This document shows positions 1 to 64,000 of a DNA stretch of 64,000 bases, piece by piece (position 1 is the first letter of the stretch; each line of letters starts with the position of its first letter). The DNA is from Polaromonas hydrogenivorans. Its GTDB lineage: Bacteria > Pseudomonadota > Gammaproteobacteria > Burkholderiales > Burkholderiaceae_C. The translations under genes and the position numbers were made by a program. The stretch is taken from the NCBI RefSeq assembly GCF_040105105.1, contig NZ_CP157676.1, forward strand, positions 310,001-374,000, given 5' to 3'. The notes under the pieces are model-generated. The model was not told the DNA's origin. It saw only the letters and a program-made list of their open reading frames with translations, and did not search any database.

Positions 1-441
1 ATCGCGCACCGTTGCCTGCACCACCGCCTGCGTTGAAACGCCCGAGCAATAGATGCGCTGGATGCCCTGCGCACTCAACTGCGCCATCAGGGTGGTCGAG
101 TAAAACGGACTGACCCGGTGCTTGACCACCTGCACATCGCCCGAACGTTGCTCCAGAGCCGGATGGATCTCGGTGCCAAAGGAGCCCAGCTTGAACAGGC
201 CCATCTTGGGTGCGCCGCCGAAAACCGGCGAGTTCTTTGGGCACTCGTGGTAGTCGCTTGAAAAACCCACACGCACAAAGCCCACGGCCACGCCCGCCTC
301 ACGTGCTTTTGCCAACACCGCGACGGAGTTCTCAATCACGCGACGGCCGCGCACTTGTTCGCCCAGCGGTGATTTTCCGTTCGGGCCATCCACATGAACG
401 AGATCGTTTTGCATGTCGAGGACGAGATAGATAGATTTCAT
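1..441 (-). CDS. Isochorismatase-family cysteine hydrolase (C-terminus outside window)
   Basis: Reading leftward from an ATG at 441 gives 147 residues with no stop before the window edge. The N-terminal motif LVLDMQNDLV places the family Asp at residue 9, VVKHRVSPF places the Lys at 107, and YCSGVSTQAVV places the nucleophilic Cys at 132. This is the full Asp-Lys-Cys triad of the isochorismatase-like fold. Members hydrolyse amide, ureido or enol-ether bonds (N-carbamoylsarcosine, nicotinamide, maleamate, biuret), and the substrate here cannot be assigned. The gene lies 54 bp downstream of the SDR gene on the same strand and is probably the last or a late gene of that operon. The missing part should be about 40-60 residues. 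Confidence 0.85.
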   Translation of the reverse strand, partial: MKSIYLVLDMQNDLVHVDGPNGKSPLGEQVRGRRVIENSVAVLAKAREAGVAVGFVRVGFSSDYHECPKNSPVFGGAPKMGLFKLGSFGTEIHPALEQRSGDVQVVKHRVSPFYSTTLMAQLSAQGIQRIYCSGVSTQAVVQATVRD

Positions 442-495
442 GATTTATTAAATAGGTTTGATGAAAGAAAAAAGGCGAAGGATCGTGGAGGCGTG

Positions 496-1263
496 TCAGT
501 CACACCACATGCCACCATTCACGTCGAGAACTTCGCCAGTGATGAAGCCAGCCTCACGGCCAGCGAGAAAAAGAATGGCCGCTGCCACGTCGGCTGCCGT
601 GCCCATGCGACCTACGGGAATCAACGCCTGCAGCTGCGGCGGAAAAGAAGTGGTCATCGCGGTGGCAATCGGTCCGGGCGCAACCGCGTTAACCGTGATG
701 CCGTCAACCGCCAGCTCCTTGGCGAAAAAGCCTGTCAGCATATGCACGCCGGCCTTCGAAACGCCATACGCTACATTGCCCGCCCGCTGCTGTTCGGCGG
801 CGTCGATCCAGGCCCGGGCATTGCCACTGTTCTTTCCGACCACGGAGCCGATGTTCACGATACGCCCAAAACCCAGGCGCTTCATGCCGGGAACAACTGC
901 CTGGCAGGCCAGAAAGGTCCCCTTCAGGTTGATGTCGATCACGCGGTCCCACTCGGCTTCATCCAGGGTCTGGGCAGCACCAAAGGACACCACGCCGGCC
1001 ACATTCACCAGCAAGTCGACCGGTCCCAGCGTGGACTCGATACGCGACACCAGGGACACGATCTCTGCGCGCTTCGTCACATCAAGCCGCACGGCAGGCG
1101 TTGCGCCCTGCAGATCAACAGTGTCAATAGCCGCTCCGGCCGCTCCGTCGGCAGCCACCACGCGGGCTCCGCGCTCGCGCAAGGCTGCGCATACAGCGGC
1201 GCCGATGGCCCCCATGCCGCCGGTCACCAGGGCCACACGCCCCTCGAATGAAGCGGCTGTCAT
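496..1263 (-). CDS. SDR family NAD(P)-dependent oxidoreductase
   Basis: The 255-residue product is a classical short-chain dehydrogenase. The cofactor motif TGGMGAIG is at 14-21, NVAG at 87-90, and the catalytic set is Ser140, Tyr166 and Lys170 (YGVSK). The Ser-Tyr spacing is about 26 residues, longer than the usual 12-13, because of an insertion around 145-162 next to the substrate pocket. The C-terminal GGMW ending is typical of FabG-like members. The ATG overlaps the stop of the upstream FAD-dehydrogenase gene (ATGA), so the two are translationally coupled. A linked alcohol/ketone redox step in an unidentified catabolic route is inferred from the neighbours. Confidence 0.88.
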   Translation of the reverse strand: MTAASFEGRVALVTGGMGAIGAAVCAALRERGARVVAADGAAGAAIDTVDLQGATPAVRLDVTKRAEIVSLVSRIESTLGPVDLLVNVAGVVSFGAAQTLDEAEWDRVIDINLKGTFLACQAVVPGMKRLGFGRIVNIGSVVGKNSGNARAWIDAAEQQRAGNVAYGVSKAGVHMLTGFFAKELAVDGITVNAVAPGPIATAMTTSFPPQLQALIPVGRMGTAADVAAAILFLAGREAGFITGEVLDVNGGMWCD

Positions 1264-2723
1264 GGCTTTGACCGCCTTGCTGCAGCGACCCCACCGGCGA
1301 TGCGCCCGAATACGAGGCCCTTGAGCACAGAGGTGGCGCCGGTATAGTTTCCGTAGTACATGCCCACCGTTTCGCCAGCAGCGTACAAGCCGGGAATGGC
1401 ATCGCCCTGTGCGTTGACGACGCGTGCCGATTCATCCACTTTCAGGCCGCCGAAGGTGAAGACATTGGCAGAGATGATGGGATACGCGTGAAATGGTCCC
1501 TCGTTGAGCGGGCGGGCCCAGTTGGACTTCGGCGGCGTCAGATTTCTCGTGGCCAGTCCGTCCACTTCCAGTGGACGCCATTCGCCCTCGGGGCAGGCTG
1601 CGTTGTAGGCATCGACAGTGGCTTGCAGCCGCTGAGACGGCACGCCGATCTTCGCGGACAACGCGGCAATGGAGTCGGCGACGACGGGCTGCTTGTCGGT
1701 GCGGATGCCGAGTCTGTAATTCGGAATGCGCAGATGCTGGGCATCAAGGATTGTCCAGGCGGTGCCGCCACGCTGCTCGTAGATGCGGCGCGTCACAGGT
1801 TCATAATGCGCATCGACCGAGCCGGGTGCCTCGTCGGTGAAACGTTCGCCGTCGCGGTTGACCAGGATTCCGTACGGGAAGATGAAAACCGACGGCTCCG
1901 ATACACCCGAGCGCGGGTCCACCGGCTCGGCATGGTAGCTGCCGAAGTCACCACTGGTGGCCGCGCCAATGTCCAGCGCCATGCGAATGCCCTCGCCACG
2001 GTTGTAGTAGGCGCCCTTGCAGACTGGCCGCAGGTATACCGAACGAGGTCCGATATAGCGTGTCATCATTTCTGCGTTGCCTTCAAATCCACCGCATGCG
2101 ATCACCACCTCGCCTTGCAAGGTGAGGCGCGCGTTGTCACGCCCGATCGCACGCAAGCCCACAACCTCTCCGCGCTCGTCCATCACCAGGTCTTGTGCTG
2201 CGGTCTCGTAGAAAAACGTGACGCCAAGCGCTTCGGCGCGAGCTGCAAGAACATCGACCAAGGCCTGTCCACCACCCACGGGAAGAAGGCGCGGCTGGGA
2301 ACTGGTCAAAAATTGCGTAGGAAGAAAATCGAAGCGGGCGCCCAACCCCTGAAGCCAGGCGATGGTGTCACCGGCTGCGCCCGAGAACCGCTCAATGACG
2401 GCCGGATCAGCCAGGCTGAGCGCACGAGCGATTGATGAGCGATGCGACGATACCGCTTCTTCCACCAATTCGGGGTCGATGCTTCCTGAGCCGTTTTCGG
2501 CGAGGTGCGTTTCGAAATCATCGGTGACTTCCGTGAGGCTCTTCATTCGCAGATAAGCTTCGGTGTAGCGGCTCTGGCCGCCGCGGTCATCACGCGTGGC
2601 GCGTTCAAGCACCGCAACACGGGCGCCTGTCTCGGCTGCGGCGACTGCGCTGGACAGGCCGGCTACACCGCAGCCAGCAACGACGACATCGAAAGAGGTT
2701 TGGGTAGGGTCTGGAGCGTTCAT
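1260..2723 (-). CDS. FAD-dependent dehydrogenase (TcuA / fumarate-reductase flavoprotein family)
   Basis: The product has 487 residues. A dinucleotide-binding motif (VAGCGVAGLSSA) begins near residue 16 and is followed by the acidic residue of the ERA segment. The C-terminal half carries FTFGGLKVDE and GLYAAGETVG, typical of the FAD_binding_2 family that includes tricarballylate dehydrogenase, 3-ketosteroid delta-1-dehydrogenase and fumarate reductase flavoprotein. No haem-binding or signal sequence is seen, so it is probably cytosolic. I chose the ATG at 2723; a TTG nine bases upstream would add MHS. It overlaps the SDR gene by 4 bp. A paralogue with the same C-terminal motifs lies at 20029 beyond the mobile-element stack. 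The substrate is unknown; a 2,3-desaturation or alcohol oxidation is plausible. Confidence 0.85.
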   Translation of the reverse strand: MNAPDPTQTSFDVVVAGCGVAGLSSAVAAAETGARVAVLERATRDDRGGQSRYTEAYLRMKSLTEVTDDFETHLAENGSGSIDPELVEEAVSSHRSSIARALSLADPAVIERFSGAAGDTIAWLQGLGARFDFLPTQFLTSSQPRLLPVGGGQALVDVLAARAEALGVTFFYETAAQDLVMDERGEVVGLRAIGRDNARLTLQGEVVIACGGFEGNAEMMTRYIGPRSVYLRPVCKGAYYNRGEGIRMALDIGAATSGDFGSYHAEPVDPRSGVSEPSVFIFPYGILVNRDGERFTDEAPGSVDAHYEPVTRRIYEQRGGTAWTILDAQHLRIPNYRLGIRTDKQPVVADSIAALSAKIGVPSQRLQATVDAYNAACPEGEWRPLEVDGLATRNLTPPKSNWARPLNEGPFHAYPIISANVFTFGGLKVDESARVVNAQGDAIPGLYAAGETVGMYYGNYTGATSVLKGLVFGRIAGGVAAARRSKP

Positions 2724-2821
2724 TGAGTGCAATCAAATAAGATGAATGCTGGTATCTTGCCGCCACCTCGTCAGGGTGAACAGGCCACCGGGGCGAAAAG
2801 ATTTTTCGTTTTGCAGCGCGT

Positions 2822-4201
2822 TCAAGCCGACGGCGGGATGCGGGCGGCATTCAGAAAATCGGCTGCGCTGACCTGCTCAAGTTCGAGCAGCATGCGCCAT
2901 AGACCTTGAGCGTCGGCATGGCCGGCATAGGATGCGCAGTCTATAAACTTGGAATGGACCTGCGACGTATCCAGCTCGAGCAGCGGTGAAGAAATTTCAC
3001 CACTGGTTTTTGACTCCCCCGGTAACTCGATGCGAATTCGGGCCGGCGGATGCCCTGGGTTGTCAGGCAAGCTGGCGTCCACCTCGATGCGGTCGGCCAG
3101 CGCCAGCACCGCTACATCCGCAAGAGATGCTTCATGGAGGTTGGCGAGCGTGACTTCGCCATGCACAAGCGAAAATGCCGTCATGTAGGGGATGCTGTAC
3201 TTTGCGTCCTGCAAAGTCTGCGGCCGGCGGCGTTGTGCAAGCGGCTGGCAGAGCCGGTTCGCCGAGCCATTGACGCTGACTACGACGCGCTCGATTTTCC
3301 TGAAGTCAGTGTGCGCCTGCAATTGCAATGCCGCAGCAACATAAGGATGCGACAGTCGACAGCAAGGCCAGGGCTTGAACGAGGTATCGGTTGCATGCCA
3401 ACGCTCGGTTTGAAGCAACTGCTTGCGCAGCTCGGGGGTTGACTCCAGGCCCAGATAAATACGCAGCAGACCTGCAGCGCCGTCAAGCGAGCCTTCGGGC
3501 CCGACCAGGCCCGAACGAGCCAGCAAAGCCGCAGTCATCCCGCCCATGGCGGCAAAGGCCGGATAGATGGCACGCGCGTTGGAACCCACGCCAAAGCCAG
3601 CTTCCTTGCCACCAGCGGACTGCATGTAGGCAAAGCCGATTGCCGAGACAAGTTCGTCGTCCGTGAGCCCCAGAACGATGCCGGCCGCGAGAGCGGCCCC
3701 TGCATAGCCGAATAGCTGCGTCAGGAACCAGTCCGCCCCCGGCCCCTTGGCGGTCGGACTGCACAGCAGAGCGAGACGGCACATGAGTTCATTCCCGAGT
3801 GCCACGGCAGACACGATGCGGTCGCCATGCGCACCGACCAGCTCGGCAGCTGCCAATGCAGCAGGGAAAGTGACCGTCGTCGGATGAAGGCGCGCAAGAT
3901 CGTGGATGTCGTCATAGTCGAGCAGGTGCGCCAGCGCGGCGTTAGCGAAGGCCGCCGCAGGCAAAGGCAGGCGCTCCGTGCCGCCTAACACGCTGCAGCC
4001 GTGCGCCGCACCCACCGAGAGCGGCCCAACGGCGTCGAGCAAGATACTCATGAGAACCGCTTCGCGGCGGCCGGCCAGTGCAATGCCCGTCGAATCGGCG
4101 ATATGCAGTTTCGTGGAACGGACAACGTGCGGCGCCAGTATGTCGCCGTGGAGGCTGCGCAGCGTTTGCACCAGCACCCGGGTGAGAGGCACCGCGATCA
4201 T
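2822..4201 (-). CDS. MmgE/PrpD family protein
   Basis: The 459-residue product has the all-helical N-terminal half of MmgE/PrpD proteins, with the HLLDYDDIHD and LHPTTVTFPAALAAAE segments, and the mixed C-terminal half with KPWPCCRLSHPYV. Characterised members are 2-methylcitrate dehydratase PrpD, cis-aconitate decarboxylase and iminodisuccinate epimerase. The family is broad, and members outside the methylcitrate operon are often linked to TctC-type receptors, as here. No other methylcitrate-cycle gene is nearby, so PrpD function is unlikely. The gap to the downstream FAD-dehydrogenase gene is 98 bp, and it is probably the first gene of the minus-strand operon that runs to the window edge. 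Confidence 0.85.
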   Translation of the reverse strand: MIAVPLTRVLVQTLRSLHGDILAPHVVRSTKLHIADSTGIALAGRREAVLMSILLDAVGPLSVGAAHGCSVLGGTERLPLPAAAFANAALAHLLDYDDIHDLARLHPTTVTFPAALAAAELVGAHGDRIVSAVALGNELMCRLALLCSPTAKGPGADWFLTQLFGYAGAALAAGIVLGLTDDELVSAIGFAYMQSAGGKEAGFGVGSNARAIYPAFAAMGGMTAALLARSGLVGPEGSLDGAAGLLRIYLGLESTPELRKQLLQTERWHATDTSFKPWPCCRLSHPYVAAALQLQAHTDFRKIERVVVSVNGSANRLCQPLAQRRRPQTLQDAKYSIPYMTAFSLVHGEVTLANLHEASLADVAVLALADRIEVDASLPDNPGHPPARIRIELPGESKTSGEISSPLLELDTSQVHSKFIDCASYAGHADAQGLWRMLLELEQVSAADFLNAARIPPSA

Positions 4202-4546
4202 TGCGCGGCCTCAGCCGATACAACAACGCCAAGCGGGACGATGGCTGATCGTTGCCCAAGGGGGCACGCCCCCGGCATTGATGCATCCAGGAAACGCATC
4301 ACCCGCCAGGCGCGGTCCATGAGGGTTGTTTGGTAGTGCGGAAACGAAGGAAGTTCAGTGTGGGTGTGGTGCCAGATAAGCATTGGGTATTCTTGTTTAC
4401 CAGGCGGGATTCTGGGTTCAACAAAAACGAAAACCGTATTCAGATCACATCGTTGGTGCCCAGGCAGTGGTGAGCCTAGACTTGCGACCGTAAGCACTCC
4501 GAGTTTTCAACGATTGGAGCTGCTCCCTTGCCACAGGAGACAAAAA
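4202..4546. other. Divergent intergenic region
   Basis: These 345 bases separate the leftward PrpD-like gene from the rightward solute-receptor gene and must hold both promoters. The only clear element is the purine-rich ribosome binding site CAGGAGACAAAAA directly before the ATG at 4547. I see no regulator gene, RNA gene or convincing promoter hexamer pair. Confidence 0.4.
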
Positions 4547-5560
4547 ATGAAATTTCCAGCCTTATCCAGGCGCAGTCCTGCCCGACGCGCGACACTTCGC
4601 GCAGCAACCGGTATAACGCTCTTCGCAGCCATCGCACTGGCCTTTCCCGCATGGGCACAGAAGAATTACCCCTCCAAGCCGGTGAAGCTGGTGGTCGGCT
4701 TTCCACCGGGCGGCTCAAATGACATCGTGGCGCGCATCATCACCCCCGCGCTCAGTGAAATTCTGGGTGCGCAAGTCATCGTCGATAACCGTGCAGGCGC
4801 CAGTGGTATCCTCGCTGCCGGACAGGTCGCCAAGTCTGTGCCCGACGGTTACACACTCATGCTGTCCAGCGCAAGCCCTCTCGTCATTGCGCCACACACG
4901 CTGGGAAAGCTACCCTTCGACGTCAATCGCGACTTTTTGGCCATCAATACCGTTGGCTTGACGCCAGAGGCTGTGGCGGTGGGCCCCAATACTTCAGTGA
5001 AATCGTTCAAGGAATTGATCGAACTGTCGAAGACACAAGACGTGACGATCTCTTCTTCAGGCAACGGTGGATTGCCACACCTGACGATCGAGTTGCTCAA
5101 GCAGGCTTCAAAGGGTCGCATCATTCATGTCGCCTACAAGGGCGCCGGACCAGCGATCACCGACACCCTGGCCGGTCACGTGAATGCGGTCACGATGGAC
5201 CTGACCGCCCTCATCCCATTTATCAGGGATGGTCGGCTAAAACCACTGGCGGTGACGAGCGACAAGCGCGTTGATTTCCTGCCGCAGGTCCCCACCGTAC
5301 AGGAAGAAGGTCTGCCGTCCTTCTCTGCCGTCAACTGGCTGGGGATCTTCGCGCCAGCCGGCACGCCAAAATCGATTATCGACCAGCTGCATGCAGCCAT
5401 CGAAAAGGTCATGGCCAACCCTCAAGTGCGCGCGCAGTTGACAACCGCAGCCGTGATTCCCAATACCAGCGCATCACCGCAGGCATTCCAGGCCTTCGTC
5501 GCACAGGAAAACAAACGTTGGGCTCGGGTGGTGACTGACTCGGGTGCGAAGTCGGATTGA
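4547..5560 (+). CDS. Tripartite tricarboxylate transporter substrate-binding protein (Bug/TctC family)
   Basis: The 337-residue periplasmic receptor starts at the ATG preceded by GGAGACAAAAA; an upstream in-frame extension to 4358 lacks a ribosome binding site and is rejected. A long Arg-rich n-region and a hydrophobic stretch ending in PAWAQ form the signal peptide. The mature protein starts with NYPSKPVKLVVGFPPGG, has VIVDNRAGASG for ligand binding, and HVAYKGAGPA in the central hinge. The family binds carboxylates such as citrate, nicotinate, aspartate and terephthalate. No TctA/TctB membrane partner is encoded near it, so it is an orphan receptor. Its location suggests it delivers the substrate of the divergent catabolic operon. 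Confidence 0.92.
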   Translation: MKFPALSRRSPARRATLRAATGITLFAAIALAFPAWAQKNYPSKPVKLVVGFPPGGSNDIVARIITPALSEILGAQVIVDNRAGASGILAAGQVAKSVPDGYTLMLSSASPLVIAPHTLGKLPFDVNRDFLAINTVGLTPEAVAVGPNTSVKSFKELIELSKTQDVTISSSGNGGLPHLTIELLKQASKGRIIHVAYKGAGPAITDTLAGHVNAVTMDLTALIPFIRDGRLKPLAVTSDKRVDFLPQVPTVQEEGLPSFSAVNWLGIFAPAGTPKSIIDQLHAAIEKVMANPQVRAQLTTAAVIPNTSASPQAFQAFVAQENKRWARVVTDSGAKSD

Positions 5561-5574
5561 GGGCGCCCCCCAAG

Positions 5575-5671
5575 GATGAGTGTTGGTGATGAAGCCGAGG
5601 AACATCACGTCGAGCTTGTCATGACGGGTGAACACTTGGCTAGATCCTCTTAGTCGGCGAAACAACTGCTC
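5575..5671 (-). pseudogene. IS5-family transposase relic, C-terminal fragment (fragment 3 of 3)
   Basis: Minus-strand reading gives EQLFRRLRGSSQVFTRHDK followed by LDVMFLGFI, the conserved C-terminal region of IS5-family DDE transposases, which contains the catalytic Glu. The fragment begins abruptly at CTC 5669-5671. It rejoins in frame to the fragment at 8051, where RRNEVE precedes EQLFRR in the intact protein. The 3' end runs out near the end of the solute-receptor gene and no terminal inverted repeat could be recognised. Confidence 0.75.
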
Positions 5672-5700
5672 AACGCACCATCAATAATGCCGCCATAAGA

Positions 5701-5916
5701 TTGATGGATGCTGACAGCGCCCCCATATTGGGTCGTGAAGCCCTGCTCGGGTTGGCAGGCTGGCTGGCAAGGCGGGCAAGCAATGCAAGCGCAGATCTAA
5801 ACGCAGATATGGACCGGGTTGCCGCTGCAAGCGCGGCGCAGTGTGGTGTGCCGCCTGAGCCAGATCGCCTGCCGGCAGTGGCAAGCGGGAGCGCAGTCAA
5901 AGGAGGCCAATCATGA
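5701..5916 (+). CDS. Possible small leader protein of the serine-recombinase element
   Basis: This open frame of 71 residues fills most of the leader between the left element boundary and the recombinase. Its stop overlaps the recombinase ATG (ATGA), and a good AAGGAGG ribosome binding site lies inside its 3' end, an arrangement seen in translationally coupled pairs. The sequence is Ala-rich with a short amphipathic helix and no domain I recognise. It could be a small accessory factor or a chance open frame; the overlap is the only argument for it. Confidence 0.3.
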   Translation: MMDADSAPILGREALLGLAGWLARRASNASADLNADMDRVAAASAAQCGVPPEPDRLPAVASGSAVKGGQS

Positions 5917-8018
5917 ACGAAAGCAGTCCATCGTTGCCCCATCCCAAGATCCACCGCCACCATCATGAACGGCTGGCGGTGGTGTATGTGCGCCAGTCCA
6001 CACCCCAGCAGATGACGCGGCATCCCGAGTCGACCCGACTGCAGTACGGGCTGGTCGATCGCGCGCTGATGCTCGGCTGGTCGCGCGTTGACGTACTGGT
6101 CATCGATGAAGACCTGGGCAAATCGGGCAGCACCGCCCAGGGCCGTAGCGGCTTTCAGCGCCTGGTGACCGAAGTCAGCCTGAACCGGGTCGGACTGGTG
6201 TTGGGCATTGAGATGTCGCGCCTGGCGCGCTCGTGCCGCGACTGGTACCAGCTGCTTGAAGTGTGCGGGCTGTTTGCCACGCTCATCGGCGACTGGGATG
6301 GCGTTTACGATCCGGCGGATTACAACGACCGGCTGCTTCTGGGCTTGAAGGGCACTATGAGCGAGGCCGAGCTGTACCTGATCAAGCAGCGCATGCTCGC
6401 GGGCAAGCGGGCCAAGGCCGAGCGCGGCGAGCTGGGCATGGCGCTGCCGCGCGGCTACATCCGGCAACTCTCCGGCGAGGTTGCCAAGGATCCCGATGCG
6501 CAGGTGCAGGGCACCATTGCACTGGTCTTCAGCCAGTTCGAACGCCTGCGCAGCATCAATGGCCTGCTGCAGTATCTGGTGCGCCACCAGGTCTTGTTGC
6601 CCGATCGGCTACGCGGGGGCCTGCGCAAGGGTGACCTGCAATGGCGTCGCCCCAACCGTGCGACGCTGAGTAATCTGCTTCACAACCCGATTTATGCGGG
6701 GGCCTATGTCTACGGACGCCGGCCCACCGATCTGCGGCGCTGCAAGCCGGGGCGCCCGGGCACGGGCAGAGTGGTGGCCAGGGCGCTGCAATGGGGGGTC
6801 CTGCACAAGGATCGCTTGCCGAGCTACATCAGCTGGGAACAATACGAGCGTAACCTGCATCAACTGCAGATGAACAATGCCCAGGGCATGAGCGCCATCC
6901 GCCATGGCCCATCACTGCTGTCGGGCTTGCTGATCTGTGGACGCTGCGGACGGCGCATGGCGCCCAGCTATCGCAACAGCGGACACTCTTTGCGTTACGA
7001 ATGCGCTCAGATGGCGATCAATTATGGCCAGGCGCGGTGCCAGTCGCTGGTGGGCCGCACGCTCGATGCATTCGTGGCGCAGCAGGTGCTGCGCGCGCTG
7101 GAGCCGGCCGCACTCGAGATCAGCCTGCAGGTGGCCGACCAGATCGAGGCTGAGCGCGCGCAGTTGCAGCAGCACTGGCAGCAGCGCCTGGAGCGGGCGC
7201 ATTACGAAGTGGAGCGGGCCGCGCGGCAATACCAGTGCGTCGAGCCTGAACACCGGCTGGTGGCGCGCACCCTGGAGCATCAGTGGGAGGACGCCCTGAA
7301 CGCCGAGTCAGCGCTCAGGGCTGACTACGAACGCTTTGTGGCCGAGCATCCCTGCCGCCTTTCGGCCGAACAGCGCGAGGCGATCCGCCGACTGGCCGCA
7401 GATATTCCAGCGCTCTGGCAGGCTCCCACCACCACCATGGCCGATCGCCAGGCCATCGTGCGCCAACTCATCGAGCGCGTCACGGTCACCGTGCAAAACG
7501 ACAGCGAGAAGGTCGATGTCCATATCCACTGGGCCGGTGGTCACGCCACCCAAGGGACGCTGACGCGTCCTGTGGCGCGGCTCGATCAGCTCAGCTACTA
7601 TCCCGAACTGACGGCCCGCGTGGCCGCGCTGCATGCCCAGGGCCATGCGCGATCTGGCATTGCGCGCCGGCTCAACGAGGAGGGCTGGCGGCCGGCCAAG
7701 CGGTGTGAGACTTTCAACGCGTCAATGGTCGGAGCCTTAATGGTCAGGATGGGACTGCACACCAAGCAGCAAACGCCTGCGGCGATGGTGGTCCAAAGGC
7801 AAAGCGATGAGTGGACGCTGGGCGAGCTGTCCCACCTGCTGGACATGCCGGCGCCGACCCTGTTCTCCTGGCTTCGTCGCGGCGAGTTGCAGGCAAGGCA
7901 AGTGATGAGCCAGTCCCATCGGCTTTGGCTGGTTCACGCTACGGCCCAGGATCTGGCGCGGCTGCGGTCACGGCGAAACGCAGCATCGGCAAAAGCCATT
8001 GATGAATTCGCCATTTGA
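5913..8018 (+). CDS. Large serine recombinase (recombinase family protein)
   Basis: The product has 701 residues. The resolvase-type catalytic domain is N-terminal: VVYVRQSTPQQ holds the nucleophile Ser29, followed by the SRLARSCRDW segment with the family arginines. A recombinase domain follows (about 170-330), then a zinc ribbon with CGRCGRRM near 342-347 and a further Cys pair in the RYEC and RCQ segments. A long coiled segment (about 400-470) and a C-terminal helix-turn-helix (LGELSHLLDMPAPTLFSWL, about 634) complete it. Such enzymes integrate and excise DNA through a short core sequence. It lies 32 bp from the right element boundary and appears intact. A strong ribosome binding site precedes the ATG. 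Confidence 0.92.
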   Translation: MNESSPSLPHPKIHRHHHERLAVVYVRQSTPQQMTRHPESTRLQYGLVDRALMLGWSRVDVLVIDEDLGKSGSTAQGRSGFQRLVTEVSLNRVGLVLGIEMSRLARSCRDWYQLLEVCGLFATLIGDWDGVYDPADYNDRLLLGLKGTMSEAELYLIKQRMLAGKRAKAERGELGMALPRGYIRQLSGEVAKDPDAQVQGTIALVFSQFERLRSINGLLQYLVRHQVLLPDRLRGGLRKGDLQWRRPNRATLSNLLHNPIYAGAYVYGRRPTDLRRCKPGRPGTGRVVARALQWGVLHKDRLPSYISWEQYERNLHQLQMNNAQGMSAIRHGPSLLSGLLICGRCGRRMAPSYRNSGHSLRYECAQMAINYGQARCQSLVGRTLDAFVAQQVLRALEPAALEISLQVADQIEAERAQLQQHWQQRLERAHYEVERAARQYQCVEPEHRLVARTLEHQWEDALNAESALRADYERFVAEHPCRLSAEQREAIRRLAADIPALWQAPTTTMADRQAIVRQLIERVTVTVQNDSEKVDVHIHWAGGHATQGTLTRPVARLDQLSYYPELTARVAALHAQGHARSGIARRLNEEGWRPAKRCETFNASMVGALMVRMGLHTKQQTPAAMVVQRQSDEWTLGELSHLLDMPAPTLFSWLRRGELQARQVMSQSHRLWLVHATAQDLARLRSRRNAASAKAIDEFAI

Positions 8019-8050
8019 GTGTTACGGAGGTTGTATGACTGGTAGATCTC

Positions 8051-8178
8051 GACCTCATTGCGTCGCTTGTACAGCGTCTTGTCGTATTGCCACAATCAAC
8101 GCGTTTTTTTAGCGGCGGCACGACCGGTATGAAACTCCGCGCTGCTCTCAGTGCGCGGGTTTCGTTGCCTTCACTACC
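8051..8178 (-). pseudogene. IS5-family transposase relic, central fragment (fragment 2 of 3)
   Basis: Minus-strand reading gives [19 protein letters not shown] and then, after a one-base frameshift, QYDKTLYKRRNEVE. Both are diagnostic IS5-family segments that lie just before the C-terminal region. The fragment is bounded at 8178 by the IS66 element and at 8050 by the serine-recombinase element. The frameshift near 8085-8100 shows that the gene is dead independently of the insertions. Confidence 0.72.
8171..8178 (+). repeat. 8 bp target duplication, left copy (IS66)
   Basis: TCACTACC directly precedes the left IS66 end (GTAAGCG at 8179) and recurs right after the right end at 19485-19492. Eight bases is the characteristic duplication length of IS66-family transposition. 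Confidence 0.95.
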
Positions 8179-8287
8179 GTAAGCGTACGACGAGTACCAT
8201 TCTTGCGCGGGAGTGATGCGCCGGGCAGTATCCGGGGAGTTGCCCACCACGATGGTGTGCACTCAACCCGGACAAGTGCACACCACC

Positions 8288-8701
8288 ATGGAAACTCCCA
8301 GAAATCCTCTGAAGGCCACCAAGCGCAGACACAGCGCGGCCTTCAAACGCAAACTCGTCAAGCTGACCGAAGAGGCCGGCGCCTCGGTCGCAGCCATCGC
8401 GCTGGCGCACGGCATCAATGCCAACTTGCTGTTCAAGTGGCGGCGCGCACAGGCTGGCCGCCCGGCGCGGCGCAAGCCCGCCGCGCAGGCCGTACTGCTG
8501 CCCGTCACGCTGGATCCCTTGCCACCGGCAAGCGCGATCATCGAGTTGCCAGCGCCAGCGCCAGCGCCAACGCCAACGGCGCGGGCACCGGCAGTTGGCA
8601 TCATCGAGATCGATTTCGGCGGTGCGCGCGTGCGACTGCGCGGCAGCGTCGATCCGGACAGCGTGCGCTGCGTGCTCCAGGCGCTGCGAGACGCGGGATG
8701 A
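8288..8701 (+). CDS. tnpA: IS66 TnpA (accessory helix-turn-helix protein)
   Basis: The 137-residue product has a transposase_8-type [20 protein letters not shown], then [19 protein letters not shown] and KWRRAQ. The C-terminal region ends in [15 protein letters not shown] and [13 protein letters not shown], the usual TnpA tail of IS66. In between is a low-complexity Ala-Pro stretch encoded by repeated GCCAGC units around 8550-8580. I chose the ATG at 8288; an upstream extension lies in the element's end region and has no homology signal. The stop overlaps the tnpB ATG. TnpA is required together with TnpB and TnpC for transposition in this family. Confidence 0.9.
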
Positions 8702-9045
8702 TCGGCCTGCCGGTGGGCACCCGCGTGTGGCTGGCCGCAGGCCTGACCGACATGCGCCGAGGCTTTGACGGCTTGGCCGCCTTGGCGCAAGGCGCGCTGG
8801 CCCAGGATCCCTTCTCGGGCCATGTGTTTGTCTTTCGGGGCCGGCGCGGCGACATCGTCAAACTCTTGTGGTGGGACGGCCAGGGCATGTGCCTGTTTGC
8901 CAAGCGCCTGGAGAAGGGTCGCTTCGTCTGGCCGCAGGCCGACGCCGGCGCGGTCTCGCTCACCCCGGCGCAGCTGTCCATGCTGCTCGAAGGCATTGAC
9001 TGGCGCATGCCGGTGCGCACTTGGCAGCCCACGCTCGCCGCCTGA
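8698..9045 (+). CDS. tnpB: IS66 TnpB
   Basis: The 115-residue product is a typical IS66 Orf2. It has [20 protein letters not shown] at the N-terminus, [19 protein letters not shown] in the centre, and LEKGRFVWP and MLLEGIDWR near the end. Length and all conserved blocks are normal, so the gene is intact. The biochemical role is not well defined, but the protein is needed for IS66 transposition. The start is the ATG of the ATGA overlap with tnpA. Confidence 0.95.
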
Positions 9046-9179
9046 GGTGATGGACGGATGGTCCGCCCCCAAGGGGCGCGCGCAGGGAAGCGGGTGGACG
9101 CAACACCACATGCAAGGACTACCCGCAACCGTGAAACCCCTTCTGTTGGCGCGCCGGTTTTGCTGGCAAAGTGGTGTCC

Positions 9180-10139
9180 ATGAGTTCACACGCGCTGCTG
9201 CAACAAATCGAGGCTTTGGAGCAAGGCGTCGCGCAGCGTGACCTGGAGATCGGCGCGCTGCGCCTGGCCATCGACAAACTCACGCTGGAGTTGTTCCATC
9301 TCAGGCGCATGCGCTACGGGCGCTCCAGCGAGAAGGTGGACAGCGCGCAGTCAGCAGTAAAGGCGCCTGGCGCTGCACTCGTACCAAAGGGGGAAGCGGG
9401 TCAGGCCGTGCAAAGCGCCCCTGTCGTCGACCTTGAGGACGACCGCCACAAGCGCCAGGCGGCGGCCTGCCGCACCGCCCCCCGGCAGTTGCCCGGGCAC
9501 CTGCCGCGCCAGGAGGTGACGCACCTTCCATCGCCACAATGCACCTGCCCGGGGTGCGGAACCGCGCTGCGCCAGATTGGCCAGGATGCCTCGGAAGTGC
9601 TGGAGTACCAGCCCGGTGTCTTCAAGGTCATGCGCCACGTGCGCCCCAGGTTCGCGTGTGCCCAGTGCCACACGATCGTACAGGCGAGCGCGCCGAGCCG
9701 TCCGATCGAGCGCGGCTTGGCCGGCGCTGGCGTGATCACGCAGGTACTGGTGGGCAAGTTCTGCGACCACCTGCCGCTTTACCGCCAGAGCCAGATCTAC
9801 GCCCGCCAGGGCGTGGTGGTTGAGCGCTCCACGCTGGCGGACTGGGTGGCCGGCGCGGCGCGGCTGCTCCAGCCTTTGGCCAACGCCGTGCGCCGCTACG
9901 TCCTGAGCGCGGGCAAGATCCACACCGATGACACGCCCGTGCCAGTCCTGAGCCCGGGCCGGGGCACGACGCGCACGGCCCGGCTGTGGGTGTATGCGCG
10001 CGACGACCGTCCCGGCGGCGATGCGTCGCCGCCAGCGGTGTGGTTCGAGTATTCCCCGGACCGCAAGGGCGAGCATCCCAGGGGCCACTTGGCAGGCTTT
10101 GCCGGCACTTTGCAGGCCGACGCGTTCGCCGGTTATGTT
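9180..10139 (+). pseudogene. tnpC: IS66 TnpC transposase, N-terminal part (fragment 1 of 3)
   Basis: The first 320 residues of the DDE transposase are present. An N-terminal coiled segment (SSHALLQQIEALEQG, LRRMRYGRSSEKVD) is followed by a Cys-rich zinc-binding motif (CTCPGCG, CAQC) and the start of the catalytic domain, with IHTDDTPVPV holding the first catalytic Asp. The frame leaves IS66 sequence at FAGY and ends in foreign residues (VAAEFM, stop at 10157) contributed by the RIT1 inverted repeat. The sequence continues with FAGYDALFADG at 13539. A GTG nine bases upstream is an alternative start. Confidence 0.92.
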
Positions 10140-10163
10140 GCGGCAGAATTTATGTAGCGGCGG
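10125..10163 (+). repeat. RIT1 left terminal inverted repeat (39 bp)
   Basis: This is the exact reverse complement of 13484-13522. It contains ATGTTGCGGCAG and AATTTATGTAGCGG and starts with TTCGCCGG, which is also IS66 coding sequence. Confidence 0.95.
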
Positions 10164-10261
10164 TGGCCGGTTGTACAGGAAGCGAGTGGTATTTGTCGAC
10201 TGTTGACACAACATAGATTTCAGCGCCTTCTGACCTTCCAACCAACGTTCGGAGGTCTGCC

Positions 10262-11482
10262 ATGTCCAGGAAATCCACACACGCGAAGGTCGCAGGTAGT
10301 CGCCATCGCGAAGCGCCGTTCTTGCCGGAACGGGAGCGATATTTGCGCAACTGCGCGGATTCCGGCGCGACGCCAGGATCATTGACCATAAAGCGCAATG
10401 AACTCATTTGGATTGCTCGCCTTCTTCCCGCGACAGCGCCGCTAGGCATCGATATTGCTCAATTACATGAACTCGTGCAGCAGCGAGCATCGATGCATAC
10501 CGGCATCACAATGGGTACGCGAATGATCGTAGTCGCCAGACCGTGGCTGCGGTTCCTCGGCTGGTGGCGTGAACCAACCAAGGATCTTGCGTTTCAGGGC
10601 TTTCTCGACGGCTATATCAAATGGATGTGCGACGAACGAGGGTTCAGTCGATCCACAGTCGACCAATGGCAAGGAAGAATAAGGCAGTTCCTCCAGTGGT
10701 GCGAGGAGACGGGGCGGGATTTGAAGGGACTGCGGCCAACCGATATTGACGACTACTTCATTCGGAATGCGGCGCGCTGGGGGCGGATATCGATGAAGAC
10801 AATGACCGGGGCACTGCGCATATTTCTGCGTTACGCGGCAGCCCATGGTCTATGCGACTCCCGCCTTGCCACCGCACTGCGCACACCCCGCATGTACGCT
10901 CAGGAATCGTTGCCATCCGCGCCAGGATGGACCGACGTCCAACGGATTCTCGCCACGACCGAGACCGACAAGCCGGCCGACATCAGAAACCGCGCAATCC
11001 TGATGCTCCTGTCGATCTACGGCATGCGTCGCGGCGAGGTAGTTGCTTTGCGCCTCGATCAGGTGGACTGGGCTGGGCGAAAGTTGCATGTATTTCGTTT
11101 GAAACGCCGGCAGCCGCAGGTCTATCCGTTGTTGCCCACTGTCGCGCAAGCATTGGCCCGCTATATCGACACCGTGCGCCCGCACTGTTCTGCCCCAGAG
11201 ATATTCCTCAGGCTGAAAGCACCACAGCGGGCGTTGACCCCGGCGGCGCTATTCGACTTCGTCAATGGCAAGTTCAAAGCTCTGGGAATCGAGACAAAGC
11301 ATCGTGGCCCTCACGCATTGCGCCATGCTTGCGCTGCGCGGCTGGTCGCACAGGGATTGAGTTTCAAGGAAATCGGTCACCACCTTGGTCACCGAAGCGC
11401 ATCGGCCACGATGACCTATGCCAAGGTCGACATGCGTGCGCTGCGTGAAGTCGGCGACTTCGATCTGGGAGAGCTGTCATGA
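10262..11482 (+). CDS. RIT1 tyrosine recombinase A
   Basis: The 406-residue product is a phage-integrase-type tyrosine recombinase. The N-terminal SAM-like DNA-binding domain spans about 100-210 (GFLDGYIKWMC to LRIFLRYAAAHGLC). The catalytic domain carries Arg in YGMRRGEV (about 254), HALRH (about 351), LGHRS (about 374) and the nucleophile Tyr in MTYAKVD (about 385). All catalytic residues are present. The ATG follows TTCGGAGGTCTGCC. Its stop overlaps the next gene's ATG by 4 bp. In RIT elements the three recombinases are thought to act together. Confidence 0.92.
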   Translation: MSRKSTHAKVAGSRHREAPFLPERERYLRNCADSGATPGSLTIKRNELIWIARLLPATAPLGIDIAQLHELVQQRASMHTGITMGTRMIVVARPWLRFLGWWREPTKDLAFQGFLDGYIKWMCDERGFSRSTVDQWQGRIRQFLQWCEETGRDLKGLRPTDIDDYFIRNAARWGRISMKTMTGALRIFLRYAAAHGLCDSRLATALRTPRMYAQESLPSAPGWTDVQRILATTETDKPADIRNRAILMLLSIYGMRRGEVVALRLDQVDWAGRKLHVFRLKRRQPQVYPLLPTVAQALARYIDTVRPHCSAPEIFLRLKAPQRALTPAALFDFVNGKFKALGIETKHRGPHALRHACAARLVAQGLSFKEIGHHLGHRSASATMTYAKVDMRALREVGDFDLGELS

Positions 11483-12423
11483 AGCTGATCGATGTGGTGA
11501 CGGCATATGTGGTTATGCAACGGTCGCTGGGCATGCGATTCACCGCCGCTGACCGGCTCCTGCGGCAGTTTGCCCGTGAAATGGGCAATGTCGGCATGGC
11601 CGATGTCCGGCCTGAAGCTGTCGTGACGTTTCTGCAAGGAGCCGGGGCACTCACGGCCACATGGCGGCTCAAGTACAACGTGCTGTCGGGCTTATATCGG
11701 TTTGCCATCAGCCGGGGATACTGCGAGGCATGTCCACTTCCAACAAATGTGCCAAAACTGCCCCCATCCCAAACGCCCTATGTCTACTCGACGGGAGAGA
11801 TCCGCCGCCTGATAGACGCCACACCCTCGTTGTACAACTACCGCAGCCGACAGCAGGCATCCATGTTTCGGACTTTGATCTTGCTGCTGTATGGCAGCGG
11901 CTTGCGCATCGGCGAGGTGCTGCGGCTGACCATGCCCGATGTGGACTTGATCGACCGGATCATCATCGTGCGCGACACGAAGTTCTTCAAGACCCGTCTG
12001 GTGCCGATTGGCCCACAGCTATCTGCTGAACTGGCCGCTCATATGGATCGCCGCCGGCACCTGCCGATGCCGGCAGGAGAAAGTTCGCGCCTGTTCACCT
12101 CATACACAGGTCAGGGATGGCCTTATTCCCAGGTCATCACGTTGTTCCAGCGCCTGCGCCTTGCAGCTCACATCGAATGCCCAGAAGGGGAATTGCATCC
12201 ACCACGCCTGCATGATTTGCGCCATACCGCAGCGGTACATCGCGTTCTTGCATGGTATCGTGATGGCAAGGACGTGCAACGCCTGCTTCCGCAACTGGCG
12301 ACCTACCTGGGCCATGTAGACATCAAGTCGACCCAGCGATATTTGCGCATGACCCCGGAGCTGCTCGAAGAAGCAAGCCGCCGCTTCGCACGGTACGCGC
12401 AATGCGGAGATGATCATGAATGA
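11479..12423 (+). CDS. RIT1 tyrosine recombinase B
   Basis: The product has 314 residues. An N-terminal core-binding domain (YVVMQRSLGMRFTAADRLLR) precedes the catalytic domain with Arg in GSGLRIGEVLRL (about 142), HDLRHTAAVHR (about 244), LGHVD (about 276) and the nucleophile Tyr in STQRYLRMTPEL (about 287). The GKDVQRLLPQLATYLGH segment and TPELLEEAS ending are hallmarks of the middle recombinase of RIT trios. All catalytic residues are seen. It overlaps both neighbours (ATGA upstream, 14 bp downstream), indicating one mRNA with translational coupling. Confidence 0.92.
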   Translation: MKLIDVVTAYVVMQRSLGMRFTAADRLLRQFAREMGNVGMADVRPEAVVTFLQGAGALTATWRLKYNVLSGLYRFAISRGYCEACPLPTNVPKLPPSQTPYVYSTGEIRRLIDATPSLYNYRSRQQASMFRTLILLLYGSGLRIGEVLRLTMPDVDLIDRIIIVRDTKFFKTRLVPIGPQLSAELAAHMDRRRHLPMPAGESSRLFTSYTGQGWPYSQVITLFQRLRLAAHIECPEGELHPPRLHDLRHTAAVHRVLAWYRDGKDVQRLLPQLATYLGHVDIKSTQRYLRMTPELLEEASRRFARYAQCGDDHE

Positions 12424-13414
12424 CCGGAACCTGCTTGGCCCGTGGATCCGACGCTTCCTGCTCGAACATATGGTGGCGGAACGCAACTTCTCGCTTAACA
12501 CCCAGGCCAGCTACCGCGACACGTTGACTTTACTGTTGCCTTTCTCGGCCAAGATCGGTGGTTTCGCAATCGACCGAATGACAGTTGAGGATATCTCGCC
12601 AGCCGTCGTGCGCCGGTTTCTGGACCATGTCGAATATGATCGGCATTGCAGCAGCGCCACGCGCAATCTGCGGCTGAGCGCGATCCACTCGCTGGCACGC
12701 TTCATCGGAATGCATTCGCCAGTTCATCTGTCCTGGTGCGGCGATGTAAGGTCAATCCCTTTCAAAAAAACAGCCAAGACCCTGGTCGGCTATCTAGAGA
12801 AGCCGGAGATGGACGCATTGCTGGCATCGCCAGACCGCCGCACGGCAATGGGCGCACGCGACTATGCCTTGCTCCTGTTCCTGTACAACAGCGGAGCACA
12901 TGCCGACGAAGCCGCGAAGTTGACCATCGGACGTTTGCAGCTCAGTGAGCCGGCATCGGTTCGCATACTTGGCAAAGGAAACAAGACACGGGTTTGTCCG
13001 CTATGGCCAGCAACGGCGTCCGTTCTGACACGACTCGTAGCCGGACGCAGTGCGAACGATACCGTATTTCTTGGGCGGACCAATCAGCCGATGACACGGT
13101 TCGGCGTACATCGTATCGTCACCCAATATGGCGAGCATGCGGCTAAATCTCTCGTTACGATGAAAGGAAAGCATATCAGCCCGCACTCGGTCAGGCACAC
13201 GACGGCCGTTCACCTGCTGCGCGCTGGGGTCGATATCAACACGATCCGAGCATGGCTGGGACATGTCTCCCTTGATACAACAAACATCTACGCCGAAGTT
13301 GACCTGGAGATGAAGGCAAAAGCGCTTGCCAGCGTGGATATCTCGGGACTGCCTGCAGCGGCACGCCGTTCGACCGCGCTGCCTTCGCTGATGACGTTTC
13401 TGAAGCAACTATAG
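12410..13414 (+). CDS. RIT1 tyrosine recombinase C (first catalytic Arg replaced by His)
   Basis: The product has 334 residues, or 332 from the ATG at 12416. The N-terminal binding domain (MVAERNFSLNTQASYRDTL) and the catalytic fold of XerC/D-type recombinases are clear. The second Arg box HSVRHTTAVHLL (about 257), LGHVS, and the nucleophile Tyr in TTNIYAEVD (about 294) are present. The box that normally reads GAR-x-x-E is GAHADE here, so the first catalytic Arg is His. The equivalent protein of RIT2 keeps the Arg. Either the subunit is catalytically impaired or it has a structural role. Third gene of the trio. Confidence 0.9.
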   Translation: MIMNDRNLLGPWIRRFLLEHMVAERNFSLNTQASYRDTLTLLLPFSAKIGGFAIDRMTVEDISPAVVRRFLDHVEYDRHCSSATRNLRLSAIHSLARFIGMHSPVHLSWCGDVRSIPFKKTAKTLVGYLEKPEMDALLASPDRRTAMGARDYALLLFLYNSGAHADEAAKLTIGRLQLSEPASVRILGKGNKTRVCPLWPATASVLTRLVAGRSANDTVFLGRTNQPMTRFGVHRIVTQYGEHAAKSLVTMKGKHISPHSVRHTTAVHLLRAGVDINTIRAWLGHVSLDTTNIYAEVDLEMKAKALASVDISGLPAAARRSTALPSLMTFLKQL

Positions 13415-13483
13415 TTTGGAGGCGATATCTTATGTGCGGGAACGCGAGTCAGCTCTCATTGGCGGATTCCTGACTCGATCCCG

Positions 13484-13522
13484 CCGCCGCTACATAAATT
13501 CTGCCGCAACATAACCGGCGAA
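13484..13522 (-). repeat. RIT1 right terminal inverted repeat (39 bp)
   Basis: Exact reverse complement of the left repeat at 10125-10163. It ends in CCGGCGAA, the inverted copy of the flanking target sequence. Confidence 0.95.
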
Positions 13523-13546
13523 ATGTTGTGCACAACATTTCGCCGG
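13515..13546. repeat. Perfect 32 bp palindrome at RIT1 right junction
   Basis: The order is CCGGCGAA, then ATGTTGTG, then CACAACAT, then TTCGCCGG: an inverted copy of the target, a 16 bp self-complementary spacer, and the direct target copy that belongs to IS66 tnpC. The half-spacer shares ATGTTG with the inner part of the element's own inverted repeat. A palindrome with the same plan is found at the RIT2 right junction. Confidence 0.95.
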
Positions 13547-13601
13547 CTACGACGCCTTGTTTGCCGATGGCCAGGTCGTCGAGGCTGCTTGCTGGGCTCA
13601 T
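13539..13601 (+). pseudogene. tnpC: IS66 TnpC transposase, central fragment (fragment 2 of 3)
   Basis: About 56-63 bases of tnpC survive between the two RIT elements. Read in frame they give FAGYDALFADGQVVEAACWAH, a diagnostic part of the IS66 catalytic domain. The fragment starts at TTCGCCGG and ends at GGCTCAT (13595-13601), which is also the outer end of the RIT2 inverted repeat. It connects in frame to fragment 3 at 18179. Confidence 0.9.
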
Positions 13602-13622
13602 TATCCCGAGTGCAGTTTTATC
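13595..13622 (+). repeat. RIT2 left terminal inverted repeat (28 bp)
   Basis: Exact reverse complement of 18131-18158. It starts with GGCTCAT (IS66 sequence) followed by TATCCCGAGTGCAG. Confidence 0.93.
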
Positions 13623-13682
13623 TTGAGGAAAGCCAGTTGCCTGCAGCGTTCATGCGGTCGATCTATGGCCGAACTCCACATA

Positions 13683-14784
13683 CTCACCAGTCAGTAATAT
13701 AGGAGACAGAAGGATGGCGGAAAAATGACTTCACCAGGGCTGGGTCGTTCGCGATGTTTTGCATCTGCGCATCCACGCGGCACTGCAGGTTTTCACCCGC
13801 CTTCAGCGGTGAGCGCGCCACACCCGTACGCTTGGCGTGGCTCCATACCAGTTCGTCTGGATTGAGGTCTGGGGCATAACCGGGCAAGAAGTGAAGCGTC
13901 AGTTTCCCGTGAGTGCTGGCCACATACTCCTTGACGCACGCTGACTTGTGGGCAGGCAGTCCATCGACCACCAGACGCACTGGTTTTTTGCGCCGGCGCA
14001 TCAATTTCTTGAGCAACTGGGCGAACAATTCCCCCGTCAAACCGCCTTTGTAAGTGGCAAACCAGAAAGCACCTTTGGCGCTGATGGCCGATGCTGCACT
14101 GATGCTCTGGCGTTGCCCTGGGCGCTCAACCACCGGGGTTTGCCCACGGGGTGCCCAGGTCTTGCCATGCACTGCATCGGCCCGAAAGCCGGACTCGTCC
14201 CAGAACAAAATGTCGGCCCCGCTGCCTCGGGCTTCATTCGCAATGGCCGGGTATGTCTGGCTTTTCCAGCGCGCTACCGCGTCAGGGTCGCGCTGGTAAG
14301 CGCGCTCCAAGGGTTTTTGCGCTGTCAACCCCAAGCGCGCCAGTAGCGCCCCAATGCTGGCCAGCGAAAGGGATACTTCAAAGCGCTCCAGCACAAGCTC
14401 TTGCACGATTTGGCGCGTCCATAGTCCGAAGTCAAAACCGTACTGGTCGGGGCGCTTGCCATTGACCCAGCGAAAAACCTGGCGTTCTTGCGCGGGGGTG
14501 AGCTTGCGCGGTCGCCCCGTCCCTTTGCTCGAACGCAGTGCCCGCAGTCCTCGTCCGCGCCCCTTGACCATCGCACGGCACTTGTAGCCCCACGAACGAT
14601 GCATACCCAGCGATGCGGCTACATCGCCAGGATGCTCGCCTTCGTTCATGCGTTGCACCGCCAGAACCCGCATTTCCTCCAGCGTGTTGTGGGCCAATTT
14701 GCGTCCGTCTCGTTTCATGCCACGTAGGAGAAATATCGAACGACACAGTTCCCAAATTTGTACGCTTAATTACTGACTGGTGAG
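13683..14784 (-). mobile_element. IS630-family insertion sequence inside RIT2
   Basis: The 1102 bp element has perfect 16 bp terminal inverted repeats: CTCACCAGTCAGTAAT at 13683-13698 and ATTACTGACTGGTGAG at 14769-14784. It is flanked by a TA dinucleotide on both sides (13681-13682 and 14785-14786), the target duplication of the IS630/Tc1/mariner superfamily. It encodes a single intact transposase. It lies between the RIT2 left end and the third RIT2 recombinase gene and so is the innermost and probably youngest layer. Confidence 0.95.
13684..14718 (-). CDS. IS630-family transposase
   Basis: The 344-residue DDE transposase has an N-terminal HTH (GEHPGDVAASLGMHRSWGYK) and a second winged region (TGRPRKLTPAQERQVFRW). 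The catalytic residues are the Asp in ILFWDESGFR, the Asp in LVVDGLPAHKS, and the Glu in YAPDLNPDELVWSHAKR. The length is normal for the family and no frameshift is seen, so the gene is probably active. The stop codon lies inside the left terminal inverted repeat. The product cuts and pastes the element into TA targets. Confidence 0.95.
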   Translation of the reverse strand: MKRDGRKLAHNTLEEMRVLAVQRMNEGEHPGDVAASLGMHRSWGYKCRAMVKGRGRGLRALRSSKGTGRPRKLTPAQERQVFRWVNGKRPDQYGFDFGLWTRQIVQELVLERFEVSLSLASIGALLARLGLTAQKPLERAYQRDPDAVARWKSQTYPAIANEARGSGADILFWDESGFRADAVHGKTWAPRGQTPVVERPGQRQSISAASAISAKGAFWFATYKGGLTGELFAQLLKKLMRRRKKPVRLVVDGLPAHKSACVKEYVASTHGKLTLHFLPGYAPDLNPDELVWSHAKRTGVARSPLKAGENLQCRVDAQMQNIANDPALVKSFFRHPSVSYITDW

Positions 14785-14798
14785 TAAGTTTGGATAGC

Positions 14799-15809
14799 TC
14801 ACAGGGACTGCAAGAACGCGAGCAGGTTGGCCTTGGGCTTCCATGCCTTCGCGTTTGCCGGCTCGATACCGGCCTTCTTCCAGAAAGCCTCCATGGCTTC
14901 TTGCTTCATCTGCAGGTTGGTCGTGATGTAGCGGCCGGTCGTGGCGACGCTGGTGTGGCCGAGGTAGTCGCGGATCACCGTCACGTCGGTTCCCGACTGC
15001 AACAGCGCCACGGCGCAGCTGTGGCGCAGGACATGCGGCGTGATGCGTTTGCGCCGCAGCACGGGGTTGTCGCGAGCCGCCGCCGCCGCGTGCTTGCTGA
15101 GAATGTAGGCAACGCCGTCGCGCGTCAGAGGCTGGCCATGGCGATTGAGGAATACGCACTGCCCGCTGGCAGCATCTGACATACCGCGCAGTCGGTGCAG
15201 CGCGTTGGCCGTCTCGGTCCACAGCGGCAACAGCCGCTCTTTCCTGCCCTTGCCACGCAGGCGAACCTGCCTGGGTGCGGCCAATTGCAGATCGTCCCAC
15301 CGAAGCCCGGTGGCCTCGCTGACCCGGGCACCACAGTTGTACAGGAAGAGCAGCAGCGCGCGGTCGCGCCATCCGTCGAAGGTGCGCTGGTCGGGCATGC
15401 CAATGATCAGGCGGGCGTCCTCTACCTCAAGGTAGGTCGCCGGTCGCTGCCGCGCCTTCTTCGCCGGGATGGCCAACACCCGCACGAACTGCTGTGAGTG
15501 CGCCAGATCGTTGCGCAGCAAGTGCTTGAAGAAGCTGCGGATCGCCGCCCGGCGGCAATTGCGTGTGGCTGCTGAATTTGATCGCTGCGCCTCGATGTGA
15601 TCCAGGAATCGCGTCACCGCGTCGGCGTCGATGTCGCCGATCTGCAAGGAGGCAATCCCTTGGCCGCGCTGCTCGGCGACAAACTTGAACAGCATCGTCA
15701 ACGCATCGCGGTACGCTCGGATCGTGTGAACGCTGGCACCTCGCTGCTTGGGCAGGTACTGCGTGAAGTACGACTGCACATAAGCGAACAGCGACGGCAC
15801 GCGGCTCAT
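14799..15809 (-). CDS. RIT2 tyrosine recombinase C
   Basis: The product has 336 residues. The N-terminal core-binding domain spans about 15-110 (QYLPKQRGASVHTIRAYRDA). The catalytic domain carries Arg in YNCGARVSEATGL, HVLRHSCAVALL, LGHTSVATTG and the nucleophile Tyr in GRYITTNLQMK, so the full set is present, unlike its RIT1 counterpart. The C-terminal tail EAMEAFWKKAGIE is typical of the third RIT recombinase. Its start overlaps the stop of recombinase B by 4 bp. The 3' end lies 14 bp from the IS630 insertion, which did not damage it. Confidence 0.92.
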   Translation of the reverse strand: MSRVPSLFAYVQSYFTQYLPKQRGASVHTIRAYRDALTMLFKFVAEQRGQGIASLQIGDIDADAVTRFLDHIEAQRSNSAATRNCRRAAIRSFFKHLLRNDLAHSQQFVRVLAIPAKKARQRPATYLEVEDARLIIGMPDQRTFDGWRDRALLLFLYNCGARVSEATGLRWDDLQLAAPRQVRLRGKGRKERLLPLWTETANALHRLRGMSDAASGQCVFLNRHGQPLTRDGVAYILSKHAAAAARDNPVLRRKRITPHVLRHSCAVALLQSGTDVTVIRDYLGHTSVATTGRYITTNLQMKQEAMEAFWKKAGIEPANAKAWKPKANLLAFLQSL

Positions 15810-16774
15810 GGCAGGCGGCGTTTGCTGCGCGAGTGCTGCTCGAAGCGCTGGCTCGCAAGTTGCAATAGCTCAGGCGTGGCCTTGAGGTATACCTGCGTAC
15901 CAAGGACGCTCTGGTGTCCGAGATAGGCCGACAGCCACGGCAGCTTCGCGTGCACGTCCACGCCTTCGACGGCCCAGGCGGTCAGCCGATGCACGGCAAA
16001 GGCATGCCTGAACTCGTAAGGCCTGGCGCCCGAGCGACCGCGTGGCGGCTTCAAGCCGAGATCGCGTAGCAGACCTCGCAACGCCTCCGAGGCCGCACGC
16101 ACGGTGAGCGCTGATCCATCGCGACGGATGAACAGTGTCAAGGGGTCGTCGGCACCGCTTGCCGCCAGGACTTCCTCGCGTTGGCGCAGGTAGTGACGGA
16201 GTTCGAGGACCAGATCTTCGCGGATCGCCAGGATGCGCGAGCGCCCTTTGCTTCGTTGCACTGTCAGGACGGCTCTGCGCAGATCCACGTCGGCCAGGTG
16301 CAGCTTGGTGGCCTCGCCCAGCCGCATCCCGGTGCAGTACAGCACGAGCGTGAGCGCGCGCAACATCGCCCCCCACATGTTTCGACCCTCGTGCCTCGTG
16401 GCGGCGTCCAATAAGACAAGCACCTCTTCGCGGCTGAAGATATAGGGCACAAACACCGACTCCTTGACCGGTGCCACCGCGTGATCGGGGACAAAGCCAT
16501 GCGGATCGCTGCGGCGGCGGAAGAGGCACAACTGGCGCACCACGCCGAACTCGTTGCCCACCGTGATGGCCTTGCGGCCCTCGATTCGCGTTGCCCACTG
16601 CGTCACCGCCTGGTCCAACGCCACCGGCCGTTCGCCGTACTGGTCACGCACGAAGCGCACGAAACTGTTGAGCACGAACTCGGCGCGGCCGTAGCCCATG
16701 CCCATGGCCCGCTTGAACGCCAGGAACTGCGTTGCGTCGTGGGCCAGGATGTCGGCGGTAACCTTTGTGTTCAT
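15806..16774 (-). CDS. RIT2 tyrosine recombinase B
   Basis: The product has 322 residues. The N-terminal domain reads FLAFKRAMGMGYGRAEFVLN. The catalytic residues are Arg in YCTGMRLGEATKL, the second box FRHAFAVHRLTAW, LGHQS, and the nucleophile Tyr in TQVYLKATPELL. The segment VHAKLPWLSAYLGH and the TPELLQLAS ending match the middle recombinase of RIT1. The gene overlaps both neighbours by 4 bp (ATGA), giving a single translationally coupled operon. It looks intact. Confidence 0.92.
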   Translation of the reverse strand: MNTKVTADILAHDATQFLAFKRAMGMGYGRAEFVLNSFVRFVRDQYGERPVALDQAVTQWATRIEGRKAITVGNEFGVVRQLCLFRRRSDPHGFVPDHAVAPVKESVFVPYIFSREEVLVLLDAATRHEGRNMWGAMLRALTLVLYCTGMRLGEATKLHLADVDLRRAVLTVQRSKGRSRILAIREDLVLELRHYLRQREEVLAASGADDPLTLFIRRDGSALTVRAASEALRGLLRDLGLKPPRGRSGARPYEFRHAFAVHRLTAWAVEGVDVHAKLPWLSAYLGHQSVLGTQVYLKATPELLQLASQRFEQHSRSKRRLP

Positions 16775-18006
16775 CGCGGCACCGGCAAAGAGACCTCGCG
16801 CAGCGACTGCGTCGCAATGCGCACGTAGGCCGATACCGAATCCGCAGCGCGATGGCCGAGCAGATCCGACAACACTTGCGCCTTGGTGCCTACGTCGAGT
16901 TGCCGCGCGGCGAACGAGTGCCGCAAGACGTGGCTGCCCAGGTAGGGAGCTTTGATGCCGGCGGCCTTGGCATGTTTGATGAGAATGTGCCGCACCGCCG
17001 ACGACGCCGTGAGGGCGCCGAACGGCACCTTCATCTGGACGAACACATGCCGTGTGGGTAGGTGTGGTGGACGCCCATTGCGCAAGTACCGGGCCAATAC
17101 CTTGGCCACCGGGGGAAGCAGGGGCAGGACGAAGTTGACACCGGTCTTCGGGCGCGACATCTGAAGCGTGCCGGCGCTCCAGTCGATGTCTTGCAGTTGC
17201 AAGCCGATCACTTCACCGGCGCCCAGGCCGTAGGTGCTCATCATTAACAGCAGCGCGTGGTCGCGCAGCCCGCACGCCGTGCTCGTGTCCACCGCACGCA
17301 AAAGTCGCTGGACGTCCTCCCAAGGCAAGGCCCGCCGCGGCCGTTCAAACTTCGGCTGCACCGGTGAGATCACTGCATCGGCCAGGTCAACGCGAATGCG
17401 CCCGCTGGCCAACAGGAACCGGGCAAAGGATCTGACCGTGCTGGCGATGTCGGCTGTCGTCGAGCGGGCATAGCGACCGGCGCACTCGATGAGGAAGGCG
17501 TCGATGTCGGGTAAGCGCAACCGGCGCCAGGTCTTGCCTGAACGCCCCAAGTGCTCGAGCAGCTTGCCGACGTGGTCGAGCTTCTTGTGGATCGTGACTT
17601 CGGGGTTGCCGCGCTGCTGCCCAAGCTGGGCAGCGTAATCGCGCAGGACCGCCGTTGCCGGCGGCGCACGGCGTTCGATGGGCCTCCACGGTGGTACCGG
17701 CATGCCCATGACCTCGTAGACGCGGCGCAGCGAGCGCATCGACGAACTCGCAAGACTGAGATTGGCGGTGTTGATCCGGCGTGAATGCCCGTACCAGGCT
17801 TGGAAACGCTTGACCCCATCGCGCGTTAGCTCGGCGGCTTCATCAAGACCGAGGGCACGGCAGTAGCGTCGGAACCGACCGATCCACTGCAGGTATTGCT
17901 GCGCGCTGCTCTGGCAAACACAGCGATCGCCGCGCCACACGCGCAGGATGTCCCGAACACGGGGCGTGGGCTCGGATTGCTGTGTCCTGGATGACGGAGT
18001 GACCAT
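16771..18006 (-). CDS. RIT2 tyrosine recombinase A (first catalytic Arg absent)
   Basis: The product has 411 residues. It keeps the N-terminal binding domain (QQYLQWIGRFRRYCRALGL) and most of the catalytic domain: HVLRHSFAARQL (about 357), LGHRAADS, and the Tyr in VSAYVRIATQSL. The box that normally carries the first Arg reads YGLGAGEVIGL (about 259) where RIT1 recombinase A has YGMRRGEV, so that Arg is replaced by Gly. The rest of the protein is undamaged, which suggests a functional variant rather than decay. First gene of the trio, starting at an ATG 146 bp from the palindromic junction. Confidence 0.9.
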   Translation of the reverse strand: MVTPSSRTQQSEPTPRVRDILRVWRGDRCVCQSSAQQYLQWIGRFRRYCRALGLDEAAELTRDGVKRFQAWYGHSRRINTANLSLASSSMRSLRRVYEVMGMPVPPWRPIERRAPPATAVLRDYAAQLGQQRGNPEVTIHKKLDHVGKLLEHLGRSGKTWRRLRLPDIDAFLIECAGRYARSTTADIASTVRSFARFLLASGRIRVDLADAVISPVQPKFERPRRALPWEDVQRLLRAVDTSTACGLRDHALLLMMSTYGLGAGEVIGLQLQDIDWSAGTLQMSRPKTGVNFVLPLLPPVAKVLARYLRNGRPPHLPTRHVFVQMKVPFGALTASSAVRHILIKHAKAAGIKAPYLGSHVLRHSFAARQLDVGTKAQVLSDLLGHRAADSVSAYVRIATQSLREVSLPVPR

Positions 18007-18130
18007 ACAAGCGACATACGCGAACCAGGCCAGATCGGATGCAAGGATCCATAGAATTCGCCGGATTTATGTGGGGTGACGCGCCAGGCCTGCTCCTCGT
18101 GCGGACAGTAACCTCATGCGTCGAGCCCCG

Positions 18131-18158
18131 GATAAAACTGCACTCGGGATAATGAGCC
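18131..18158 (-). repeat. RIT2 right terminal inverted repeat (28 bp)
   Basis: Exact reverse complement of the left repeat at 13595-13622. It ends in ATGAGCC, the inverted copy of the adjoining target sequence. Confidence 0.93.
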
Positions 18159-18185
18159 TTATCTGGAGCTCCAGATAAGGCTCAT
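18152..18185. repeat. Perfect 34 bp palindrome at RIT2 right junction
   Basis: The order is ATGAGCC, TTATCTGGAG, CTCCAGATAA, GGCTCAT: inverted target copy, 20 bp self-complementary spacer, direct target copy. The plan is the same as at RIT1. It is on the same side with respect to tnpC although the element orientation is reversed, so the palindrome follows the target strand and not the element's own left or right end. Confidence 0.95.
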
Positions 18186-18782
18186 GCCCGGAGAAAATAC
18201 TATGAAATCCACAAGGGCCAAGGCGAGATGCCCGGCACGCTGGCGCACCAGGCGCTGCTGCGCATCGGGGTGCTGTACGCCATCGAAAAAGATATCCGGG
18301 GCCAGCGTGCCGAGGAGCGCCGGCGCCAGCGGCAAAGCCGCGCCCGGCCCCTGGTCGAGGCGCTGCACGGCTGGCTCCAGCAAGCCCTGGGCCAGCTCTC
18401 GGCCAAGTCGTCCATGGCGCAGGCCATTGGCTACTCGCTCAACCATTGGCAGGCGCTCACGCGTTTCGTGGACGACGGGCACATCGAGATGGACAACAAC
18501 GCGGCCGAGCGGGCGCTGCGCGCGGTCGTCCTCGGGCGCAAAAACTACCTGCACTTTGGCTCGGACGCCGGCGGCGAGCGCGCCGCCGTCATCTACACCC
18601 TGATCGGCTCGTGCAAGCTCGGCGGCATTGACCCTTATGCCTACCTGCACCATGTGCTGGGGCGCATCGCCGACCATCCGATCAACCGGATTGACGAGTT
18701 GCTGCCCTGGCGGGTGGCCGAGCGGCTCAGGCCTGCGTGGCAAGCTGCCCAGGAAACGCAGGAAATGGCGCGCGCGGCTTGA
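18179..18782 (+). pseudogene. tnpC: IS66 TnpC transposase, C-terminal part (fragment 3 of 3)
   Basis: From GGCTCAT the frame reads AHARRKYYEIHKGQGEMPGT and continues for about 200 residues to a stop at 18782. It includes RFVDDGHIEMDNNAAERALR, which holds the catalytic Glu, and GRKNYLHFGSD. The terminal DUF4372-like tail (DPYAYLHHVLGRIADHP, LLPWRVAERL) is complete. With fragments 1 and 2 it would make a normal IS66 transposase of about 540 residues. On its own an ATG at 18228 could start a 184-residue remnant, which lacks the first catalytic Asp. Confidence 0.92.
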
Positions 18783-18826
18783 TGCGTGCCACAGCGCATC
18801 CACCGATTTCGCTAAAGTAGCCAAAC

Positions 18827-19453
18827 ATGACTGCCAAGCTGCACCGACTGCCAGGAGGCGCGAAGAAGTCCGGGGCCAAAACCTCGGCCCATGCCAGCGG
18901 CGGGCTACGCGCCTACCAGCTCCATATCGAGCTCGAAGGGGTGTATCCCCGGGTCTGGCGCCGCCTGCTGGTGCCCACCACGATCGATCTCTCGCGCCTG
19001 CATGTCGCGCTCCTGTGGAGCACGGGCTGGCAAGGCGGGCACCTGCATGAGTTCGTCTTTGCCGATGCCAGCTACGGTCCGTTGGAGCCCGACTGGGACT
19101 TGCCCGAAGGCGTGATCGATGAGTCCACCGTCACGCTGGAAGAGGCGCTGGGCGCGCGCAGGACGTTCCTCTACGTCTACGACTTTGGGGACAACTGGCG
19201 CCACAAGGTCAAGGTGGAGAAAACCGTCACGCTCGGCGCGCCGTTGTCGCTGGCGCTGTGCCTGGCCGGAGAAAACGCCTGTCCGCCCGAGGACGTGGGC
19301 GGCGCGCCGGGCTACCAGGACTTCCTGGAAGCACTGGCCGATCCAGCCCACCCGGAGCACGACGAGCTCAAGGAATGGATCGGCCGCCCGTTTGACCCTG
19401 CCGCATTCGACGTGGCCGAAATCAACCAGTGGCTCAACCACACAGAGTCTTGA
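18827..19453 (+). CDS. Plasmid pRiA4b ORF-3 family protein (IS66 passenger)
   Basis: The 208-residue product matches the pRiA4b ORF-3 family. It has AYQLHIELEGVYPRVWRRLL near the start, STGWQGGHLHEFVF, then VYDFGDNWRHKVKVEK and ACPPEDVGGAPGYQDFLEAL. The family has no established biochemical role and is a frequent passenger of IS66-type elements and plasmids. The gene follows tnpC by 44 bp and ends 31 bp before the right end of the element, so it lies inside the transposable unit. It appears intact. Confidence 0.9.
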   Translation: MTAKLHRLPGGAKKSGAKTSAHASGGLRAYQLHIELEGVYPRVWRRLLVPTTIDLSRLHVALLWSTGWQGGHLHEFVFADASYGPLEPDWDLPEGVIDESTVTLEEALGARRTFLYVYDFGDNWRHKVKVEKTVTLGAPLSLALCLAGENACPPEDVGGAPGYQDFLEALADPAHPEHDELKEWIGRPFDPAAFDVAEINQWLNHTES

Positions 19454-19484
19454 ATTTCAATATGGGTACTGGGCGGACGGTTAC

Positions 19485-19492
19485 TCACTACC
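19485..19492 (+). repeat. 8 bp target duplication, right copy (IS66)
   Basis: TCACTACC, identical to 8171-8178. Joining 8178 to 19493 restores the IS5-family transposase frame across [10 protein letters not shown]. Confidence 0.95.
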
Positions 19493-19965
19493 CGGTTCAT
19501 CAGCAAATGCAAAGCCCTCCCAGTTGGCCTGAACTGCCTGAGCAGCGCCCCTGCGACGAGTCGTGTGCCTGGCCTGTGGGGTTATTTTCGACAACCAGAT
19601 GAATTTGGTCTTTCGCCCGCCCCTGGACCGCCCGCTAGCCTGGGGGGCCGCTTTTTTTAGCGTCCCGGTGCACGTCGGAATGCACCTGATGCTGGTCCAA
19701 GCCGATGGCTTCAAGCCTGATGCGCGGAATCTGGACTCGCTGCAACTGGCACGCGCTGCAGTCGTCCAGCCTGGGTTCCGAACCTCATGCGGGCGTCAAC
19801 GGTGTGCCCTTTACCCAATTGCTTTGGCAGGCCGCGCCAATTGCAGCCGTGCTCGATCACGTCAAGCAGGGCATTGAGTGGCTGTCAATTTGGCAAAGTG
19901 ACATTGCCGCGCGGCTCCGGCAGGCGGTGCGCAATTCTTTCGCAGGGGGTTTGGGTGAGTGGCAT
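19493..19965 (-). pseudogene. IS5-family transposase relic, N-terminal part (fragment 1 of 3)
   Basis: From an ATG at 19965 the minus strand reads MPLTQTPCERIAHRLPEPRG, NALLDVIEHGCNWRGLPKQL, GTLKKAAPQASGRSRGG and FAFADEPGSE, the ordered conserved blocks of IS5-family transposases. Internal stops and at least one frameshift interrupt it between about 19700 and 19900. The catalytic Asp region is degraded. It continues at 8178 once the IS66 element is removed. The rest of 19493-20028 holds no other gene. Confidence 0.78.
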
Positions 19966-20028
19966 GGCCGGATTTTTCAGCCTGTGTGCCTATGCTGTCT
20001 GGTGTTAACAAGCCCACCGTCAGGCTGC

Positions 20029-21552
20029 CTACTTCTGTGCTGCCACGAAGGCTGCGGCCTCGCGGCCCGCTATTCGCCCGAATACGGACCCAGACGTCAA
20101 GCCCGCTCCACCGGGATACTTGACGTAATACAACCCCCCCACCATCTCTCCAACGGCATAAAGACCTTGCAGAGGTGGCCCCTCGACAGACAACACTTCT
20201 GCCGAGGTATTGATGGCCAGACCGCCAAAGGTGCAGGTAATTCCGGTTGTCACCTCAAAAGCGGTGAACGGCCCCTGTTCCAGAGGAACCGCCCAGTTGG
20301 TCTTGTCAATCTGCAGCCCATTCGTTCTCAAGCCGTCTTTTATTCCCGGGTTGAACGCGCAGCTTCTGTCAACGGACGCGTTGAACTCGCGAATGGTCCG
20401 CGCGAGCCGTTCCCGGTTGACGCCCTCAATTTTTTGAATCAAGCCGTCCAGGGTGTCCGCTGTGATGCGGGTCGCATGCTTCACGCGGTATTCATTGGGC
20501 AAAAGTCCCGATGTTTTTGCGTCGAAGATCTGCCATCCAATGCCTCCGGGCTGGCGAAGCAGTTCTGCGCCCATCCGCGAGTAGGTGTAATTGCGAAAAT
20601 CCTCCCCCTCGTTGATGAACCTTTCTCCGTTGGCGTTGACCACGATTCCGAGCGTGAAATAGTTCTTTTGCTGATCCAGGAGATCAATGTCACCGAACTC
20701 CGGCGCGTTGGCATCGTAGAAAACGCCGTGGCAACCTGACCAGTGACCCTTGGCGCGCGCACCATGCCTCATTGCCAGGCCAATGCAGTCGCCCGTGTTG
20801 TAACGTGAGCCACGGACCTTGGCCAAGTCCCAGCCAGGCCCAAGGTAACTTGCGCGCCAGGCAGCGTTGGCATGAAAGCCTCCAGCGCCGAGCACGACCG
20901 CCCCTGCCCTGATCACTTTCATTTCTCCCCCCACCTTGGCGACCACGCCGACGATCCGGCCATGCTCAATCACCAGGTCTTGCACATTGTGGTCGTAAGC
21001 GATGGTCACGCCTGCTCGGGCAGCTCTTCGATAAAGAGCCTCCATCAACCCCACACCACCACCGGACACCTCGATGGTCAGACCGCCCCAGAACTTCTGT
21101 CGGCCCTCGATCAGATAACTCTGGCGTCCATAGCTGGGAATGAACCGAACACCTTGCGATCGCAGCCATTCCATGGTTTCAAAGCTGCTGTTAACCAATA
21201 ACTCAATCAGATCGGCATCAGCACGCAGGCTACTCATGCTCATCAGTTCATCGAAAAACTGGCTTTTGGGATAGGTTCCGAAGTCAGATTTAGCTTTGTC
21301 TTCCGCAGACAAATCTGGCACCAGCCGCTCGATGTCGTCACCATTCTCGTAGGCGACTCTGAATGCGCCCCCTGTAAATGCCGAATTCCCTCCACGCGCG
21401 GCTTCAGGTGCGCGCTCAAGGACAAGCACAGTAGCCCCGCTTTCAGAGGCGGACAGCGCAGCGCACATCGCGGCGTTGCCACCACCCACCACAATGACGT
21501 CAACGATTGCTGTACTGGCAGCCGAATCTTCTGGGTTTTTTAACAATTGCAA
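20029..21552 (-). CDS. FAD-dependent dehydrogenase (TcuA / FAD_binding_2 family)
   Basis: The product has about 507 residues. VDVIVVGGGNAAMCAALSA is the FAD dinucleotide motif, followed by LVLERAPEAARGGNSAFTGG, and the C-terminal half has CTFGGLAIN and GLYAVGEMVGGLYYVKYPGG. These match tricarballylate dehydrogenase-like enzymes. I favour the TTG at 21552 because CCGGAGACGAAA lies directly before it; an ATG at 21609 without a ribosome binding site is the alternative. It is a paralogue of the gene at 1260. The neighbours upstream are two solute receptors and an SDR, repeating the plan of region 1. It starts a few bases beyond the mobile-element stack. The substrate is unknown. Confidence 0.82.
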   Translation of the reverse strand: MQLLKNPEDSAASTAIVDVIVVGGGNAAMCAALSASESGATVLVLERAPEAARGGNSAFTGGAFRVAYENGDDIERLVPDLSAEDKAKSDFGTYPKSQFFDELMSMSSLRADADLIELLVNSSFETMEWLRSQGVRFIPSYGRQSYLIEGRQKFWGGLTIEVSGGGVGLMEALYRRAARAGVTIAYDHNVQDLVIEHGRIVGVVAKVGGEMKVIRAGAVVLGAGGFHANAAWRASYLGPGWDLAKVRGSRYNTGDCIGLAMRHGARAKGHWSGCHGVFYDANAPEFGDIDLLDQQKNYFTLGIVVNANGERFINEGEDFRNYTYSRMGAELLRQPGGIGWQIFDAKTSGLLPNEYRVKHATRITADTLDGLIQKIEGVNRERLARTIREFNASVDRSCAFNPGIKDGLRTNGLQIDKTNWAVPLEQGPFTAFEVTTGITCTFGGLAINTSAEVLSVEGPPLQGLYAVGEMVGGLYYVKYPGGAGLTSGSVFGRIAGREAAAFVAAQK

Positions 21553-21745
21553 TTTCGTCTCCGGGAACAATAATGGGCAAGAATTTCGAGGGACTAAAAA
21601 TTCCTGCATGACTAAGATGCTTAAAAGAGCTGGACGTACCAAACTGCGTTAGCGCATGGGTACAAACCTCGCACCGCGGCATTGGGGCCTGGTCAGACCG
21701 CTCCAGCATGACACGCCTGTAGAAGAACACCGCAGGCGCCCCAAT

Positions 21746-22717
21746 TTACCGCAGGCCACCAGTCTTATCGACCAAGGTCTTCCAAAACTCCAGGTCGTTT
21801 TTGATATAGATGGAGAAGGTTGCAGGGTCTTCAACAATGAGGTCTGCGCCCTGCTCCAGAAAGCGGGCCTTAAAGTCCGCTGACAGTGAGGCTTTTTTCA
21901 GCGCCGCGTACAACCTGGCGACGACGGCAGGAGGCGTTTTGGCTGGCGCCAGAAGACCGTTCATGGTGCCCATTTCCATTCCATGAACACCGCTCTCCTC
22001 GAATGTGGGAACCTTGGGCAACGCAGCAAGGCGGCGCGGGCTTGCCACCGCGACTGCGGCGACTCGATCCGTTTTGAGCATGGCCTGGGCGGATGTATAC
22101 GTCGTGAAAGTCAGTTGCACCCGGCCCGCTGCGACGTCGGTGAGCGCGGGGCCCGCGCCGTTGTAGGGAACGTGGGTCATCTCCAGTCCGGCAACCGACT
22201 TGAAAAGTTCTCCGGCGAGGTGGGGAGCACCACCGGCACCACTGGAGGAGAAATTGAATTTGCCTGGACTCGCGCGGATGGTGGTCACGAGATCCTGCAA
22301 GCTCTGATCCTTGACCTGGCTGGACTTGATAAGCACTAAGGGCAGAAATGCGACGCGTGAAATAGGAACGAAATCGCGCTTCACATCGTACGGTACAGGC
22401 ATCAAGGCGGGGTTGGCTGTGAGATTGGTCGAGGTGTAGAGCAATGTATAACCATCTGCCGGGGCTTTGACCACGGCTTCAGCACCAATGTTTCCGCTGG
22501 CTCCTGGCCGATTTTCCACCATGACAATCTGTCCAAGCTCCTTGCCAAGCGCATTGGCGACCTCCCTGGCCAACAAGTCCGTGCTGCCTGCCGCCGCGAA
22601 AGGAACGATAATTTTTATAGGTCGGACGGGATACTCGCCCTGAGCCAAGGCAGGCGCAGCGAACGCGCCGAGAATCGTTACAGCGGCCAGGCTTTTCATC
22701 ACAAAATCAATACGCAT
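21746..22717 (-). CDS. Tripartite tricarboxylate transporter substrate-binding protein (Bug/TctC family)
   Basis: The 323-residue receptor has an N-terminal signal peptide (MKSLAAVTILGAFAAPALAQ; cleavage after ALAQ). The mature protein begins EYPVRPIKIIVPFAAAGST and carries VMVENRPGASGNIGAE and HVPYNGAGPALTD. The start ATG at 22717 has an AAGGTGAG ribosome binding site. It is an orphan receptor without TctAB partners. It lies 193 bp upstream of the FAD-dehydrogenase gene in the same orientation and probably binds the carboxylic acid metabolised by that cluster. Confidence 0.92.
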   Translation of the reverse strand: MRIDFVMKSLAAVTILGAFAAPALAQGEYPVRPIKIIVPFAAAGSTDLLAREVANALGKELGQIVMVENRPGASGNIGAEAVVKAPADGYTLLYTSTNLTANPALMPVPYDVKRDFVPISRVAFLPLVLIKSSQVKDQSLQDLVTTIRASPGKFNFSSSGAGGAPHLAGELFKSVAGLEMTHVPYNGAGPALTDVAAGRVQLTFTTYTSAQAMLKTDRVAAVAVASPRRLAALPKVPTFEESGVHGMEMGTMNGLLAPAKTPPAVVARLYAALKKASLSADFKARFLEQGADLIVEDPATFSIYIKNDLEFWKTLVDKTGGLR

Positions 22718-22780
22718 ATCTCACCTTAAAAAATGATCGTTGGCTCCGTGCTCGCAGCAAGGAACTCTCCAAAGAGTCGA

Positions 22781-23554
22781 CTAGAATTTTCCTGCTGAGG
22801 CGCCGCAGTCAATGAGCAGGTTGTGTCCAGTGATTGACTTGGCTTGCGCTGAGGACAAATACAAAACCGCTTCAGCAAAATCGCCGGCATCGGGCAGGTG
22901 TCCCAAAGGCAACGATTTTTCGGTGGCGCTCATGGCCTCCTCCACATTGGTTGTGACGCCCGCCAGTTGATTGCGTAGAAACGGCGTATCGGTGGCGGCA
23001 GGGGAAATCGCATTGACGCGCACGCCCTGCGCGCCAAACTCAAGCGCCAGCGCCTTCATCATGCCCACGATGGCGTGTTTGCTGGCGGTGTAAACGCTGC
23101 GCTGGGAGCGCGCAGTCACGCCCTGCAACGAGCAGGTGAAAATCAGGGAACTGGATGGCCCCTTGACCAAGCTGCGCAGAGCAGACTGCGCCGACAGCAA
23201 ACTGCCTGTCACGTTGATATCAATGGTTCGCCTGATCTGCTCGACAGATGCGTCCAATAGACTGCCCGAGAAGCCGGCGCCGGCATTTGCCAAAAATATA
23301 TCGATCTCCTGCTCAAAAAACCGCTCTGCTTCGCGGATCAGGTTTTCGTTGTCTGCAGGCCTTGAAATATCACAAGCCACGGCAATGACTCGCTTCCCAT
23401 CCGGATCCATGCGCCGGGCCACCTCTTCGCCGCGCTCTTCGTTCACGTCAGAGATCACAACCCGTGCGCCCTCTTCGTAGAGCCGCTTCGCGGCTACGGC
23501 ACCCAGACCTCCAGCGCCGCCCGTGATCACGGCGCACCGACCAGCCGCCCTCAT
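22781..23554 (-). CDS. SDR family NAD(P)-dependent oxidoreductase
   Basis: The 257-residue product is a classical SDR. It has CAVITGGAGGLGAVAAKRL at the N-terminus, LANAGAG in the NAG position, the active-site YTASKHAIVGMMKALALE and a Ser in the preceding FTCSLQGV strand. The ending TGHNLLIDCGAS is FabG-like. The gene is 63 bp upstream of a solute receptor and 28 bp downstream of another, so the four minus-strand genes 24554 to 20029 look like one operon. A hydroxyl/keto conversion in the same unidentified pathway is inferred. Confidence 0.88.
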   Translation of the reverse strand: MRAAGRCAVITGGAGGLGAVAAKRLYEEGARVVISDVNEERGEEVARRMDPDGKRVIAVACDISRPADNENLIREAERFFEQEIDIFLANAGAGFSGSLLDASVEQIRRTIDINVTGSLLSAQSALRSLVKGPSSSLIFTCSLQGVTARSQRSVYTASKHAIVGMMKALALEFGAQGVRVNAISPAATDTPFLRNQLAGVTTNVEEAMSATEKSLPLGHLPDAGDFAEAVLYLSSAQAKSITGHNLLIDCGASAGKF

Positions 23555-23582
23555 TGGGCGATTCCAAAAAAATTAGAGAGGT

Positions 23583-24554
23583 TCATTGTTCGAGTTGTAC
23601 GCCCGCCGTACGAATCACAGCACTCCAGCGCTGTGATTCAGCCTCAATCCGCTTCTGCACTTCGTTTGGCTGAGCGCCAAATGGCTCTACGCCCAATTTA
23701 ATCAGTGTGTCACGTAAATCAGTCGTATCTAACGCCGTATTGACGGCGCGGTTCAATTGATTCACTACTGACGACGGTAGTCCTGCAGGTCCCATCACTG
23801 CGAGCCAAGTCCCACCTTCGACTGGAAAGCCCTGTTCGATCAGTGTTGGCAAATCAGGAGCAGCAGGTAAACGCTTGGGCGCTGCCAGGCCGAGCAAATT
23901 AAGACGTCCACCCTGGCGCTGCGGCAGCGCAACTGACAGGGGTACCATCAGCACATCAACTTGATTGGCTGCTAACGCGGTTAGTGCAGGTGCCGCGCCT
24001 TGGAAAGGCACATGAAGCATATCCACCTTAGCAGCCTGCTTAAACATCTCGAAGGCGATTTGTGAAGAACTTCCAACGCCCCAAGATGCATAGCTGAGCT
24101 TGCCAGGCTGCTTCCTCGCTAGCGCGACCAATCCAGCGGCATCGCTGACGCCAAGGTCCGGCCGAGTCGCAAGTGCGTAGGGAAAATGGCCAACCCAAGC
24201 GATTGCGGTGAAGTCCTTCTGCGCGTTATAAGACAGCTTCTTGTAGACATGCGGATTAATCGCATGAGTTTCAGCTGTCGCTATTCCCAGCGTATAGCCA
24301 TTGGGTAGAGCGCGGGCTAAAGCTTCGGTGCCGACAATTCCGTTAGCGCCTGGTCGGTTATCGACGATGACCTGTTGCTTTAACTGTTGCGATACTGCCG
24401 CGGCCACATGGCGTGATACTGCATCGGTTCCGCCGCCAGCAGGCCAAGGTACAACCAGCTTAATTGGGCGTTCTGGATAAGTCGTGCTTTGGGCATGTGC
24501 GGCGTTTGCAAAGCACATAAAAGCAGCAAGCACTGGGTAACATAAAATTTTCAT
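23583..24554 (-). CDS. Tripartite tricarboxylate transporter substrate-binding protein (Bug/TctC family)
   Basis: The 323-residue receptor starts at the ATG at 24554; a TTG five codons upstream is less likely. The signal peptide ends ANAAHAQ. The mature part begins TYPERPIKLVVPWPAGGGT, with VIVDNRPGANGIVGTEAL and HVPFQGAAPALT. It is the first gene of the minus-strand operon with the SDR, the second receptor and the FAD dehydrogenase. Two receptors in one operon suggest two related ligands or a recent duplication, although their sequences differ clearly. Confidence 0.92.
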   Translation of the reverse strand: MKILCYPVLAAFMCFANAAHAQSTTYPERPIKLVVPWPAGGGTDAVSRHVAAAVSQQLKQQVIVDNRPGANGIVGTEALARALPNGYTLGIATAETHAINPHVYKKLSYNAQKDFTAIAWVGHFPYALATRPDLGVSDAAGLVALARKQPGKLSYASWGVGSSSQIAFEMFKQAAKVDMLHVPFQGAAPALTALAANQVDVLMVPLSVALPQRQGGRLNLLGLAAPKRLPAAPDLPTLIEQGFPVEGGTWLAVMGPAGLPSSVVNQLNRAVNTALDTTDLRDTLIKLGVEPFGAQPNEVQKRIEAESQRWSAVIRTAGVQLEQ

Positions 24555-24818
24555 AGGTTCAAATCTCAAGCGTTTTCGATCTATGTCGATTTTGAATATC
24601 TACATCACACCGCGCCAGCAGGTGCTCTCGAAAACTGTTTTTCATTTTCTCAACCTTGGAAGTGGGCTATCCTGGCTGTCGGTTTACCTTCAATCTGTCA
24701 CTTTTGAACTTTCATTTGGCACTGATACCTTCAATGTGTCACCAAATCAATCGTCTCGAATTCCTGTTGCGCCCAGCCCATCCACTCGCCCCTTCAGTCA
24801 TTCAGCCGTATGGTACGG
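24555..24818. other. Intergenic, AT-richer, no gene recognised
   Basis: This stretch contains the promoter region of the leftward operon. Short open frames exist but have no ribosome binding sites or recognisable domains. Together with the MITE-like element and the sigma54 control region it makes up an 820 bp non-coding interval. Confidence 0.4.
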
Positions 24819-25015
24819 ACCGTGCTTATCGGGTTGTCACACACAGGTGCGTACATGGTGCATTACAGGCACGCACAGCGACGTAGCGAGACGCATTTTT
24901 CGGAGGTGCTTCACCATAGATTTGCTCGGGTAAATCGCGTCACGCCACGTATGAGCCATCTGCGCGAGGTCAATTGGGCTCGGGTTGTTGTGTGTGACAA
25001 CCCGATAAGCACGGT
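24819..25015. mobile_element. MITE-like element (197 bp)
   Basis: A perfect 27 bp inverted repeat bounds a 143 bp non-coding core: the left copy (24819-24845) starts ACCGTGCTTATCGGG and ends TTGTCACACACA, and the right copy is 24989-25015. The flanks share ACGG (24815-24818 and 25016-25019), which could be a 4 bp target duplication. No transposase is encoded. The structure fits a miniature inverted-repeat element mobilised in trans, or a strong intergenic hairpin. Confidence 0.7.
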
Positions 25016-25228
25016 ACGGACTATGTGTGTAATGGGATGCGGTATGCCCCATCTTCTCGAACTCACCGAAACGCAACCCACTGCGCCATTTCCTCTGATC
25101 GCGCCCGATTTGCCAGCGGCGCTCCGGTTGGAGTGATCTTAGAAATTTTGCAATCGCCGCCCCTGCTCCAAAGCGAAAGTTACTAAATTCATGAATTTCT
25201 GTAGCAGATCGCTGTATTGGAAAGTGCA

Positions 25229-25267
25229 GCAATTCAGGGTCGCTACAGATCCTGGGGTAACTACTGA
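25229..25267 (+). promoter_or_regulatory. Upstream activating box for operon A
   Basis: The segment from GCAATTCAGGGT to GGGGTAACTACTGA matches 32441-32478 upstream of operon B (GCAATACAGGGC to AGGGTAAGTACTGA) with one gap. In both cases 58 bases separate the end of the box from the -24 element. This is the expected position of an enhancer for the sigma54 activator encoded at 30503. An additional inverted pair CTGTAGC/GCTACAG lies at 25199 and 25242. Confidence 0.75.
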
Positions 25268-25325
25268 GTTTGTCTCTGAATTGGGGCTATTTCCAGCTGG
25301 TCGCCAGCACTCTTGTGCGGCCGAA

Positions 25326-25340
25326 TGGCATGCGTTATGC
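25326..25340 (+). promoter_or_regulatory. Sigma54 (-24/-12) promoter of operon A
   Basis: TGGCATGCGTTATGC has the invariant GG and GC with exactly 10 bases between them. The expected start of transcription is about 25352, followed by AAGGAG and the GTG start codon of the first gene. Confidence 0.8.
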
Positions 25341-25376
25341 GTATCGAAACAGCAAAGCAATACAAGGAGATAAACC

Positions 25377-26159
25377 GTGAGCAATGATTCCCACTTGGCC
25401 GCCGCGCTGGCCTTAAGCGAGGCGCGCGAGTCGCGCCGTCCGATCGCACCCATCTCCATCATTCACAGCATCCAGGGGCTTGAAGCCGCTTACGCCGTTG
25501 CCGAGATCAACACCCAGGTCCGCTTATCCGAGGGCCGGCGCATCGTCGGCCTGAAAGTTGGCTTGACGTCTCAAGCGGTGCAACAGCAGCTCGGCGTCGA
25601 TCAACCCGACTTTGGCGTGCTGTTTGACGACATGGAAATCCTGAACGGGCAAGACGTGCCGATGGCCCGCCTGATGCAGCCGAAAGTGGAGGCCGAAATC
25701 GCCTTCGTGGTCAGCCGTGACCTGACAGGGACACGCCCGAGCTACGCTGAATTCCTGGCCTGCCTGGGCTACGCCCTGCCGGCCATCGAGATTGTCGACA
25801 GCGCCATTGCCGACTGGAAGATCAGCCTGGTGGACACCGTGGCCGACAACGCCTCGTGCGGCCTGTATGTGCTGGGCGACCAGCCCGTGCCCCTGGGACA
25901 GCTGGCGCTCGGCGAGCTGGGCATGACCCTGAGCAAGAACGGCCAGACGGTTTCCGTCGGCACGGGCGCAGCCTGCCTGGGTCATCCGCTGCGCGCGGCT
26001 TACTGGCTGGCTTGCACCATGGCTGAGCGGGGCCGGGGACTGCGGGCGGGTGAAATCATTCTTTCCGGAGCGCTCGGCCCCATGGTGCCCGTGGTCGCTG
26101 GCGATCTGGTGCAAGCCCGGATCGGCGCTCTGGGCAGCGTGTCCTGCCGCATGGTTTGA
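25377..26159 (+). CDS. 2-hydroxypenta-2,4-dienoate hydratase (2-keto-4-pentenoate hydratase)
   Basis: The 260-residue product is a member of the fumarylacetoacetate-hydrolase superfamily close to MhpD, DmpE, BphH/BphE and Hsa[23 protein letters not shown] and the metal-binding [13 protein letters not shown] are visible, as are [13 protein letters not shown] and DNASCG. It adds water to 2-hydroxypenta-2,4-dienoate to give 4-hydroxy-2-oxovalerate, a common late step of meta-cleavage pathways. The start is GTG with an AAGGAG ribosome binding site. It is the first gene of operon A behind the sigma54 promoter and is followed directly by the dehydrogenase and aldolase that complete the lower pathway. 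Confidence 0.93.
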
Positions 26160-26170
26160 AGGAGTACGAC

Positions 26171-27130
26171 ATGACCCGAAAATTCAAGGCAGCCATCATC
26201 GGCAGCGGCAATATCGGCACGGACCTGATGATCAAGATCCTGCGCCACGGCATTCACATCGAAATGGGCGCCATGGTCGGCATCGACCCGGCTTCCGACG
26301 GCCTGGCACGTGCCGCCCGAATGGGTGTGCCAACCACCCACGAAGGCGTCGAAGGCTTGACCCGCATGCCGAATTTCGCCGACATCGACTTCGTGTTCGA
26401 CGCCACCAGCGCCGGCGCGCATATCAAGAACGACGCTTTCTTGCGCAGCCTCAAGCCCGGCATCCGCATGATCGACCTGACGCCCGCAGCCATCGGCCCG
26501 TACTGCATCCCGGTCGTCAACGGAGAAGAGCACCTCAACGCATTGAACGTCAACATGGTCACCTGCGGCGGCCAGGCCACCATTCCGATGGTCGCGGCGG
26601 TATCGCGCGTGGCCAGGGTGCACTACGGCGAGATCGTCGCCTCCATCTCCAGCAAGAGCGCCGGCCCCGGCACCCGCGCCAACATCGACGAGTTCACCGA
26701 AACCACCTCCAAGGCCATTGAAGTGGTCGGCGGCGCCGCCAAGGGCAAGGCCATCATCGTGCTCAACCCGGCCGAGCCGCCGCTGATCATGCGCGACACG
26801 GTCTATACCCTGAGCGACTTTGCCGACGAAGCGGCCATCGCCAAGTCGGTCGAGCGCATGGCTGCCGCAGTACAGCAGTATGTGCCCGGCTACCGCCTCA
26901 AGCAAAAGGTGCAGTTCGACAGCATCGAAGCCAGCGCCCCGATCAACATTCCCGGCGTCGGCCCGCGCATGAGCGGCCTCAAAACTTCCATCTTCCTGGA
27001 AGTCGAAGGCGCCGCCCACTACCTGCCCGCCTACGCCGGCAATCTGGACATCATGACCAGCGCCGCCCTGCGCACCGCCGAACACATGGCCGCCCGCATG
27101 TGGGCTGCCCAAGCCCTGGCCACCGTCTGA
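26171..27130 (+). CDS. Acetaldehyde dehydrogenase (acylating)
   Basis: The 319-residue product matches DmpF/MhpF/BphJ-type enzymes. The NAD-binding motif [11 protein letters not shown] is at 9-19, the catalytic Cys is residue 132 in [12 protein letters not shown], and [19 protein letters not shown] and [10 protein letters not shown] follow. It oxidises acetaldehyde to acetyl-CoA with NAD and CoA, taking the aldehyde by channelling from the partner aldolase encoded next. The ATG at 26171 is 9 bases after AAGGAG; an ATG at 26156 would overlap the hydratase stop and lacks a site. Catalytic numbering agrees with the characterised Pseudomonas enzyme. All key residues are present. Confidence 0.95.
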
Positions 27131-27141
27131 AGGAGAACCCC

Positions 27142-28209
27142 ATGAGCCACGACATGAGCAAGAAGATCTACATCTCCGACGTGACGCTGCGCGACGGCAG
27201 CCACGCCATCCGCCACCAGTACAGCGTCGAACAAGTCAGGCAAATCGCCAAGGCGCTGGACGACGCCAAGGTGGACTCCATCGAGGTCGCGCACGGCGAC
27301 GGCCTGCAAGGCGGCAGCTTCAACTACGGCTTTGGCGCCCACACCGACGTCGAGTGGATCGAGGCCGTGGCCAGCGTGGTCAAGCACGCAAAAATAGCCA
27401 CCCTGCTGCTGCCGGGCATCGGCACCGTGCATGACCTGCGCGCCGCCTATGACGCTGGCGCCCGCATCGTGCGCGTCGCCACGCACTGCACAGAAGCCGA
27501 CATCTCGCGCCAGCACATCGAGTACGCCCGCCACCTCGGCATGGAAGCCGTCGGCTTTCTCATGATGAGCCACATGCAGACGCCGCAGGGCCTGGCCCAG
27601 CAGGCCAAGCTCATGGAAAGCTACGGCGCCACGGTGTGCTACGTGGTGGACTCCGGCGGCGCATTGAGCATGAACGACGTGCGCGAGCGCTTCCGCGCCT
27701 TCAAGGACGTGCTCAAGCCCGAAACCCAGACCGGCATGCACGCCCACCACAACCTGAGCCTGGGCGTGGCCAACTCCATCGTCGCCGTTGAAGAAGGCTG
27801 CGACCGCGTGGACGCCAGCCTGGCCGGCATGGGCGCAGGCGCGGGCAATGCGCCGCTCGAAGTGTTCATCGCCGCCGCCGCGCGCCTGGGCTGGAACCAC
27901 GGCTGCGACCTCTACAAGCTGATGGACGCCGCCGATGACATCGTGCGTCCGCTGCAGGACCGCCCGGTGCGCGTGGACCGCGAGACGCTGGCGCTGGGTT
28001 ATGCCGGTGTGTACTCCAGTTTCTTGCGCCACTCGGAAGTGGCCGCGAAGAAATATGGCCTCAAGGCGGTGGACATCCTGGTCGAGCTGGGACGGCGGCG
28101 CATGGTGGGCGGCCAGGAAGACATGATCGTTGACGTGGCACTGGATCTGCTCAAGGCACGGGAGCACGAGCGCATCCACGCACAGCCCGTGATGAGCGAG
28201 GCAGGCTGA
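27142..28209 (+). CDS. 4-hydroxy-2-oxovalerate aldolase
   Basis: The 355-residue product is a DmpG/BphI/HsaF-type class II aldolase with an HMGL-like TIM barrel. [14 protein letters not shown] contains Arg17, Asp18 and His21, and [10 protein letters not shown] contains the metal ligands His200 and His202. The C-terminal domain that contacts the dehydrogenase follows ([20 protein letters not shown]). It splits 4-hydroxy-2-oxovalerate into pyruvate and acetaldehyde. I chose the ATG at 27142 with GAAGGAG upstream. It lies 11 bp after the dehydrogenase, consistent with equal expression of the channelling complex. Confidence 0.95.
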
Positions 28210-28221
28210 ACAGGGGCTGAC

Positions 28222-29208
28222 ATGAACCACGACGCTACTCCAGCCTTGGACCCCAAGGAATTCCGTGCAGCCCTGGGCTCGTTCGCCACCGGCGTCACCG
28301 TTATCACTGCCCGCGCTGCTGACGGAACGGCTGTGGGCTTGACGGCCAACAGCTTCAACTCGGTGTCGATAGATCCGCCGATGGTTTTGTGGAGCCTGTC
28401 CAAAAGGGCATACAGCCTGCCCGTGTTCACCGCTTCCGAGCATTGGGCGGTGCATGTGCTGGCGGCGGATCAAGAGCCGCTTTCGAATCGCTTCGCCAGG
28501 GCCGGCGAAGACAAGTTCGCGGGACTCGACCTCGAAGACAACGTAGCCAGCCTGCCCTTGCTCAAGGGATGTGCAGCGCGTTTTCAGTGCAAGACGTCGT
28601 TTCAGTACGAAGGTGGCGATCACATCATCTTCGTAGGCGAGGTCACATCTTTCGAGCGCAGTGACCACCCGCCGCTGGTCTTCCATGCCGGACGCTATGC
28701 GCTGGCTACGCAGAAGGACCCATCGCTGCCGCAGGCACGCAGCGCACGCGTCGCCGGCGGCTTCAGTGAGGATCTGCTTGGGTACCTGCTCGGCCGCGCG
28801 TTCTTCCAGTTCCACGAAGGCCTGCGCAGCAAGCTAAACGCGCACGGGCTGTCGGACCCGCAATGGTGGGTGATTGCCGCCTTGACGGCCAAGGACGGCG
28901 TCACCGCGCAGGCAGTAGATGCTGCGATCTCGTACAGCCTTGGCTGCGCCAGCGAGCCGATCCTGCAAAGCCTGCTGCCGACCGGCTGGCTGGCGGTCGA
29001 GGGCGTGGACGAACAGGGCATTGCCATTTACTGCCTAACCACCAGCGGACGCGATCGTTCGCTTCACCTGCTGGCGGCCGCCAAGTCGATCGAGGTGGAC
29101 ATGATCGCTCGTATCGGCTACGCGGACGGTGCACTGCTCAAGACCCTGTTGCACAAGTTCATCCACCAGACGGATCCAGGACTACCTGACCTCTGGTGCA
29201 ATGTTTGA
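28222..29208 (+). CDS. Flavin reductase with C-terminal MarR-like domain (HPA hydroxylase C1-type)
   Basis: The 328-residue product has two parts. Residues 1-165 form a flavin_reduct domain (FRAALGSFATGVTVITARA, GLTANSFNSVSIDPPMVLWS, FHAGRYALA). Residues about 180-328 form a winged-helix, MarR-like domain (LGRAFFQFHEGL, GLSDPQWWVIAAL, LPTGWLAVEG). The same fusion is known in the reductase C1 of Acinetobacter p-hydroxyphenylacetate hydroxylase, where the tail restrains activity until the phenolic substrate binds. By analogy this enzyme makes reduced FMN/FAD for the oxygenase at 34133 only when its substrate is present. It lies 12 bp after the aldolase gene in operon A. The ligand is not predictable. 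Confidence 0.85.
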   Translation: MNHDATPALDPKEFRAALGSFATGVTVITARAADGTAVGLTANSFNSVSIDPPMVLWSLSKRAYSLPVFTASEHWAVHVLAADQEPLSNRFARAGEDKFAGLDLEDNVASLPLLKGCAARFQCKTSFQYEGGDHIIFVGEVTSFERSDHPPLVFHAGRYALATQKDPSLPQARSARVAGGFSEDLLGYLLGRAFFQFHEGLRSKLNAHGLSDPQWWVIAALTAKDGVTAQAVDAAISYSLGCASEPILQSLLPTGWLAVEGVDEQGIAIYCLTTSGRDRSLHLLAAAKSIEVDMIARIGYADGALLKTLLHKFIHQTDPGLPDLWCNV

Positions 29209-29332
29209 GTCTATGGCCGGATCGCCCCCCGGGGGCGGCGTCTCCTGATTCCGGTGGGTGCCAGAGCGGCCGGCGCAATGGGTTGACCATGGCTCTCGCC
29301 AGAGAGCTTGCGCGTGGGTTGCTGTCTTCGCA

Positions 29333-30496
29333 ATGAAACATATATTGATCATCCTCGGTCTGCTGACAGCGTTCGCGCCAATGTCGACTGATATGTACCT
29401 GCCTGCCTTCACGGCCATCGCCATGGACCTTGGGGTATCGATGTCTATCGTGCAGGCGACGTTGGCTGTTTACTTCGCCGGAACGGCGCTGGGTCAAATT
29501 GCCTACGGCCCGATCAGCGACCGCTACGGGCGCAAGCCGCCGCTGTACGTGGGACTGCTTCTGTACATCGTGGCCTCGGTGGGCTGCGCCGTGGCGCCCA
29601 ACGTCGAGGTGCTGTTGGTGATGCGCTTGCTGCAAGCTGTCGGAGCGAGTGCCGGTATGGTGATCGCGCGCGCTATCGTTAGCGACCTGTTCGACCATGT
29701 GGGCGGTGTCCGCGCATTCTCGCGCATGATGCTGGTGATGGGGGTGGCCCCGATACTCGCGCCATTGGCTGGCGGGCAGTTGTTCGTCTGGTTGGGCTGG
29801 CGGGCGATCTTCTGGGTGCTCGCCGCCTTTGGTTTGCTGTGCCTGGTTATGTGCGTGGCTGGCCTGCGCGAGTCGCATCCGCCGCAACGACGATCAAGCG
29901 CCGACTGGGTCGCGCGCATGGGAGGGTTCATCGAGTTGCTGCGCGAGCCCAGATTTCTTGGTCACGCTATTGTCGGGGCGTTGGCGATGTCGGCGATGTT
30001 TGCCTACATTGCGGGTTCGCCCTTTGTTTTCATCGAACTCTATGGAGTTCCCGCGACACATTTCGGATTTCTTTTCGGCCTGAATGCTGTGGGCCTGATT
30101 GGCGGTTCGCAACTCAACGCACGCCTGCTGAAGAGCGTGCATCCAGAGCGTATCCTGCACTGGGGCCTGTTCATGCTGATGGCCTCGACACTGGTCTTGC
30201 TGGCGGCGGGTTCTTCAGGCACAACTCAGCTCTCATGGCTGCTGGGGCCCTTGTTCGTCGCCATCGCCAGCTTGGGTCTGGTTATACCCAACTCCGCAGC
30301 GCTTGCGCTGCGCGGCCAAGCGGCGCGTGCCGGCGTCGCCTCGGCGCTGCTGGGCAGCTTGCAATTCCTGATATTCGGTATCGCGGCTGCTGCAGTGTCT
30401 TTAATGCATGACGGCACAGCGCAGCCGATGACCGGCACGATGGCCGTTTGTGGTCTCGGGGCGTGGTGGGTCCACCGCTGGCTTCGGCGCCGTTGA
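29333..30496 (+). CDS. MFS multidrug efflux transporter, Bcr/CflA family
   Basis: The 387-residue membrane protein has about 12 hydrophobic segments. The N-terminus LTAFAPMSTDMYLPAFTAIA and the loop ISDRYGRKPPLYVGL are signatures of Bcr/CflA drug:proton antiporters. The ATG at 29333 opens directly on the first membrane helix; an upstream in-frame extension adds a hydrophilic segment without a ribosome binding site. It is 124 bp after the flavin-reductase gene and convergent with the regulator. Export of the aromatic substrate or a toxic intermediate is a reasonable inference from the context. Confidence 0.87.
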   Translation: MKHILIILGLLTAFAPMSTDMYLPAFTAIAMDLGVSMSIVQATLAVYFAGTALGQIAYGPISDRYGRKPPLYVGLLLYIVASVGCAVAPNVEVLLVMRLLQAVGASAGMVIARAIVSDLFDHVGGVRAFSRMMLVMGVAPILAPLAGGQLFVWLGWRAIFWVLAAFGLLCLVMCVAGLRESHPPQRRSSADWVARMGGFIELLREPRFLGHAIVGALAMSAMFAYIAGSPFVFIELYGVPATHFGFLFGLNAVGLIGGSQLNARLLKSVHPERILHWGLFMLMASTLVLLAAGSSGTTQLSWLLGPLFVAIASLGLVIPNSAALALRGQAARAGVASALLGSLQFLIFGIAAAAVSLMHDGTAQPMTGTMAVCGLGAWWVHRWLRRR

Positions 30497-30502
30497 GAGG
30501 TT

Positions 30503-32329
30503 TCAGTCGTCGAGTTTTTTGACGCGGTAGTCTAACTGTGCACGCGTCACGCCCAGCAGCGTCGCGGCGCGTGAAATGTTGCCTCCGGCCTGTTTGACGG
30601 CTGCTCGCGTCATCGCATCGTCCATGTCCGACATCGATACCTTGCCCTGGCGCACAATTTCTTCGGCCATCGCGTCTATCGATTCGGAGGCGGACGAGTC
30701 CCTCGCAGCTTCGTCGCCATGCTGTGTGAGCGTGCCGGTGCCATTTATGCCTAGCAGAGACGGGGTATTAAGGGCATTGTCGATACTAAACAAATGGTGC
30801 ATGTCAATCAATTCGCCATCCTGGGCAAGGATCACGCCGCGCTCGAGCACATTTTCAAGTTCGCGGATATTGCCTGGCCACTGGTGATGCATTACGGCCT
30901 GCATGGCGCGCGAGGTAATGCCAAGCACCGGGCGGTCATGGCGCTTGGAAAAACGTGTCAGGAGCACCTCGGTGAGCAGCGGAATATCATCACGCCGTTC
31001 GCGCAGCGGCTGGATGAGCAGGGGGAACACGTTAAGGCGGAAAAATAGATCCTCGCGGAAGCGGCCTTCGCGCACAGCCGTCTGCAGATTTTCGTTGGTC
31101 GCGGCAATCACGCGAACATTGGTACGCAGGGTCTTGCTGCTGCCAAGGCGCTCCAGTTCCCCGTTCTGCAGTACGCGCAGCAGCTTGCCTTGAGCTGTCA
31201 TGCTGAGGGTACCGATCTCGTCGAGGAAAATCGTGCCTCCATCGGCAAACTCGAAGCGCCCGGCGCGCGACGTGGTCGCGCCTGAATACGCACCGCGCTC
31301 GACGCCAAATAGCTCCGATTCGATCAATTGCTCGGGGATAGCGGCACAGTTCACCTCGACAAATGGTAGATGCGCGCGCCTGCTGTTGCGATGCACGTCA
31401 CGCGCAATCAGGCTTTTTCCAACACCGCTCTCGCCGAGAAGCAGTACTGTGGCGTTGGTCGGTGCGACGCGCAGCACTTTGTGCCGTAATAAGTGAAATG
31501 CTGTTGATGCGCCGACTACGAGATCGTGCGGCGTTTCGCCCGCAAAGGCACTTGGAGCAATCGCGGGTGCGGCGGCAGGAACTTCGGCGGCCTTGCCCGG
31601 CATGTAGACCTTGGTGGGCGGCGCAGGCTGGGGCTCCAGGAAGCGCAGATCCTCCGCCGCATCATCCCAGCGCGATGCGGGCTTGGCCACGTTGCGGCAG
31701 TGTGGATTGCCCATGGCCCGGCATTCGATCTCGCGCACCAGGATGCGCTGCCCTGCGCAGGTGCTCAGGTAGCCCGTGCTGTAGCCAACCTCAGTCCAGC
31801 ACACGGCGTGCGAGCCAATGCCATGCAGGGCGATATGCGCTTCGTCCTCGATTGAGTTTTTCCAGAGCCACTCGGCATAGTATTCATTGCCCTGGAGAAT
31901 CACTGCGTCTGGCTGCGGCAGGTTCTCCGGTAGTACGAAGCCCTGCAGCGCGTGGAGAATCGCACCGGTGCGTAAGAGATCTGCCATCGAAGCTTGATTC
32001 CCGACCATCTTCCACGCCATTTCTGCGTCACGGCAACCCGCCGCGTAGCCGATGCGCGTGAGCAGCCCGCGTGCCGTATCGACGCCCAGCGAAGCAATCA
32101 ACTCCTCTCGCAGAGAGGAGAAGGCTTCCGCATGCAACAACACCATGCGTCTGTCTTCGAGCCAGATGCTTCCCTCGTTGGGCGAGAAGCGCAGCTTAGA
32201 TGTGAACTCGCGCACCTTGGGCAGGTTGAGGTCCACCAGCAGTTCAGGTACAGCGATTACCGGCGTTGCGTTGTCGTGGGGCTTGCGTGCCGGGATATCA
32301 CGGGACTTTGCGGTGGGCTTATGGAGCAT
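30503..32329 (-). CDS. Sigma54-dependent activator of the XylR/DmpR (NtrC) family
   Basis: The 608-residue product has the three-part layout of aromatic-sensing activators. Residues about 30-145 are XylR_N-like and 160-215 a V4R domain ([30 protein letters not shown]). The AAA+ domain at about 265-505 has Walker A GESGVGKS at 299-306, Walker B TIFLDE at 366-371 and [13 protein letters not shown] Fis-type HTH ([19 protein letters not shown]) ends the protein. The sigma54-contact loop reads GAYSGA (346-351) and not GAFTGA. It starts at the ATG at 32329 (a TTG at 32335 is possible) and is divergent from operon B. It is expected to activate both sigma54 promoters when an aromatic effector binds. 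Confidence 0.93.
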
Positions 32330-32440
32330 TGGCAATCGGACGATAGGTTTACGAAATTTAGCAAGATCATCTTTGGAGTGGAGGCATTAATTCATAAATT
32401 CATTAACAAATAACCCCAGGGTGTTTGATGCGCAACTGTA

Positions 32441-32478
32441 GCAATACAGGGCTGTAACAGGCCCAGGGTAAGTACTGA
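32441..32478 (+). promoter_or_regulatory. Upstream activating box for operon B
   Basis: The conserved partner of the box at 25229-25267. It includes the small inverted repeat CTGTA-GCAA-TACAG just at its left edge (from 32436). It lies between the activator gene and operon B and so could also serve autoregulation. Confidence 0.75.
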
Positions 32479-32536
32479 TTTTTCCAGTGAAATTTGACCA
32501 GTCCTGCAGTGTGTCAAACGCTCATTTTTGGCCGAC

Positions 32537-32551
32537 TGGCACGGCGATTGC
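32537..32551 (+). promoter_or_regulatory. Sigma54 (-24/-12) promoter of operon B
   Basis: TGGCACGGCGATTGC is a near-consensus -24/-12 element with GG and GC separated by 10 bases. Transcription should start near 32563, ahead of AAGGAGA and the ATG at 32597. Confidence 0.9.
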
Positions 32552-32596
32552 GATAAGGGAGGTGCTACTGCAAATTATCACAAGGAGACATAATTC

Positions 32597-33499
32597 ATGG
32601 CGGTCATTTCCAACCTCGGCTACGCAATCTTTGGCGTCAGCGACCTTGCTAGGTGGGAGAATTTCGCTGTCGACCTGATGGGCTTCCAGGTCGGCCGGCG
32701 CGAGAACGGCAGGCTACTGACCCTGCGCATGGATGAGTACGAGCAGCGTATCGTTCTCGAACAGGGTGCCGAGGACGACGTGCGTGCTGCCGGCTGGCAG
32801 ATTGACACGGAGGAGGCGCTCGACGCCTTCGCAGACCAGGTGCGGGCACAGGGCGTTAACGTCGAAGCTGGCAGCGCTGAGTTGGCACGCGCGCGTCGTG
32901 TCGAGAAGCTCTACGTCTGCGCCGATCCCAATGGCTTCAAGCACGAATTTTATTTCGGCCCGGCCATCGCCACCAGCCCGTTCCGCTCTTCGGTGATGAA
33001 GGGGCCTGGCTTTCTCACCGGTCCGCTTGGCATTGGTCATTTGCTGCCGCGGTCAATCGACTACAAGGCCTCGGTCTCGTTCTACCGTCAGGTGTTGGGT
33101 CTGAAGATCAGCGACTACATCCGTGAGGAAATCGCTCCTGGCATCGTGGCCGACGCGACCTTCTTCCACAGTTCCAGTGGCCGGCATCACTCGCTGGCCA
33201 CTGCCGCGATCCCGAGTGACAAGATCCTCAACCACATCATGGTTGAGGTGAAGGACATGGACGATGTCGGTCTCGCCTACGACCGCTGCGTCAAGGCGGG
33301 CTATTCGATGGTACTCGAGCTGGGTCACCATCCGAACGACAAGATGTTTTCGTTCTACGTCGAGACGCCTTCCGGCTTCGCAATGGAGTGCGGTTACGGG
33401 GGCATCGTGATCGATGAGGCCAACTGGGAGGTGATCAGCTACAGCAAGATGAGCGACTGGGGCCACAAGCGTCGTGCGCCCCGTGCGGTCGCGGCTTGA
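32597..33499 (+). CDS. Type I extradiol (catechol 2,3-) dioxygenase, BphC/HsaC-like
   Basis: The 300-residue product is a two-domain vicinal-oxygen-chelate dioxygenase. The catalytic C-terminal domain supplies the Fe(II) ligands His148 (GIGHLLPRS), His213 (LNHIMVEV) and Glu264 (AMECGYGG), in register with His146, His210 and Glu260 of biphenyl BphC. His197/198 (GRHHSLA) fits the conserved active-site His. It cleaves a catecholic ring next to the hydroxyls with O2. Length and domain plan match enzymes for bicyclic or substituted catechols such as 2,3-dihydroxybiphenyl and HsaC substrates. First gene of operon B. Confidence 0.93.
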   Translation: MAVISNLGYAIFGVSDLARWENFAVDLMGFQVGRRENGRLLTLRMDEYEQRIVLEQGAEDDVRAAGWQIDTEEALDAFADQVRAQGVNVEAGSAELARARRVEKLYVCADPNGFKHEFYFGPAIATSPFRSSVMKGPGFLTGPLGIGHLLPRSIDYKASVSFYRQVLGLKISDYIREEIAPGIVADATFFHSSSGRHHSLATAAIPSDKILNHIMVEVKDMDDVGLAYDRCVKAGYSMVLELGHHPNDKMFSFYVETPSGFAMECGYGGIVIDEANWEVISYSKMSDWGHKRRAPRAVAA

Positions 33500-33512
33500 G
33501 CAGGAGGCCAAC

Positions 33513-34085
33513 ATGCAAACCGCAATGATTGAGCGCAGTCTTCCCATGGCGCCCATGATGAGCCGTTCAAAGTCGTGCAGTGCCGGGCAAGTTGTTGCTG
33601 CCGGGCGCTTTCGTGCAGGAATGGCCAAGCTGGGTGGGGCCTGCACCATCATCACTTCCAGCTACGCCGGAGAGCGCGCAGGTTTAACTGCCACGGCGGT
33701 GTGTTCTGTCAGTGCTGAGCCACCCCGCCTGCTGGTGTGCATCAACCGCAACGTTCGCGCCCATCAGGTCATTACCGCCGGCGGTGTGCTTGGCGTCAAC
33801 GTGCTGGATGCCCGCCACGAGACCTTGGCCATGCGCTTCGCGGGCATGGTTGACGGCGTGGTCGGTGGTGACCGCTTTCTCGAAGGTGACTGGGCGGACA
33901 GCGACAACGGCGTGCCGATACTGCGCGATGCCCTGGTCAGCTTCGAGTGTCACGTGATCGATGAGACGGTCTCCGGCACCCACAGCATCTTTCTTTGCGA
34001 GGTGACGGACATCGGTACATCCGACTCCGCTGCACATGCCCTCGTGTACTTCAACCGTCAGTTCGTCCCCATCGCAACGGCGTGA
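33513..34085 (+). CDS. Flavin reductase (HsaB/HpaC-like)
   Basis: The 190-residue product is a single-domain flavin reductase: GRFRAGMAKLGGACTIITS, GLTATAVCSVSAEPPRLLVC, GVLGVNVLDA and ALVYFNRQFVPI. It supplies reduced flavin to a two-component monooxygenase. The ATG at 33513 has AGGAGG eight bases upstream. It lies between the dioxygenase and the hydroxylase gene, the usual position of the reductase partner. Because operon A has its own C1-type reductase, this one may be the constitutive partner or serve another oxygenase. No MarR-like tail is present. Confidence 0.88.
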   Translation: MQTAMIERSLPMAPMMSRSKSCSAGQVVAAGRFRAGMAKLGGACTIITSSYAGERAGLTATAVCSVSAEPPRLLVCINRNVRAHQVITAGGVLGVNVLDARHETLAMRFAGMVDGVVGGDRFLEGDWADSDNGVPILRDALVSFECHVIDETVSGTHSIFLCEVTDIGTSDSAAHALVYFNRQFVPIATA

Positions 34086-34132
34086 TCGCCGGTTCTTACG
34101 ACTTTTCAAGCCTTCATACAAGGAACAATCTC

Positions 34133-35344
34133 ATGTCAGCCATTCTGAAACAGACAATATCGACAAACGTACCCAGCGCGCAGGAACTGGTCGATCGCGC
34201 TCACGCGATGATCCCGATGCTCAAAGAGCGCGCCGACTCGGTTGAAAAGAACCGCGTGGTGTCAGGCGAGACCATCAGCGCCTTCGTCGACGCAGGCTTC
34301 TTCAAGATACTCCAGCCCAAGCGCTGGGGCGGGTGGGCTATGAGCCCCGAGATCTTCTGGCGCGTCCTGATGGAACTGGGTCGCGGCTGTAGCAGCAGCG
34401 CATGGAACATGATGATCCTCGGCGTACATCAATGGGAGTTCGGCCACCTCCCCGAGCAGGCCGGTGATGACGTGTGGGGTGAGGACAACACGACGATCGT
34501 GGCGTCGGCTTACGCACCGGCGGGTAGTGTTACGAAGGTCGATGGCGGTTACCTGCTGAACGGCAAGTGGCCCACGTCCAGTGGCACCGACCACGGTCAG
34601 TGGGCTTTCATTGGCGGCTTTCTCAAAAATGACGACGGCGTTCCTTATGACCGCTACTCGTTCCTCGTGTCGCGTAGTGACTACGAAATTGTTGACGACT
34701 GGTACGTCTTTGGCCTGGCGGGTACAGGTAGCAAGAGTCTGATGATCAAAAACGCCTTTGTGCCGGAGCACCGCGCGCATAGCATGGTTGAGTACAGCAT
34801 GTCTGACCGCGGCGACATGTACCTGTGGCCGTTTTCGACGATCTTTTTCGGTTCCGTGTCAGCGGTGATCTGTGGCTTCGGTCAGGCCGCGATCGACATC
34901 TACTCGGAACAGATGAAAGCACGCACCGTCACCGGCACCAACATCGGCGTGGCGGTAAGTCCCTATGTGCGCGATCGCCTGGGTAATGCGGTCGTACGTG
35001 TCAGTTCAGCACGTGCGCGTCTGTTACAGATGATGGCTGAGACAACGCCGCAGGTCATGCAGCGTCAACTGATATCGATGGACGATCGTGTTCGCCATTT
35101 GTGCGAAATCGCCCATGTTGGCCGCAATGTCGAGGAAGCTGTTTTGTTGCTCTACAAGGCCACCGGCGCACGCGGCATCTTTCTGAACAACCCGATGCAG
35201 CGCGTGCTGCGCGACGTACTGGCCGCTGCCAACCACATTACACAGAACGCTGATGACACGGCAGGCGTTCTCGGGGGATACATGCTAGGCGCCGGCGTAC
35301 CGCCACTGATGTTCAGCCCGATGAATCAGGCCGATCAAGCCTGA
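34133..35344 (+). CDS. Flavin-dependent aromatic monooxygenase, acyl-CoA-dehydrogenase fold (HsaA/HpaH C2-like)
   Basis: The 403-residue product has the acyl-CoA dehydrogenase fold but belongs to the group D flavin monooxygenases. It shows FKILQPKRWGGWAMSPEIF, GCSSSAWNMMILGVHQWEF, LNGKWPTSSGTDHGQWAFIG and GLAGTGSKSLMIKNAFVP. The final third (KATGARGIFLNNPMQR, RDVLAAANHI) matches HsaA and the C2 oxygenase of p-hydroxyphenylacetate hydroxylase. It would insert oxygen ortho to a phenol hydroxyl, giving the catechol cleaved by the product at 32597. The catalytic Glu of true acyl-CoA dehydrogenases is absent, as expected. The ATG at 34133 follows AAGGAACAATCTC. Confidence 0.88.
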   Translation: MSAILKQTISTNVPSAQELVDRAHAMIPMLKERADSVEKNRVVSGETISAFVDAGFFKILQPKRWGGWAMSPEIFWRVLMELGRGCSSSAWNMMILGVHQWEFGHLPEQAGDDVWGEDNTTIVASAYAPAGSVTKVDGGYLLNGKWPTSSGTDHGQWAFIGGFLKNDDGVPYDRYSFLVSRSDYEIVDDWYVFGLAGTGSKSLMIKNAFVPEHRAHSMVEYSMSDRGDMYLWPFSTIFFGSVSAVICGFGQAAIDIYSEQMKARTVTGTNIGVAVSPYVRDRLGNAVVRVSSARARLLQMMAETTPQVMQRQLISMDDRVRHLCEIAHVGRNVEEAVLLLYKATGARGIFLNNPMQRVLRDVLAAANHITQNADDTAGVLGGYMLGAGVPPLMFSPMNQADQA

Positions 35345-35435
35345 ATTTCCTCTTGCCAGTTCCGGTGAGTGTGCTGGATCTGGCCGTCAACTCCCGAAGC
35401 ACCAACTCAAAAAAATGACTAATGGAGACAACTCA

Positions 35436-37121
35436 ATGCAAGTGAGAATTTTGTATAAATCTGCGGCTCATACACCTCGACGCAAGTTTCTGGATGCCCG
35501 CCGGGCAGCACCACGGCTGTATCCGGTTGCGGCGCTGCTTGCTGTATGGGGGCTAGCTGCGGCTTTGCCCGCCGCCGCGTTCGAGATTGAGACGGACACG
35601 CCCGACCTGAAAATGCGGTGGGACAACTCGTTCAAATACAGTACCGCCAGGCGACTCAAGGATCCCTCTGCGGTGCTGACCGGAGAAGTCAATCAGGATG
35701 ACGGTGACCGCAACTTCGACAAGGGGATGATTTCCAATCGCGTCGACTTGCTTAGTGAGTTTGACATCGGCTACAAAAATTTCGGCGCGCGTGTTTCGGG
35801 CGCAGCCTGGTATGACGACGTTTACAACAAGTCTAACGCCAACAATTCACCCGCGACCGCTAACGCACTCAGTACTCCCTATAACCAGTTTACCGACGCG
35901 GCGCGCAAGCTGCACGGCCATAAGGCGGAATTCCTGGACGCATATGTCTTCGGAAAGTTCGACCTGGACGGCCGTCAGTCGACTGTACGTCTGGGCAAGC
36001 ACACACTGATCTACGGCGAGAGTCTGTTTTTTGGCGGCAATGGCATCGCTGGCGCCATGGCGCCGGTCGATGCGGTCAAGGCGCTTTCTGTGCCGGGCTC
36101 GCAGGTCAAGGAGATCCTGATGCCGGTACCGCAGGTATCGACGCAGGTGCAACTCACTGATGAGCTGAGCGCGGGAGCTTACTACCAGTTTCGCTGGGAG
36201 GCTACTCGCCTTCCGGCTGTGGGAAGCTACTTCAGTCCGCTTGACATGGGGGGGCCAGGCGCCGAGCGCCTGATCGCCGGACCGCCGTTGATGCCTGGCG
36301 GTGGACCGGCAGCTCTTTTTCATGGGGCAGACGCCAATGCCAAGAATTCGGGTCAGGGCGGCGCACAACTGCGCTACCGCCCCAAAGGCGGTGACATCGA
36401 ATACGGGGTCTATGCCTTGCAGTTTCACGCCAAGACGCCCCTGGTTTTTGCGAACCCGGGCGTTGGCGTCAATCCGGCGACCGGACAGGTTGGTACCTAC
36501 GGCTTTGTTTACGGAGAGAACGTCAAACTTTATGGTTTGAGCGCCAGCACGTCAATCGGCGATGCCGGTGTCGCCGGCGAAGTTTCGGTGCGTCGCAATA
36601 CGCCGCTGGACAGCAGTGGCTTTATGACTCCAGACGGCTATACGGCGGGTAATTCGGCCCACGCCCAGGTGTCGGCGCTGTATGTCTTGCCAAAAACCGG
36701 GTTGTGGGACAACGCGTCGATCGCGGCCGAAGTGGCCTGGAACCGGGTCACGAGCATCACAAGAAATGCGGACAAGCTAGACCCCTTGGCTACACGCGAC
36801 GGATGGGGTTACCGCGTCCTGTTCGAGCCGACTTATTACCAGGTGTTGCCAGCGCTCGATTTGTCGGTGCCGATCAACATCGGCTATGCCCCTAAGGGCC
36901 GCTCGGCACTGGCGGCGAATCTGGGTCCGAACAAAGGCGGCGACATCACGATTGGGCTGAACGGTGAGTATGCAAAGCTGTGGAAGTTTGGGCTTTCATA
37001 TACCCATTACTTCGGGACTGAAGCCACTCTGCTGAATCCTTCCACGGGCTACACAAACAACTACAACCAGGCGATGAAGGATCGAGATTTCGTGTCGTTC
37101 AACGTCCAGCGCACGTTCTGA
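35436..37121 (+). CDS. DUF1302 outer-membrane protein
   Basis: The 561-residue product has a long Arg-rich n-region and a hydrophobic segment ending in ALPAAAFE as a signal peptide. The mature chain is rich in alternating polar/aromatic strands (MRWDNSFKYSTARRL, DVYNKSNANNSPATANALS) and ends in FVSFNVQRTF with a C-terminal Phe, typical of outer-membrane barrels. DUF1302 proteins are regularly found beside DUF1329 and MMPL/RND genes in operons for hydrophobic substrates such as steroids, terpenoids and alkyl aromatics, which is the case here. A role in substrate passage through the outer membrane is inferred. The ATG at 35436 follows GGAGACAACTCA. Confidence 0.88.
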   Translation: MQVRILYKSAAHTPRRKFLDARRAAPRLYPVAALLAVWGLAAALPAAAFEIETDTPDLKMRWDNSFKYSTARRLKDPSAVLTGEVNQDDGDRNFDKGMISNRVDLLSEFDIGYKNFGARVSGAAWYDDVYNKSNANNSPATANALSTPYNQFTDAARKLHGHKAEFLDAYVFGKFDLDGRQSTVRLGKHTLIYGESLFFGGNGIAGAMAPVDAVKALSVPGSQVKEILMPVPQVSTQVQLTDELSAGAYYQFRWEATRLPAVGSYFSPLDMGGPGAERLIAGPPLMPGGGPAALFHGADANAKNSGQGGAQLRYRPKGGDIEYGVYALQFHAKTPLVFANPGVGVNPATGQVGTYGFVYGENVKLYGLSASTSIGDAGVAGEVSVRRNTPLDSSGFMTPDGYTAGNSAHAQVSALYVLPKTGLWDNASIAAEVAWNRVTSITRNADKLDPLATRDGWGYRVLFEPTYYQVLPALDLSVPINIGYAPKGRSALAANLGPNKGGDITIGLNGEYAKLWKFGLSYTHYFGTEATLLNPSTGYTNNYNQAMKDRDFVSFNVQRTF

Positions 37122-37152
37122 TGCGCGGCATCACAACAACGGAGATAAACAC

Positions 37153-38529
37153 ATGAAAACGAACAAGTTGACCCAACTGGCTGCGGCCGCTATTTTGCTG
37201 GCCCTTGCGGCTGCTGCCGGCGCCGTAGTTTCGCCGCAGGAGGCCGAGTCGCTCAAAACCAGCCTCACGCCGATGGGCGCCGAGCGTACAGCCAACAAGG
37301 ACGGTACGATCCCGGCGTGGAGTGGCGGCTACGCTACCGTGCCGGCCAACCAGAAGTCAGGCGACCGGCGTTATGACCCCTTTGCCGCCGAAAAGCCGCT
37401 GTTTTCCATCACGGCCGAGAACATGGATAAATACGCCGACAAGCTCAATGACGGTAGCAAGGCTCTGCTGAAGAAGTACAAGACTTTTCGCATCGACGTC
37501 TATCCGACGCACCGCACGGCGCTAGCGCCGCAATGGTTCTACGACAACACCTTTAAAAATGCCACGCGGGCCAAGATGTCCTCCGACGGTATGAAACTCG
37601 ACGAAGTAGGTGCCGGCGGCATCCCCTTTCCCATTCCGAAGAATGGCCTTGAACTGCGTTGGAACAGTGAAGTGCGCTGGCGCGGCGAGTCCGTCATCGC
37701 ACGCCAGAAGATATGGACCGTGACGCCATCCGGTCAACAGGTACTGGCCTCGGACATCGATGCGCATGAGCAGTTTCCCTGGAACTACGGGCCGGACTCA
37801 AACCAGAAGTATGACGGAACAATGCCATTCCGGTATTACCTGCAGTTCGTCAACGGCCCAGCTTTCCGCGCCGGCGAAGGCCTCGTGGGGCACTTCCCTG
37901 TCGACTACACCAAGGGCAATGCCGAGGCCTGGACTTACCTGGCTGGCCAGCGCCGGGTGCGCCGCGCTCCCAGCGTGGGCTTCGACACGCCTGACTTCGT
38001 GGCTTCTGGGGCCAATTTTTTTGACGAGGTACAGGCTCCTACCGGCAGCCCCGAGCGCTACGACTGGAAACTCGTAGGCAAGCAGGAGATGATCGTCCCT
38101 TATAACGATAACAAGTTGTTCGCGGTGAAGGATGCCGATGCGATGGGCACCAACCACATGAAGCCCGAGAACGTCCGCTGGGAACTGCACCGCGTCTGGG
38201 TACTCGAGTCCACGCGCAAGCAGGGGCAGCGTCATGCTGTGGCCAAACGTCGTTACTACATCGACGAGGACTCCTGGGCTACCGTGCTGATGGATGGCTG
38301 GGACGATCAGGGCGCGCTGTGGCGCACGACGCAGCTGTTTGGCTTCATTGCACCGGACATCCCTGCTTACGTGGGTGGTACTTGTTACGACGCTTTCTAT
38401 AACCTGCAGACCAGCCAGTATGTTTACCGTTGCGGCATGGGTGACAGCCCGCAGCAGTACCAGGTGGTCAAGCCGCGCTCGGCGAGCTTCTTCGCTCCGG
38501 ACGCTTTGGCAAGCCAAGGCGTTCGCTGA
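37153..38529 (+). CDS. DUF1329 domain outer-membrane lipoprotein-like protein
   Basis: The 458-residue product has a signal peptide (LAAAAILLALAAAAGAVV). The mature part starts SPQEAESLKTSLTPMGAER and includes DGTIPAWSGG, FPIPKNGLELRWNSEVRW, QRRVRRAPSVGFDTPDF and DDQGALWRTTQLFG, which are diagnostic for DUF1329 (LolB-like fold). No lipobox Cys is evident. Family members accompany DUF1302 porin-like proteins in catabolic clusters for hydrophobic compounds. It follows the DUF1302 gene by 31 bp with GGAGATAAACAC as ribosome binding site. A periplasmic or outer-membrane role in substrate handling is inferred. Confidence 0.9.
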   Translation: MKTNKLTQLAAAAILLALAAAAGAVVSPQEAESLKTSLTPMGAERTANKDGTIPAWSGGYATVPANQKSGDRRYDPFAAEKPLFSITAENMDKYADKLNDGSKALLKKYKTFRIDVYPTHRTALAPQWFYDNTFKNATRAKMSSDGMKLDEVGAGGIPFPIPKNGLELRWNSEVRWRGESVIARQKIWTVTPSGQQVLASDIDAHEQFPWNYGPDSNQKYDGTMPFRYYLQFVNGPAFRAGEGLVGHFPVDYTKGNAEAWTYLAGQRRVRRAPSVGFDTPDFVASGANFFDEVQAPTGSPERYDWKLVGKQEMIVPYNDNKLFAVKDADAMGTNHMKPENVRWELHRVWVLESTRKQGQRHAVAKRRYYIDEDSWATVLMDGWDDQGALWRTTQLFGFIAPDIPAYVGGTCYDAFYNLQTSQYVYRCGMGDSPQQYQVVKPRSASFFAPDALASQGVR

Positions 38530-38646
38530 CCTGAGAGGCGCCGTCGGCATTCCGGTGTGAGCCGGTGCTGCTGACGGCACCCCTTTGCGATACCCCTGAT
38601 CTCTACTTGATTCGTCGCCGGGTGACTGGCGACCCTACAGATAACC

Positions 38647-39738
38647 ATGTTCAAGCTAAACGAAACAATGCAACATCGGCTGCTCGCGCTTTTTTTGCTG
38701 ACACTGGTTCCGGCCTTGCACGCCACGACGGCAGACGAGCCGCCTGCAGTGAGCGCCCAGGATCCTATGCGGCGTTCAGCCCTTCAGTCCAGACTGGCCA
38801 GTCGTTCTGTGCTGGTCGGCGTGGTACGTACCGGTGCTCGGCTGGTGGCGGTGGGCGAGCGCGGCCACGTGCTGATTTCTGATGACAACGCCCGTAACTG
38901 GCGGCAGGTCGACGTCCCAGTGAGCGTCACGCTGACCGCCGTGCACTTCGCCGACGAGCGTGCCGGATGGGCAGTGGGGCACAGTGGCGTGATCCTGCAC
39001 AGCAGCGACGGTGGACTGAGCTGGCGCAAACAACTCGATGGCGTTCAGGCCAACCAGCTGATCTCCGAGGCAGCGCAGGCAAGTGGCAATGAGGCCTTGG
39101 TGCAGCGGGCCAATCGCTTCGCTAAGGACGGCCCGGACAAACCGTTTCTCGCTGTCCATTTCAGCGATACGAAGCGCGGCCTGGCAGTTGGTGCCTACGG
39201 TATTGCGTTTTCGACCGACGATGGTGGTCAGCACTGGAGGCCCATCCTCGACTTGGTGCCCAATGATGATGAACGGCATCTCTACGTGATCCATGAAACG
39301 GCAAATGCCGTCTATCTGGCTGGTGAGCAAGGCTTGCTGGTGCGCCGCCAGGGTCCGCAGGGTAAGTTTGAGCGACTCGACGCCCCGTTTCGCAGCACGG
39401 TATTCAACCTGCTGAGTGCAGCCGATGGCACCTTGCTGGCTTCGGGATTAGGCGGCAAGGTGTACCGATCCACCGACCAGGGCCTTCAGTGGGACGCAGT
39501 AGCGCCAGCCGGGAAAGTTGCTCTTACTGCGGGCGTACTCGTCAAGGGCGGGGTCGTGCTGGGCAACGAGGCCGGACAACTGCTGCTGACCGACGATGGC
39601 GGCCGCAGCTTCAAGACCGTGTCATCGAGCCAGCCATTCCCAGCGGCTGGTCTGGCTGCCGCCGCCGACGGTCAACTGGTCGTGGTCGGCCCACGCGGCG
39701 TTCAGGCCATGGCGGCACCGTCCTTTACTACGAACTGA
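38647..39738 (+). CDS. YCF48/BNR-repeat beta-propeller protein
   Basis: The 363-residue secreted protein starts with a signal peptide (LLALFLLTLVPALHA). It has repeated propeller blades with the pattern T-x-x-H/V-F-x-D-x-x-x-G-W-A-V-G: LTAVHFADERAGWAVGHSG, FLAVHFSDTKRGLAVG and later blades with ILHSSDGGLSWRKQL, FSTDDGGQHWRP and YRSTDQGLQWDA. This is the YCF48/Hcf136-like group. In proteobacterial catabolic operons such genes precede MMPL transporters, as here, where the gap is 6 bp. It is probably a periplasmic partner of the transporter. Confidence 0.88.
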   Translation: MFKLNETMQHRLLALFLLTLVPALHATTADEPPAVSAQDPMRRSALQSRLASRSVLVGVVRTGARLVAVGERGHVLISDDNARNWRQVDVPVSVTLTAVHFADERAGWAVGHSGVILHSSDGGLSWRKQLDGVQANQLISEAAQASGNEALVQRANRFAKDGPDKPFLAVHFSDTKRGLAVGAYGIAFSTDDGGQHWRPILDLVPNDDERHLYVIHETANAVYLAGEQGLLVRRQGPQGKFERLDAPFRSTVFNLLSAADGTLLASGLGGKVYRSTDQGLQWDAVAPAGKVALTAGVLVKGGVVLGNEAGQLLLTDDGGRSFKTVSSSQPFPAAGLAAAADGQLVVVGPRGVQAMAAPSFTTN

Positions 39739-39744
39739 ATTCCC

Positions 39745-42150
39745 ATGGCTGTTTCCTCTCCTTCATCTTCTACCGAGTTCGCCACCGTGAGCGATCTTCG
39801 CGATTTCGATACCAAGTCGGGTAACCGGCTTGAGCGCATCCTGTTCAACCACCGGCGCTGGGTGATGCTGGTCTGTGCGCTAATCACGGTCATACTGGCC
39901 TGGGCGGCCTTGGGTTTGCGGCTCAACGCCAGTTTCTCCAAGACCATACCAACCAATCACCCTTACGTCGTCAACTTTCTGAATCTTGAAAAGGATCTTA
40001 AAGGCCTATCCAACGTGGTGCGACTAACGGTCGCAGTAACCGACCAAGGCGATATTTTCAGCAAGTCTTACATCGAGACGCTGCGCCAACTGAATGACGA
40101 GGTTTATGCGCTACCAGGCGTTGACCGATCGTTCATGAAGTCGCTGTGGATGCCTGCCGTGCGCTGGATCGCCAGCACCGAAGAGGGCTACGAGGGCGGA
40201 CCGGTGATGCCATCCGACTACGACGGCTCTGAGGCATCACTCAAGACGCTGGCCGAAAACGTACGTCGCTCCGGTGAGATTGGCCAGCTGGTGGCGCCGA
40301 ACCTGCGTTCATCGGTGATCTACGTACCCCTGCTCGAGAAGAACCCCGAAAACGGCGCGCAACTGGACTACGGGAAGCTGTCGCAGCAACTGGAAGTGTT
40401 GCGAAGCAAATACGAAGCCAAGGGTGTCAAGGTGCATATCACGGGCTTTGCCAAGGTAATGGGCGACTTGATCGACGGCCTGCAGGCGGTGTTGACTTTC
40501 TTTGCGATCGCCGTGCTGATCACGGCGGTCATTCTCTACTACTTCACGCGCTGCGTGCGCAGTACGGCGCTGGTGCTGGTATGCACGCTGATTGCCGTGG
40601 TCTGGCTGCTGGGGTTGCTGCCGCTGCTGCACTATGAATTGAACCCGTATTCGATCCTGATACCGTTCCTGGTCTTCGCCATCGGCGTGAGCCATGGCGC
40701 CCAGAAGATGAACGGCATCATGCAGGACATCGGTCGAGGCACGCACAAGCTGGTCGCCGCACGTTACACCTTTCGTCGCCTGTTCATGGCGGGCGCTGCG
40801 GCGCTGCTCGCCGACGTGGTGGGCTTTGCAGTTCTGAGCTTCGTCGATATCCCCATTATTCGCGAGCTCGCGACCATCGCCAGCATCGGTGTCGGCATTC
40901 TGATCTTCACCAACCTGGCGTTGCTGCCGGTGTTACTGTCCTACACCGGCGTATCGCCGGTCGCAGCGCAGCGCAGTATGCGCGAGAATGATGTGATCGA
41001 ACTTGCTGCTGATGCACGCCATCCGCTGTGGCGCTTCCTTGACCTTTTTACCCGACGGAAATATGCGCTGATCGCTATCGTGACCTCGGCCGCGCTTGGA
41101 ATCGCGGGCTACATCGTCAGCCTGAATCTGAAGATTGGTGATCTCGATACCGGTGCGCCCGAGTTGCGCGTAGATTCGCGCTACAACCGTGACAACGCCT
41201 TTGTCATCGGCAATTACACCGCGAGCAGCGATGTCTTCGTGGTGATGGTCAAGACGGCGCCGGGGCGCTGTGCCGAATACGACACGCTGCTCAAGCTTGA
41301 TACGCTGGACTGGAAGCTGCGGCAGATGGTCGAAGTAGAAGGTACGAGTTCCTTCGCCGGGCTGACGCGTCGCGCTGCCGCTGGCATGAACGAAGGATCT
41401 CTCAAGTGGTACGAGTTGGTGCGTACGCAGGGCCTGATCAATGCCAGTGCCTCGCGCGCGCCGCGTGAGTTGTTCAACGAGACCTGCGACCTGCTGGCGT
41501 TGCACGCCTACCTGCACGACCATAAGGCGGAAACCTTGAGTGCGTTGGTGGTGTCTGTTGAGGCTTTTGCTCGCGAGAACGATACGGCGGACACCAAGTT
41601 TCTGCTCGCCGCTGGCAATGCCGGCATCGAGGCAGCGACCAATATCGTTGTGCGCGATTCGAACCTGAAGATGTTGCTGGGGGTCTACGCTGCGGTGATT
41701 GTGCTGTGTGCTGTGGCTTTCAGATCCTGGCGTGCGGTAGTCTGCGCCGTGTTACCGCTGGTGTTGACTTCTGTTCTGGCGGAGGCACTGATGGTGATGC
41801 TGGGAATCGGCGTCAAAGTGTCTACGCTGCCGGTCATTGCGCTGGGCGTGGGCATTGGGGTCGACTATGCACTTTACGTTCTGAGCGTCACCGTAGGCTG
41901 GCTCAAGCAGGGCGAGAGTCTGTCTCGAGCCTACTACCGTGCGCTGCTGTTTACCGGACGGGTGGTGATTTTTACCGGAATCACGCTATCGCTCGGCGTG
42001 TTTACCTGGTATTTTTCGCCGATCAAGTTTCAGGCCGACATGGGCGTGCTGCTGACATTCATGTTCATCTGGAACATGCTCGGTGCGCTGATCCTTACGC
42101 CGGCATTGGCTCGCTTCCTGCTGCCAGGCGCTGCCGGTCGAGATGCCTGA
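39745..42150 (+). CDS. MMPL/RND-family transporter
   Basis: The 801-residue membrane protein has the RND plan: one transmembrane helix, a large periplasmic domain, five helices, then a repeat of the same. Helix 4-type motifs are ILIPFLVFAIGVSHGAQKMN in the first half and PVIALGVGIGVDYALYVLSV in the second, with the proton-relay Asp in VDYALY. It belongs to the hydrophobe/amphiphile exporter-like MMPL proteins (HpnN/lipid type) and is not an AcrB trimer, and no membrane-fusion protein is encoded. With the DUF1302, DUF1329 and YCF48-like genes it forms an envelope module for a hydrophobic compound. Its stop overlaps the next gene. Confidence 0.9.
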   Translation: MAVSSPSSSTEFATVSDLRDFDTKSGNRLERILFNHRRWVMLVCALITVILAWAALGLRLNASFSKTIPTNHPYVVNFLNLEKDLKGLSNVVRLTVAVTDQGDIFSKSYIETLRQLNDEVYALPGVDRSFMKSLWMPAVRWIASTEEGYEGGPVMPSDYDGSEASLKTLAENVRRSGEIGQLVAPNLRSSVIYVPLLEKNPENGAQLDYGKLSQQLEVLRSKYEAKGVKVHITGFAKVMGDLIDGLQAVLTFFAIAVLITAVILYYFTRCVRSTALVLVCTLIAVVWLLGLLPLLHYELNPYSILIPFLVFAIGVSHGAQKMNGIMQDIGRGTHKLVAARYTFRRLFMAGAAALLADVVGFAVLSFVDIPIIRELATIASIGVGILIFTNLALLPVLLSYTGVSPVAAQRSMRENDVIELAADARHPLWRFLDLFTRRKYALIAIVTSAALGIAGYIVSLNLKIGDLDTGAPELRVDSRYNRDNAFVIGNYTASSDVFVVMVKTAPGRCAEYDTLLKLDTLDWKLRQMVEVEGTSSFAGLTRRAAAGMNEGSLKWYELVRTQGLINASASRAPRELFNETCDLLALHAYLHDHKAETLSALVVSVEAFARENDTADTKFLLAAGNAGIEAATNIVVRDSNLKMLLGVYAAVIVLCAVAFRSWRAVVCAVLPLVLTSVLAEALMVMLGIGVKVSTLPVIALGVGIGVDYALYVLSVTVGWLKQGESLSRAYYRALLFTGRVVIFTGITLSLGVFTWYFSPIKFQADMGVLLTFMFIWNMLGALILTPALARFLLPGAAGRDA

Positions 42151-42997
42151 TATGACCGCGAACATGATCGTCGCAACCGAGCATCGTGGCGCCGCGCCCC
42201 GCATGCCGGCCTATTTCCTGGCTCATGGGGCCGGTCCATGTTTTTTTATGGAATGGACGCATGGGCCACGCGACACTTGGGATGGACTTGCAACCTGGCT
42301 GCGTTCTATCAGTGCCGATGCCGGCATGGTTCCGCAGGCCATCGTCGTGGTTTCTGCGCATTGGGAAGCGGCGCCACTACACATCAACGGCCTGCACCGA
42401 AGTGGGCTGCTCTACGACTACGGCGGGTTTCCGCCCCACACTTACGAGCTGTGCTATCGGGCGCCCGGGTCGGCTGCAATCGCGCAGCGACTGCAGGTCC
42501 TGCTTGGCGAGCATGACATTGAAAGCGTCAGGGACGATGAGCGCGGGCTGGACCACGGCACATTTATCCCGCTGATGCTGGCTTACGCCGAGGCCACGGT
42601 CCCTGTCGTGCAGCTGTCGCTGCATCCGTCGCTAGACCCGGCGGACCATCTTGCCGTGGGCCATGCGCTTGCGCCCTTGCGCGATGAGGGCGTACTGCTG
42701 CTGGGCAGTGGCATGAGTTACCACAACCGGCCGGGGCTGGGTGTCGGCTCCGCGCAGTTGGCGGAGCAATTCGACCTCTGGTTGACCCACGCGGTGTGCG
42801 CCCATACCGGCGCTGAGCGCGAGCTGCGCTTACGTCGCTGGTCGGACGCGCCGGGGGCACGTCAAGCCCACCCCCGAGAAGAGCACCTGTTGCCGCTGAT
42901 GGTGGTGGCCGGTGCCGCCGGCGACGAGCCCGCAAGGCCGACCTTCGCCGAACACATTGCCGGGATTCCGGTGTCCTGCTATCGATTTGGAGCATAA
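42143..42997 (+). CDS. DODA-type (class III) extradiol ring-opening dioxygenase
   Basis: The 284-residue product is of the LigB-like DODA type. The metal-site His residues are seen in YFLAHGAGP, VVVSAHWEA and GLDHGTFIPL, with GSGMSYHN near the C-terminus. YDYGGFPPHTYELCY is the family substrate loop. Enzymes of this type cleave catecholic rings with a metal in a fold unrelated to the VOC dioxygenase at 32597. The start is ATG at 42143 (8 bp overlap with the transporter) or at 42152. It may cleave a second catechol or act on an aldehyde-substituted intermediate. The substrate is unknown. Confidence 0.88.
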   Translation: MPDMTANMIVATEHRGAAPRMPAYFLAHGAGPCFFMEWTHGPRDTWDGLATWLRSISADAGMVPQAIVVVSAHWEAAPLHINGLHRSGLLYDYGGFPPHTYELCYRAPGSAAIAQRLQVLLGEHDIESVRDDERGLDHGTFIPLMLAYAEATVPVVQLSLHPSLDPADHLAVGHALAPLRDEGVLLLGSGMSYHNRPGLGVGSAQLAEQFDLWLTHAVCAHTGAERELRLRRWSDAPGARQAHPREEHLLPLMVVAGAAGDEPARPTFAEHIAGIPVSCYRFGA

Positions 42998-43453
42998 ATG
43001 GTGCCAATCCCGCCCTCATCGGCGATCACTGCATCGCCTGCGATGCTTGCCCAGGCCATTGTGGCCGCCACTGTGCGCGAGGCGCAGAAGCGCTCGGTGC
43101 GTGTGTGTGTCGCCGTCGTTGACCCGGGTGGTCACCTGGTGGCCTTTCTGCGCATGGACGGCATGCCGTTTCACCTGATTGGCGTGGCGCAGGACAAGGC
43201 CATCACGGCAGCAAGCTTCGGCATGCCGACCTCGGAGCTCGCCTTCGGCCTGACCCGGCATTCAAAGGCCGCCGTGGAGTTCTTCCGTGGCCGAGAGCAT
43301 CTCGTGTTATTGGGCGGCGGAATACCGCTGCACAGGGGGAGCGAACTGATTGGCGGCGTCGGAGTCACCGGCAGCAGCGAAGCGGAAGACGAGGCCTGCG
43401 CGTTGGCCGCAGTCAAAACCTGCCTGAAAGACACCTTCCAGAGCGAGGCCTGA
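42998..43453 (+). CDS. GlcG/HbpS family haem-binding protein
   Basis: The 151-residue product is of the HbpS/GlcG (DUF336) family: VRVCVAVVDPGGHLVAFLRM, KAITAASFGMPTSEL, LLGGGIPLHRGSELIGGVGV and GSSEAEDEACA. It starts directly after the stop of the dioxygenase gene. HbpS itself binds haem and iron; catabolic-operon members have been proposed to protect or assist ring-cleavage enzymes, and some act as tautomerase-like or corrinoid-adenosyl-related folds. The function in this operon is not known. No signal peptide is seen, so it is cytosolic. Confidence 0.88.
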   Translation: MVPIPPSSAITASPAMLAQAIVAATVREAQKRSVRVCVAVVDPGGHLVAFLRMDGMPFHLIGVAQDKAITAASFGMPTSELAFGLTRHSKAAVEFFRGREHLVLLGGGIPLHRGSELIGGVGVTGSSEAEDEACALAAVKTCLKDTFQSEA

Positions 43454-44410
<957 letters not shown>

Positions 44411-44501
44411 GCGCTGTAGCCGCCGCGCGGCGCTCTGTTAGTGGGCGCGTGCGGTGACATTTCCAAATTTTCTTGTCCGACATCACACAAGGGGACGACC
44501 C

Positions 44502-45470
44502 ATGCAATACCGGCAACTTGGCAGTTCCGACCTGAAGGTCTCCGTAATCGGACTGGGTGGCAACACCTTCGGGCCGCCGCGGCTGTCGGCCGACGAGTCT
44601 TTGCGCTGCATTCATCGCGCGGGCGAGTTGGGTATCAACTTCATCGATACCGCAATCAAATACGGCGAAGGGCAGAGCGAGGCGCATATCGGGCGCGCAC
44701 TTGAGGGGAATCGTCATAAGTGGGTTGTCGCCACCAAGTTTAATCTGGCTCAACTCCGGGCGGACGAGTCGGTTCGCGCACGCATCCTACGGCATTGCGA
44801 GATTAGCCTGCAACGCCTGCGCAGCGATTACATCGATCTCTACCAGATCCATTTAAATGCGCCCGGGGTGGATGACGAGGAGACTCTTGCCGTGCTCGCC
44901 GAACTGGTGTTGGCGGGCAAGGTGCGCTGGATCGGTGAATGCAATTACGCCGCCTGGCGGCACGCAGGTGCGATGCATACCGCGCGCCGCCATGGCTGGC
45001 CGGTCATGGTGTCTTGCCAGAATCATTACAACCTTCTGCGTCGCCACGTTGAGCACGAAACGCTGCCATTTTGCCGCGAGCAGGGCGTGGCCTTCCTGCC
45101 GTACTTCCCGCTGGCCGGCGGTTTTCTGACAGACAAATACGTACAGGGCCAGCCGGCGCCGGTCGGCACGCGGGGTGCGGCCGGCAGTCCGATCGTGACG
45201 AACAGCCGTACCGCGCGCAACGAGGCAATTCAGTCGCAGCTGAAGGAATGGGCCCATGTCCAGGGCCACTCGCTGGGCGAACTGGCAATCGCCTGGCTGT
45301 TGTCGCACCCAGAGATCCCCTCCGTGATCGCAGGTGTCAGCGCGCTGGAACAGGTAGAGCAGAACGTGCGGGCTGCCGAATGGGTGCTCACTGAGGCCCA
45401 GCGCGCCGAGGTCGATGCCATCGCCACCTGGGACGGCAGCGGGCAGCTGGCCGAAATGCTGGTGCCCTGA
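44502..45470 (+). CDS. Aldo/keto reductase
   Basis: The 322-residue product is a YdjG/Tas-like aldo/keto reductase with the complete tetrad: Asp49 and Tyr54 (FIDTAIKYGEGQSE), Lys79 (VVATKF) and His117 (YQIHLNAPG). The cofactor-binding region EIPSVIAGVSALEQVEQNV near the end fits NADPH. The ATG at 44502 follows AAGGGGACGACCC. In this operon it could reduce an aldehyde or quinone intermediate or oxidise a side-chain alcohol. The physiological substrate cannot be predicted. Confidence 0.9.
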   Translation: MQYRQLGSSDLKVSVIGLGGNTFGPPRLSADESLRCIHRAGELGINFIDTAIKYGEGQSEAHIGRALEGNRHKWVVATKFNLAQLRADESVRARILRHCEISLQRLRSDYIDLYQIHLNAPGVDDEETLAVLAELVLAGKVRWIGECNYAAWRHAGAMHTARRHGWPVMVSCQNHYNLLRRHVEHETLPFCREQGVAFLPYFPLAGGFLTDKYVQGQPAPVGTRGAAGSPIVTNSRTARNEAIQSQLKEWAHVQGHSLGELAIAWLLSHPEIPSVIAGVSALEQVEQNVRAAEWVLTEAQRAEVDAIATWDGSGQLAEMLVP

Positions 45471-45550
45471 GGTCACGACCCGAACGCACAGACATGACTG
45501 AGTCCCGGTATCCGTCCGAACTTCTGCCCAAGGTTGCTCGGCCCTAGCCT

Positions 45551-45679
45551 ATGCGGATAGCGTACGAAGTGTCGGCTGGGGAGGCGCAGCCGATGGTCTG
45601 GAGCGACGCCTTTCGCACCGTGCTGGTTGGGTTGTTGCTGGTGTTTGCCATCGTCTTGCTGGCCGCATGGCGCATATGA
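45551..45679 (+). CDS. Small single-span membrane protein (42 aa)
   Basis: An open frame of 42 residues encodes a soluble start (MRIAYEVSAGEAQPMVWSDA) and one clear transmembrane helix (VLVGLLLVFAIVLLAAW) ending in RI. It lies between the aldo/keto reductase and MFS genes in the same orientation. No strong ribosome binding site is visible. Small proteins of this type can accompany transporters, but there is no homologue I recognise, so the call rests on the helix and the location. Confidence 0.4.
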   Translation: MRIAYEVSAGEAQPMVWSDAFRTVLVGLLLVFAIVLLAAWRI

Positions 45680-45687
45680 GCATGAGT

Positions 45688-45741
45688 GCGCACAACCGAG
45701 TGCGGCGCACTAACGCGCACAACCGAGTGCGGCGCACTAAC
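45688..45741 (+). repeat. Tandem 27 bp repeat, two perfect copies
   Basis: The unit starts GCGCACAACCGAG and ends TGCGGCGCACTAAC. It occurs at 45688-45714 and 45715-45741. Each unit holds GTGCGGCGCAC-like dyad symmetry (GTGCG and CGCAC). It sits 110 bp before the MFS symporter gene and may be a protein-binding site or replication slippage. Confidence 0.85.
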
Positions 45742-45851
45742 GTTAATTTACATCCTGTCGCCAGGGAGGCGCAAGGCGCACCTGTCGCCACCCATAGAGC
45801 AGCCGGGCTGCCCATTAAATGGCCCGTCACATCGGGCCTCACGGAGACAAC

Positions 45852-47282
45852 ATGAGTGCTATTCCAGACCATATCGAAGCATGTGCCGTTGCGGTGCCGG
45901 AGTCACGACCGGGCAGTCACAGCACTCGCACGGCACTGGCCTACGGCCTGCCCAGTGCCGCCATCGGATTCACCTACATGCTCAACCAGCTGTATTTGAT
46001 GAAGTACACGACCGATGTGCTGATGATTGCGCCAGCCGTGATGGGCATTATCCTGGCCGTCTCGCGCATCTGGGATGCCGTGTTCGACCCGATCGTGGGC
46101 TATCTCTCGGACATCACGCGCCATCGACTGGGTCGGCGCAAGCTGTGGATCCTGGCCGGTAGCGTTCCGCTCACGCTGAGCTTCATCGCCACATTCATCC
46201 CGCTGCCGGGTCTTGGCAGTGCTGGGCTGGTCGCATGGATGAGTGTGGCCGTGATCGTCTACTTCACGGCCTTGGCCGCAGTGATGATCCCGCATATGGC
46301 GCTTGGCTCCGAGCTATCGACGGATTACCACATGCGTAGCAAGATATACGGCTCGCGGCATGTATTTTTTGTCCTCGGCTCAATCCTGTCGCTGGTGGCG
46401 ATGTTCGCCTTCATCAAGGCTGGCAAGGACGGGCCCGAAGCACTGCGAGCGGTACAGGATCCGATCATCATTGTCAGTGCCATCGTATGTATTGTTCTGA
46501 TCGGATGTCTCCTGCTCGGTGCGCCTGAGCCCAAGGAGAATCAGGGCCGGGTGGAAAAGGGATTTCTGAAGAAGTTTGCGCATGTGTGGGCTAATCGCCA
46601 CGCGCGCATTATCCTGATGACCACCTTCATCGAGAACCTGGGCACCGCAGCGATCTCGGTGATGACGGTCTATTTTGCGCAGTACGTGGTCGGCGATCCG
46701 CTCGTTGCACCACTGTTCGTCCTGGCCTTCATGGTGCCTTCGATGCTGTCGGTAGGCTTCTGGGTCGCGCTTTCCAGGCGCTATGGCAAGTCGCGCCTGT
46801 GGCTGTGGTCGATGATGGGTACGGGCCTTTGCTTCCTCGGCTTCTTCGTCACCCCCTTCATCGATTCCTACACCTGGCGCCTGATCGTCGTATTTGGTGC
46901 AACCCTTGGGGCCGGCTTCGCCAATGGCTGCGGCGGCACCATGGGGCCGTCCATCCTCGGGGACGTCGTGGATGCTGACGAGCACGCTACGGGCGAACGC
47001 AAGGAGGGGGCCTACTTCGCGATCTGGCAGACCGTTGTCAAGGGCGCGACGGGCGTGATGATGATGCTGGCCGGGTTCGCACTGCAGTTCTCCGGTTTCC
47101 TGCCGAACCAGGAGCAAACCATGCAGGTGAAACTCACGATCACCTCACTGAACGGCTTGCTGCCCTTCATCTGCTTCATGATTGGCGCCTGGGTGTTGAA
47201 GCACTTCAAACTCACACCCGAAGAGCATGCCCGCATCCGAAGCGATCTTGACGCACGCCGTCAATGCAATCCGGCCGCATGA
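45852..47282 (+). CDS. MFS transporter, glycoside-pentoside-hexuronide (GPH) type
   Basis: The 476-residue membrane protein has about 12 helices. ALAYGLPSAAIGFTYMLNQL, ISRIWDAVFDPIVGYLSD-like residues (here VSRIWDAVFDPIVGYLSD) and RHRLGRRKLWIL are hallmarks of the GPH/MelB branch. STDYHMRSKIYGSRH in the central loop is also typical. Members import sugars or organic anions with a cation, and several lie in steroid and aromatic catabolic operons. Here it probably imports the acid or phenolic substrate or a side-chain product. The start ATG follows GGAGACAAC; an upstream in-frame extension is unsupported. Confidence 0.87.
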   Translation: MSAIPDHIEACAVAVPESRPGSHSTRTALAYGLPSAAIGFTYMLNQLYLMKYTTDVLMIAPAVMGIILAVSRIWDAVFDPIVGYLSDITRHRLGRRKLWILAGSVPLTLSFIATFIPLPGLGSAGLVAWMSVAVIVYFTALAAVMIPHMALGSELSTDYHMRSKIYGSRHVFFVLGSILSLVAMFAFIKAGKDGPEALRAVQDPIIIVSAIVCIVLIGCLLLGAPEPKENQGRVEKGFLKKFAHVWANRHARIILMTTFIENLGTAAISVMTVYFAQYVVGDPLVAPLFVLAFMVPSMLSVGFWVALSRRYGKSRLWLWSMMGTGLCFLGFFVTPFIDSYTWRLIVVFGATLGAGFANGCGGTMGPSILGDVVDADEHATGERKEGAYFAIWQTVVKGATGVMMMLAGFALQFSGFLPNQEQTMQVKLTITSLNGLLPFICFMIGAWVLKHFKLTPEEHARIRSDLDARRQCNPAA

Positions 47283-47309
47283 GGCATTGATCCACACCAG
47301 GAGACAAAA

Positions 47310-48296
47310 ATGACCATTTCCCGTCGTCGCATTCTGCAATCGACTTTTTGTGCAACGCCGCTGCTTCAGTTCGGGCCCTGCGCTTTGGCGCAGCCGGGCG
47401 AGATAGCGCGCATCATCACCGGCTTTCCGCCCGGCGGTACCACCGATGCCATCAGCCGCCGTCTCGCGGAAAAGCTGCAACCAGGCTACGCCCGTAACGT
47501 CATCGTGGAGAACCGTTCTGGGGCCGGCGGCCAATTGGCAGTGCAGTCAATGAAATCTGCACCTGTAGATGGAGCGACGATTCTGTTTACCCCGATGTCC
47601 ATTCTGGGTGTGTATCCGCACACGTACAAGCGGCTGCCCTATGATCCGGTGGCCGACCTCATACCGGTGTCGAATGTCGCGACCTACGACTATGGTTTGG
47701 CGGTTGGACCCGCAGTTCCGGCCAATGTCACAACCGTGCCGCAGTTTATGGACTGGTGCAAGGCAAATCCGACCAAGGCCAACTTCGGCAGCGGTGCCAC
47801 GGGCTCCACGCTGCACTTTCTTGGCATCATTCTCGGACGGGCAGCAGGCATCGAATTGACACATGTCGGCTATCGAGGCTCCGCCAGTATGCTGAGCGAT
47901 TTGGCCGGGGGCTCGTTGCCGGCCTGTTGCAGCCCGGTGGGTGATCTGCTGGCTTATCAGGCTGCGGGCAGGTTGCGGGTCATTGGAACCTCGGGGTCCA
48001 AACGCAGCCGGTTTCTACCCAAAGTCGCAACCTTTGCCGAGTATGGTTACACCGACATGGTCTTCAATGAGTGGTATGGGCTCTTCCTTGCTGCACGCAC
48101 GCCTCAGGAGTATGTGCAGCGACTGAACACCGCCGTGGCAGGTGCCCTCGCGGCTCCGGATGTCATCAATGCATTGGCATTGTTGGGCATGGACGCCACC
48201 CCGTCCAGTTCGATCGAACTGGACGCCATGCTAAAAATCGACACTGAACGTTGGGGAAAACTGGTCAAGAGCACTGGATTCACAAGCGAGACCTGA
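47310..48296 (+). CDS. Tripartite tricarboxylate transporter substrate-binding protein (Bug/TctC family)
   Basis: The 328-residue receptor has an unusual N-terminus with a twin-arginine-like SRRRILQSTF motif, a short hydrophobic stretch, and ALAQ before the mature part. EIARIITGFPPGGTTDAIS, VIVENRSGAGGQLAVQS and HVGYRGSASMLSD match the family blocks. It lies 27 bp after the GPH symporter gene with GGAGACAAAA as ribosome binding site and is probably the last gene of operon B. Like the other receptors here, it has no TctAB partner nearby. Confidence 0.9.
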   Translation: MTISRRRILQSTFCATPLLQFGPCALAQPGEIARIITGFPPGGTTDAISRRLAEKLQPGYARNVIVENRSGAGGQLAVQSMKSAPVDGATILFTPMSILGVYPHTYKRLPYDPVADLIPVSNVATYDYGLAVGPAVPANVTTVPQFMDWCKANPTKANFGSGATGSTLHFLGIILGRAAGIELTHVGYRGSASMLSDLAGGSLPACCSPVGDLLAYQAAGRLRVIGTSGSKRSRFLPKVATFAEYGYTDMVFNEWYGLFLAARTPQEYVQRLNTAVAGALAAPDVINALALLGMDATPSSSIELDAMLKIDTERWGKLVKSTGFTSET

Positions 48297-48594
48297 ATAC
48301 ATCGCGAGCCTGCTGTGTCCTAACACAGCTCATTTCACGGAAAGAGCCTGCCAGCTGCCATGCGGGAAGCTTTTTGCGCACCGTCTCCATGCAATCGATC
48401 TCATTGTTCGAGTTGTACTTCTGCGGTACAGATTACAGCACTCCGCAAAGGACAGCTCTGCTGGAAGGCTGCAAAGAGGAGTCTTTTGGCGAGCAGTTTT
48501 ATGCATTGGCAGGAAAAATCCGTCCCGTTTGAGGAACTGACATCCGTTCCTGCGCCAAACACGTTTATCAACCGGCAACGCGACAGAACCCGTT
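48297..48594. other. Intergenic, no gene recognised
   Basis: These 298 bases lie between convergent genes (receptor and antitoxin). I see no strong hairpin followed by a T-run and no coding signal. Confidence 0.35.
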
Positions 48595-48915
48595 TCAGGC
48601 GTGTTCGGGCCGAGCATCAATGTGCAGCCGCATGCCCAGCGCGCGCAGCACCTTCAGGACCGTGGACAGGCTTGGGTTTCCCTGTTCGCCCAGGGCTTTA
48701 TAAAGCCCTTCGCGGGTGAGGCCCGTGTCGCGGGCGAGTTGCATCATGCCGCGCGCGCGGGCGATGTCACCCAGTGCTTTGGCGAACAGGGCGGCATCGT
48801 CAGGCGCCTGCTCGATGCAGGCCTGCAGGTACAGGGCGCAGTCTTCATCGGAGCGCAGGTAGGCGGCGGCATCGAAGGGCTGGATGCCCAGTTTTTCAGC
48901 GGCTGTGGGGTTCAT
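48595..48915 (-). CDS. Addiction-module antidote protein (HigA-like, COG3636)
   Basis: The 106-residue product has an N-terminal segment FDAAAYLRSDEDCALYLQA and a Cro/C1-type HTH (MQLARDTGLTREGLYKALGE, NPSLSTVLKVLRALG). This is the layout of antidotes whose toxin gene precedes them. The gene is 3 bp downstream of the toxin gene, as usual for the HigBA order. It should neutralise the toxin and repress the operon. Confidence 0.9.
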   Translation of the reverse strand: MNPTAAEKLGIQPFDAAAYLRSDEDCALYLQACIEQAPDDAALFAKALGDIARARGMMQLARDTGLTREGLYKALGEQGNPSLSTVLKVLRALGMRLHIDARPEHA

Positions 48916-48918
48916 CGT

Positions 48919-49215
48919 TCATTCCTTCAAGAGTTGGACCATGCCCTGGGCCTTCGCAATATCCCTGGCTTGAGTGGACTTGTCGCCGCCGCCCAGGGCG
49001 ACGACGACCGTGGCGCCCTCTTTCCAGCAATAGACGCGGTAGCCGGGCCCGGAGTCAATGCGCAGCTCGGTCACTTCCTGGCCGACGGGCTTGCAGTCGC
49101 CCCAGTGGCCCAGCGACAGGCGGGCAAGACGCGCCAGAACCTGCTTTTGGCCGACCTTGTCACGAAGCGAGCCGATCCAGGCATCGAATTCAGAAGTGCG
49201 CAGGATTTGAAGCAT
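48919..49215 (-). CDS. RelE/ParE-superfamily toxin (HigB-like, DUF891-type)
   Basis: The 98-residue product is a short RelE-fold toxin. The N-terminal EFDAWIGSLRDKVGQKQVLAR and VTELRIDSGPGYRVYCWKEG blocks, and the ending LGGGDKSTQARDIAKAQGM, are characteristic of the addiction-module killer proteins paired with COG3636 antidotes. The usual catalytic basic residues (Arg in RVY, Lys in GGDKSTQ) are present. First gene of the bicistronic module. Confidence 0.9.
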   Translation of the reverse strand: MLQILRTSEFDAWIGSLRDKVGQKQVLARLARLSLGHWGDCKPVGQEVTELRIDSGPGYRVYCWKEGATVVVALGGGDKSTQARDIAKAQGMVQLLKE

Positions 49216-49886
49216 CGGTGAATTGTGAACTATGGTTCACAAAAATACAAGCATCAGCCCCGCCAGCAACCAATAGCCCTAAGATAACGCACAAAGTAAT
49301 AGGGTTGCGCAGATGCTGAACAGGCCGTCGGCAAGCATCAACCCGACCATGCGGCACCGCTCCAGTCACATCGATCCTCCTTTGCCACTGGTCAATTCGG
49401 CGCAAAATAAACGCGTTGGATCTTGCCCGCTAACGGCCGTGCACCCCAGCGCCGGGTTGGCTACCAGACAGAAGGCGGCCGGACTCGTCCATGGTCAGCC
49501 GAGCGCATTACCAAGACCGTGCAAGGCAAAAAATTGCCCTGTTTTGGTGACGCTTTCAATAAGCACAGTTGGGCATGCGCCACACGCAGTTGCTTCGGGC
49601 CACGACGACAATATAAACGTCGTCTTCTCACCCACAAGACGATGCCTTTAAGGCTGAGCATATTTCCAAAAAGCTGGTTCAGCTTGCCTTGACGCGATAT
49701 TCGATAGACAGATCACTGGGTCAAGTCATCCAGTCTGACCCTGATCGGTAAACACAGGTGCCCGGCTGAATCCAGCCTCATGTCTTTCACGCCCTTGAAG
49801 CTTGGACTATTGCGCCGGCTCCTGTACCGGCCAAACGCCTACGGCTTCCGAAGCATTTCTGCTCATGTAAGACAAGATCAACCAGA
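49216..49886. other. Intergenic, no gene recognised
   Basis: These 671 bases hold only short open frames without ribosome binding sites or known domains. The sequence is less GC-rich than the neighbours and may be decayed coding sequence. The toxin-antitoxin promoter must be at its left edge. Confidence 0.4.
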
Positions 49887-50396
49887 TCAGGGTTCATTCA
49901 TCAGAGTGGGCTCCTTGTCGTCATCGAGCCGCTTCATGTTGTCCAGCAGCTTGAGCAGGTAGTGCAGCGTATGGGTGAGGTCGTTGGTGGAAAACCCGTC
50001 CAGCGCCTGCTCGTAATAGTCATGAATCTTGGGCTGCGCCTTCACGAGCCAGACCTCGCGGCCTGAGGCCGTCATCGTCACCAGGCGCCACCGGCGGTCC
50101 CGTCCGTCGGGGGCCGAGCCAATATGCCCGTCGCGCTCCATCCGGCTGATCAACCCCGCCAGGTTCTGGCGGCTCACCATCAGGTAGCGGGCCAAATCGC
50201 CCACGCTCATCCCCCCCTCGGCTTCCGGCCGCGACAAAGCCCCCAGCACCGCCCACTGCTGCGTCGTCAGGCCTTCAGCCTCCACCGCACGCGTCCCTGT
50301 TTTGTGCAACATATTGGTACATTGATACAAACGAAAGAACAACCTGTTGGCCAGCTCCGTTCGCACCGAAACAGCATTTTCATTAGGGTAAACCAT
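49887..50396 (-). CDS. MarR-family transcriptional regulator (BadR-like)
   Basis: The 169-residue product has the MarR winged-helix fold: ANRLFFRLYQCTNMLHKTGT, GLTTQQWAVLGALSR, SVGDLARYLMVSRQNLAGLI (recognition helix) and RMERDGHIGSAPDGRDRRWR (wing). The C-terminal helix forms the dimer arm. I used the ATG at 50396; a TTG at 50411 is possible. It is divergent from the cyclohexanecarboxylate operon, the same arrangement as BadR of Rhodopseudomonas palustris, which represses this pathway until a ring-CoA ester binds. The palindrome at 50451 is the likely operator. Confidence 0.88.
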   Translation of the reverse strand: MVYPNENAVSVRTELANRLFFRLYQCTNMLHKTGTRAVEAEGLTTQQWAVLGALSRPEAEGGMSVGDLARYLMVSRQNLAGLISRMERDGHIGSAPDGRDRRWRLVTMTASGREVWLVKAQPKIHDYYEQALDGFSTNDLTHTLHYLLKLLDNMKRLDDDKEPTLMNEP

Positions 50397-50419
50397 ATAA
50401 ATTCCATACAAAAATACGC

Positions 50420-50448
50420 TTGCACTAAAAAATTCTTCGACCTAAGAT
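50420..50448 (+). promoter_or_regulatory. Sigma70 promoter of the cyclohexanecarboxylate operon
   Basis: TTGCAC (50420-50425) and TAAGAT (50443-50448) are separated by 17 bases. The start point would fall inside the palindrome at 50451-50464, which fits repression by the MarR protein. Confidence 0.6.
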
Positions 50449-50450
50449 AT

Positions 50451-50464
50451 GACAATGTATTGTC
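50451..50464. promoter_or_regulatory. Probable MarR operator
   Basis: GACAATGTATTGTC is a perfect 14 bp palindrome (GACAAT-GT-ATTGTC), sitting right after the -10 element in the gap between the divergent regulator and badH. Size and AT-rich centre fit MarR-family operators. Confidence 0.7.
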
Positions 50465-50522
50465 CTAAATACCCAGGCCAATGCAGCAAGCATACCAACC
50501 TCAACGACAGATGGAGAGAAGC

Positions 50523-51290
50523 ATGAAGAATCTGGAAAACAAGACGGTCATCGTGACTGGCGGCGGCGGCGGCATTGGCGGCGCGACCTGCCGCCGTTTT
50601 GCCGCGGAAGGCGCCAAGGTCGCCGTGTTCGACATGAACGTCGAAGCGGCCCAGCGCGTGGTGGACGAGATCAAGGCCGCTGGCGGTATCGCCCAGGCCT
50701 TCAAGTGCAACATCACCGACCGCGCCGAAGTCGATGCCGCCGTGGCGGCCGCCGAAGCAGCGCTGGGCCCCATCGCCGTGCTGGTGAACAACGCCGGCTG
50801 GGACGTCTTCAAGCCCTTCCTCAAGACCGTCCCTAGCGAGTGGGACCAGCTGATCGCCATCAACCTGACCGGCGCGCTGCACATGCACCATGCGGTGCTG
50901 CCCGGCATGGCCGAGCGCAAGTACGGCCGCATCGTGAACGTGGCGTCTGACGCCGCGCGGGGCGGCTCGTCCGGCGAGGCCGTGTACGCCGCCTGCAAGG
51001 GCGGCCTGGTGGCCTTATCCAAGACCCTGGCGCGCGAACACGCCCGCCAGGGCATCACCGTCAATGTGGTATGTCCTGGCCCGACCGACACCGCCCTCTT
51101 GTCTGGCATGGCCGAAGGCGCCCGTGATCCGTCCAAGCTGATCGAGGCTTTCAGAAGCGCCATTCCCCTGGGCCGCCTGGGACAGCCCGACGACTTGGCC
51201 GGTGCCATCGTTTTCTTCGGCAGCGACGACGCCGCCTTCATCACCGGCCAGGTCATCAGCGTGTCGGGCGGCCTGACGATGCACGGCTGA
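50523..51290 (+). CDS. badH: 2-hydroxycyclohexanecarboxyl-CoA dehydrogenase
   Basis: The 255-residue SDR has TGGGGGIG at 12-19, NNAG at 89-92, Ser142, Tyr155 and Lys159 (YAACKGGLVALSKTLAREHA). The sequence from KNLENKTVIVTGG through ITGQVISVSGGLTMHG resembles Rhodopseudomonas BadH. It would oxidise 2-hydroxycyclohexane-1-carboxyl-CoA to the 2-keto ester with NAD. Adjacent badI, aliB, aliA and badK-like genes support this. I chose the ATG at 50523, preceded by GGAGAGAAGC. First gene of the operon behind the MarR-controlled promoter. Confidence 0.87.
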   Translation: MKNLENKTVIVTGGGGGIGGATCRRFAAEGAKVAVFDMNVEAAQRVVDEIKAAGGIAQAFKCNITDRAEVDAAVAAAEAALGPIAVLVNNAGWDVFKPFLKTVPSEWDQLIAINLTGALHMHHAVLPGMAERKYGRIVNVASDAARGGSSGEAVYAACKGGLVALSKTLAREHARQGITVNVVCPGPTDTALLSGMAEGARDPSKLIEAFRSAIPLGRLGQPDDLAGAIVFFGSDDAAFITGQVISVSGGLTMHG

Positions 51291-51450
51291 AGAAATGGCC
51301 CCCACGCTTGCCACTTCGTGTGCTGCGCTGCCCCCCGAGGGGGCCGCTGCGCCTGCGGCCCGGCAAAGCCGGTTCCGCGGCCCCGGCTGGTTTGGTGGGC
51401 TTGCGCCCTGACTCTCGTTTTTAACTTCCCTCACCTAACAGGAAATCATC
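51291..51450. repeat. GC-block intergenic sequence of Comamonadaceae type
   Basis: The spacer between badH and badI contains CTGCCCCCCGAGGGGGCC and several shorter G/C blocks that can fold into hairpins. Sequences of this sort (CCCCCCGAGGGGG) recur between genes in Comamonadaceae genomes. It may attenuate or stabilise the mRNA. A related GGCGCCCCCCAAGG block follows the gene ending at 5560. Confidence 0.5.
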
Positions 51451-52233
51451 ATGGAATTCGAAGACATCCTTTACGAAGTTCGCAACACCGTTGCCTGGAT
51501 CACCATCAACCGCCCCGACAAAATGAACTCGTTTCGCGGCCAGACCTGCGACGAGATCATCAAGGCGCTGAACAAGGCGGGCTACGACAAGGGCGTGGGC
51601 GCCATCGTGCTGGCCGGCGCTGGCGACCGGGCGTTTTGCACCGGCGGCGACCAGTCGGCCCACAACGGCAACTACGACGGGCGCGGCACCATCGGCCTGC
51701 CCATGGAAGAACTTCACACCGCCATTCGCGACGTGCCCAAGCCGGTGATTGCCCGCGTGCAGGGTTTTGCCATTGGTGGCGGCAATGTGCTGTGCACGAT
51801 CTGCGACCTGACGATCTGCTCGGACAAGGCCCAGTTCGGCCAGGTCGGCCCGAAGATGGGTTCGGTCGATCCCGGCTACGGCACAGCGTTCCTGGCCAGA
51901 GTAGTCGGCGAAAAGAAGGCGCGCGAGATCTGGTACCTGAACCGCCGCTACTCCGGTGCCGAGGCCGTGGCCATGGGCCTGGCCAATGTCTGCGTGCCGC
52001 ACGAGGAACTCGACGCGACCGTGCAGAAGTGGGGCGAAGAAATTGGCGAGCGCAGCCCGACGGCCATTGCCATCGCCAAGCGCAGCTTCAACGCCGACAC
52101 CGCGCACCAGGCCGGCATTGCCGGGCTGGGCATGTACGCGCTCAAGCTGTATTACGACACCGAGGAATCGCGTGAAGGCGTCAATGCGCTGAAGGAAAAA
52201 CGCAAGCCCGACTTCCGCAAGTTCGCCAAATAA
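51451..52233 (+). CDS. badI: 2-ketocyclohexanecarboxyl-CoA hydrolase
   Basis: The 260-residue crotonase-fold enzyme reads EDILYEVRNTVAWITINRPD, then DRAFCTGGDQSAHNGNYDGR and VGPKMGSVDPGYGTAFLARV, the pattern of BadI and the related MenB. It hydrolytically opens the ring of 2-ketocyclohexane-1-carboxyl-CoA to pimeloyl-CoA. The Asp in GSVDPGYG and the GGDQSAH loop are the family active-site features. AACAGGAAATCATC precedes the ATG. Its partner badH is directly upstream. Confidence 0.9.
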   Translation: MEFEDILYEVRNTVAWITINRPDKMNSFRGQTCDEIIKALNKAGYDKGVGAIVLAGAGDRAFCTGGDQSAHNGNYDGRGTIGLPMEELHTAIRDVPKPVIARVQGFAIGGGNVLCTICDLTICSDKAQFGQVGPKMGSVDPGYGTAFLARVVGEKKAREIWYLNRRYSGAEAVAMGLANVCVPHEELDATVQKWGEEIGERSPTAIAIAKRSFNADTAHQAGIAGLGMYALKLYYDTEESREGVNALKEKRKPDFRKFAK

Positions 52234-52270
52234 ACCTCCGTACAACACCTAAGTATCTGGAAACAACGAG

Positions 52271-53428
52271 ATGAACCCGAATCCTTATATTGACGAAGAT
52301 CTTCAGGCGCTGGGCGAGACAGTTCGCCGTTTTGCCACCGAGCGCGTTGCGCCCGGCTTCCTGGAGCGCGACAAGACGCGCGTTCTGGATCGTGAACTGC
52401 TGCGCGAAATGGGGGGCCTCGGGTTCATCTGTCCTGAACTGCCGGAGCAATTCGGTGGCTTGGGCATGGGTTGTCTGGCCGCTGGCGTGATCCATGAGGA
52501 AATCGCCCGCGCCGACCTGAGCTTTTCGTACCTGAACCTGCTGGCCTCGCTGAACGGCCAGATCCTGTCCAAGTACGGCAGTCCCGAGATCGTGGCCCCC
52601 TGGCTGAAGAAGCTCACCGCAGGTGAAGCCATCTGTGCCATCGCGCTGACCGAACCCCGTGGCGGCTCCGACGCCGCCAACCTGCGCCTGCGCATGGAGC
52701 GTGACGGCGACTTCTACGTCATCAACGGCGAGAAGACCTCGATCTCGGCGGCCGACCAGGCCGACATCACGGTGGTGTTTGGCCGCACCGGCAAGCCCGA
52801 GGATGGCGCCCATGGCGTGACCGCCCTGCTGGTGCCGATGGACTTGCCCGGCTTGAGCACCAACCGCTTCGACTGCCATGGCCAGCGCGCCATCGGGCGC
52901 GGCTCGATCTTCTTCGAGAATGTGCGCGTGCCGGTCAGCCACCGCCTGGGCGACGAGAACAAGGGATTCGTGCAGGTGATGCACGGCTTTGACTTTTCGC
53001 GTTCACTGATCGGCCTGCAGGTGCTGGCCGTGGCCCGCGTGGCACTCGATGAAACCTGGGAATACATCACCCAGCGCCAAGCCTTCGGCCAGCCGCTCTC
53101 AAGCTTCCAGGGCGTGACGCATCCCCTGGCCCAGTTCGACACCGAAGTCGAAGGCGCCCGCCTGCTCTGCCTGCAAGGCTTGTGGCTCAAGGACAAGGGT
53201 CTGCCGCACACGGCGGAAGCCGGCATGGCCAAGTGGTGGGGGCCCAAGCTGGCCTACGACGTGATCCACCAGTGCCTGCTGTGTTTTGGCCATGGCGGCT
53301 ATGACCGCGGCCTGATGGAGCAACGCCTGCGCGACGTGCTGGGCTTTCAGATCGGTGACGGCACGGCCCAGATCATGAAGACCGTCATTGCGCGCGTGCG
53401 CGCCGGACGCAAGTTCGTGCCGGCCTGA
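52271..53428 (+). CDS. aliB: Acyl-CoA dehydrogenase, probably cyclohexanecarboxyl-CoA dehydrogenase
   Basis: The 385-residue product has the acyl-CoA dehydrogenase motifs ICAIALTEPRGGSDAANLRL and YITQRQAFGQPLSSFQ. The segment that normally reads YEGT with the catalytic Glu is IGDGTAQIMK, so the Glu position is Asp. Dehydrogenases acting on alicyclic ring CoA esters are known to deviate at the catalytic base, which fits the operon context. It would introduce the first double bond into cyclohexanecarboxyl-CoA and pass electrons to the ETF encoded at 60075-61787. A 38 bp gap separates it from badI. Confidence 0.82.
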   Translation: MNPNPYIDEDLQALGETVRRFATERVAPGFLERDKTRVLDRELLREMGGLGFICPELPEQFGGLGMGCLAAGVIHEEIARADLSFSYLNLLASLNGQILSKYGSPEIVAPWLKKLTAGEAICAIALTEPRGGSDAANLRLRMERDGDFYVINGEKTSISAADQADITVVFGRTGKPEDGAHGVTALLVPMDLPGLSTNRFDCHGQRAIGRGSIFFENVRVPVSHRLGDENKGFVQVMHGFDFSRSLIGLQVLAVARVALDETWEYITQRQAFGQPLSSFQGVTHPLAQFDTEVEGARLLCLQGLWLKDKGLPHTAEAGMAKWWGPKLAYDVIHQCLLCFGHGGYDRGLMEQRLRDVLGFQIGDGTAQIMKTVIARVRAGRKFVPA

Positions 53429-53462
53429 GTCCACCACACAAAACACACAAGGAGACAAGACC

Positions 53463-55106
53463 ATGGAATTTGACCCCGTCCTGATCGCGCCCCGCCGGGC
53501 GCACAGCGTGGCCCAGGGCTTCTGGCACGACAAGACCATCAACGACGATCTGGACGCCTGCGTGGCCGCCTGCCCGGACAAGCTGGCGCTGACCGCCGTG
53601 CGGGCTGAAAGCGGCGCGACCACGCGATTCACCTACCGCGAACTCGCCGCCATGGCGGACCGCGTGGCCGTCGGCCTGACCCGTCTGGGCGTGGACCGCA
53701 ACGACGTGGTGGCCTGCCAGCTGCCCAACTGGTGGCAGTTCACCATCACCTACCTGGCCTGCTCGCGCATCGGCGCGGTGATGAACCCGCTGATGCACAT
53801 CTTCCGGGAGCGCGAGCTGTCCTTCATGCTCAGGCACGGCGAGGCCAGGGTAGCGATCGTGCCCAGGGTGTTTCGCGGTTTCGACTTCGAGCAGATGGTC
53901 ACTGCCCTGCAGCCCGGCCTGCCCGAGCTGAAGCACCTCGTCGTGGTCGATGGCAGCGGCGCCAACAGCTTCGACGCGCTGCTGAGCGGCCCGGCCTGGG
54001 AAAGCGAAGCCGATGCGCAGGGCATCCTGACACGCCACCGGCCCGGCCCCGACGACGTGACGCAGCTCATGTACACCTCGGGCACCACGGGCGAGCCCAA
54101 GGGCGTGATGCACACGGCCAACACCACCATGGCCAACATCATTCCCTACGCCGAGCGCCTGCAGCTGGATGCCGAAGACGTGGTGCTGATGGCATCGCCC
54201 ATGGCGCACCAGACCGGCTTCATGTATGGCCTGATGATGCCCATCATGCTCAAGGCCAGCGCCGTGCTGCTCGACGTCTGGGAGCCGCTCAAGGGTATCG
54301 ACCTGATTCGCGCCGAAGGGGTGACTTTCACCATGGCCTCCACGCCCTTCCTGACCGACCTGGCAAGGAATGTGGAGGAGTCCGGCAAGGCCGTGCCGAC
54401 GCTGCGCACCTTCCTCTGCGCTGGCGCCCCGATTCCGGGCGCGCTGGTGGAACAGGCGCGCCGGGTGCTGGGCACCAAGATCGTCTCGGCCTGGGGCATG
54501 ACCGAAAACGGCGCCGTGACCCTGATCAAACTCGACGATGACGACGAACGCGCCTTCAACACCGATGGCTGCCCGCTGCCGGGCGTGGAACTCAAGGTGG
54601 TCGATGGGGACGGCAGCGCGTTGCCTGCGGGCCAGGCCGGCCGGCTGCTGGTGCGCGCCTGCTCCAACTTTGGCGGCTACCTCAGGCGGCCGCAACTCAA
54701 CGCCACCGATGCCGACGGCTGGTTCGACACCGGCGACCTGGCCCAGCTGGACGGGCAAGGCTATGTCCGCATCACCGGCCGCAGCAAGGACGTGATCATT
54801 CGCGGCGGCGAGAACATTCCGGTGGTCGAGATCGAGGCCCTGCTGTACCGGCATCCGGCCATCGCCATGGCGGCCATCGTGGCCTACCCGGACGAGCGGC
54901 TGGGCGAGCGTGCCTGCGCGGTGGTGGTGCCCAAGCCGGGCCAGCACATCGACCTGCCCTCCATCGTCGAATTCCTGAAATCCCAGAAAGTCGCCGTGCA
55001 GTACATGCCTGAAAGGCTGATCGTGCGCGATGCCATGCCGTCCACGCCCACCGGAAAAATCCAGAAATTCAGGCTGCGCGACATGCTTCGCGACGGCACG
55101 GTTTAA
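53463..55106 (+). CDS. aliA: Cyclohexanecarboxylate-CoA ligase
   Basis: The 547-residue product is an AMP-forming acyl-CoA synthetase. The phosphate-binding loop is YTSGTTGEPKG, followed by the A5 motif WGMTENG, and the A7-A8 region WFDTGDLAQLDGQGYVRITG with the hinge RSKDVIIRGGENI. The terminal Lys motif is PTGKIQKFRLRDML. It activates cyclohexanecarboxylate (or a related alicyclic acid) with ATP and CoA, and the neighbours identify it as AliA-like. The ATG at 53463 follows AAGGAGACAAGACC; an in-frame start 75 bases upstream overlaps aliB and is rejected. Confidence 0.87.
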   Translation: MEFDPVLIAPRRAHSVAQGFWHDKTINDDLDACVAACPDKLALTAVRAESGATTRFTYRELAAMADRVAVGLTRLGVDRNDVVACQLPNWWQFTITYLACSRIGAVMNPLMHIFRERELSFMLRHGEARVAIVPRVFRGFDFEQMVTALQPGLPELKHLVVVDGSGANSFDALLSGPAWESEADAQGILTRHRPGPDDVTQLMYTSGTTGEPKGVMHTANTTMANIIPYAERLQLDAEDVVLMASPMAHQTGFMYGLMMPIMLKASAVLLDVWEPLKGIDLIRAEGVTFTMASTPFLTDLARNVEESGKAVPTLRTFLCAGAPIPGALVEQARRVLGTKIVSAWGMTENGAVTLIKLDDDDERAFNTDGCPLPGVELKVVDGDGSALPAGQAGRLLVRACSNFGGYLRRPQLNATDADGWFDTGDLAQLDGQGYVRITGRSKDVIIRGGENIPVVEIEALLYRHPAIAMAAIVAYPDERLGERACAVVVPKPGQHIDLPSIVEFLKSQKVAVQYMPERLIVRDAMPSTPTGKIQKFRLRDMLRDGTV

Positions 55107-55144
55107 AGCATTCCGCTCCCACAACGACACCCAGGAAACAAACC

Positions 55145-56143
55145 ATGTTCACTTCCCCCAAGCACCTGCTGCGCCGCCGCCTGATCCAGGCTGCCGCAGC
55201 CACCTGCTGCACGTTCGGCCTGGCCGGTGCGGCCCTGGCCCAGGCGCCAGCCTGGCCCGCCAAACCCATCAGGATCGTGGTCGGTTTTGCCCCCGGCGGC
55301 ACGACCGATGTCATGGCCCGGGTCATGGCCCAGTCTTTGAGCCAGGCACTCGGACAACCGGTGCTGGTGGACAACAAGCCCGGCGTCGGCGGCAACGTGG
55401 CGGCCACCGAAGTCATACGCGCGCCAGCCGACGGCTACACCTTTTTGATCGCACCGACCTCGGTCGAGACGGCCAACCCCTCCCTGTTCAAGCAGACCAT
55501 CAGCCCGGCCAAAGACCTGACCCCGGTCGCCGGCGTCGGGCGCAGCCAGATGTACCTGGTGGTCAAGCCGCAGTCCACCTTCAAGGACGCCAGGGAATTC
55601 GTTGCCTTTGCGAAGGCCAATCCGGGCAAGCTGTCTTACGCCTCTGCCGGCCCCGGCACGCCGCCGCATCTGGCCGCCGAGATGTTCAAGCGGGTGACCG
55701 GCATTTTTGCCACCCACATTCCGTACCGGGGCGCAGCGCCGGCCTTGCAGGACGTGATGGCCGGCCAGGTGGACTACCTGTTTGATCCGGGCATCGCGTT
55801 TCCGCATGTGCGCTCGGGCAAGGTCCGCATGCTGGCAGTGGCCGGGGCCAATCGCTCGTCCTTTTTCCCGGATGTGCCGACACTGGCCGAACTCGGCTTC
55901 AAGGGGGCTGAACTCGATATCTGGTTTGGCATGTGGGCGCCCAACGGCACGCCGCCCGACATCACCGCCCGCATGGTGCGCGAAGTGGCCAAGGCCTTGA
56001 GCCTGCCAGCGACCAGGACCCGTTATGAGTCCCTTGGCGCCGAGCCGGTCGGACTGGGCAACGCCGAGTTCAAGAGCCTGCTGGCCAGCGAAACCAAAAT
56101 GCTGTCGGCCCTCATCAAGGACAGCAAGATCAACGTGGATTGA
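55145..56143 (+). CDS. Tripartite tricarboxylate transporter substrate-binding protein (Bug/TctC family)
   Basis: The 332-residue receptor has a twin-arginine-rich n-region (LLRRRLIQAAAATCC) and signal cleavage after AALAQ. The mature part has WPAKPIRIVVGFAPGGTTD, VLVDNKPGVGGNVAATEV and HIPYRGAAPALQD. It lies 38 bp after aliA in the same operon. It may bind cyclohexanecarboxylate or a related acid, although no membrane subunits are encoded in the window, so it would have to use TctAB proteins from elsewhere or act as a sensor component. Confidence 0.92.
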   Translation: MFTSPKHLLRRRLIQAAAATCCTFGLAGAALAQAPAWPAKPIRIVVGFAPGGTTDVMARVMAQSLSQALGQPVLVDNKPGVGGNVAATEVIRAPADGYTFLIAPTSVETANPSLFKQTISPAKDLTPVAGVGRSQMYLVVKPQSTFKDAREFVAFAKANPGKLSYASAGPGTPPHLAAEMFKRVTGIFATHIPYRGAAPALQDVMAGQVDYLFDPGIAFPHVRSGKVRMLAVAGANRSSFFPDVPTLAELGFKGAELDIWFGMWAPNGTPPDITARMVREVAKALSLPATRTRYESLGAEPVGLGNAEFKSLLASETKMLSALIKDSKINVD

Positions 56144-56242
56144 CCCAACAACACGATTTCAAGCATCAAACAGGCCGTTTGCGCATGCTGCGTATGCGCT
56201 TACAGCTATTGATTTAATAGCATTTTCACTCGGCGGGAACCC

Positions 56243-57022
56243 ATGAAAGAACTACACCCCATCCTGACGGAAGTCCGTGGCCGGGTCGGCGTGATCACGC
56301 TCAACCGGCCCGGGCAGCACAACGCCCTGAACGATGCGCTCATGGATGCGCTGGGCGACGCCCTGCTGGCGTTCGACCGCGACGAGGCGATTGGCGCCAT
56401 CGTCATCACCGGCAATGCCAAGGCCTTTGCCGCCGGCGCGGACATCGCCGCCATGGCCGACTGGAGCTACATGGACGTGTACCAGAGCGACTTCATCACC
56501 CGCAACTGGGAAACCCTGCGCCGGGTGCGCAAGCCCGTGATTGCCGCCGTGGCCGGTGTTGCCATGGGCGGCGGCTGCGAGCTGGCGCTGTCCTGCGACA
56601 TCATCATCGCCGCCGAATCGGCCAGGTTCGCGCTGCCCGAGATCAAGCTCGCCATGATGCCCGGCGCCGGCGGCACCCAGCGCCTGCCGCGCGCCATCGG
56701 CAAGGCCAAGGCCATGGACATGTGCCTGTCGGCCCGCATGCTCGACGCGCTTGAAGCCGACCGCTACGGCTTGGTGTCGCGCGTCGTGCCCGATGAGCAG
56801 CTGCTGGAACAGACTTTAGCCCTGGCCGACAGGATCGCCGCTTATTCGCTGCCCGCGCTGATGGTCATCAAGGAATCGGTCAACCGCAGCTGGGAGTCCT
56901 CGCTGACCGAAGGCATTCTGTATGAACGCCGTGAACTGCATGCGCGCTTTGCCAGTGAAGACGCCCATGAAGGCATGAATGCCTTTTTGTCCAAACGCAC
57001 TCCGGTGTTCGAACACCGTTGA
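56243..57022 (+). CDS. badK: Enoyl-CoA hydratase, probably cyclohex-1-enecarboxyl-CoA hydratase
   Basis: The 259-residue crotonase-family protein has VGVITLNRPGQHNALNDALM, AFAAGADIAAMA (oxyanion hole), GGGCELALSCDI and [19 protein letters not shown]. The Glu of the PEI segment is the usual first catalytic Glu; the second (AMEM in the rat enzyme) is Asp here (AMDM). The sequence through FITRNWETLRRVRKPV resembles BadK. In this operon it would hydrate cyclohex-1-ene-1-carboxyl-CoA to the 2-hydroxy ester used by BadH. A general short-chain enoyl-CoA hydratase is the alternative. Confidence 0.8.
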   Translation: MKELHPILTEVRGRVGVITLNRPGQHNALNDALMDALGDALLAFDRDEAIGAIVITGNAKAFAAGADIAAMADWSYMDVYQSDFITRNWETLRRVRKPVIAAVAGVAMGGGCELALSCDIIIAAESARFALPEIKLAMMPGAGGTQRLPRAIGKAKAMDMCLSARMLDALEADRYGLVSRVVPDEQLLEQTLALADRIAAYSLPALMVIKESVNRSWESSLTEGILYERRELHARFASEDAHEGMNAFLSKRTPVFEHR

Positions 57023-57049
57023 TCCATCACTTCTTACACAGAGCAAACC

Positions 57050-58210
57050 ATGGCCCTCGATACCGAATCCTTTGAGCTTTTGCTCGCCGCCGTCCAGCGC
57101 TTTGTCAGGGAACGTCTGGTTCCCGCCGAAAACATCCTGGAAGAAACCGACGATGTGCCCGCCGACATTGTCGAAGACATGAAGGCCATGGGGCTGTTCG
57201 GCCTGACCGTCCCCGAGGAATTCGGCGGCATCGGCTTGTGCGTCAGCCAGGAAGTCCAGGTCAACTATGAGCTGGGCCGCACCGCGACGGCGTTCCGCTC
57301 GGTGTTCGGCACCAATATCGGCATCGGCTCGCAGGGCATCCTGATGGACGGCACGCCCGCGCAAAAGAGCGAATACCTGCCCAAGGTCGCCAGCGGCGAG
57401 CTGGTCATGTCGTTTGCGCTGACCGAGCCCGATGCCGGGTCGGACGCCGCGTCGCTCAAGACGCGCGCCGAGCTGGACGGCGACCACTATGTGCTCAACG
57501 GCACCAAGCGTTTCATCACCAACGCGCCGCGCGCCGGCGCCTTCACGCTGATGGCGCGCACCGGCGGGCCGGGCGCCGGTGGCGTCTCGTCCTTCATCGT
57601 GCCGGCCGACCTGCCGGGCATCAAGCTGGGCAAGACGGACAAGAAAATGGGCCAGCGCGGCACCAAGACCTGCGACGTGATCCTCGAGAACGTGCGCGTG
57701 CCAAGAGCCAACATCATCGGCGGCGTTCCCGGCCAGGGCTTCAAGACCGCGATGAAGGTGCTCGACCGGGGCCGGCTGAACATTTCGGCCGTGGCCTGCG
57801 GAATGGCGCAGCGCATCCTGGAGGAATCGGTGGGCTACGCTAGAGACCGCAAGCAGTTCGGCAAGGCGATTGGCGAATTCCAGCTGATCCAGGCCATGCT
57901 GGCTGACAGCCAGGCTGAACTGCTGGCCGGCTGGTCGCTGGTCCAGGACGTCGCCAGGCGTTTCGACGGCAAGCCGGCCCATGTGTCGGACCCGGACATC
58001 TCGATGCGCGTGTCCTGCGCCAAGCTGTTCGCGACCGAGATGGTGGGCCGCGTCGCCGACCGCGGCGTGCAGATCCATGGCGGCGCGGGCTACATCAACG
58101 AGTACCCGGTCGAGCGCTTTTACCGCGACGTGCGCCTGCTGCGCCTGTATGAAGGCACGACGCAAATCCAGCAAATCATCATCGGTCGAGAGCTTCTCCG
58201 CGCGGCTTGA
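57050..58210 (+). CDS. Acyl-CoA dehydrogenase
   Basis: The 386-residue enzyme has the canonical motifs LVMSFALTEPDAGSDAASLK and YARDRKQFGKAIGEFQLIQ. The catalytic Glu is in RLYEGTTQIQQIIIG. The N-terminal segment FVRERLVPAENILEETDDVP resembles medium-chain and pimeloyl/dicarboxyl-CoA dehydrogenases of PimC/D type. With the FadB-like protein at 63095 it could carry the beta-oxidation of pimeloyl-CoA to glutaryl-CoA. The gap to the badK-like gene is 27 bp. Substrate assignment is by context only. Confidence 0.82.
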   Translation: MALDTESFELLLAAVQRFVRERLVPAENILEETDDVPADIVEDMKAMGLFGLTVPEEFGGIGLCVSQEVQVNYELGRTATAFRSVFGTNIGIGSQGILMDGTPAQKSEYLPKVASGELVMSFALTEPDAGSDAASLKTRAELDGDHYVLNGTKRFITNAPRAGAFTLMARTGGPGAGGVSSFIVPADLPGIKLGKTDKKMGQRGTKTCDVILENVRVPRANIIGGVPGQGFKTAMKVLDRGRLNISAVACGMAQRILEESVGYARDRKQFGKAIGEFQLIQAMLADSQAELLAGWSLVQDVARRFDGKPAHVSDPDISMRVSCAKLFATEMVGRVADRGVQIHGGAGYINEYPVERFYRDVRLLRLYEGTTQIQQIIIGRELLRAA

Positions 58211-58258
58211 GCGATTCCCCCCACCAGCAACTCACTTAACGTTCAACAAGGTCATATC

Positions 58259-59452
58259 ATGTCGACAAAGTCCACCAAAGCCAGCTTCAGCTGGGAAGAC
58301 CCGTTCCACCTGTCCGCACAGCTGAGCGACGACGAGCGCCAGGTGCAGGACGCCGCCCGCGCCTACTGCCAGGAAAAGCTGCTGCCCCGCGTGACCGATG
58401 CCTTCCGCCACGAACACACCGACGTGGCCATCTTTCGCGAGATGGGCGATCTCGGCCTGCTCGGCGTCACCATCCCCGAAGCCTACGGTGGCTCGGCCCT
58501 GAACTACGTCTGCTACGGCCTGGTGGCACGCGAAGTCGAACGCGTCGATTCCGGCTACCGCTCCATGATGAGTGTGCAGAGCTCGCTGGTCATGGTGCCC
58601 ATCAACGAATTCGGCACTGAGGCGCAGAAACAGAAGTACCTGCCCAAGCTCGCCACGGGCGAGTGGATCGGCTGCTTCGGCCTGACCGAACCCAACCACG
58701 GCAGCGACCCGGGCAGCATGGTCACCCGCGCCAAGGCCGTGCCCGGCGGCTACTCCTTGAGTGGCGCCAAGATGTGGATCACCAACAGTCCCATCGCCGA
58801 CGTTTTTGTGGTCTGGGCCAAGGACGACGGCGGCCAGATCCGCGGCTTCATCCTGGAAAAAGGCTGGAAAGGCCTCACCGCCCCCGCCATCCACAGCAAG
58901 GTCGGCCTGCGCGCCAGCATCACCGGCGAAATCGTCATGGACGAAGTCTTCGTGCCGGAAGAAAACGCCTTCCCCGATGTGCGTGGCCTCAAAGGCCCGT
59001 TCACCTGCCTGAACAGTGCGCGCTACGGCATTGCCTGGGGCGCACTGGGTGCGGCGGAAGACTGCTACTTCCGCGCCCGCCAGTACGTGCTGGACCGCAA
59101 CCAGTTCGGCCGCCCGCTAGCCGCCAACCAGCTGATCCAGAAAAAGCTGGCCGACATGCTGACCGAAATCAGCCTCGGCCTGCAGGGCTGCCTGCGCCTG
59201 GGCCGCATGAAGGACGAAGGCACGGCCGCGGTCGAGATCACCAGCATCCTGAAGCGCAACAGCTGCGGCAAGTCGCTGGACATCGCCCGCATGGCGCGCG
59301 ACATGATGGGCGGCAACGGCATCAGCGACGAGTTCGGCGTGGCGCGCCATCTGGTCAACCTCGAAGTGGTCAACACCTACGAAGGCACACACGATGTGCA
59401 CGCGCTGATTTTGGGCCGGGCGATCACCGGTATTGCGGCGTTCGCGAACTGA
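58259..59452 (+). CDS. gcdH: Glutaryl-CoA dehydrogenase
   Basis: The 397-residue enzyme matches GcdH over its full length. [18 protein letters not shown] opens it, [15 protein letters not shown] contains Arg101, equivalent to the carboxylate-binding Arg of the human enzyme, and [18 protein letters not shown] is specific to the family. The catalytic Glu is in [17 protein letters not shown]. It converts glutaryl-CoA to crotonyl-CoA and CO2, passing electrons to ETF. This links pimeloyl-CoA breakdown to central metabolism and strongly supports the pathway assignment. It lies 48 bp after the preceding dehydrogenase. Confidence 0.93.
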
Positions 59453-59541
59453 TATGTCGATGCTGTCACGCCAGTGGGCGCATGGCGCGACACCCGGCGT
59501 GACTTCAAGTTCTCAATAAAAAAACAACCGGAAGCAAGACC

Positions 59542-59997
59542 ATGAACGACCAGTATGGCCACGATATCGAAGACCTCCATGTAGGCATGAGCGCGAGCTT
59601 CGCCAAAACCGTCACCGAGGCCGATATCGTCTTGTTCGCGGGGGTGTCCGGTGACAACAATGCCGTTCACACCAACGAGGAGTTCGCCAGGACCACACCG
59701 TTTGGCGGCCGCATTGCCCACGGTTTCCTGACTGCCAGCGTCATCTCGGGTGCCGTGGCCAACCGCTTACCCGGTCCCGGCACGATTTACCTGGGGCAGC
59801 AACTGCGTTTCCGGGCGCCGGTTCGGCCTGGGGACACCGTTCACGCCACCGTGACCGTGAAGTCGGTGGATCTGGCAAAGGCCCGTGCCGTGCTTGATAC
59901 GGTTTGCCGCGTCGATGGCAAGGTTGTGATCGATGGAGAGGCTACGGTGATGACCACCTCAATCGCCAAGCGACAGGCCCAGCAGGTTGCGGCCTGA
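59542..59997 (+). CDS. MaoC-family (R)-specific enoyl-CoA hydratase
   Basis: The 151-residue hot-dog protein has the hydratase-2 motif [18 protein letters not shown] with the catalytic Asp and His, then [19 protein letters not shown] and [17 protein letters not shown]. It resembles PhaJ and 3-hydroxybutyryl-CoA dehydratases. It would hydrate crotonyl-CoA or similar enoyl-CoAs to the (R)-3-hydroxy form, which can feed polyhydroxyalkanoate. It follows gcdH by 89 bp, consistent with crotonyl-CoA as substrate. Confidence 0.9.
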
Positions 59998-60074
59998 CAT
60001 TTCCTAAACGGGATCGTCCGCACAACAGATTGCTGACGGTCTTTCCCCTTCGTTATTTGTTATCGGAGCTACCC

Positions 60075-60824
60075 ATGAAAATCCTGGTCCCCGTCAAGCG
60101 AGTCGTCGATTACAACGTCAAGGTCCGCGTCAAATCCGACGGCACCGGTGTCGATATCGCCAACGTCAAGATGAGCATGAATCCGTTCGACGAGATTGCC
60201 ATCGAGGAAGCCGTGCGCCTGAAGGAAAAGGGCGTGGCGACGGAAGTCATCGCCGTTTCCTGCGGCGTGCTGCAGTGCCAGGAAACGCTGCGCACGGCCA
60301 TGGCGATTGGCGCTGATCGCGCCATCCTGGTCGAAACCGCCGAAGAGCTGCAGCCGCTGGCCGTGGCCAAGCTGCTCAAGGCGCTGGTCGAGAAAGAAGC
60401 CCCGCAGCTCGTCATCCTGGGCAAGCAGGCGATTGACGACGACTGCAACCAGACCGGCCAGATGCTCGCCGCGCTGCTGGGCTGGCCGCAAGCCACGTTT
60501 GCCTCCAAGGTCGAAGTCGAGGGCGGCGTGGCCAAGGTCACGCGCGAAGTCGATGGCGGGCTGGAGACGCTCTCGCTCACGCTGCCGGCGATCATCACGA
60601 CCGACCTGCGCCTCAACGAGCCGCGCTATGTCACGCTGCCCAACATCATGAAGGCCAAGAAAAAGCAGCTCGACAACGTGAAACCCGAGGACCTCGGCGT
60701 CGATTTCAAGCCGCGCATCAAGACGCTCAAAGTCAGCGAGCCCCCGAAGCGCAGCGCCGGCATCAAGGTTCTAGATGTGGCCGCGCTGGTGGACAAGCTC
60801 AGGAACGAAGCCAAAGTCATCTAA
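60075..60824 (+). CDS. etfB: Electron transfer flavoprotein, beta subunit
   Basis: The 249-residue product is standard Etf[60 protein letters not shown] and [20 protein letters not shown]. The signature [18 protein letters not shown] is near the C-terminus. With EtfA it accepts electrons from the acyl-CoA dehydrogenases of the operon and passes them to ETF:quinone oxidoreductase. I used the ATG at 60075 just after GGAGCTACCC; an in-frame extension to 59904 overlaps the MaoC gene and is rejected. Confidence 0.96.
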
Positions 60825-60854
60825 CTCAGAAGCAGAACAACGGAGCCTAAAACC

Positions 60855-61787
60855 ATGACCTCTTTAGTCATCGCAGAACACGACAACGCCAGCATCCGCC
60901 CCGCCACCCTGAACACCGTGACCGCAGCCAGCCAGTGCGGCGGCGAGGTGCATGTGCTGGTGGCCGGGCTGAATGCGGCTGCCGCAGCGCAAGCGGCCAG
61001 CCAGATCGCAGGCGTCACCAAAGTCATTCATGTGGACGGCGAGCATTTCGCCCACGGCCTGGCTGAAAACATGGCCGCGCAGGTCATCACCATTGCCAGC
61101 GCCTACTCGCACCTGCTGTTCCCGGCGACCGCCTCGGGCAAGAACATCGCCCCGCGCGTCGCGGCGCTGCTCGACGTGGCGCAGATCTCCGACATCACCA
61201 AGGTCGATGCGGTCGATACCTTCGAGCGCCCGATCTACGCGGGCAATGCGATTGCCATCGTGCAGAGCCTGGATGCCACCAAAGTCATCACCGTTCGCAC
61301 GACCGGCTTTGACGCGGCCGCTGCCAGCGGCGGCGCGGCCACCATTGAAACCCTGGCGGGCGTTGCCGACAGCGGCAAGTCCTCGTTCCTGGGTTCGGAA
61401 ATCGCCAAGAGCGACCGGCCCGAACTGACCGCCGCCAAGATCATCGTCTCGGGTGGCCGCGCGCTGGGCTCGAGCGAGAAGTTCCATGAAGTGCTCGAAC
61501 CCCTGGCCGACAAGCTCGGCGCTGCGCTGGGCGCGAGCCGCGCGGCCGTCGATGCCGGTTACGCGCCCAACGACTGGCAGGTGGGGCAGACCGGCAAGAT
61601 CGTCGCGCCCCAGTTGTACGTGGCCGTGGGCATCTCGGGCGCGATCCAGCACCTGGCCGGCATGAAGGACTCCAAGGTCATCGTCGCGATCAACAAGGAC
61701 GGCGAAGCGCCGATCTTCAGCGTGGCCGACTACGGGCTGGAAGCGGATCTGTTCACGGCCGTGCCGGAGCTGATTGCCGCGCTGTAA
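60855..61787 (+). CDS. etfA: Electron transfer flavoprotein, alpha subunit
   Basis: The 310-residue product is standard EtfA. The N-terminal domain reads [20 protein letters not shown], and the C-terminal FAD domain carries [56 protein letters not shown] and [17 protein letters not shown]. The FAD-binding residues of the consensus GISGAIQH are intact. It lies 30 bp after etfB, so equal expression of the two subunits is expected. Confidence 0.96.
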
Positions 61788-62050
61788 ACACATTTCGCAC
61801 AGGTTCATCGCGGCTGAACTAGGCACCCAAATGCCGGTGCTCAATGAGTTTGCGAGTTCGACAGCCCTCAAGAGCCGCATGCACACGTGAAGCAAGGTGG
61901 TACGTCATGCAAAGGACCAACAGGAGCTGCAAGGAAGTTCAAGAACCGTGACACTTCCCCGCAGTTGCGAGAAGTCCCCTTCATAAGGTGTAGGGCCCCT
62001 GGCCGCTCCCCCTGTTTTTACCTTCTCAAGGATACCAAGGATATTTCGAC

Positions 62051-63088
62051 ATGAAAGCCGTATTCATCACAGGCCATGGCAGCAACGAAGTCGTCAGCAT
62101 CGCGGACCGGCCCCGGCCGGTGCGCCAGCCCGACGAGGTACTGATTCGCATGCAAGCGGCCACCCTCAACCAAGTCGATCTCTACATGCGCAACAGCGGC
62201 GCGGGCATCACGCACCAGCTGCCGCAGATCATGGGCCTGGACGGCGCGGGCATCGTGGAAGAAGTCGATGCGCACGAGCGTGTGCTCGCGCCCGGCCAGT
62301 CCGTGGTGCTGCATCCGGCCGTGGGCTGCGGGCGCTGCGAGTTCTGCCAGCGCGGCGAGGTGGTCCTGTGCACCGGCATCCAGCTCCTGGGCGAGCATCG
62401 GGACGGCACGCTGGCCGAATACGTGAGTGTGCCGGCACAAAATGTCTTCCCCATGCCGGCCGACCTGAGCTTCGCCGAGGCGGCCGCGCTCGGCGTCAAC
62501 CACCTGACCGCCTGGCGCATGCTGTTCACCAAGGCACAGCTCAAGCCGTGGGAGACGGTGCTAATCTTTGGTGTTGGCGGCGGCGTGTCGCTGGCGGCGC
62601 TGCAGCTCGCCAAGCTTGCGGGCGCCAAGGCCATCGTCACCTCGCGCGACGATGCCAAGCTGCAGCGCGCCCTGACCATGGGGGCCGATCACGTGATCAA
62701 TGGCCGGGCGCAAGACATTGCGAAAGAGGTCATGGCCCTCACCGGTGGCCGGGGCGTGGACGTGGTATTCGAAAACGTCGGCGAAGCCGTGTGGTCATCG
62801 GCCATGAAATCGCTGGTGCGCGGCGGCCGACTCGTCACCTGCGGCGCCACCAGCGGCGACCAGCCGCCAGCGGACATCAGGCGCATCTTCATCCGCCAGC
62901 TCCAGATCTTCGGCTCGACGCTGGGTAACTTCGAAGAGTTCGGGGATTTGCTCAGCCTGGTAGCGCGCACCGGCTTGCGGCCCGTCATCGACAGTGAATT
63001 TCCGCTGGACCAGACCCACGCGGCTTTGAGTCGCCTGGAGTCGGGTGAGCAATTCGGCAAGATCGCCATCCATATCGGCGAAGCCTGA
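62051..63088 (+). CDS. Zinc-type alcohol dehydrogenase / quinone oxidoreductase (MDR family)
   Basis: The 345-residue product is a medium-chain dehydrogenase/reductase. The N-terminal GroES-like domain includes [20 protein letters not shown] and [11 protein letters not shown], and the structural zinc Cys set is [15 protein letters not shown]. The Rossmann motif is [20 protein letters not shown], and [11 protein letters not shown] follows. The catalytic zinc Cys of true alcohol dehydrogenases is not seen at the usual N-terminal position (Asp-Leu-Tyr). It may act on an enoyl or quinone intermediate. A 263 bp gap separates it from etfA, so it may have its own promoter. Confidence 0.85.
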
Positions 63089-63094
63089 TACCCC

Positions 63095-64000
63095 ATGAAT
63101 GAAGAAACCATGTCCACAGTACGCACCGAACAGCTCGGTGATGTCTTGCTGATTGAAATCAACAACCCGCCCATCAATGCCGGCTCGCTCACGGTGCGCC
63201 AGGGCCTGAGCGCGGCGATAGAGCAGCTGCAGACCCAGCCTGAGCTGGTTGCAGGCGTCATCATCGGCGGCGGCACCACCTTCGTGGCTGGTTCCGACCT
63301 GCGCGAATTCGGCCAGCCGCTGCAAGACCCGCAGATGCCCACCGTCATCGCCCTGATTGAAGCGTGCAGCAAGCCCGTGGTGGCCGCGCTGCACGGTGCG
63401 GCACTCGGTGGTGGTTTTGAACTGGCGCTGGCCTGCGACGCCCGCATTGCCCTGGCCGGCACGCTGCTGGGCCTGCCCGAGGTCACTTTGGGCATGATTC
63501 CCGGCGCGGGTGGCACCCAGCGCCTGCCGCGCCGGGTCGGTGTGGCCCGCGCCATCCAGATGATCTGCAGCGGAGAGCGCATCACGGCCGACAAGGCGCT
63601 GGCGTTGCGGCTGGTCGATGAAGTCGTTGCCGGGGAACTGCAGGCCCATGCAATCGCGCTGGCTAAGCAACTGGCCGGCCGCAAGTGCCGTATTCGCGAT
63701 GAGCAGGTCGCGCCGGAAGACGCCGGGGCCATCGAGCAGGCAGTTCAAGCCGCCCTGCGCGCCGGCAAGCGCCGCCCGGCCGTGCTGGCGGCCATCGAGG
63801 CCGTCAAGAATGCTGCCAAATTGCCGATGGACGAAGGCCTGGCGCAGGAGCGGGCGGTGTTCCAGCAGCTGCGCGTGGCACCCGAAGCCTTTGCGCTGCG
63901 CCACCAGTTCTTTGCCGAGCGCGAGGCGGCCAAGTTGCCGGCGGCGCTGCAGGCCGCCCCGCGCCCGGTGCAGACCCTCGCCGTGATTGGCGCCGGCACC
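63095..64000 (+). CDS. FadB-type enoyl-CoA hydratase/3-hydroxyacyl-CoA dehydrogenase (C-terminus outside window)
   Basis: 302 residues are present before the window ends. Residues about 1-190 form a crotonase domain: [52 protein letters not shown] and [19 protein letters not shown]. The second catalytic Glu position is Gln (AIQMICSG). A linker follows, and [11 protein letters not shown] at the very end is the beginning of the NAD-binding domain of 3-hydroxyacyl-CoA dehydrogenase. The hydratase-first order and the pathway context resemble PimF, the pimeloyl-CoA beta-oxidation protein. An ATG at 63110 is an alternative start. The gap to the preceding gene is 6 bp. Confidence 0.88.

What the first reader, a model, noticed from the sequence alone, without database searches (positions are those of the whole stretch)
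10125..18185. Two RIT insertions in one IS66 transposase, each with target-matching inverted repeats and a perfect palindrome at the same side
Seen directly: RIT1 has a 39 bp and RIT2 a 28 bp perfect terminal inverted repeat. The outermost 8 bp (TTCGCCGG) or 7 bp (GGCTCAT) equal the IS66 tnpC sequence at each insertion point. At the tnpC-downstream side of both, an inverted target copy, a self-complementary spacer (16 or 20 bp) and a direct target copy make perfect palindromes of 32 and 34 bp. The inner half of each spacer partly copies the element's own repeat (ATGTTG; TATC-n-n-GAG). The elements point in opposite directions, but the palindrome is on the same target strand side. This is unlikely by chance and suggests that RIT integration either chooses targets resembling its end or copies target sequence in inverted form onto the element, for example through a hairpin intermediate. 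I do not know of a description of such a rule.
Basis: partly seen in the sequence, partly recalled or inferred. Interest (0 to 1): 0.9.

Follow-up and report, generated by a model that had tools for sequence, protein, structure and literature searches.

The report
RIT elements with mirror-image attachment sites
A poorly understood family of bacterial jumping genes seems to carry two back-to-back, mirror-image docking sites, which would explain why it inserts in either direction while a short palindrome lands on the same side of a given target site, and why its outermost bases match the gene it broke.

Summary
Both RITs read X-o-R…R'-o'-s-o-Y: a 6-bp overlap o (CGCCGG, GGCTCA), repeat R and a 20-bp palindromic spacer s. 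The 32- and 34-bp palindromes are the longest in the window. In 38 RITs resolved at both ends (one per element) the overlaps are diverse (33 distinct) but agree with the target-side copy at 5.13 of 6 bases (shuffled 1.85).

At target sites shared by several RITs the palindrome keeps the same target side, whichever way the element points. Near-identical copies in single strains show why: overlap variants and an asymmetric spacer stay fixed relative to the element in both orientations. Uninterrupted relatives of four targets indicate that the X-side overlap is the target's and the Y-side one came with the element (one of the four is less clean).

Best explanation: a circular intermediate with a mirror-symmetric attP of two tyrosine-recombinase cores (8-bp arm, 6-bp overlap, 8-bp arm); either integrates by a 6-bp exchange like that of GInt, SE and Tn554. 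Target-matched ends then reflect homology-guided targeting, and the inverted copy is the unused second core; copying is not needed. A folded, single-stranded attP remains possible. RIT transposition is experimentally untested.

The parts
9171..10132 (+). IS66 tnpC, upstream part (X side of RIT1), ending in overlap o_X
   Evidence: DDE_Tnp_IS66 E=4e-45
10127..10132 (+). RIT1 overlap o_X, CGCCGG (target-side copy)
   Evidence: register
10133..10163 (+). RIT1 left repeat R, arms TTATGTTG and, starting 17 bp further in, TTATGTA
10262..11482 (+). RIT1 ritA, tyrosine recombinase (406 aa)
   Evidence: Phage_integrase E=1e-26
11479..12423 (+). RIT1 ritB, tyrosine recombinase (314 aa)
   Evidence: Phage_integrase E=7e-20
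12410..13414 (+). RIT1 ritC, tyrosine recombinase (334 aa)
   Evidence: Phage_integrase E=4e-29
13484..13514 (-). RIT1 right repeat R' (inverted copy of R)
13515..13520 (-). RIT1 inner overlap o_i (inverted CGCCGG), the unused second core in the model
13521..13540 (.). RIT1 20-bp palindromic spacer AAATGTTGTGCACAACATTT
13541..13546 (+). RIT1 outer overlap o_O, CGCCGG; tnpC resumes at 13547
13547..13600 (+). 48 bp of tnpC between the two RITs, followed by RIT2 o_X GGCTCA (13595-13600)
13601..13622 (+). RIT2 repeat R at the ritC end
14799..15809 (-). RIT2 ritC (336 aa)
   Evidence: Phage_integrase E=6e-35
15806..16774 (-). RIT2 ritB (322 aa)
   Evidence: Phage_integrase E=1e-18
16771..18006 (-). 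RIT2 ritA (411 aa)
   Evidence: Phage_integrase E=1e-21
18131..18152 (-). RIT2 repeat R' at the ritA end
18153..18158 (-). RIT2 inner overlap o_i (inverted GGCTCA)
18159..18178 (.). RIT2 20-bp palindromic spacer TTATCTGGAGCTCCAGATAA
18179..18184 (+). RIT2 outer overlap o_O, GGCTCA; tnpC resumes at 18185
18185..18782 (+). IS66 tnpC, downstream part (Y side)
   Evidence: DDE_Tnp_IS66 E=4e-39 and DDE_Tnp_IS66_C (on 18228-18779)

Best explanation
RITs move through a circle whose joint is mirror-symmetric: R'(ritC)-o2'-s-o1-R(ritA). It holds two tyrosine-recombinase core sites back to back, each an 8-bp arm, a 6-bp overlap and an 8-bp arm (consensus CCACATAA-o6-TTATGTGG), with 4 bp between them. 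Either core can recombine with a target site X-o-Y whose overlap resembles its own. The product is X-o(target)-R...R'-o'(unused core)-s-o(core used)-Y. So the element points either way, according to which core reacted, while the spacer palindrome always lies on the Y side of the target site. Because one core is renewed from the target at each integration, both overlaps come to match the favoured target motif, and the inner overlap can keep the spelling of an earlier target. Shown by sequence: the anatomy, the side rule at shared sites, the likely source of each overlap and the behaviour of tagged copies. Inferred: the circle itself, the positions of the cuts, the double-stranded nature of the reaction, and a possible assignment of three recombinases to three arm types (spacer arm, first R arm, second R arm 17 bp further in).
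For: Same anatomy in 38 RITs, one per element; palindrome at the ritA end in 24 and the ritC end in 14. A 39th locus, looked at last and outside these counts, shows it too (L112, all three overlaps TCGCAG). o_X/o_O agree 5.13/6, exact 19 of 38; shuffled mean 1.85, at most 3 exact in 2000 shuffles; 33 distinct o_O. Target side: flank comparison gave 73 X-X and 74 Y-Y same-strand matches and no opposite-strand match that I could place at a shared site; 13 IS66 elements, 7 with the palindrome at the ritA end and 6 at the ritC end, have it downstream in tnpC; both element orientations also in the methylase target of E. coli/Salmonella plasmids and chromosomes (4/4 of 8), a Kibdelosporangium serine-recombinase gene (2/4 of 6) and the R. 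etli helicase-like gene (1/1). Tagged copies: in E. coli 550, two 100% identical elements in opposite orientation both give ritA core CAGGTC, ritC core CGGGTC; the rare spelling is the outer o in one and the inner o in the other. The three Kibdelosporangium copies with unequal cores (1 A, 2 B) all give ritA core GGCCTC, ritC core AGCTTC. The asymmetric E. coli spacer keeps its direction relative to the element in both orientations (4 copies in one strain, 2 in another). Uninterrupted relatives of the targets: L032 relative TGGGGG (o_X 5/6, o_O 3/6), L154 relative GGCGCA (6/6, 4/6), L121 intact yhdJ CGGGTC (o_X 6/6, o_O 5/6), L033 three relatives: CGCTGG once (o_X 6/6) and TGCCGG twice. The element-borne spelling CAGTGG (outer overlap of L032) occurs in an uninterrupted IS66 gene elsewhere.
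Against: No circle was observed, and the registers come from software that looked for palindromes, so loci without one were not counted. Of 74 genome-contig loci examined, 37 reach far enough on both sides, and 19 of those 37 showed the full anatomy. For L033, two of three relatives have TGCCGG, which is closer to the outer overlap (5/6) than to o_X (4/6), so that case leans on the third relative and on the coded protein. Some RITs have no spacer at either end (L029, L030, L044, L046, L069, L089, L108, L153, L156), several of them with inverted copies or relatives of one target flank on both sides, and one has a spacer at both ends (L138). The model explains these only with a secondary event. 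The side is a property of the site, not of the gene family: at different sites of serine-recombinase genes L045 has the palindrome on the C-terminal side and Kibdelosporangium on the N-terminal side. The spacer halves match even in the central 4 bp outside the arms (27 of 38 self-complementary), which two independent double-stranded cores do not require. All three overlaps are equal in 17 of 38 elements, probably more than random drawing among target spellings would give (rough inference, not computed).
Confidence: 0.8

Rival explanations
1. The attP works folded: in a single-stranded or cruciform circle the palindrome forms a hairpin whose stem is one core (arm-o-arm) capped by 4 bases, and one strand is exchanged with the target, as recalled for integron attC and CTXphi attP. 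This is a version of the main model in a different DNA form.
For: The spacer halves covary: 30-38 of 38 pairs match at each of 10 positions, against shuffled means of 14-18 at the four inner ones. The predicted 94-nt RIT1 joint folds into one hairpin at -60.8 kcal/mol, z -19. The product with o_X from the target and o_O from the element is what a single-strand exchange would leave. SEs, a related kind, are thought to use a single-stranded circle or its replicated form (PMC10214605, passages).
Against: Perfect symmetry could also come from template-switch correction of palindromes or from selection for two equal cores. Some elements with several identical copies have imperfect spacers (E. coli, 7 of 10 pairs) and 13 of 38 have o_i different from o_O. 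No strand information is available.
Confidence: 0.3
2. The target overlap is copied in inverted form onto the element at integration.
For: o_i equals o_X in 20 of 38 elements, including both RITs of the window.
Against: o_i differs from o_X in 18 of 38. In E. coli L122 o_i stays CAGGTC beside target-side CGGGTC, and in Kibdelosporangium L114 o_i stays AGCTTC beside GGCCTC. L033 keeps TGGCGG in both palindrome arms beside CGCTGG.
Confidence: 0.06
3. The element flips in place after insertion (left end recombining with the inner core), which gives both orientations while the spacer stays with the target.
For: Both cores are present in the integrated form. Between two E. coli lineages the spacer is inverted relative to the element, with one mismatch.
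Against: Within each lineage the spacer follows the element in both orientations (WP4: 4 of 4 copies read; strain 550: 2 of 2 read).
Confidence: 0.08
4. RITs with no spacer at either end, or with one at both, arise by homologous recombination between two RIT copies inserted in opposite orientation, giving X-RIT-X' and Y'-s'-RIT-s-Y. An alternative is a second core reacting with a second target. This concerns the exceptional loci only.
For: Both predicted product types exist: X at both ends (L029, L030 and others) and a spacer at both ends (L138). Each of the nine spacers found by one spelling pattern in 11 records and genomes lies beside a RIT end.
Against: The reciprocal products were not found together in one genome, and the pattern would miss spacers spelled differently.
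Confidence: 0.6

Closest known systems
RIT (recombinase in trio) elements, Van Houdt et al. 2012 (PMC3414803, passages read)
   Same: Three overlapping tyrosine-recombinase genes, about 3.5 kb in all; an inverted repeat and an overlapping palindrome were noted, as was sequence variation at the ends; insertion in an IS66 gene was reported for C. metallidurans (PMC2864759, passage read).
   Different: In the passages read there is no 6-bp overlap, no two-core attP, no link of the ends to the target and no side rule; mobility is called undemonstrated.
GInt genomic islands (PMC5385486, passages read)
   Same: 6-nt staggered cuts, hybrid attL/attR, and integration frequency that depends in part on the identity between attI and attB.
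   Different: Four genes (ginABCD) and a cargo region; no palindrome or mirror-symmetric attI in the passages read.
Strand-biased circularizing elements (SE) and Tn554 (PMC10214605, passages read)
   Same: A 6-bp spacer in the joint of the circle is placed at one end of the new insertion and the target's 6 bp at the other.
   Different: One core in the joint, as described there; SEs need four genes (intA, tfp, intB, srap); for RITs the target specificity and movement are listed there as not tested.
Integron attC and CTXphi attP hairpins (recalled, no call)
   Same: A palindromic site that can fold into one double-stranded core.
   Different: RIT has its own three recombinases and two mirror cores; folding has not been tested.

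Membership tests
RIT element | three adjacent, overlapping tyrosine-recombinase genes in the order ritA-ritB-ritC | tested here: met
   both elements; ORF overlaps at 11479-11482 and 12410-12423 (RIT1), 16771-16774 and 15806-15809 (RIT2)
RIT element | terminal inverted repeat of about 28-34 bp with an overlapping palindrome | tested here: met
   39 and 28 bp, palindromes 32 and 34 bp
RIT element | demonstrated transposition | not testable with these tools
   No experiment; [quoted passage not shown]
SE | intA, tfp, intB, srap gene set | tested here: not met
   RIT1 (10133-13514) is filled by three integrase genes (10262-13414), with no room for two more genes; no separate tfp or srap search was run
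SE | 6-bp overlap, target copy at one end and element copy at the other | tested here: met
   for related RITs; in the window all three copies are equal, so it cannot be read there
GInt | ginABCD with a small helix-loop-helix protein and cargo | tested here: not met
   RIT1 holds only the trio; RIT2 adds an IS630-like insertion
Folded (attC-like) site | recombination of one strand in hairpin form | not testable with these tools
   Only predicted folding

The most novel reading that the evidence does not exclude
RITs use a mirror-symmetric double-core attP that is recombined as a folded hairpin by three recombinases acting on three arm types. The palindrome is rebuilt at each cycle by fold-back copying, and the unused core keeps a sequence record of an earlier target.
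Probability: 0.25. Interest if true: 0.88.

Novelty: new variant of a known kind. Interest (0 to 1): 0.72.

Why it matters
RITs were described in 2009 (as cited in PMC10214605) from trios of recombinase genes, but how they move and what their ends are remained open; [quoted passage not shown] The two-core reading fixes the ends to the base, predicts the circle joint and the target rule, explains the variable ends noted earlier, and offers three arm types for three recombinases. It makes movement directly testable, with near-identical multicopy elements already present in R. etli Mim1. It also gives a rule for annotating RIT insertions and their targets, several of which are conserved coding motifs of IS66, DNA methylase and serine-recombinase genes.

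Tried and rejected
Inverted target copying and in-place flipping were tested against tagged copies and rejected as the regular route. I first read the 1.1-kb inverted toprim flanks of L036 as duplicated target; the spacer lies outside them, so they belong to the element. Nucleotide searches for close relatives gave one plasmid relative of RIT1, only the IS630-like part of RIT2, none of the IS66 part in plasmids, and none of RIT1 in phages. Samples of 300 to 400 genomes gave few RITs. Several target genes looked like IS21 istA to me by recall, but Pfam gave only general helix-turn-helix families for two such flanks, so I do not claim it.

How the 38 were chosen: by eye, one per element. Spurious registers (L029, L030, L068, L088, L092, L096, L108) and loci with a palindrome but no resolved second end (L039, L053, L058, L067, L072, L074, L076, L086, L095, L109) were dropped, as was L138 (spacer at both ends). 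L118, L121 and L122 were set by hand and corrected. L112 was left out of the scripts by oversight; examined last, it fits. The bodies of L038/L040 and L048/L054 gave no megablast match, so the spacer agreement of L038/L040 is not used as evidence. The o_i/o_O identity is somewhat favoured by the finder, which scores palindromes; the o_X/o_O comparison less so.
Full report
Anatomy. Both elements are complete trios of tyrosine recombinases in one IS66 tnpC. Read along tnpC, both have the layout X - o - R - genes - R' - o' - s - o - Y. For RIT1, o is CGCCGG and s is AAATGTTGTGCACAACATTT. For RIT2, o is GGCTCA and s is TTATCTGGAGCTCCAGATAA. The 8 and 7 bp of the finding are the 6-bp overlap plus neighbouring bases. 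The two palindromes are the longest in the window.

Survey. A scan of genome contigs with a RitB alignment returned 80 loci, the best 80 of 505. Five are further copies of one Kibdelosporangium element. 74 of the other 75 went through the scripts; the last, L112, was examined at the end and fits. Plasmid searches and an E. coli search gave more. An end-finder that looks for R at both ends and a palindrome at one end, followed by selection by eye, gave 38 elements, counted once each; 25 of these come from the 74. Of the 74, 37 reach at least 1.6 kb upstream of the start of ritB and 1.5 kb downstream of its end, and 19 of the 37 show the full anatomy. The rest show one resolved end, R at both ends without a spacer, long inverted flanks, or nothing resolvable.

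General features (n = 38). The spacer is 20 bp with arms like TTATGTGG at both ends. R begins with the same arm, and a second one, TTATGTG, starts 17 bp further in. The palindrome is at the ritA end in 24 and the ritC end in 14. Overlap agreement: o_X/o_O 5.13 of 6 (exact 19 of 38; by position 25, 34, 32, 30, 38, 36), o_X/o_i 5.13 (20 of 38), o_i/o_O 5.34 (25 of 38). Shuffled pairings give 1.84-1.89, with at most 4 exact in 2000. All three are equal in 17; inner = outer but not X in 8; all differ in 8; X = inner in 3; X = outer in 2. There are 33 distinct outer overlaps.

Side rule. I compared translated flanks of up to 450 bp of 51 loci (38 elements plus 13 further copies), each set on the strand running from X to Y; flanks under 60 bp were left out (of the 38 elements, 35 X and 37 Y flanks were long enough). 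73 X-X and 74 Y-Y matches were on the same strand. 12 X-Y matches on the same strand are other sites in the same gene. Opposite-strand matches were 5 X-Y (all L045 against Kibdelosporangium copies) and 1 weak Y-Y (L040 against L045, 21 residues). L045 and Kibdelosporangium are both in serine-recombinase genes, but at different places: the Resolvase profile is split after position 78 in the one and 123 in the other, and the palindrome is on the C-terminal side in the first and the N-terminal side in the second. So the side belongs to the site, not to the gene family. The target groups were drawn from same-strand matches; the test is the lack of opposite matches at shared sites. Thirteen IS66 insertions, at several sites, have the palindrome downstream, in 6 at the ritC end and in 7 at the ritA end. 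Both orientations also occur in the methylase target of E. coli and Salmonella (8 loci), the serine-recombinase gene of Kibdelosporangium (6), the helicase-like gene of R. etli (2), and two pairs (L060/L071, L048/L054). One pair, L036/L106, has one orientation only.

Source of the overlaps. Uninterrupted relatives of four targets were read. L032: relative (97.9% identical flank) TGGGGG; o_X TGGAGG matches 5 of 6, o_O CAGTGG 3 of 6. L154: relative (94%) GGCGCA; o_X 6 of 6, o_O TGCCCA 4 of 6. L121: intact yhdJ of another E. coli (flank 100%) CGGGTC; o_X 6 of 6, o_O CAGGTC 5 of 6. L033: three relatives at about 90-91%; one has CGCTGG, equal to o_X; two have TGCCGG, at which o_X matches 4 and o_O (TGGCGG) 5 of 6, though o_X codes for the same residues and o_O would not. 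The X side is thus the target's in three clear cases and probably in the fourth. The element-borne spelling CAGTGG occurs in an IS66 gene elsewhere, so overlaps look like records of earlier targets. In 13 IS66 genes uninterrupted there (11 of the loci, plus L158 and L159) the RIT1 site has nine spellings and the RIT2 site four.

Tagged copies. Write the circle as R'(ritC)-o2'-s-o1-R(ritA). In E. coli 550 two 100% identical elements, one per orientation, both give o1 = CAGGTC and o2 = CGGGTC. The rare spelling is the outer overlap where the ritA core was used and the inner one where the ritC core was used. In Kibdelosporangium the three copies with unequal cores (L110, L113, L114; both orientations; 100% identical over 3.37 kb) all give o1 = GGCCTC and o2 = AGCTTC; the other three (L111, L115, L116, of which L111 and L116 carry an extra insertion) have GGCCTC in both. 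The asymmetric E. coli spacer reads the same from ritC to ritA in both orientations in WP4-S18-ESBL-07 (4 copies read, of 8 places with any match in that genome) and in strain 550 (2 copies read; AR_0017 agrees). This is what two cores on a circle predict. In-place inversion predicts a spacer fixed to the target. Between the two E. coli lineages the spacer is inverted once.

One element, two genes. In R. etli Mim1 nearly identical elements (99.98% over 4.1 kb) lie in an IS66 tnpC (L155) and in two copies of a gene annotated as helicase-related or N-6 DNA methylase (L154, L162). The target motifs differ in the protein they encode but carry GGCGCA on the X side in all three.

Folding. Spacer halves match at 38, 38, 38, 38, 38, 37, 30, 31, 33 and 32 of 38 from arm to centre. 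Shuffled means are 14-18 at the four inner positions and 20-36 at the outer six. 27 of 38 central 4-mers are self-complementary. The predicted RIT1 circle joint folds as one hairpin. Neither two double-stranded cores nor a 4-base loop needs a self-complementary centre, so a copying or correction process may maintain it. This is unexplained.

Exceptions. Some RITs have no spacer at either end. One in the window's own genome (L138) has a spacer at both ends and IS66 flanks in inverted orientation. Recombination between two RIT copies in opposite orientation would give both kinds; this is inference.

Literature. Word searches found five papers holding 'recombinase in trio'. I read passages of all five (in PMC8138268 the only passage was a reference entry). 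PMC3414803 mentions an inverted repeat with an overlapping palindrome and end variation; none of the passages states the overlap or side rule. Ricker 2013 and Nielsen 2017 are not held, so prior description there cannot be excluded.

Noticed in passing
window 13678-14789: IS630-like insertion (21-bp inverted repeats, transposase 13684-14718 on the minus strand) inside RIT2 between its ritC end and ritC; relatives in Polaromonas and Acidiphilium plasmids.
   Followed up: partly
L138 (own genome, contig C2 about 52-62 kb): A third RIT in the same contig with a spacer palindrome at both ends and about 2 kb of IS66 in inverted orientation on both sides.
   Followed up: partly
L140/L148 (own genome, contig C1 about 2429322): A RitB fragment 93% identical to that of RIT2 over 173 residues.
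   Followed up: no
L036; by similar inverted flanks also L068, L077, L079, L082, L084, L096: RIT next to two toprim-domain genes (annotated in L036) in inverted orientation; in L036 they lie inside a 1139-bp terminal inverted repeat, with the spacer palindrome outside.
   Followed up: partly
L034, L117, L119, L120: Four 100% identical RITs in one E. coli strain (three plasmids and the chromosome), all in DNA methyltransferase genes at the same coding motif: signs of recent movement.
   Followed up: yes
R repeats of 38 elements: A second arm TTATGTG starts 17 bp inside the first one; its TAT is present in 95-100% by position.
   Followed up: partly
spacer centres of 38 elements: The central 4 bp, outside the arms, are self-complementary in 27 of 38 although their sequence varies; no model here requires it.
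   Followed up: partly
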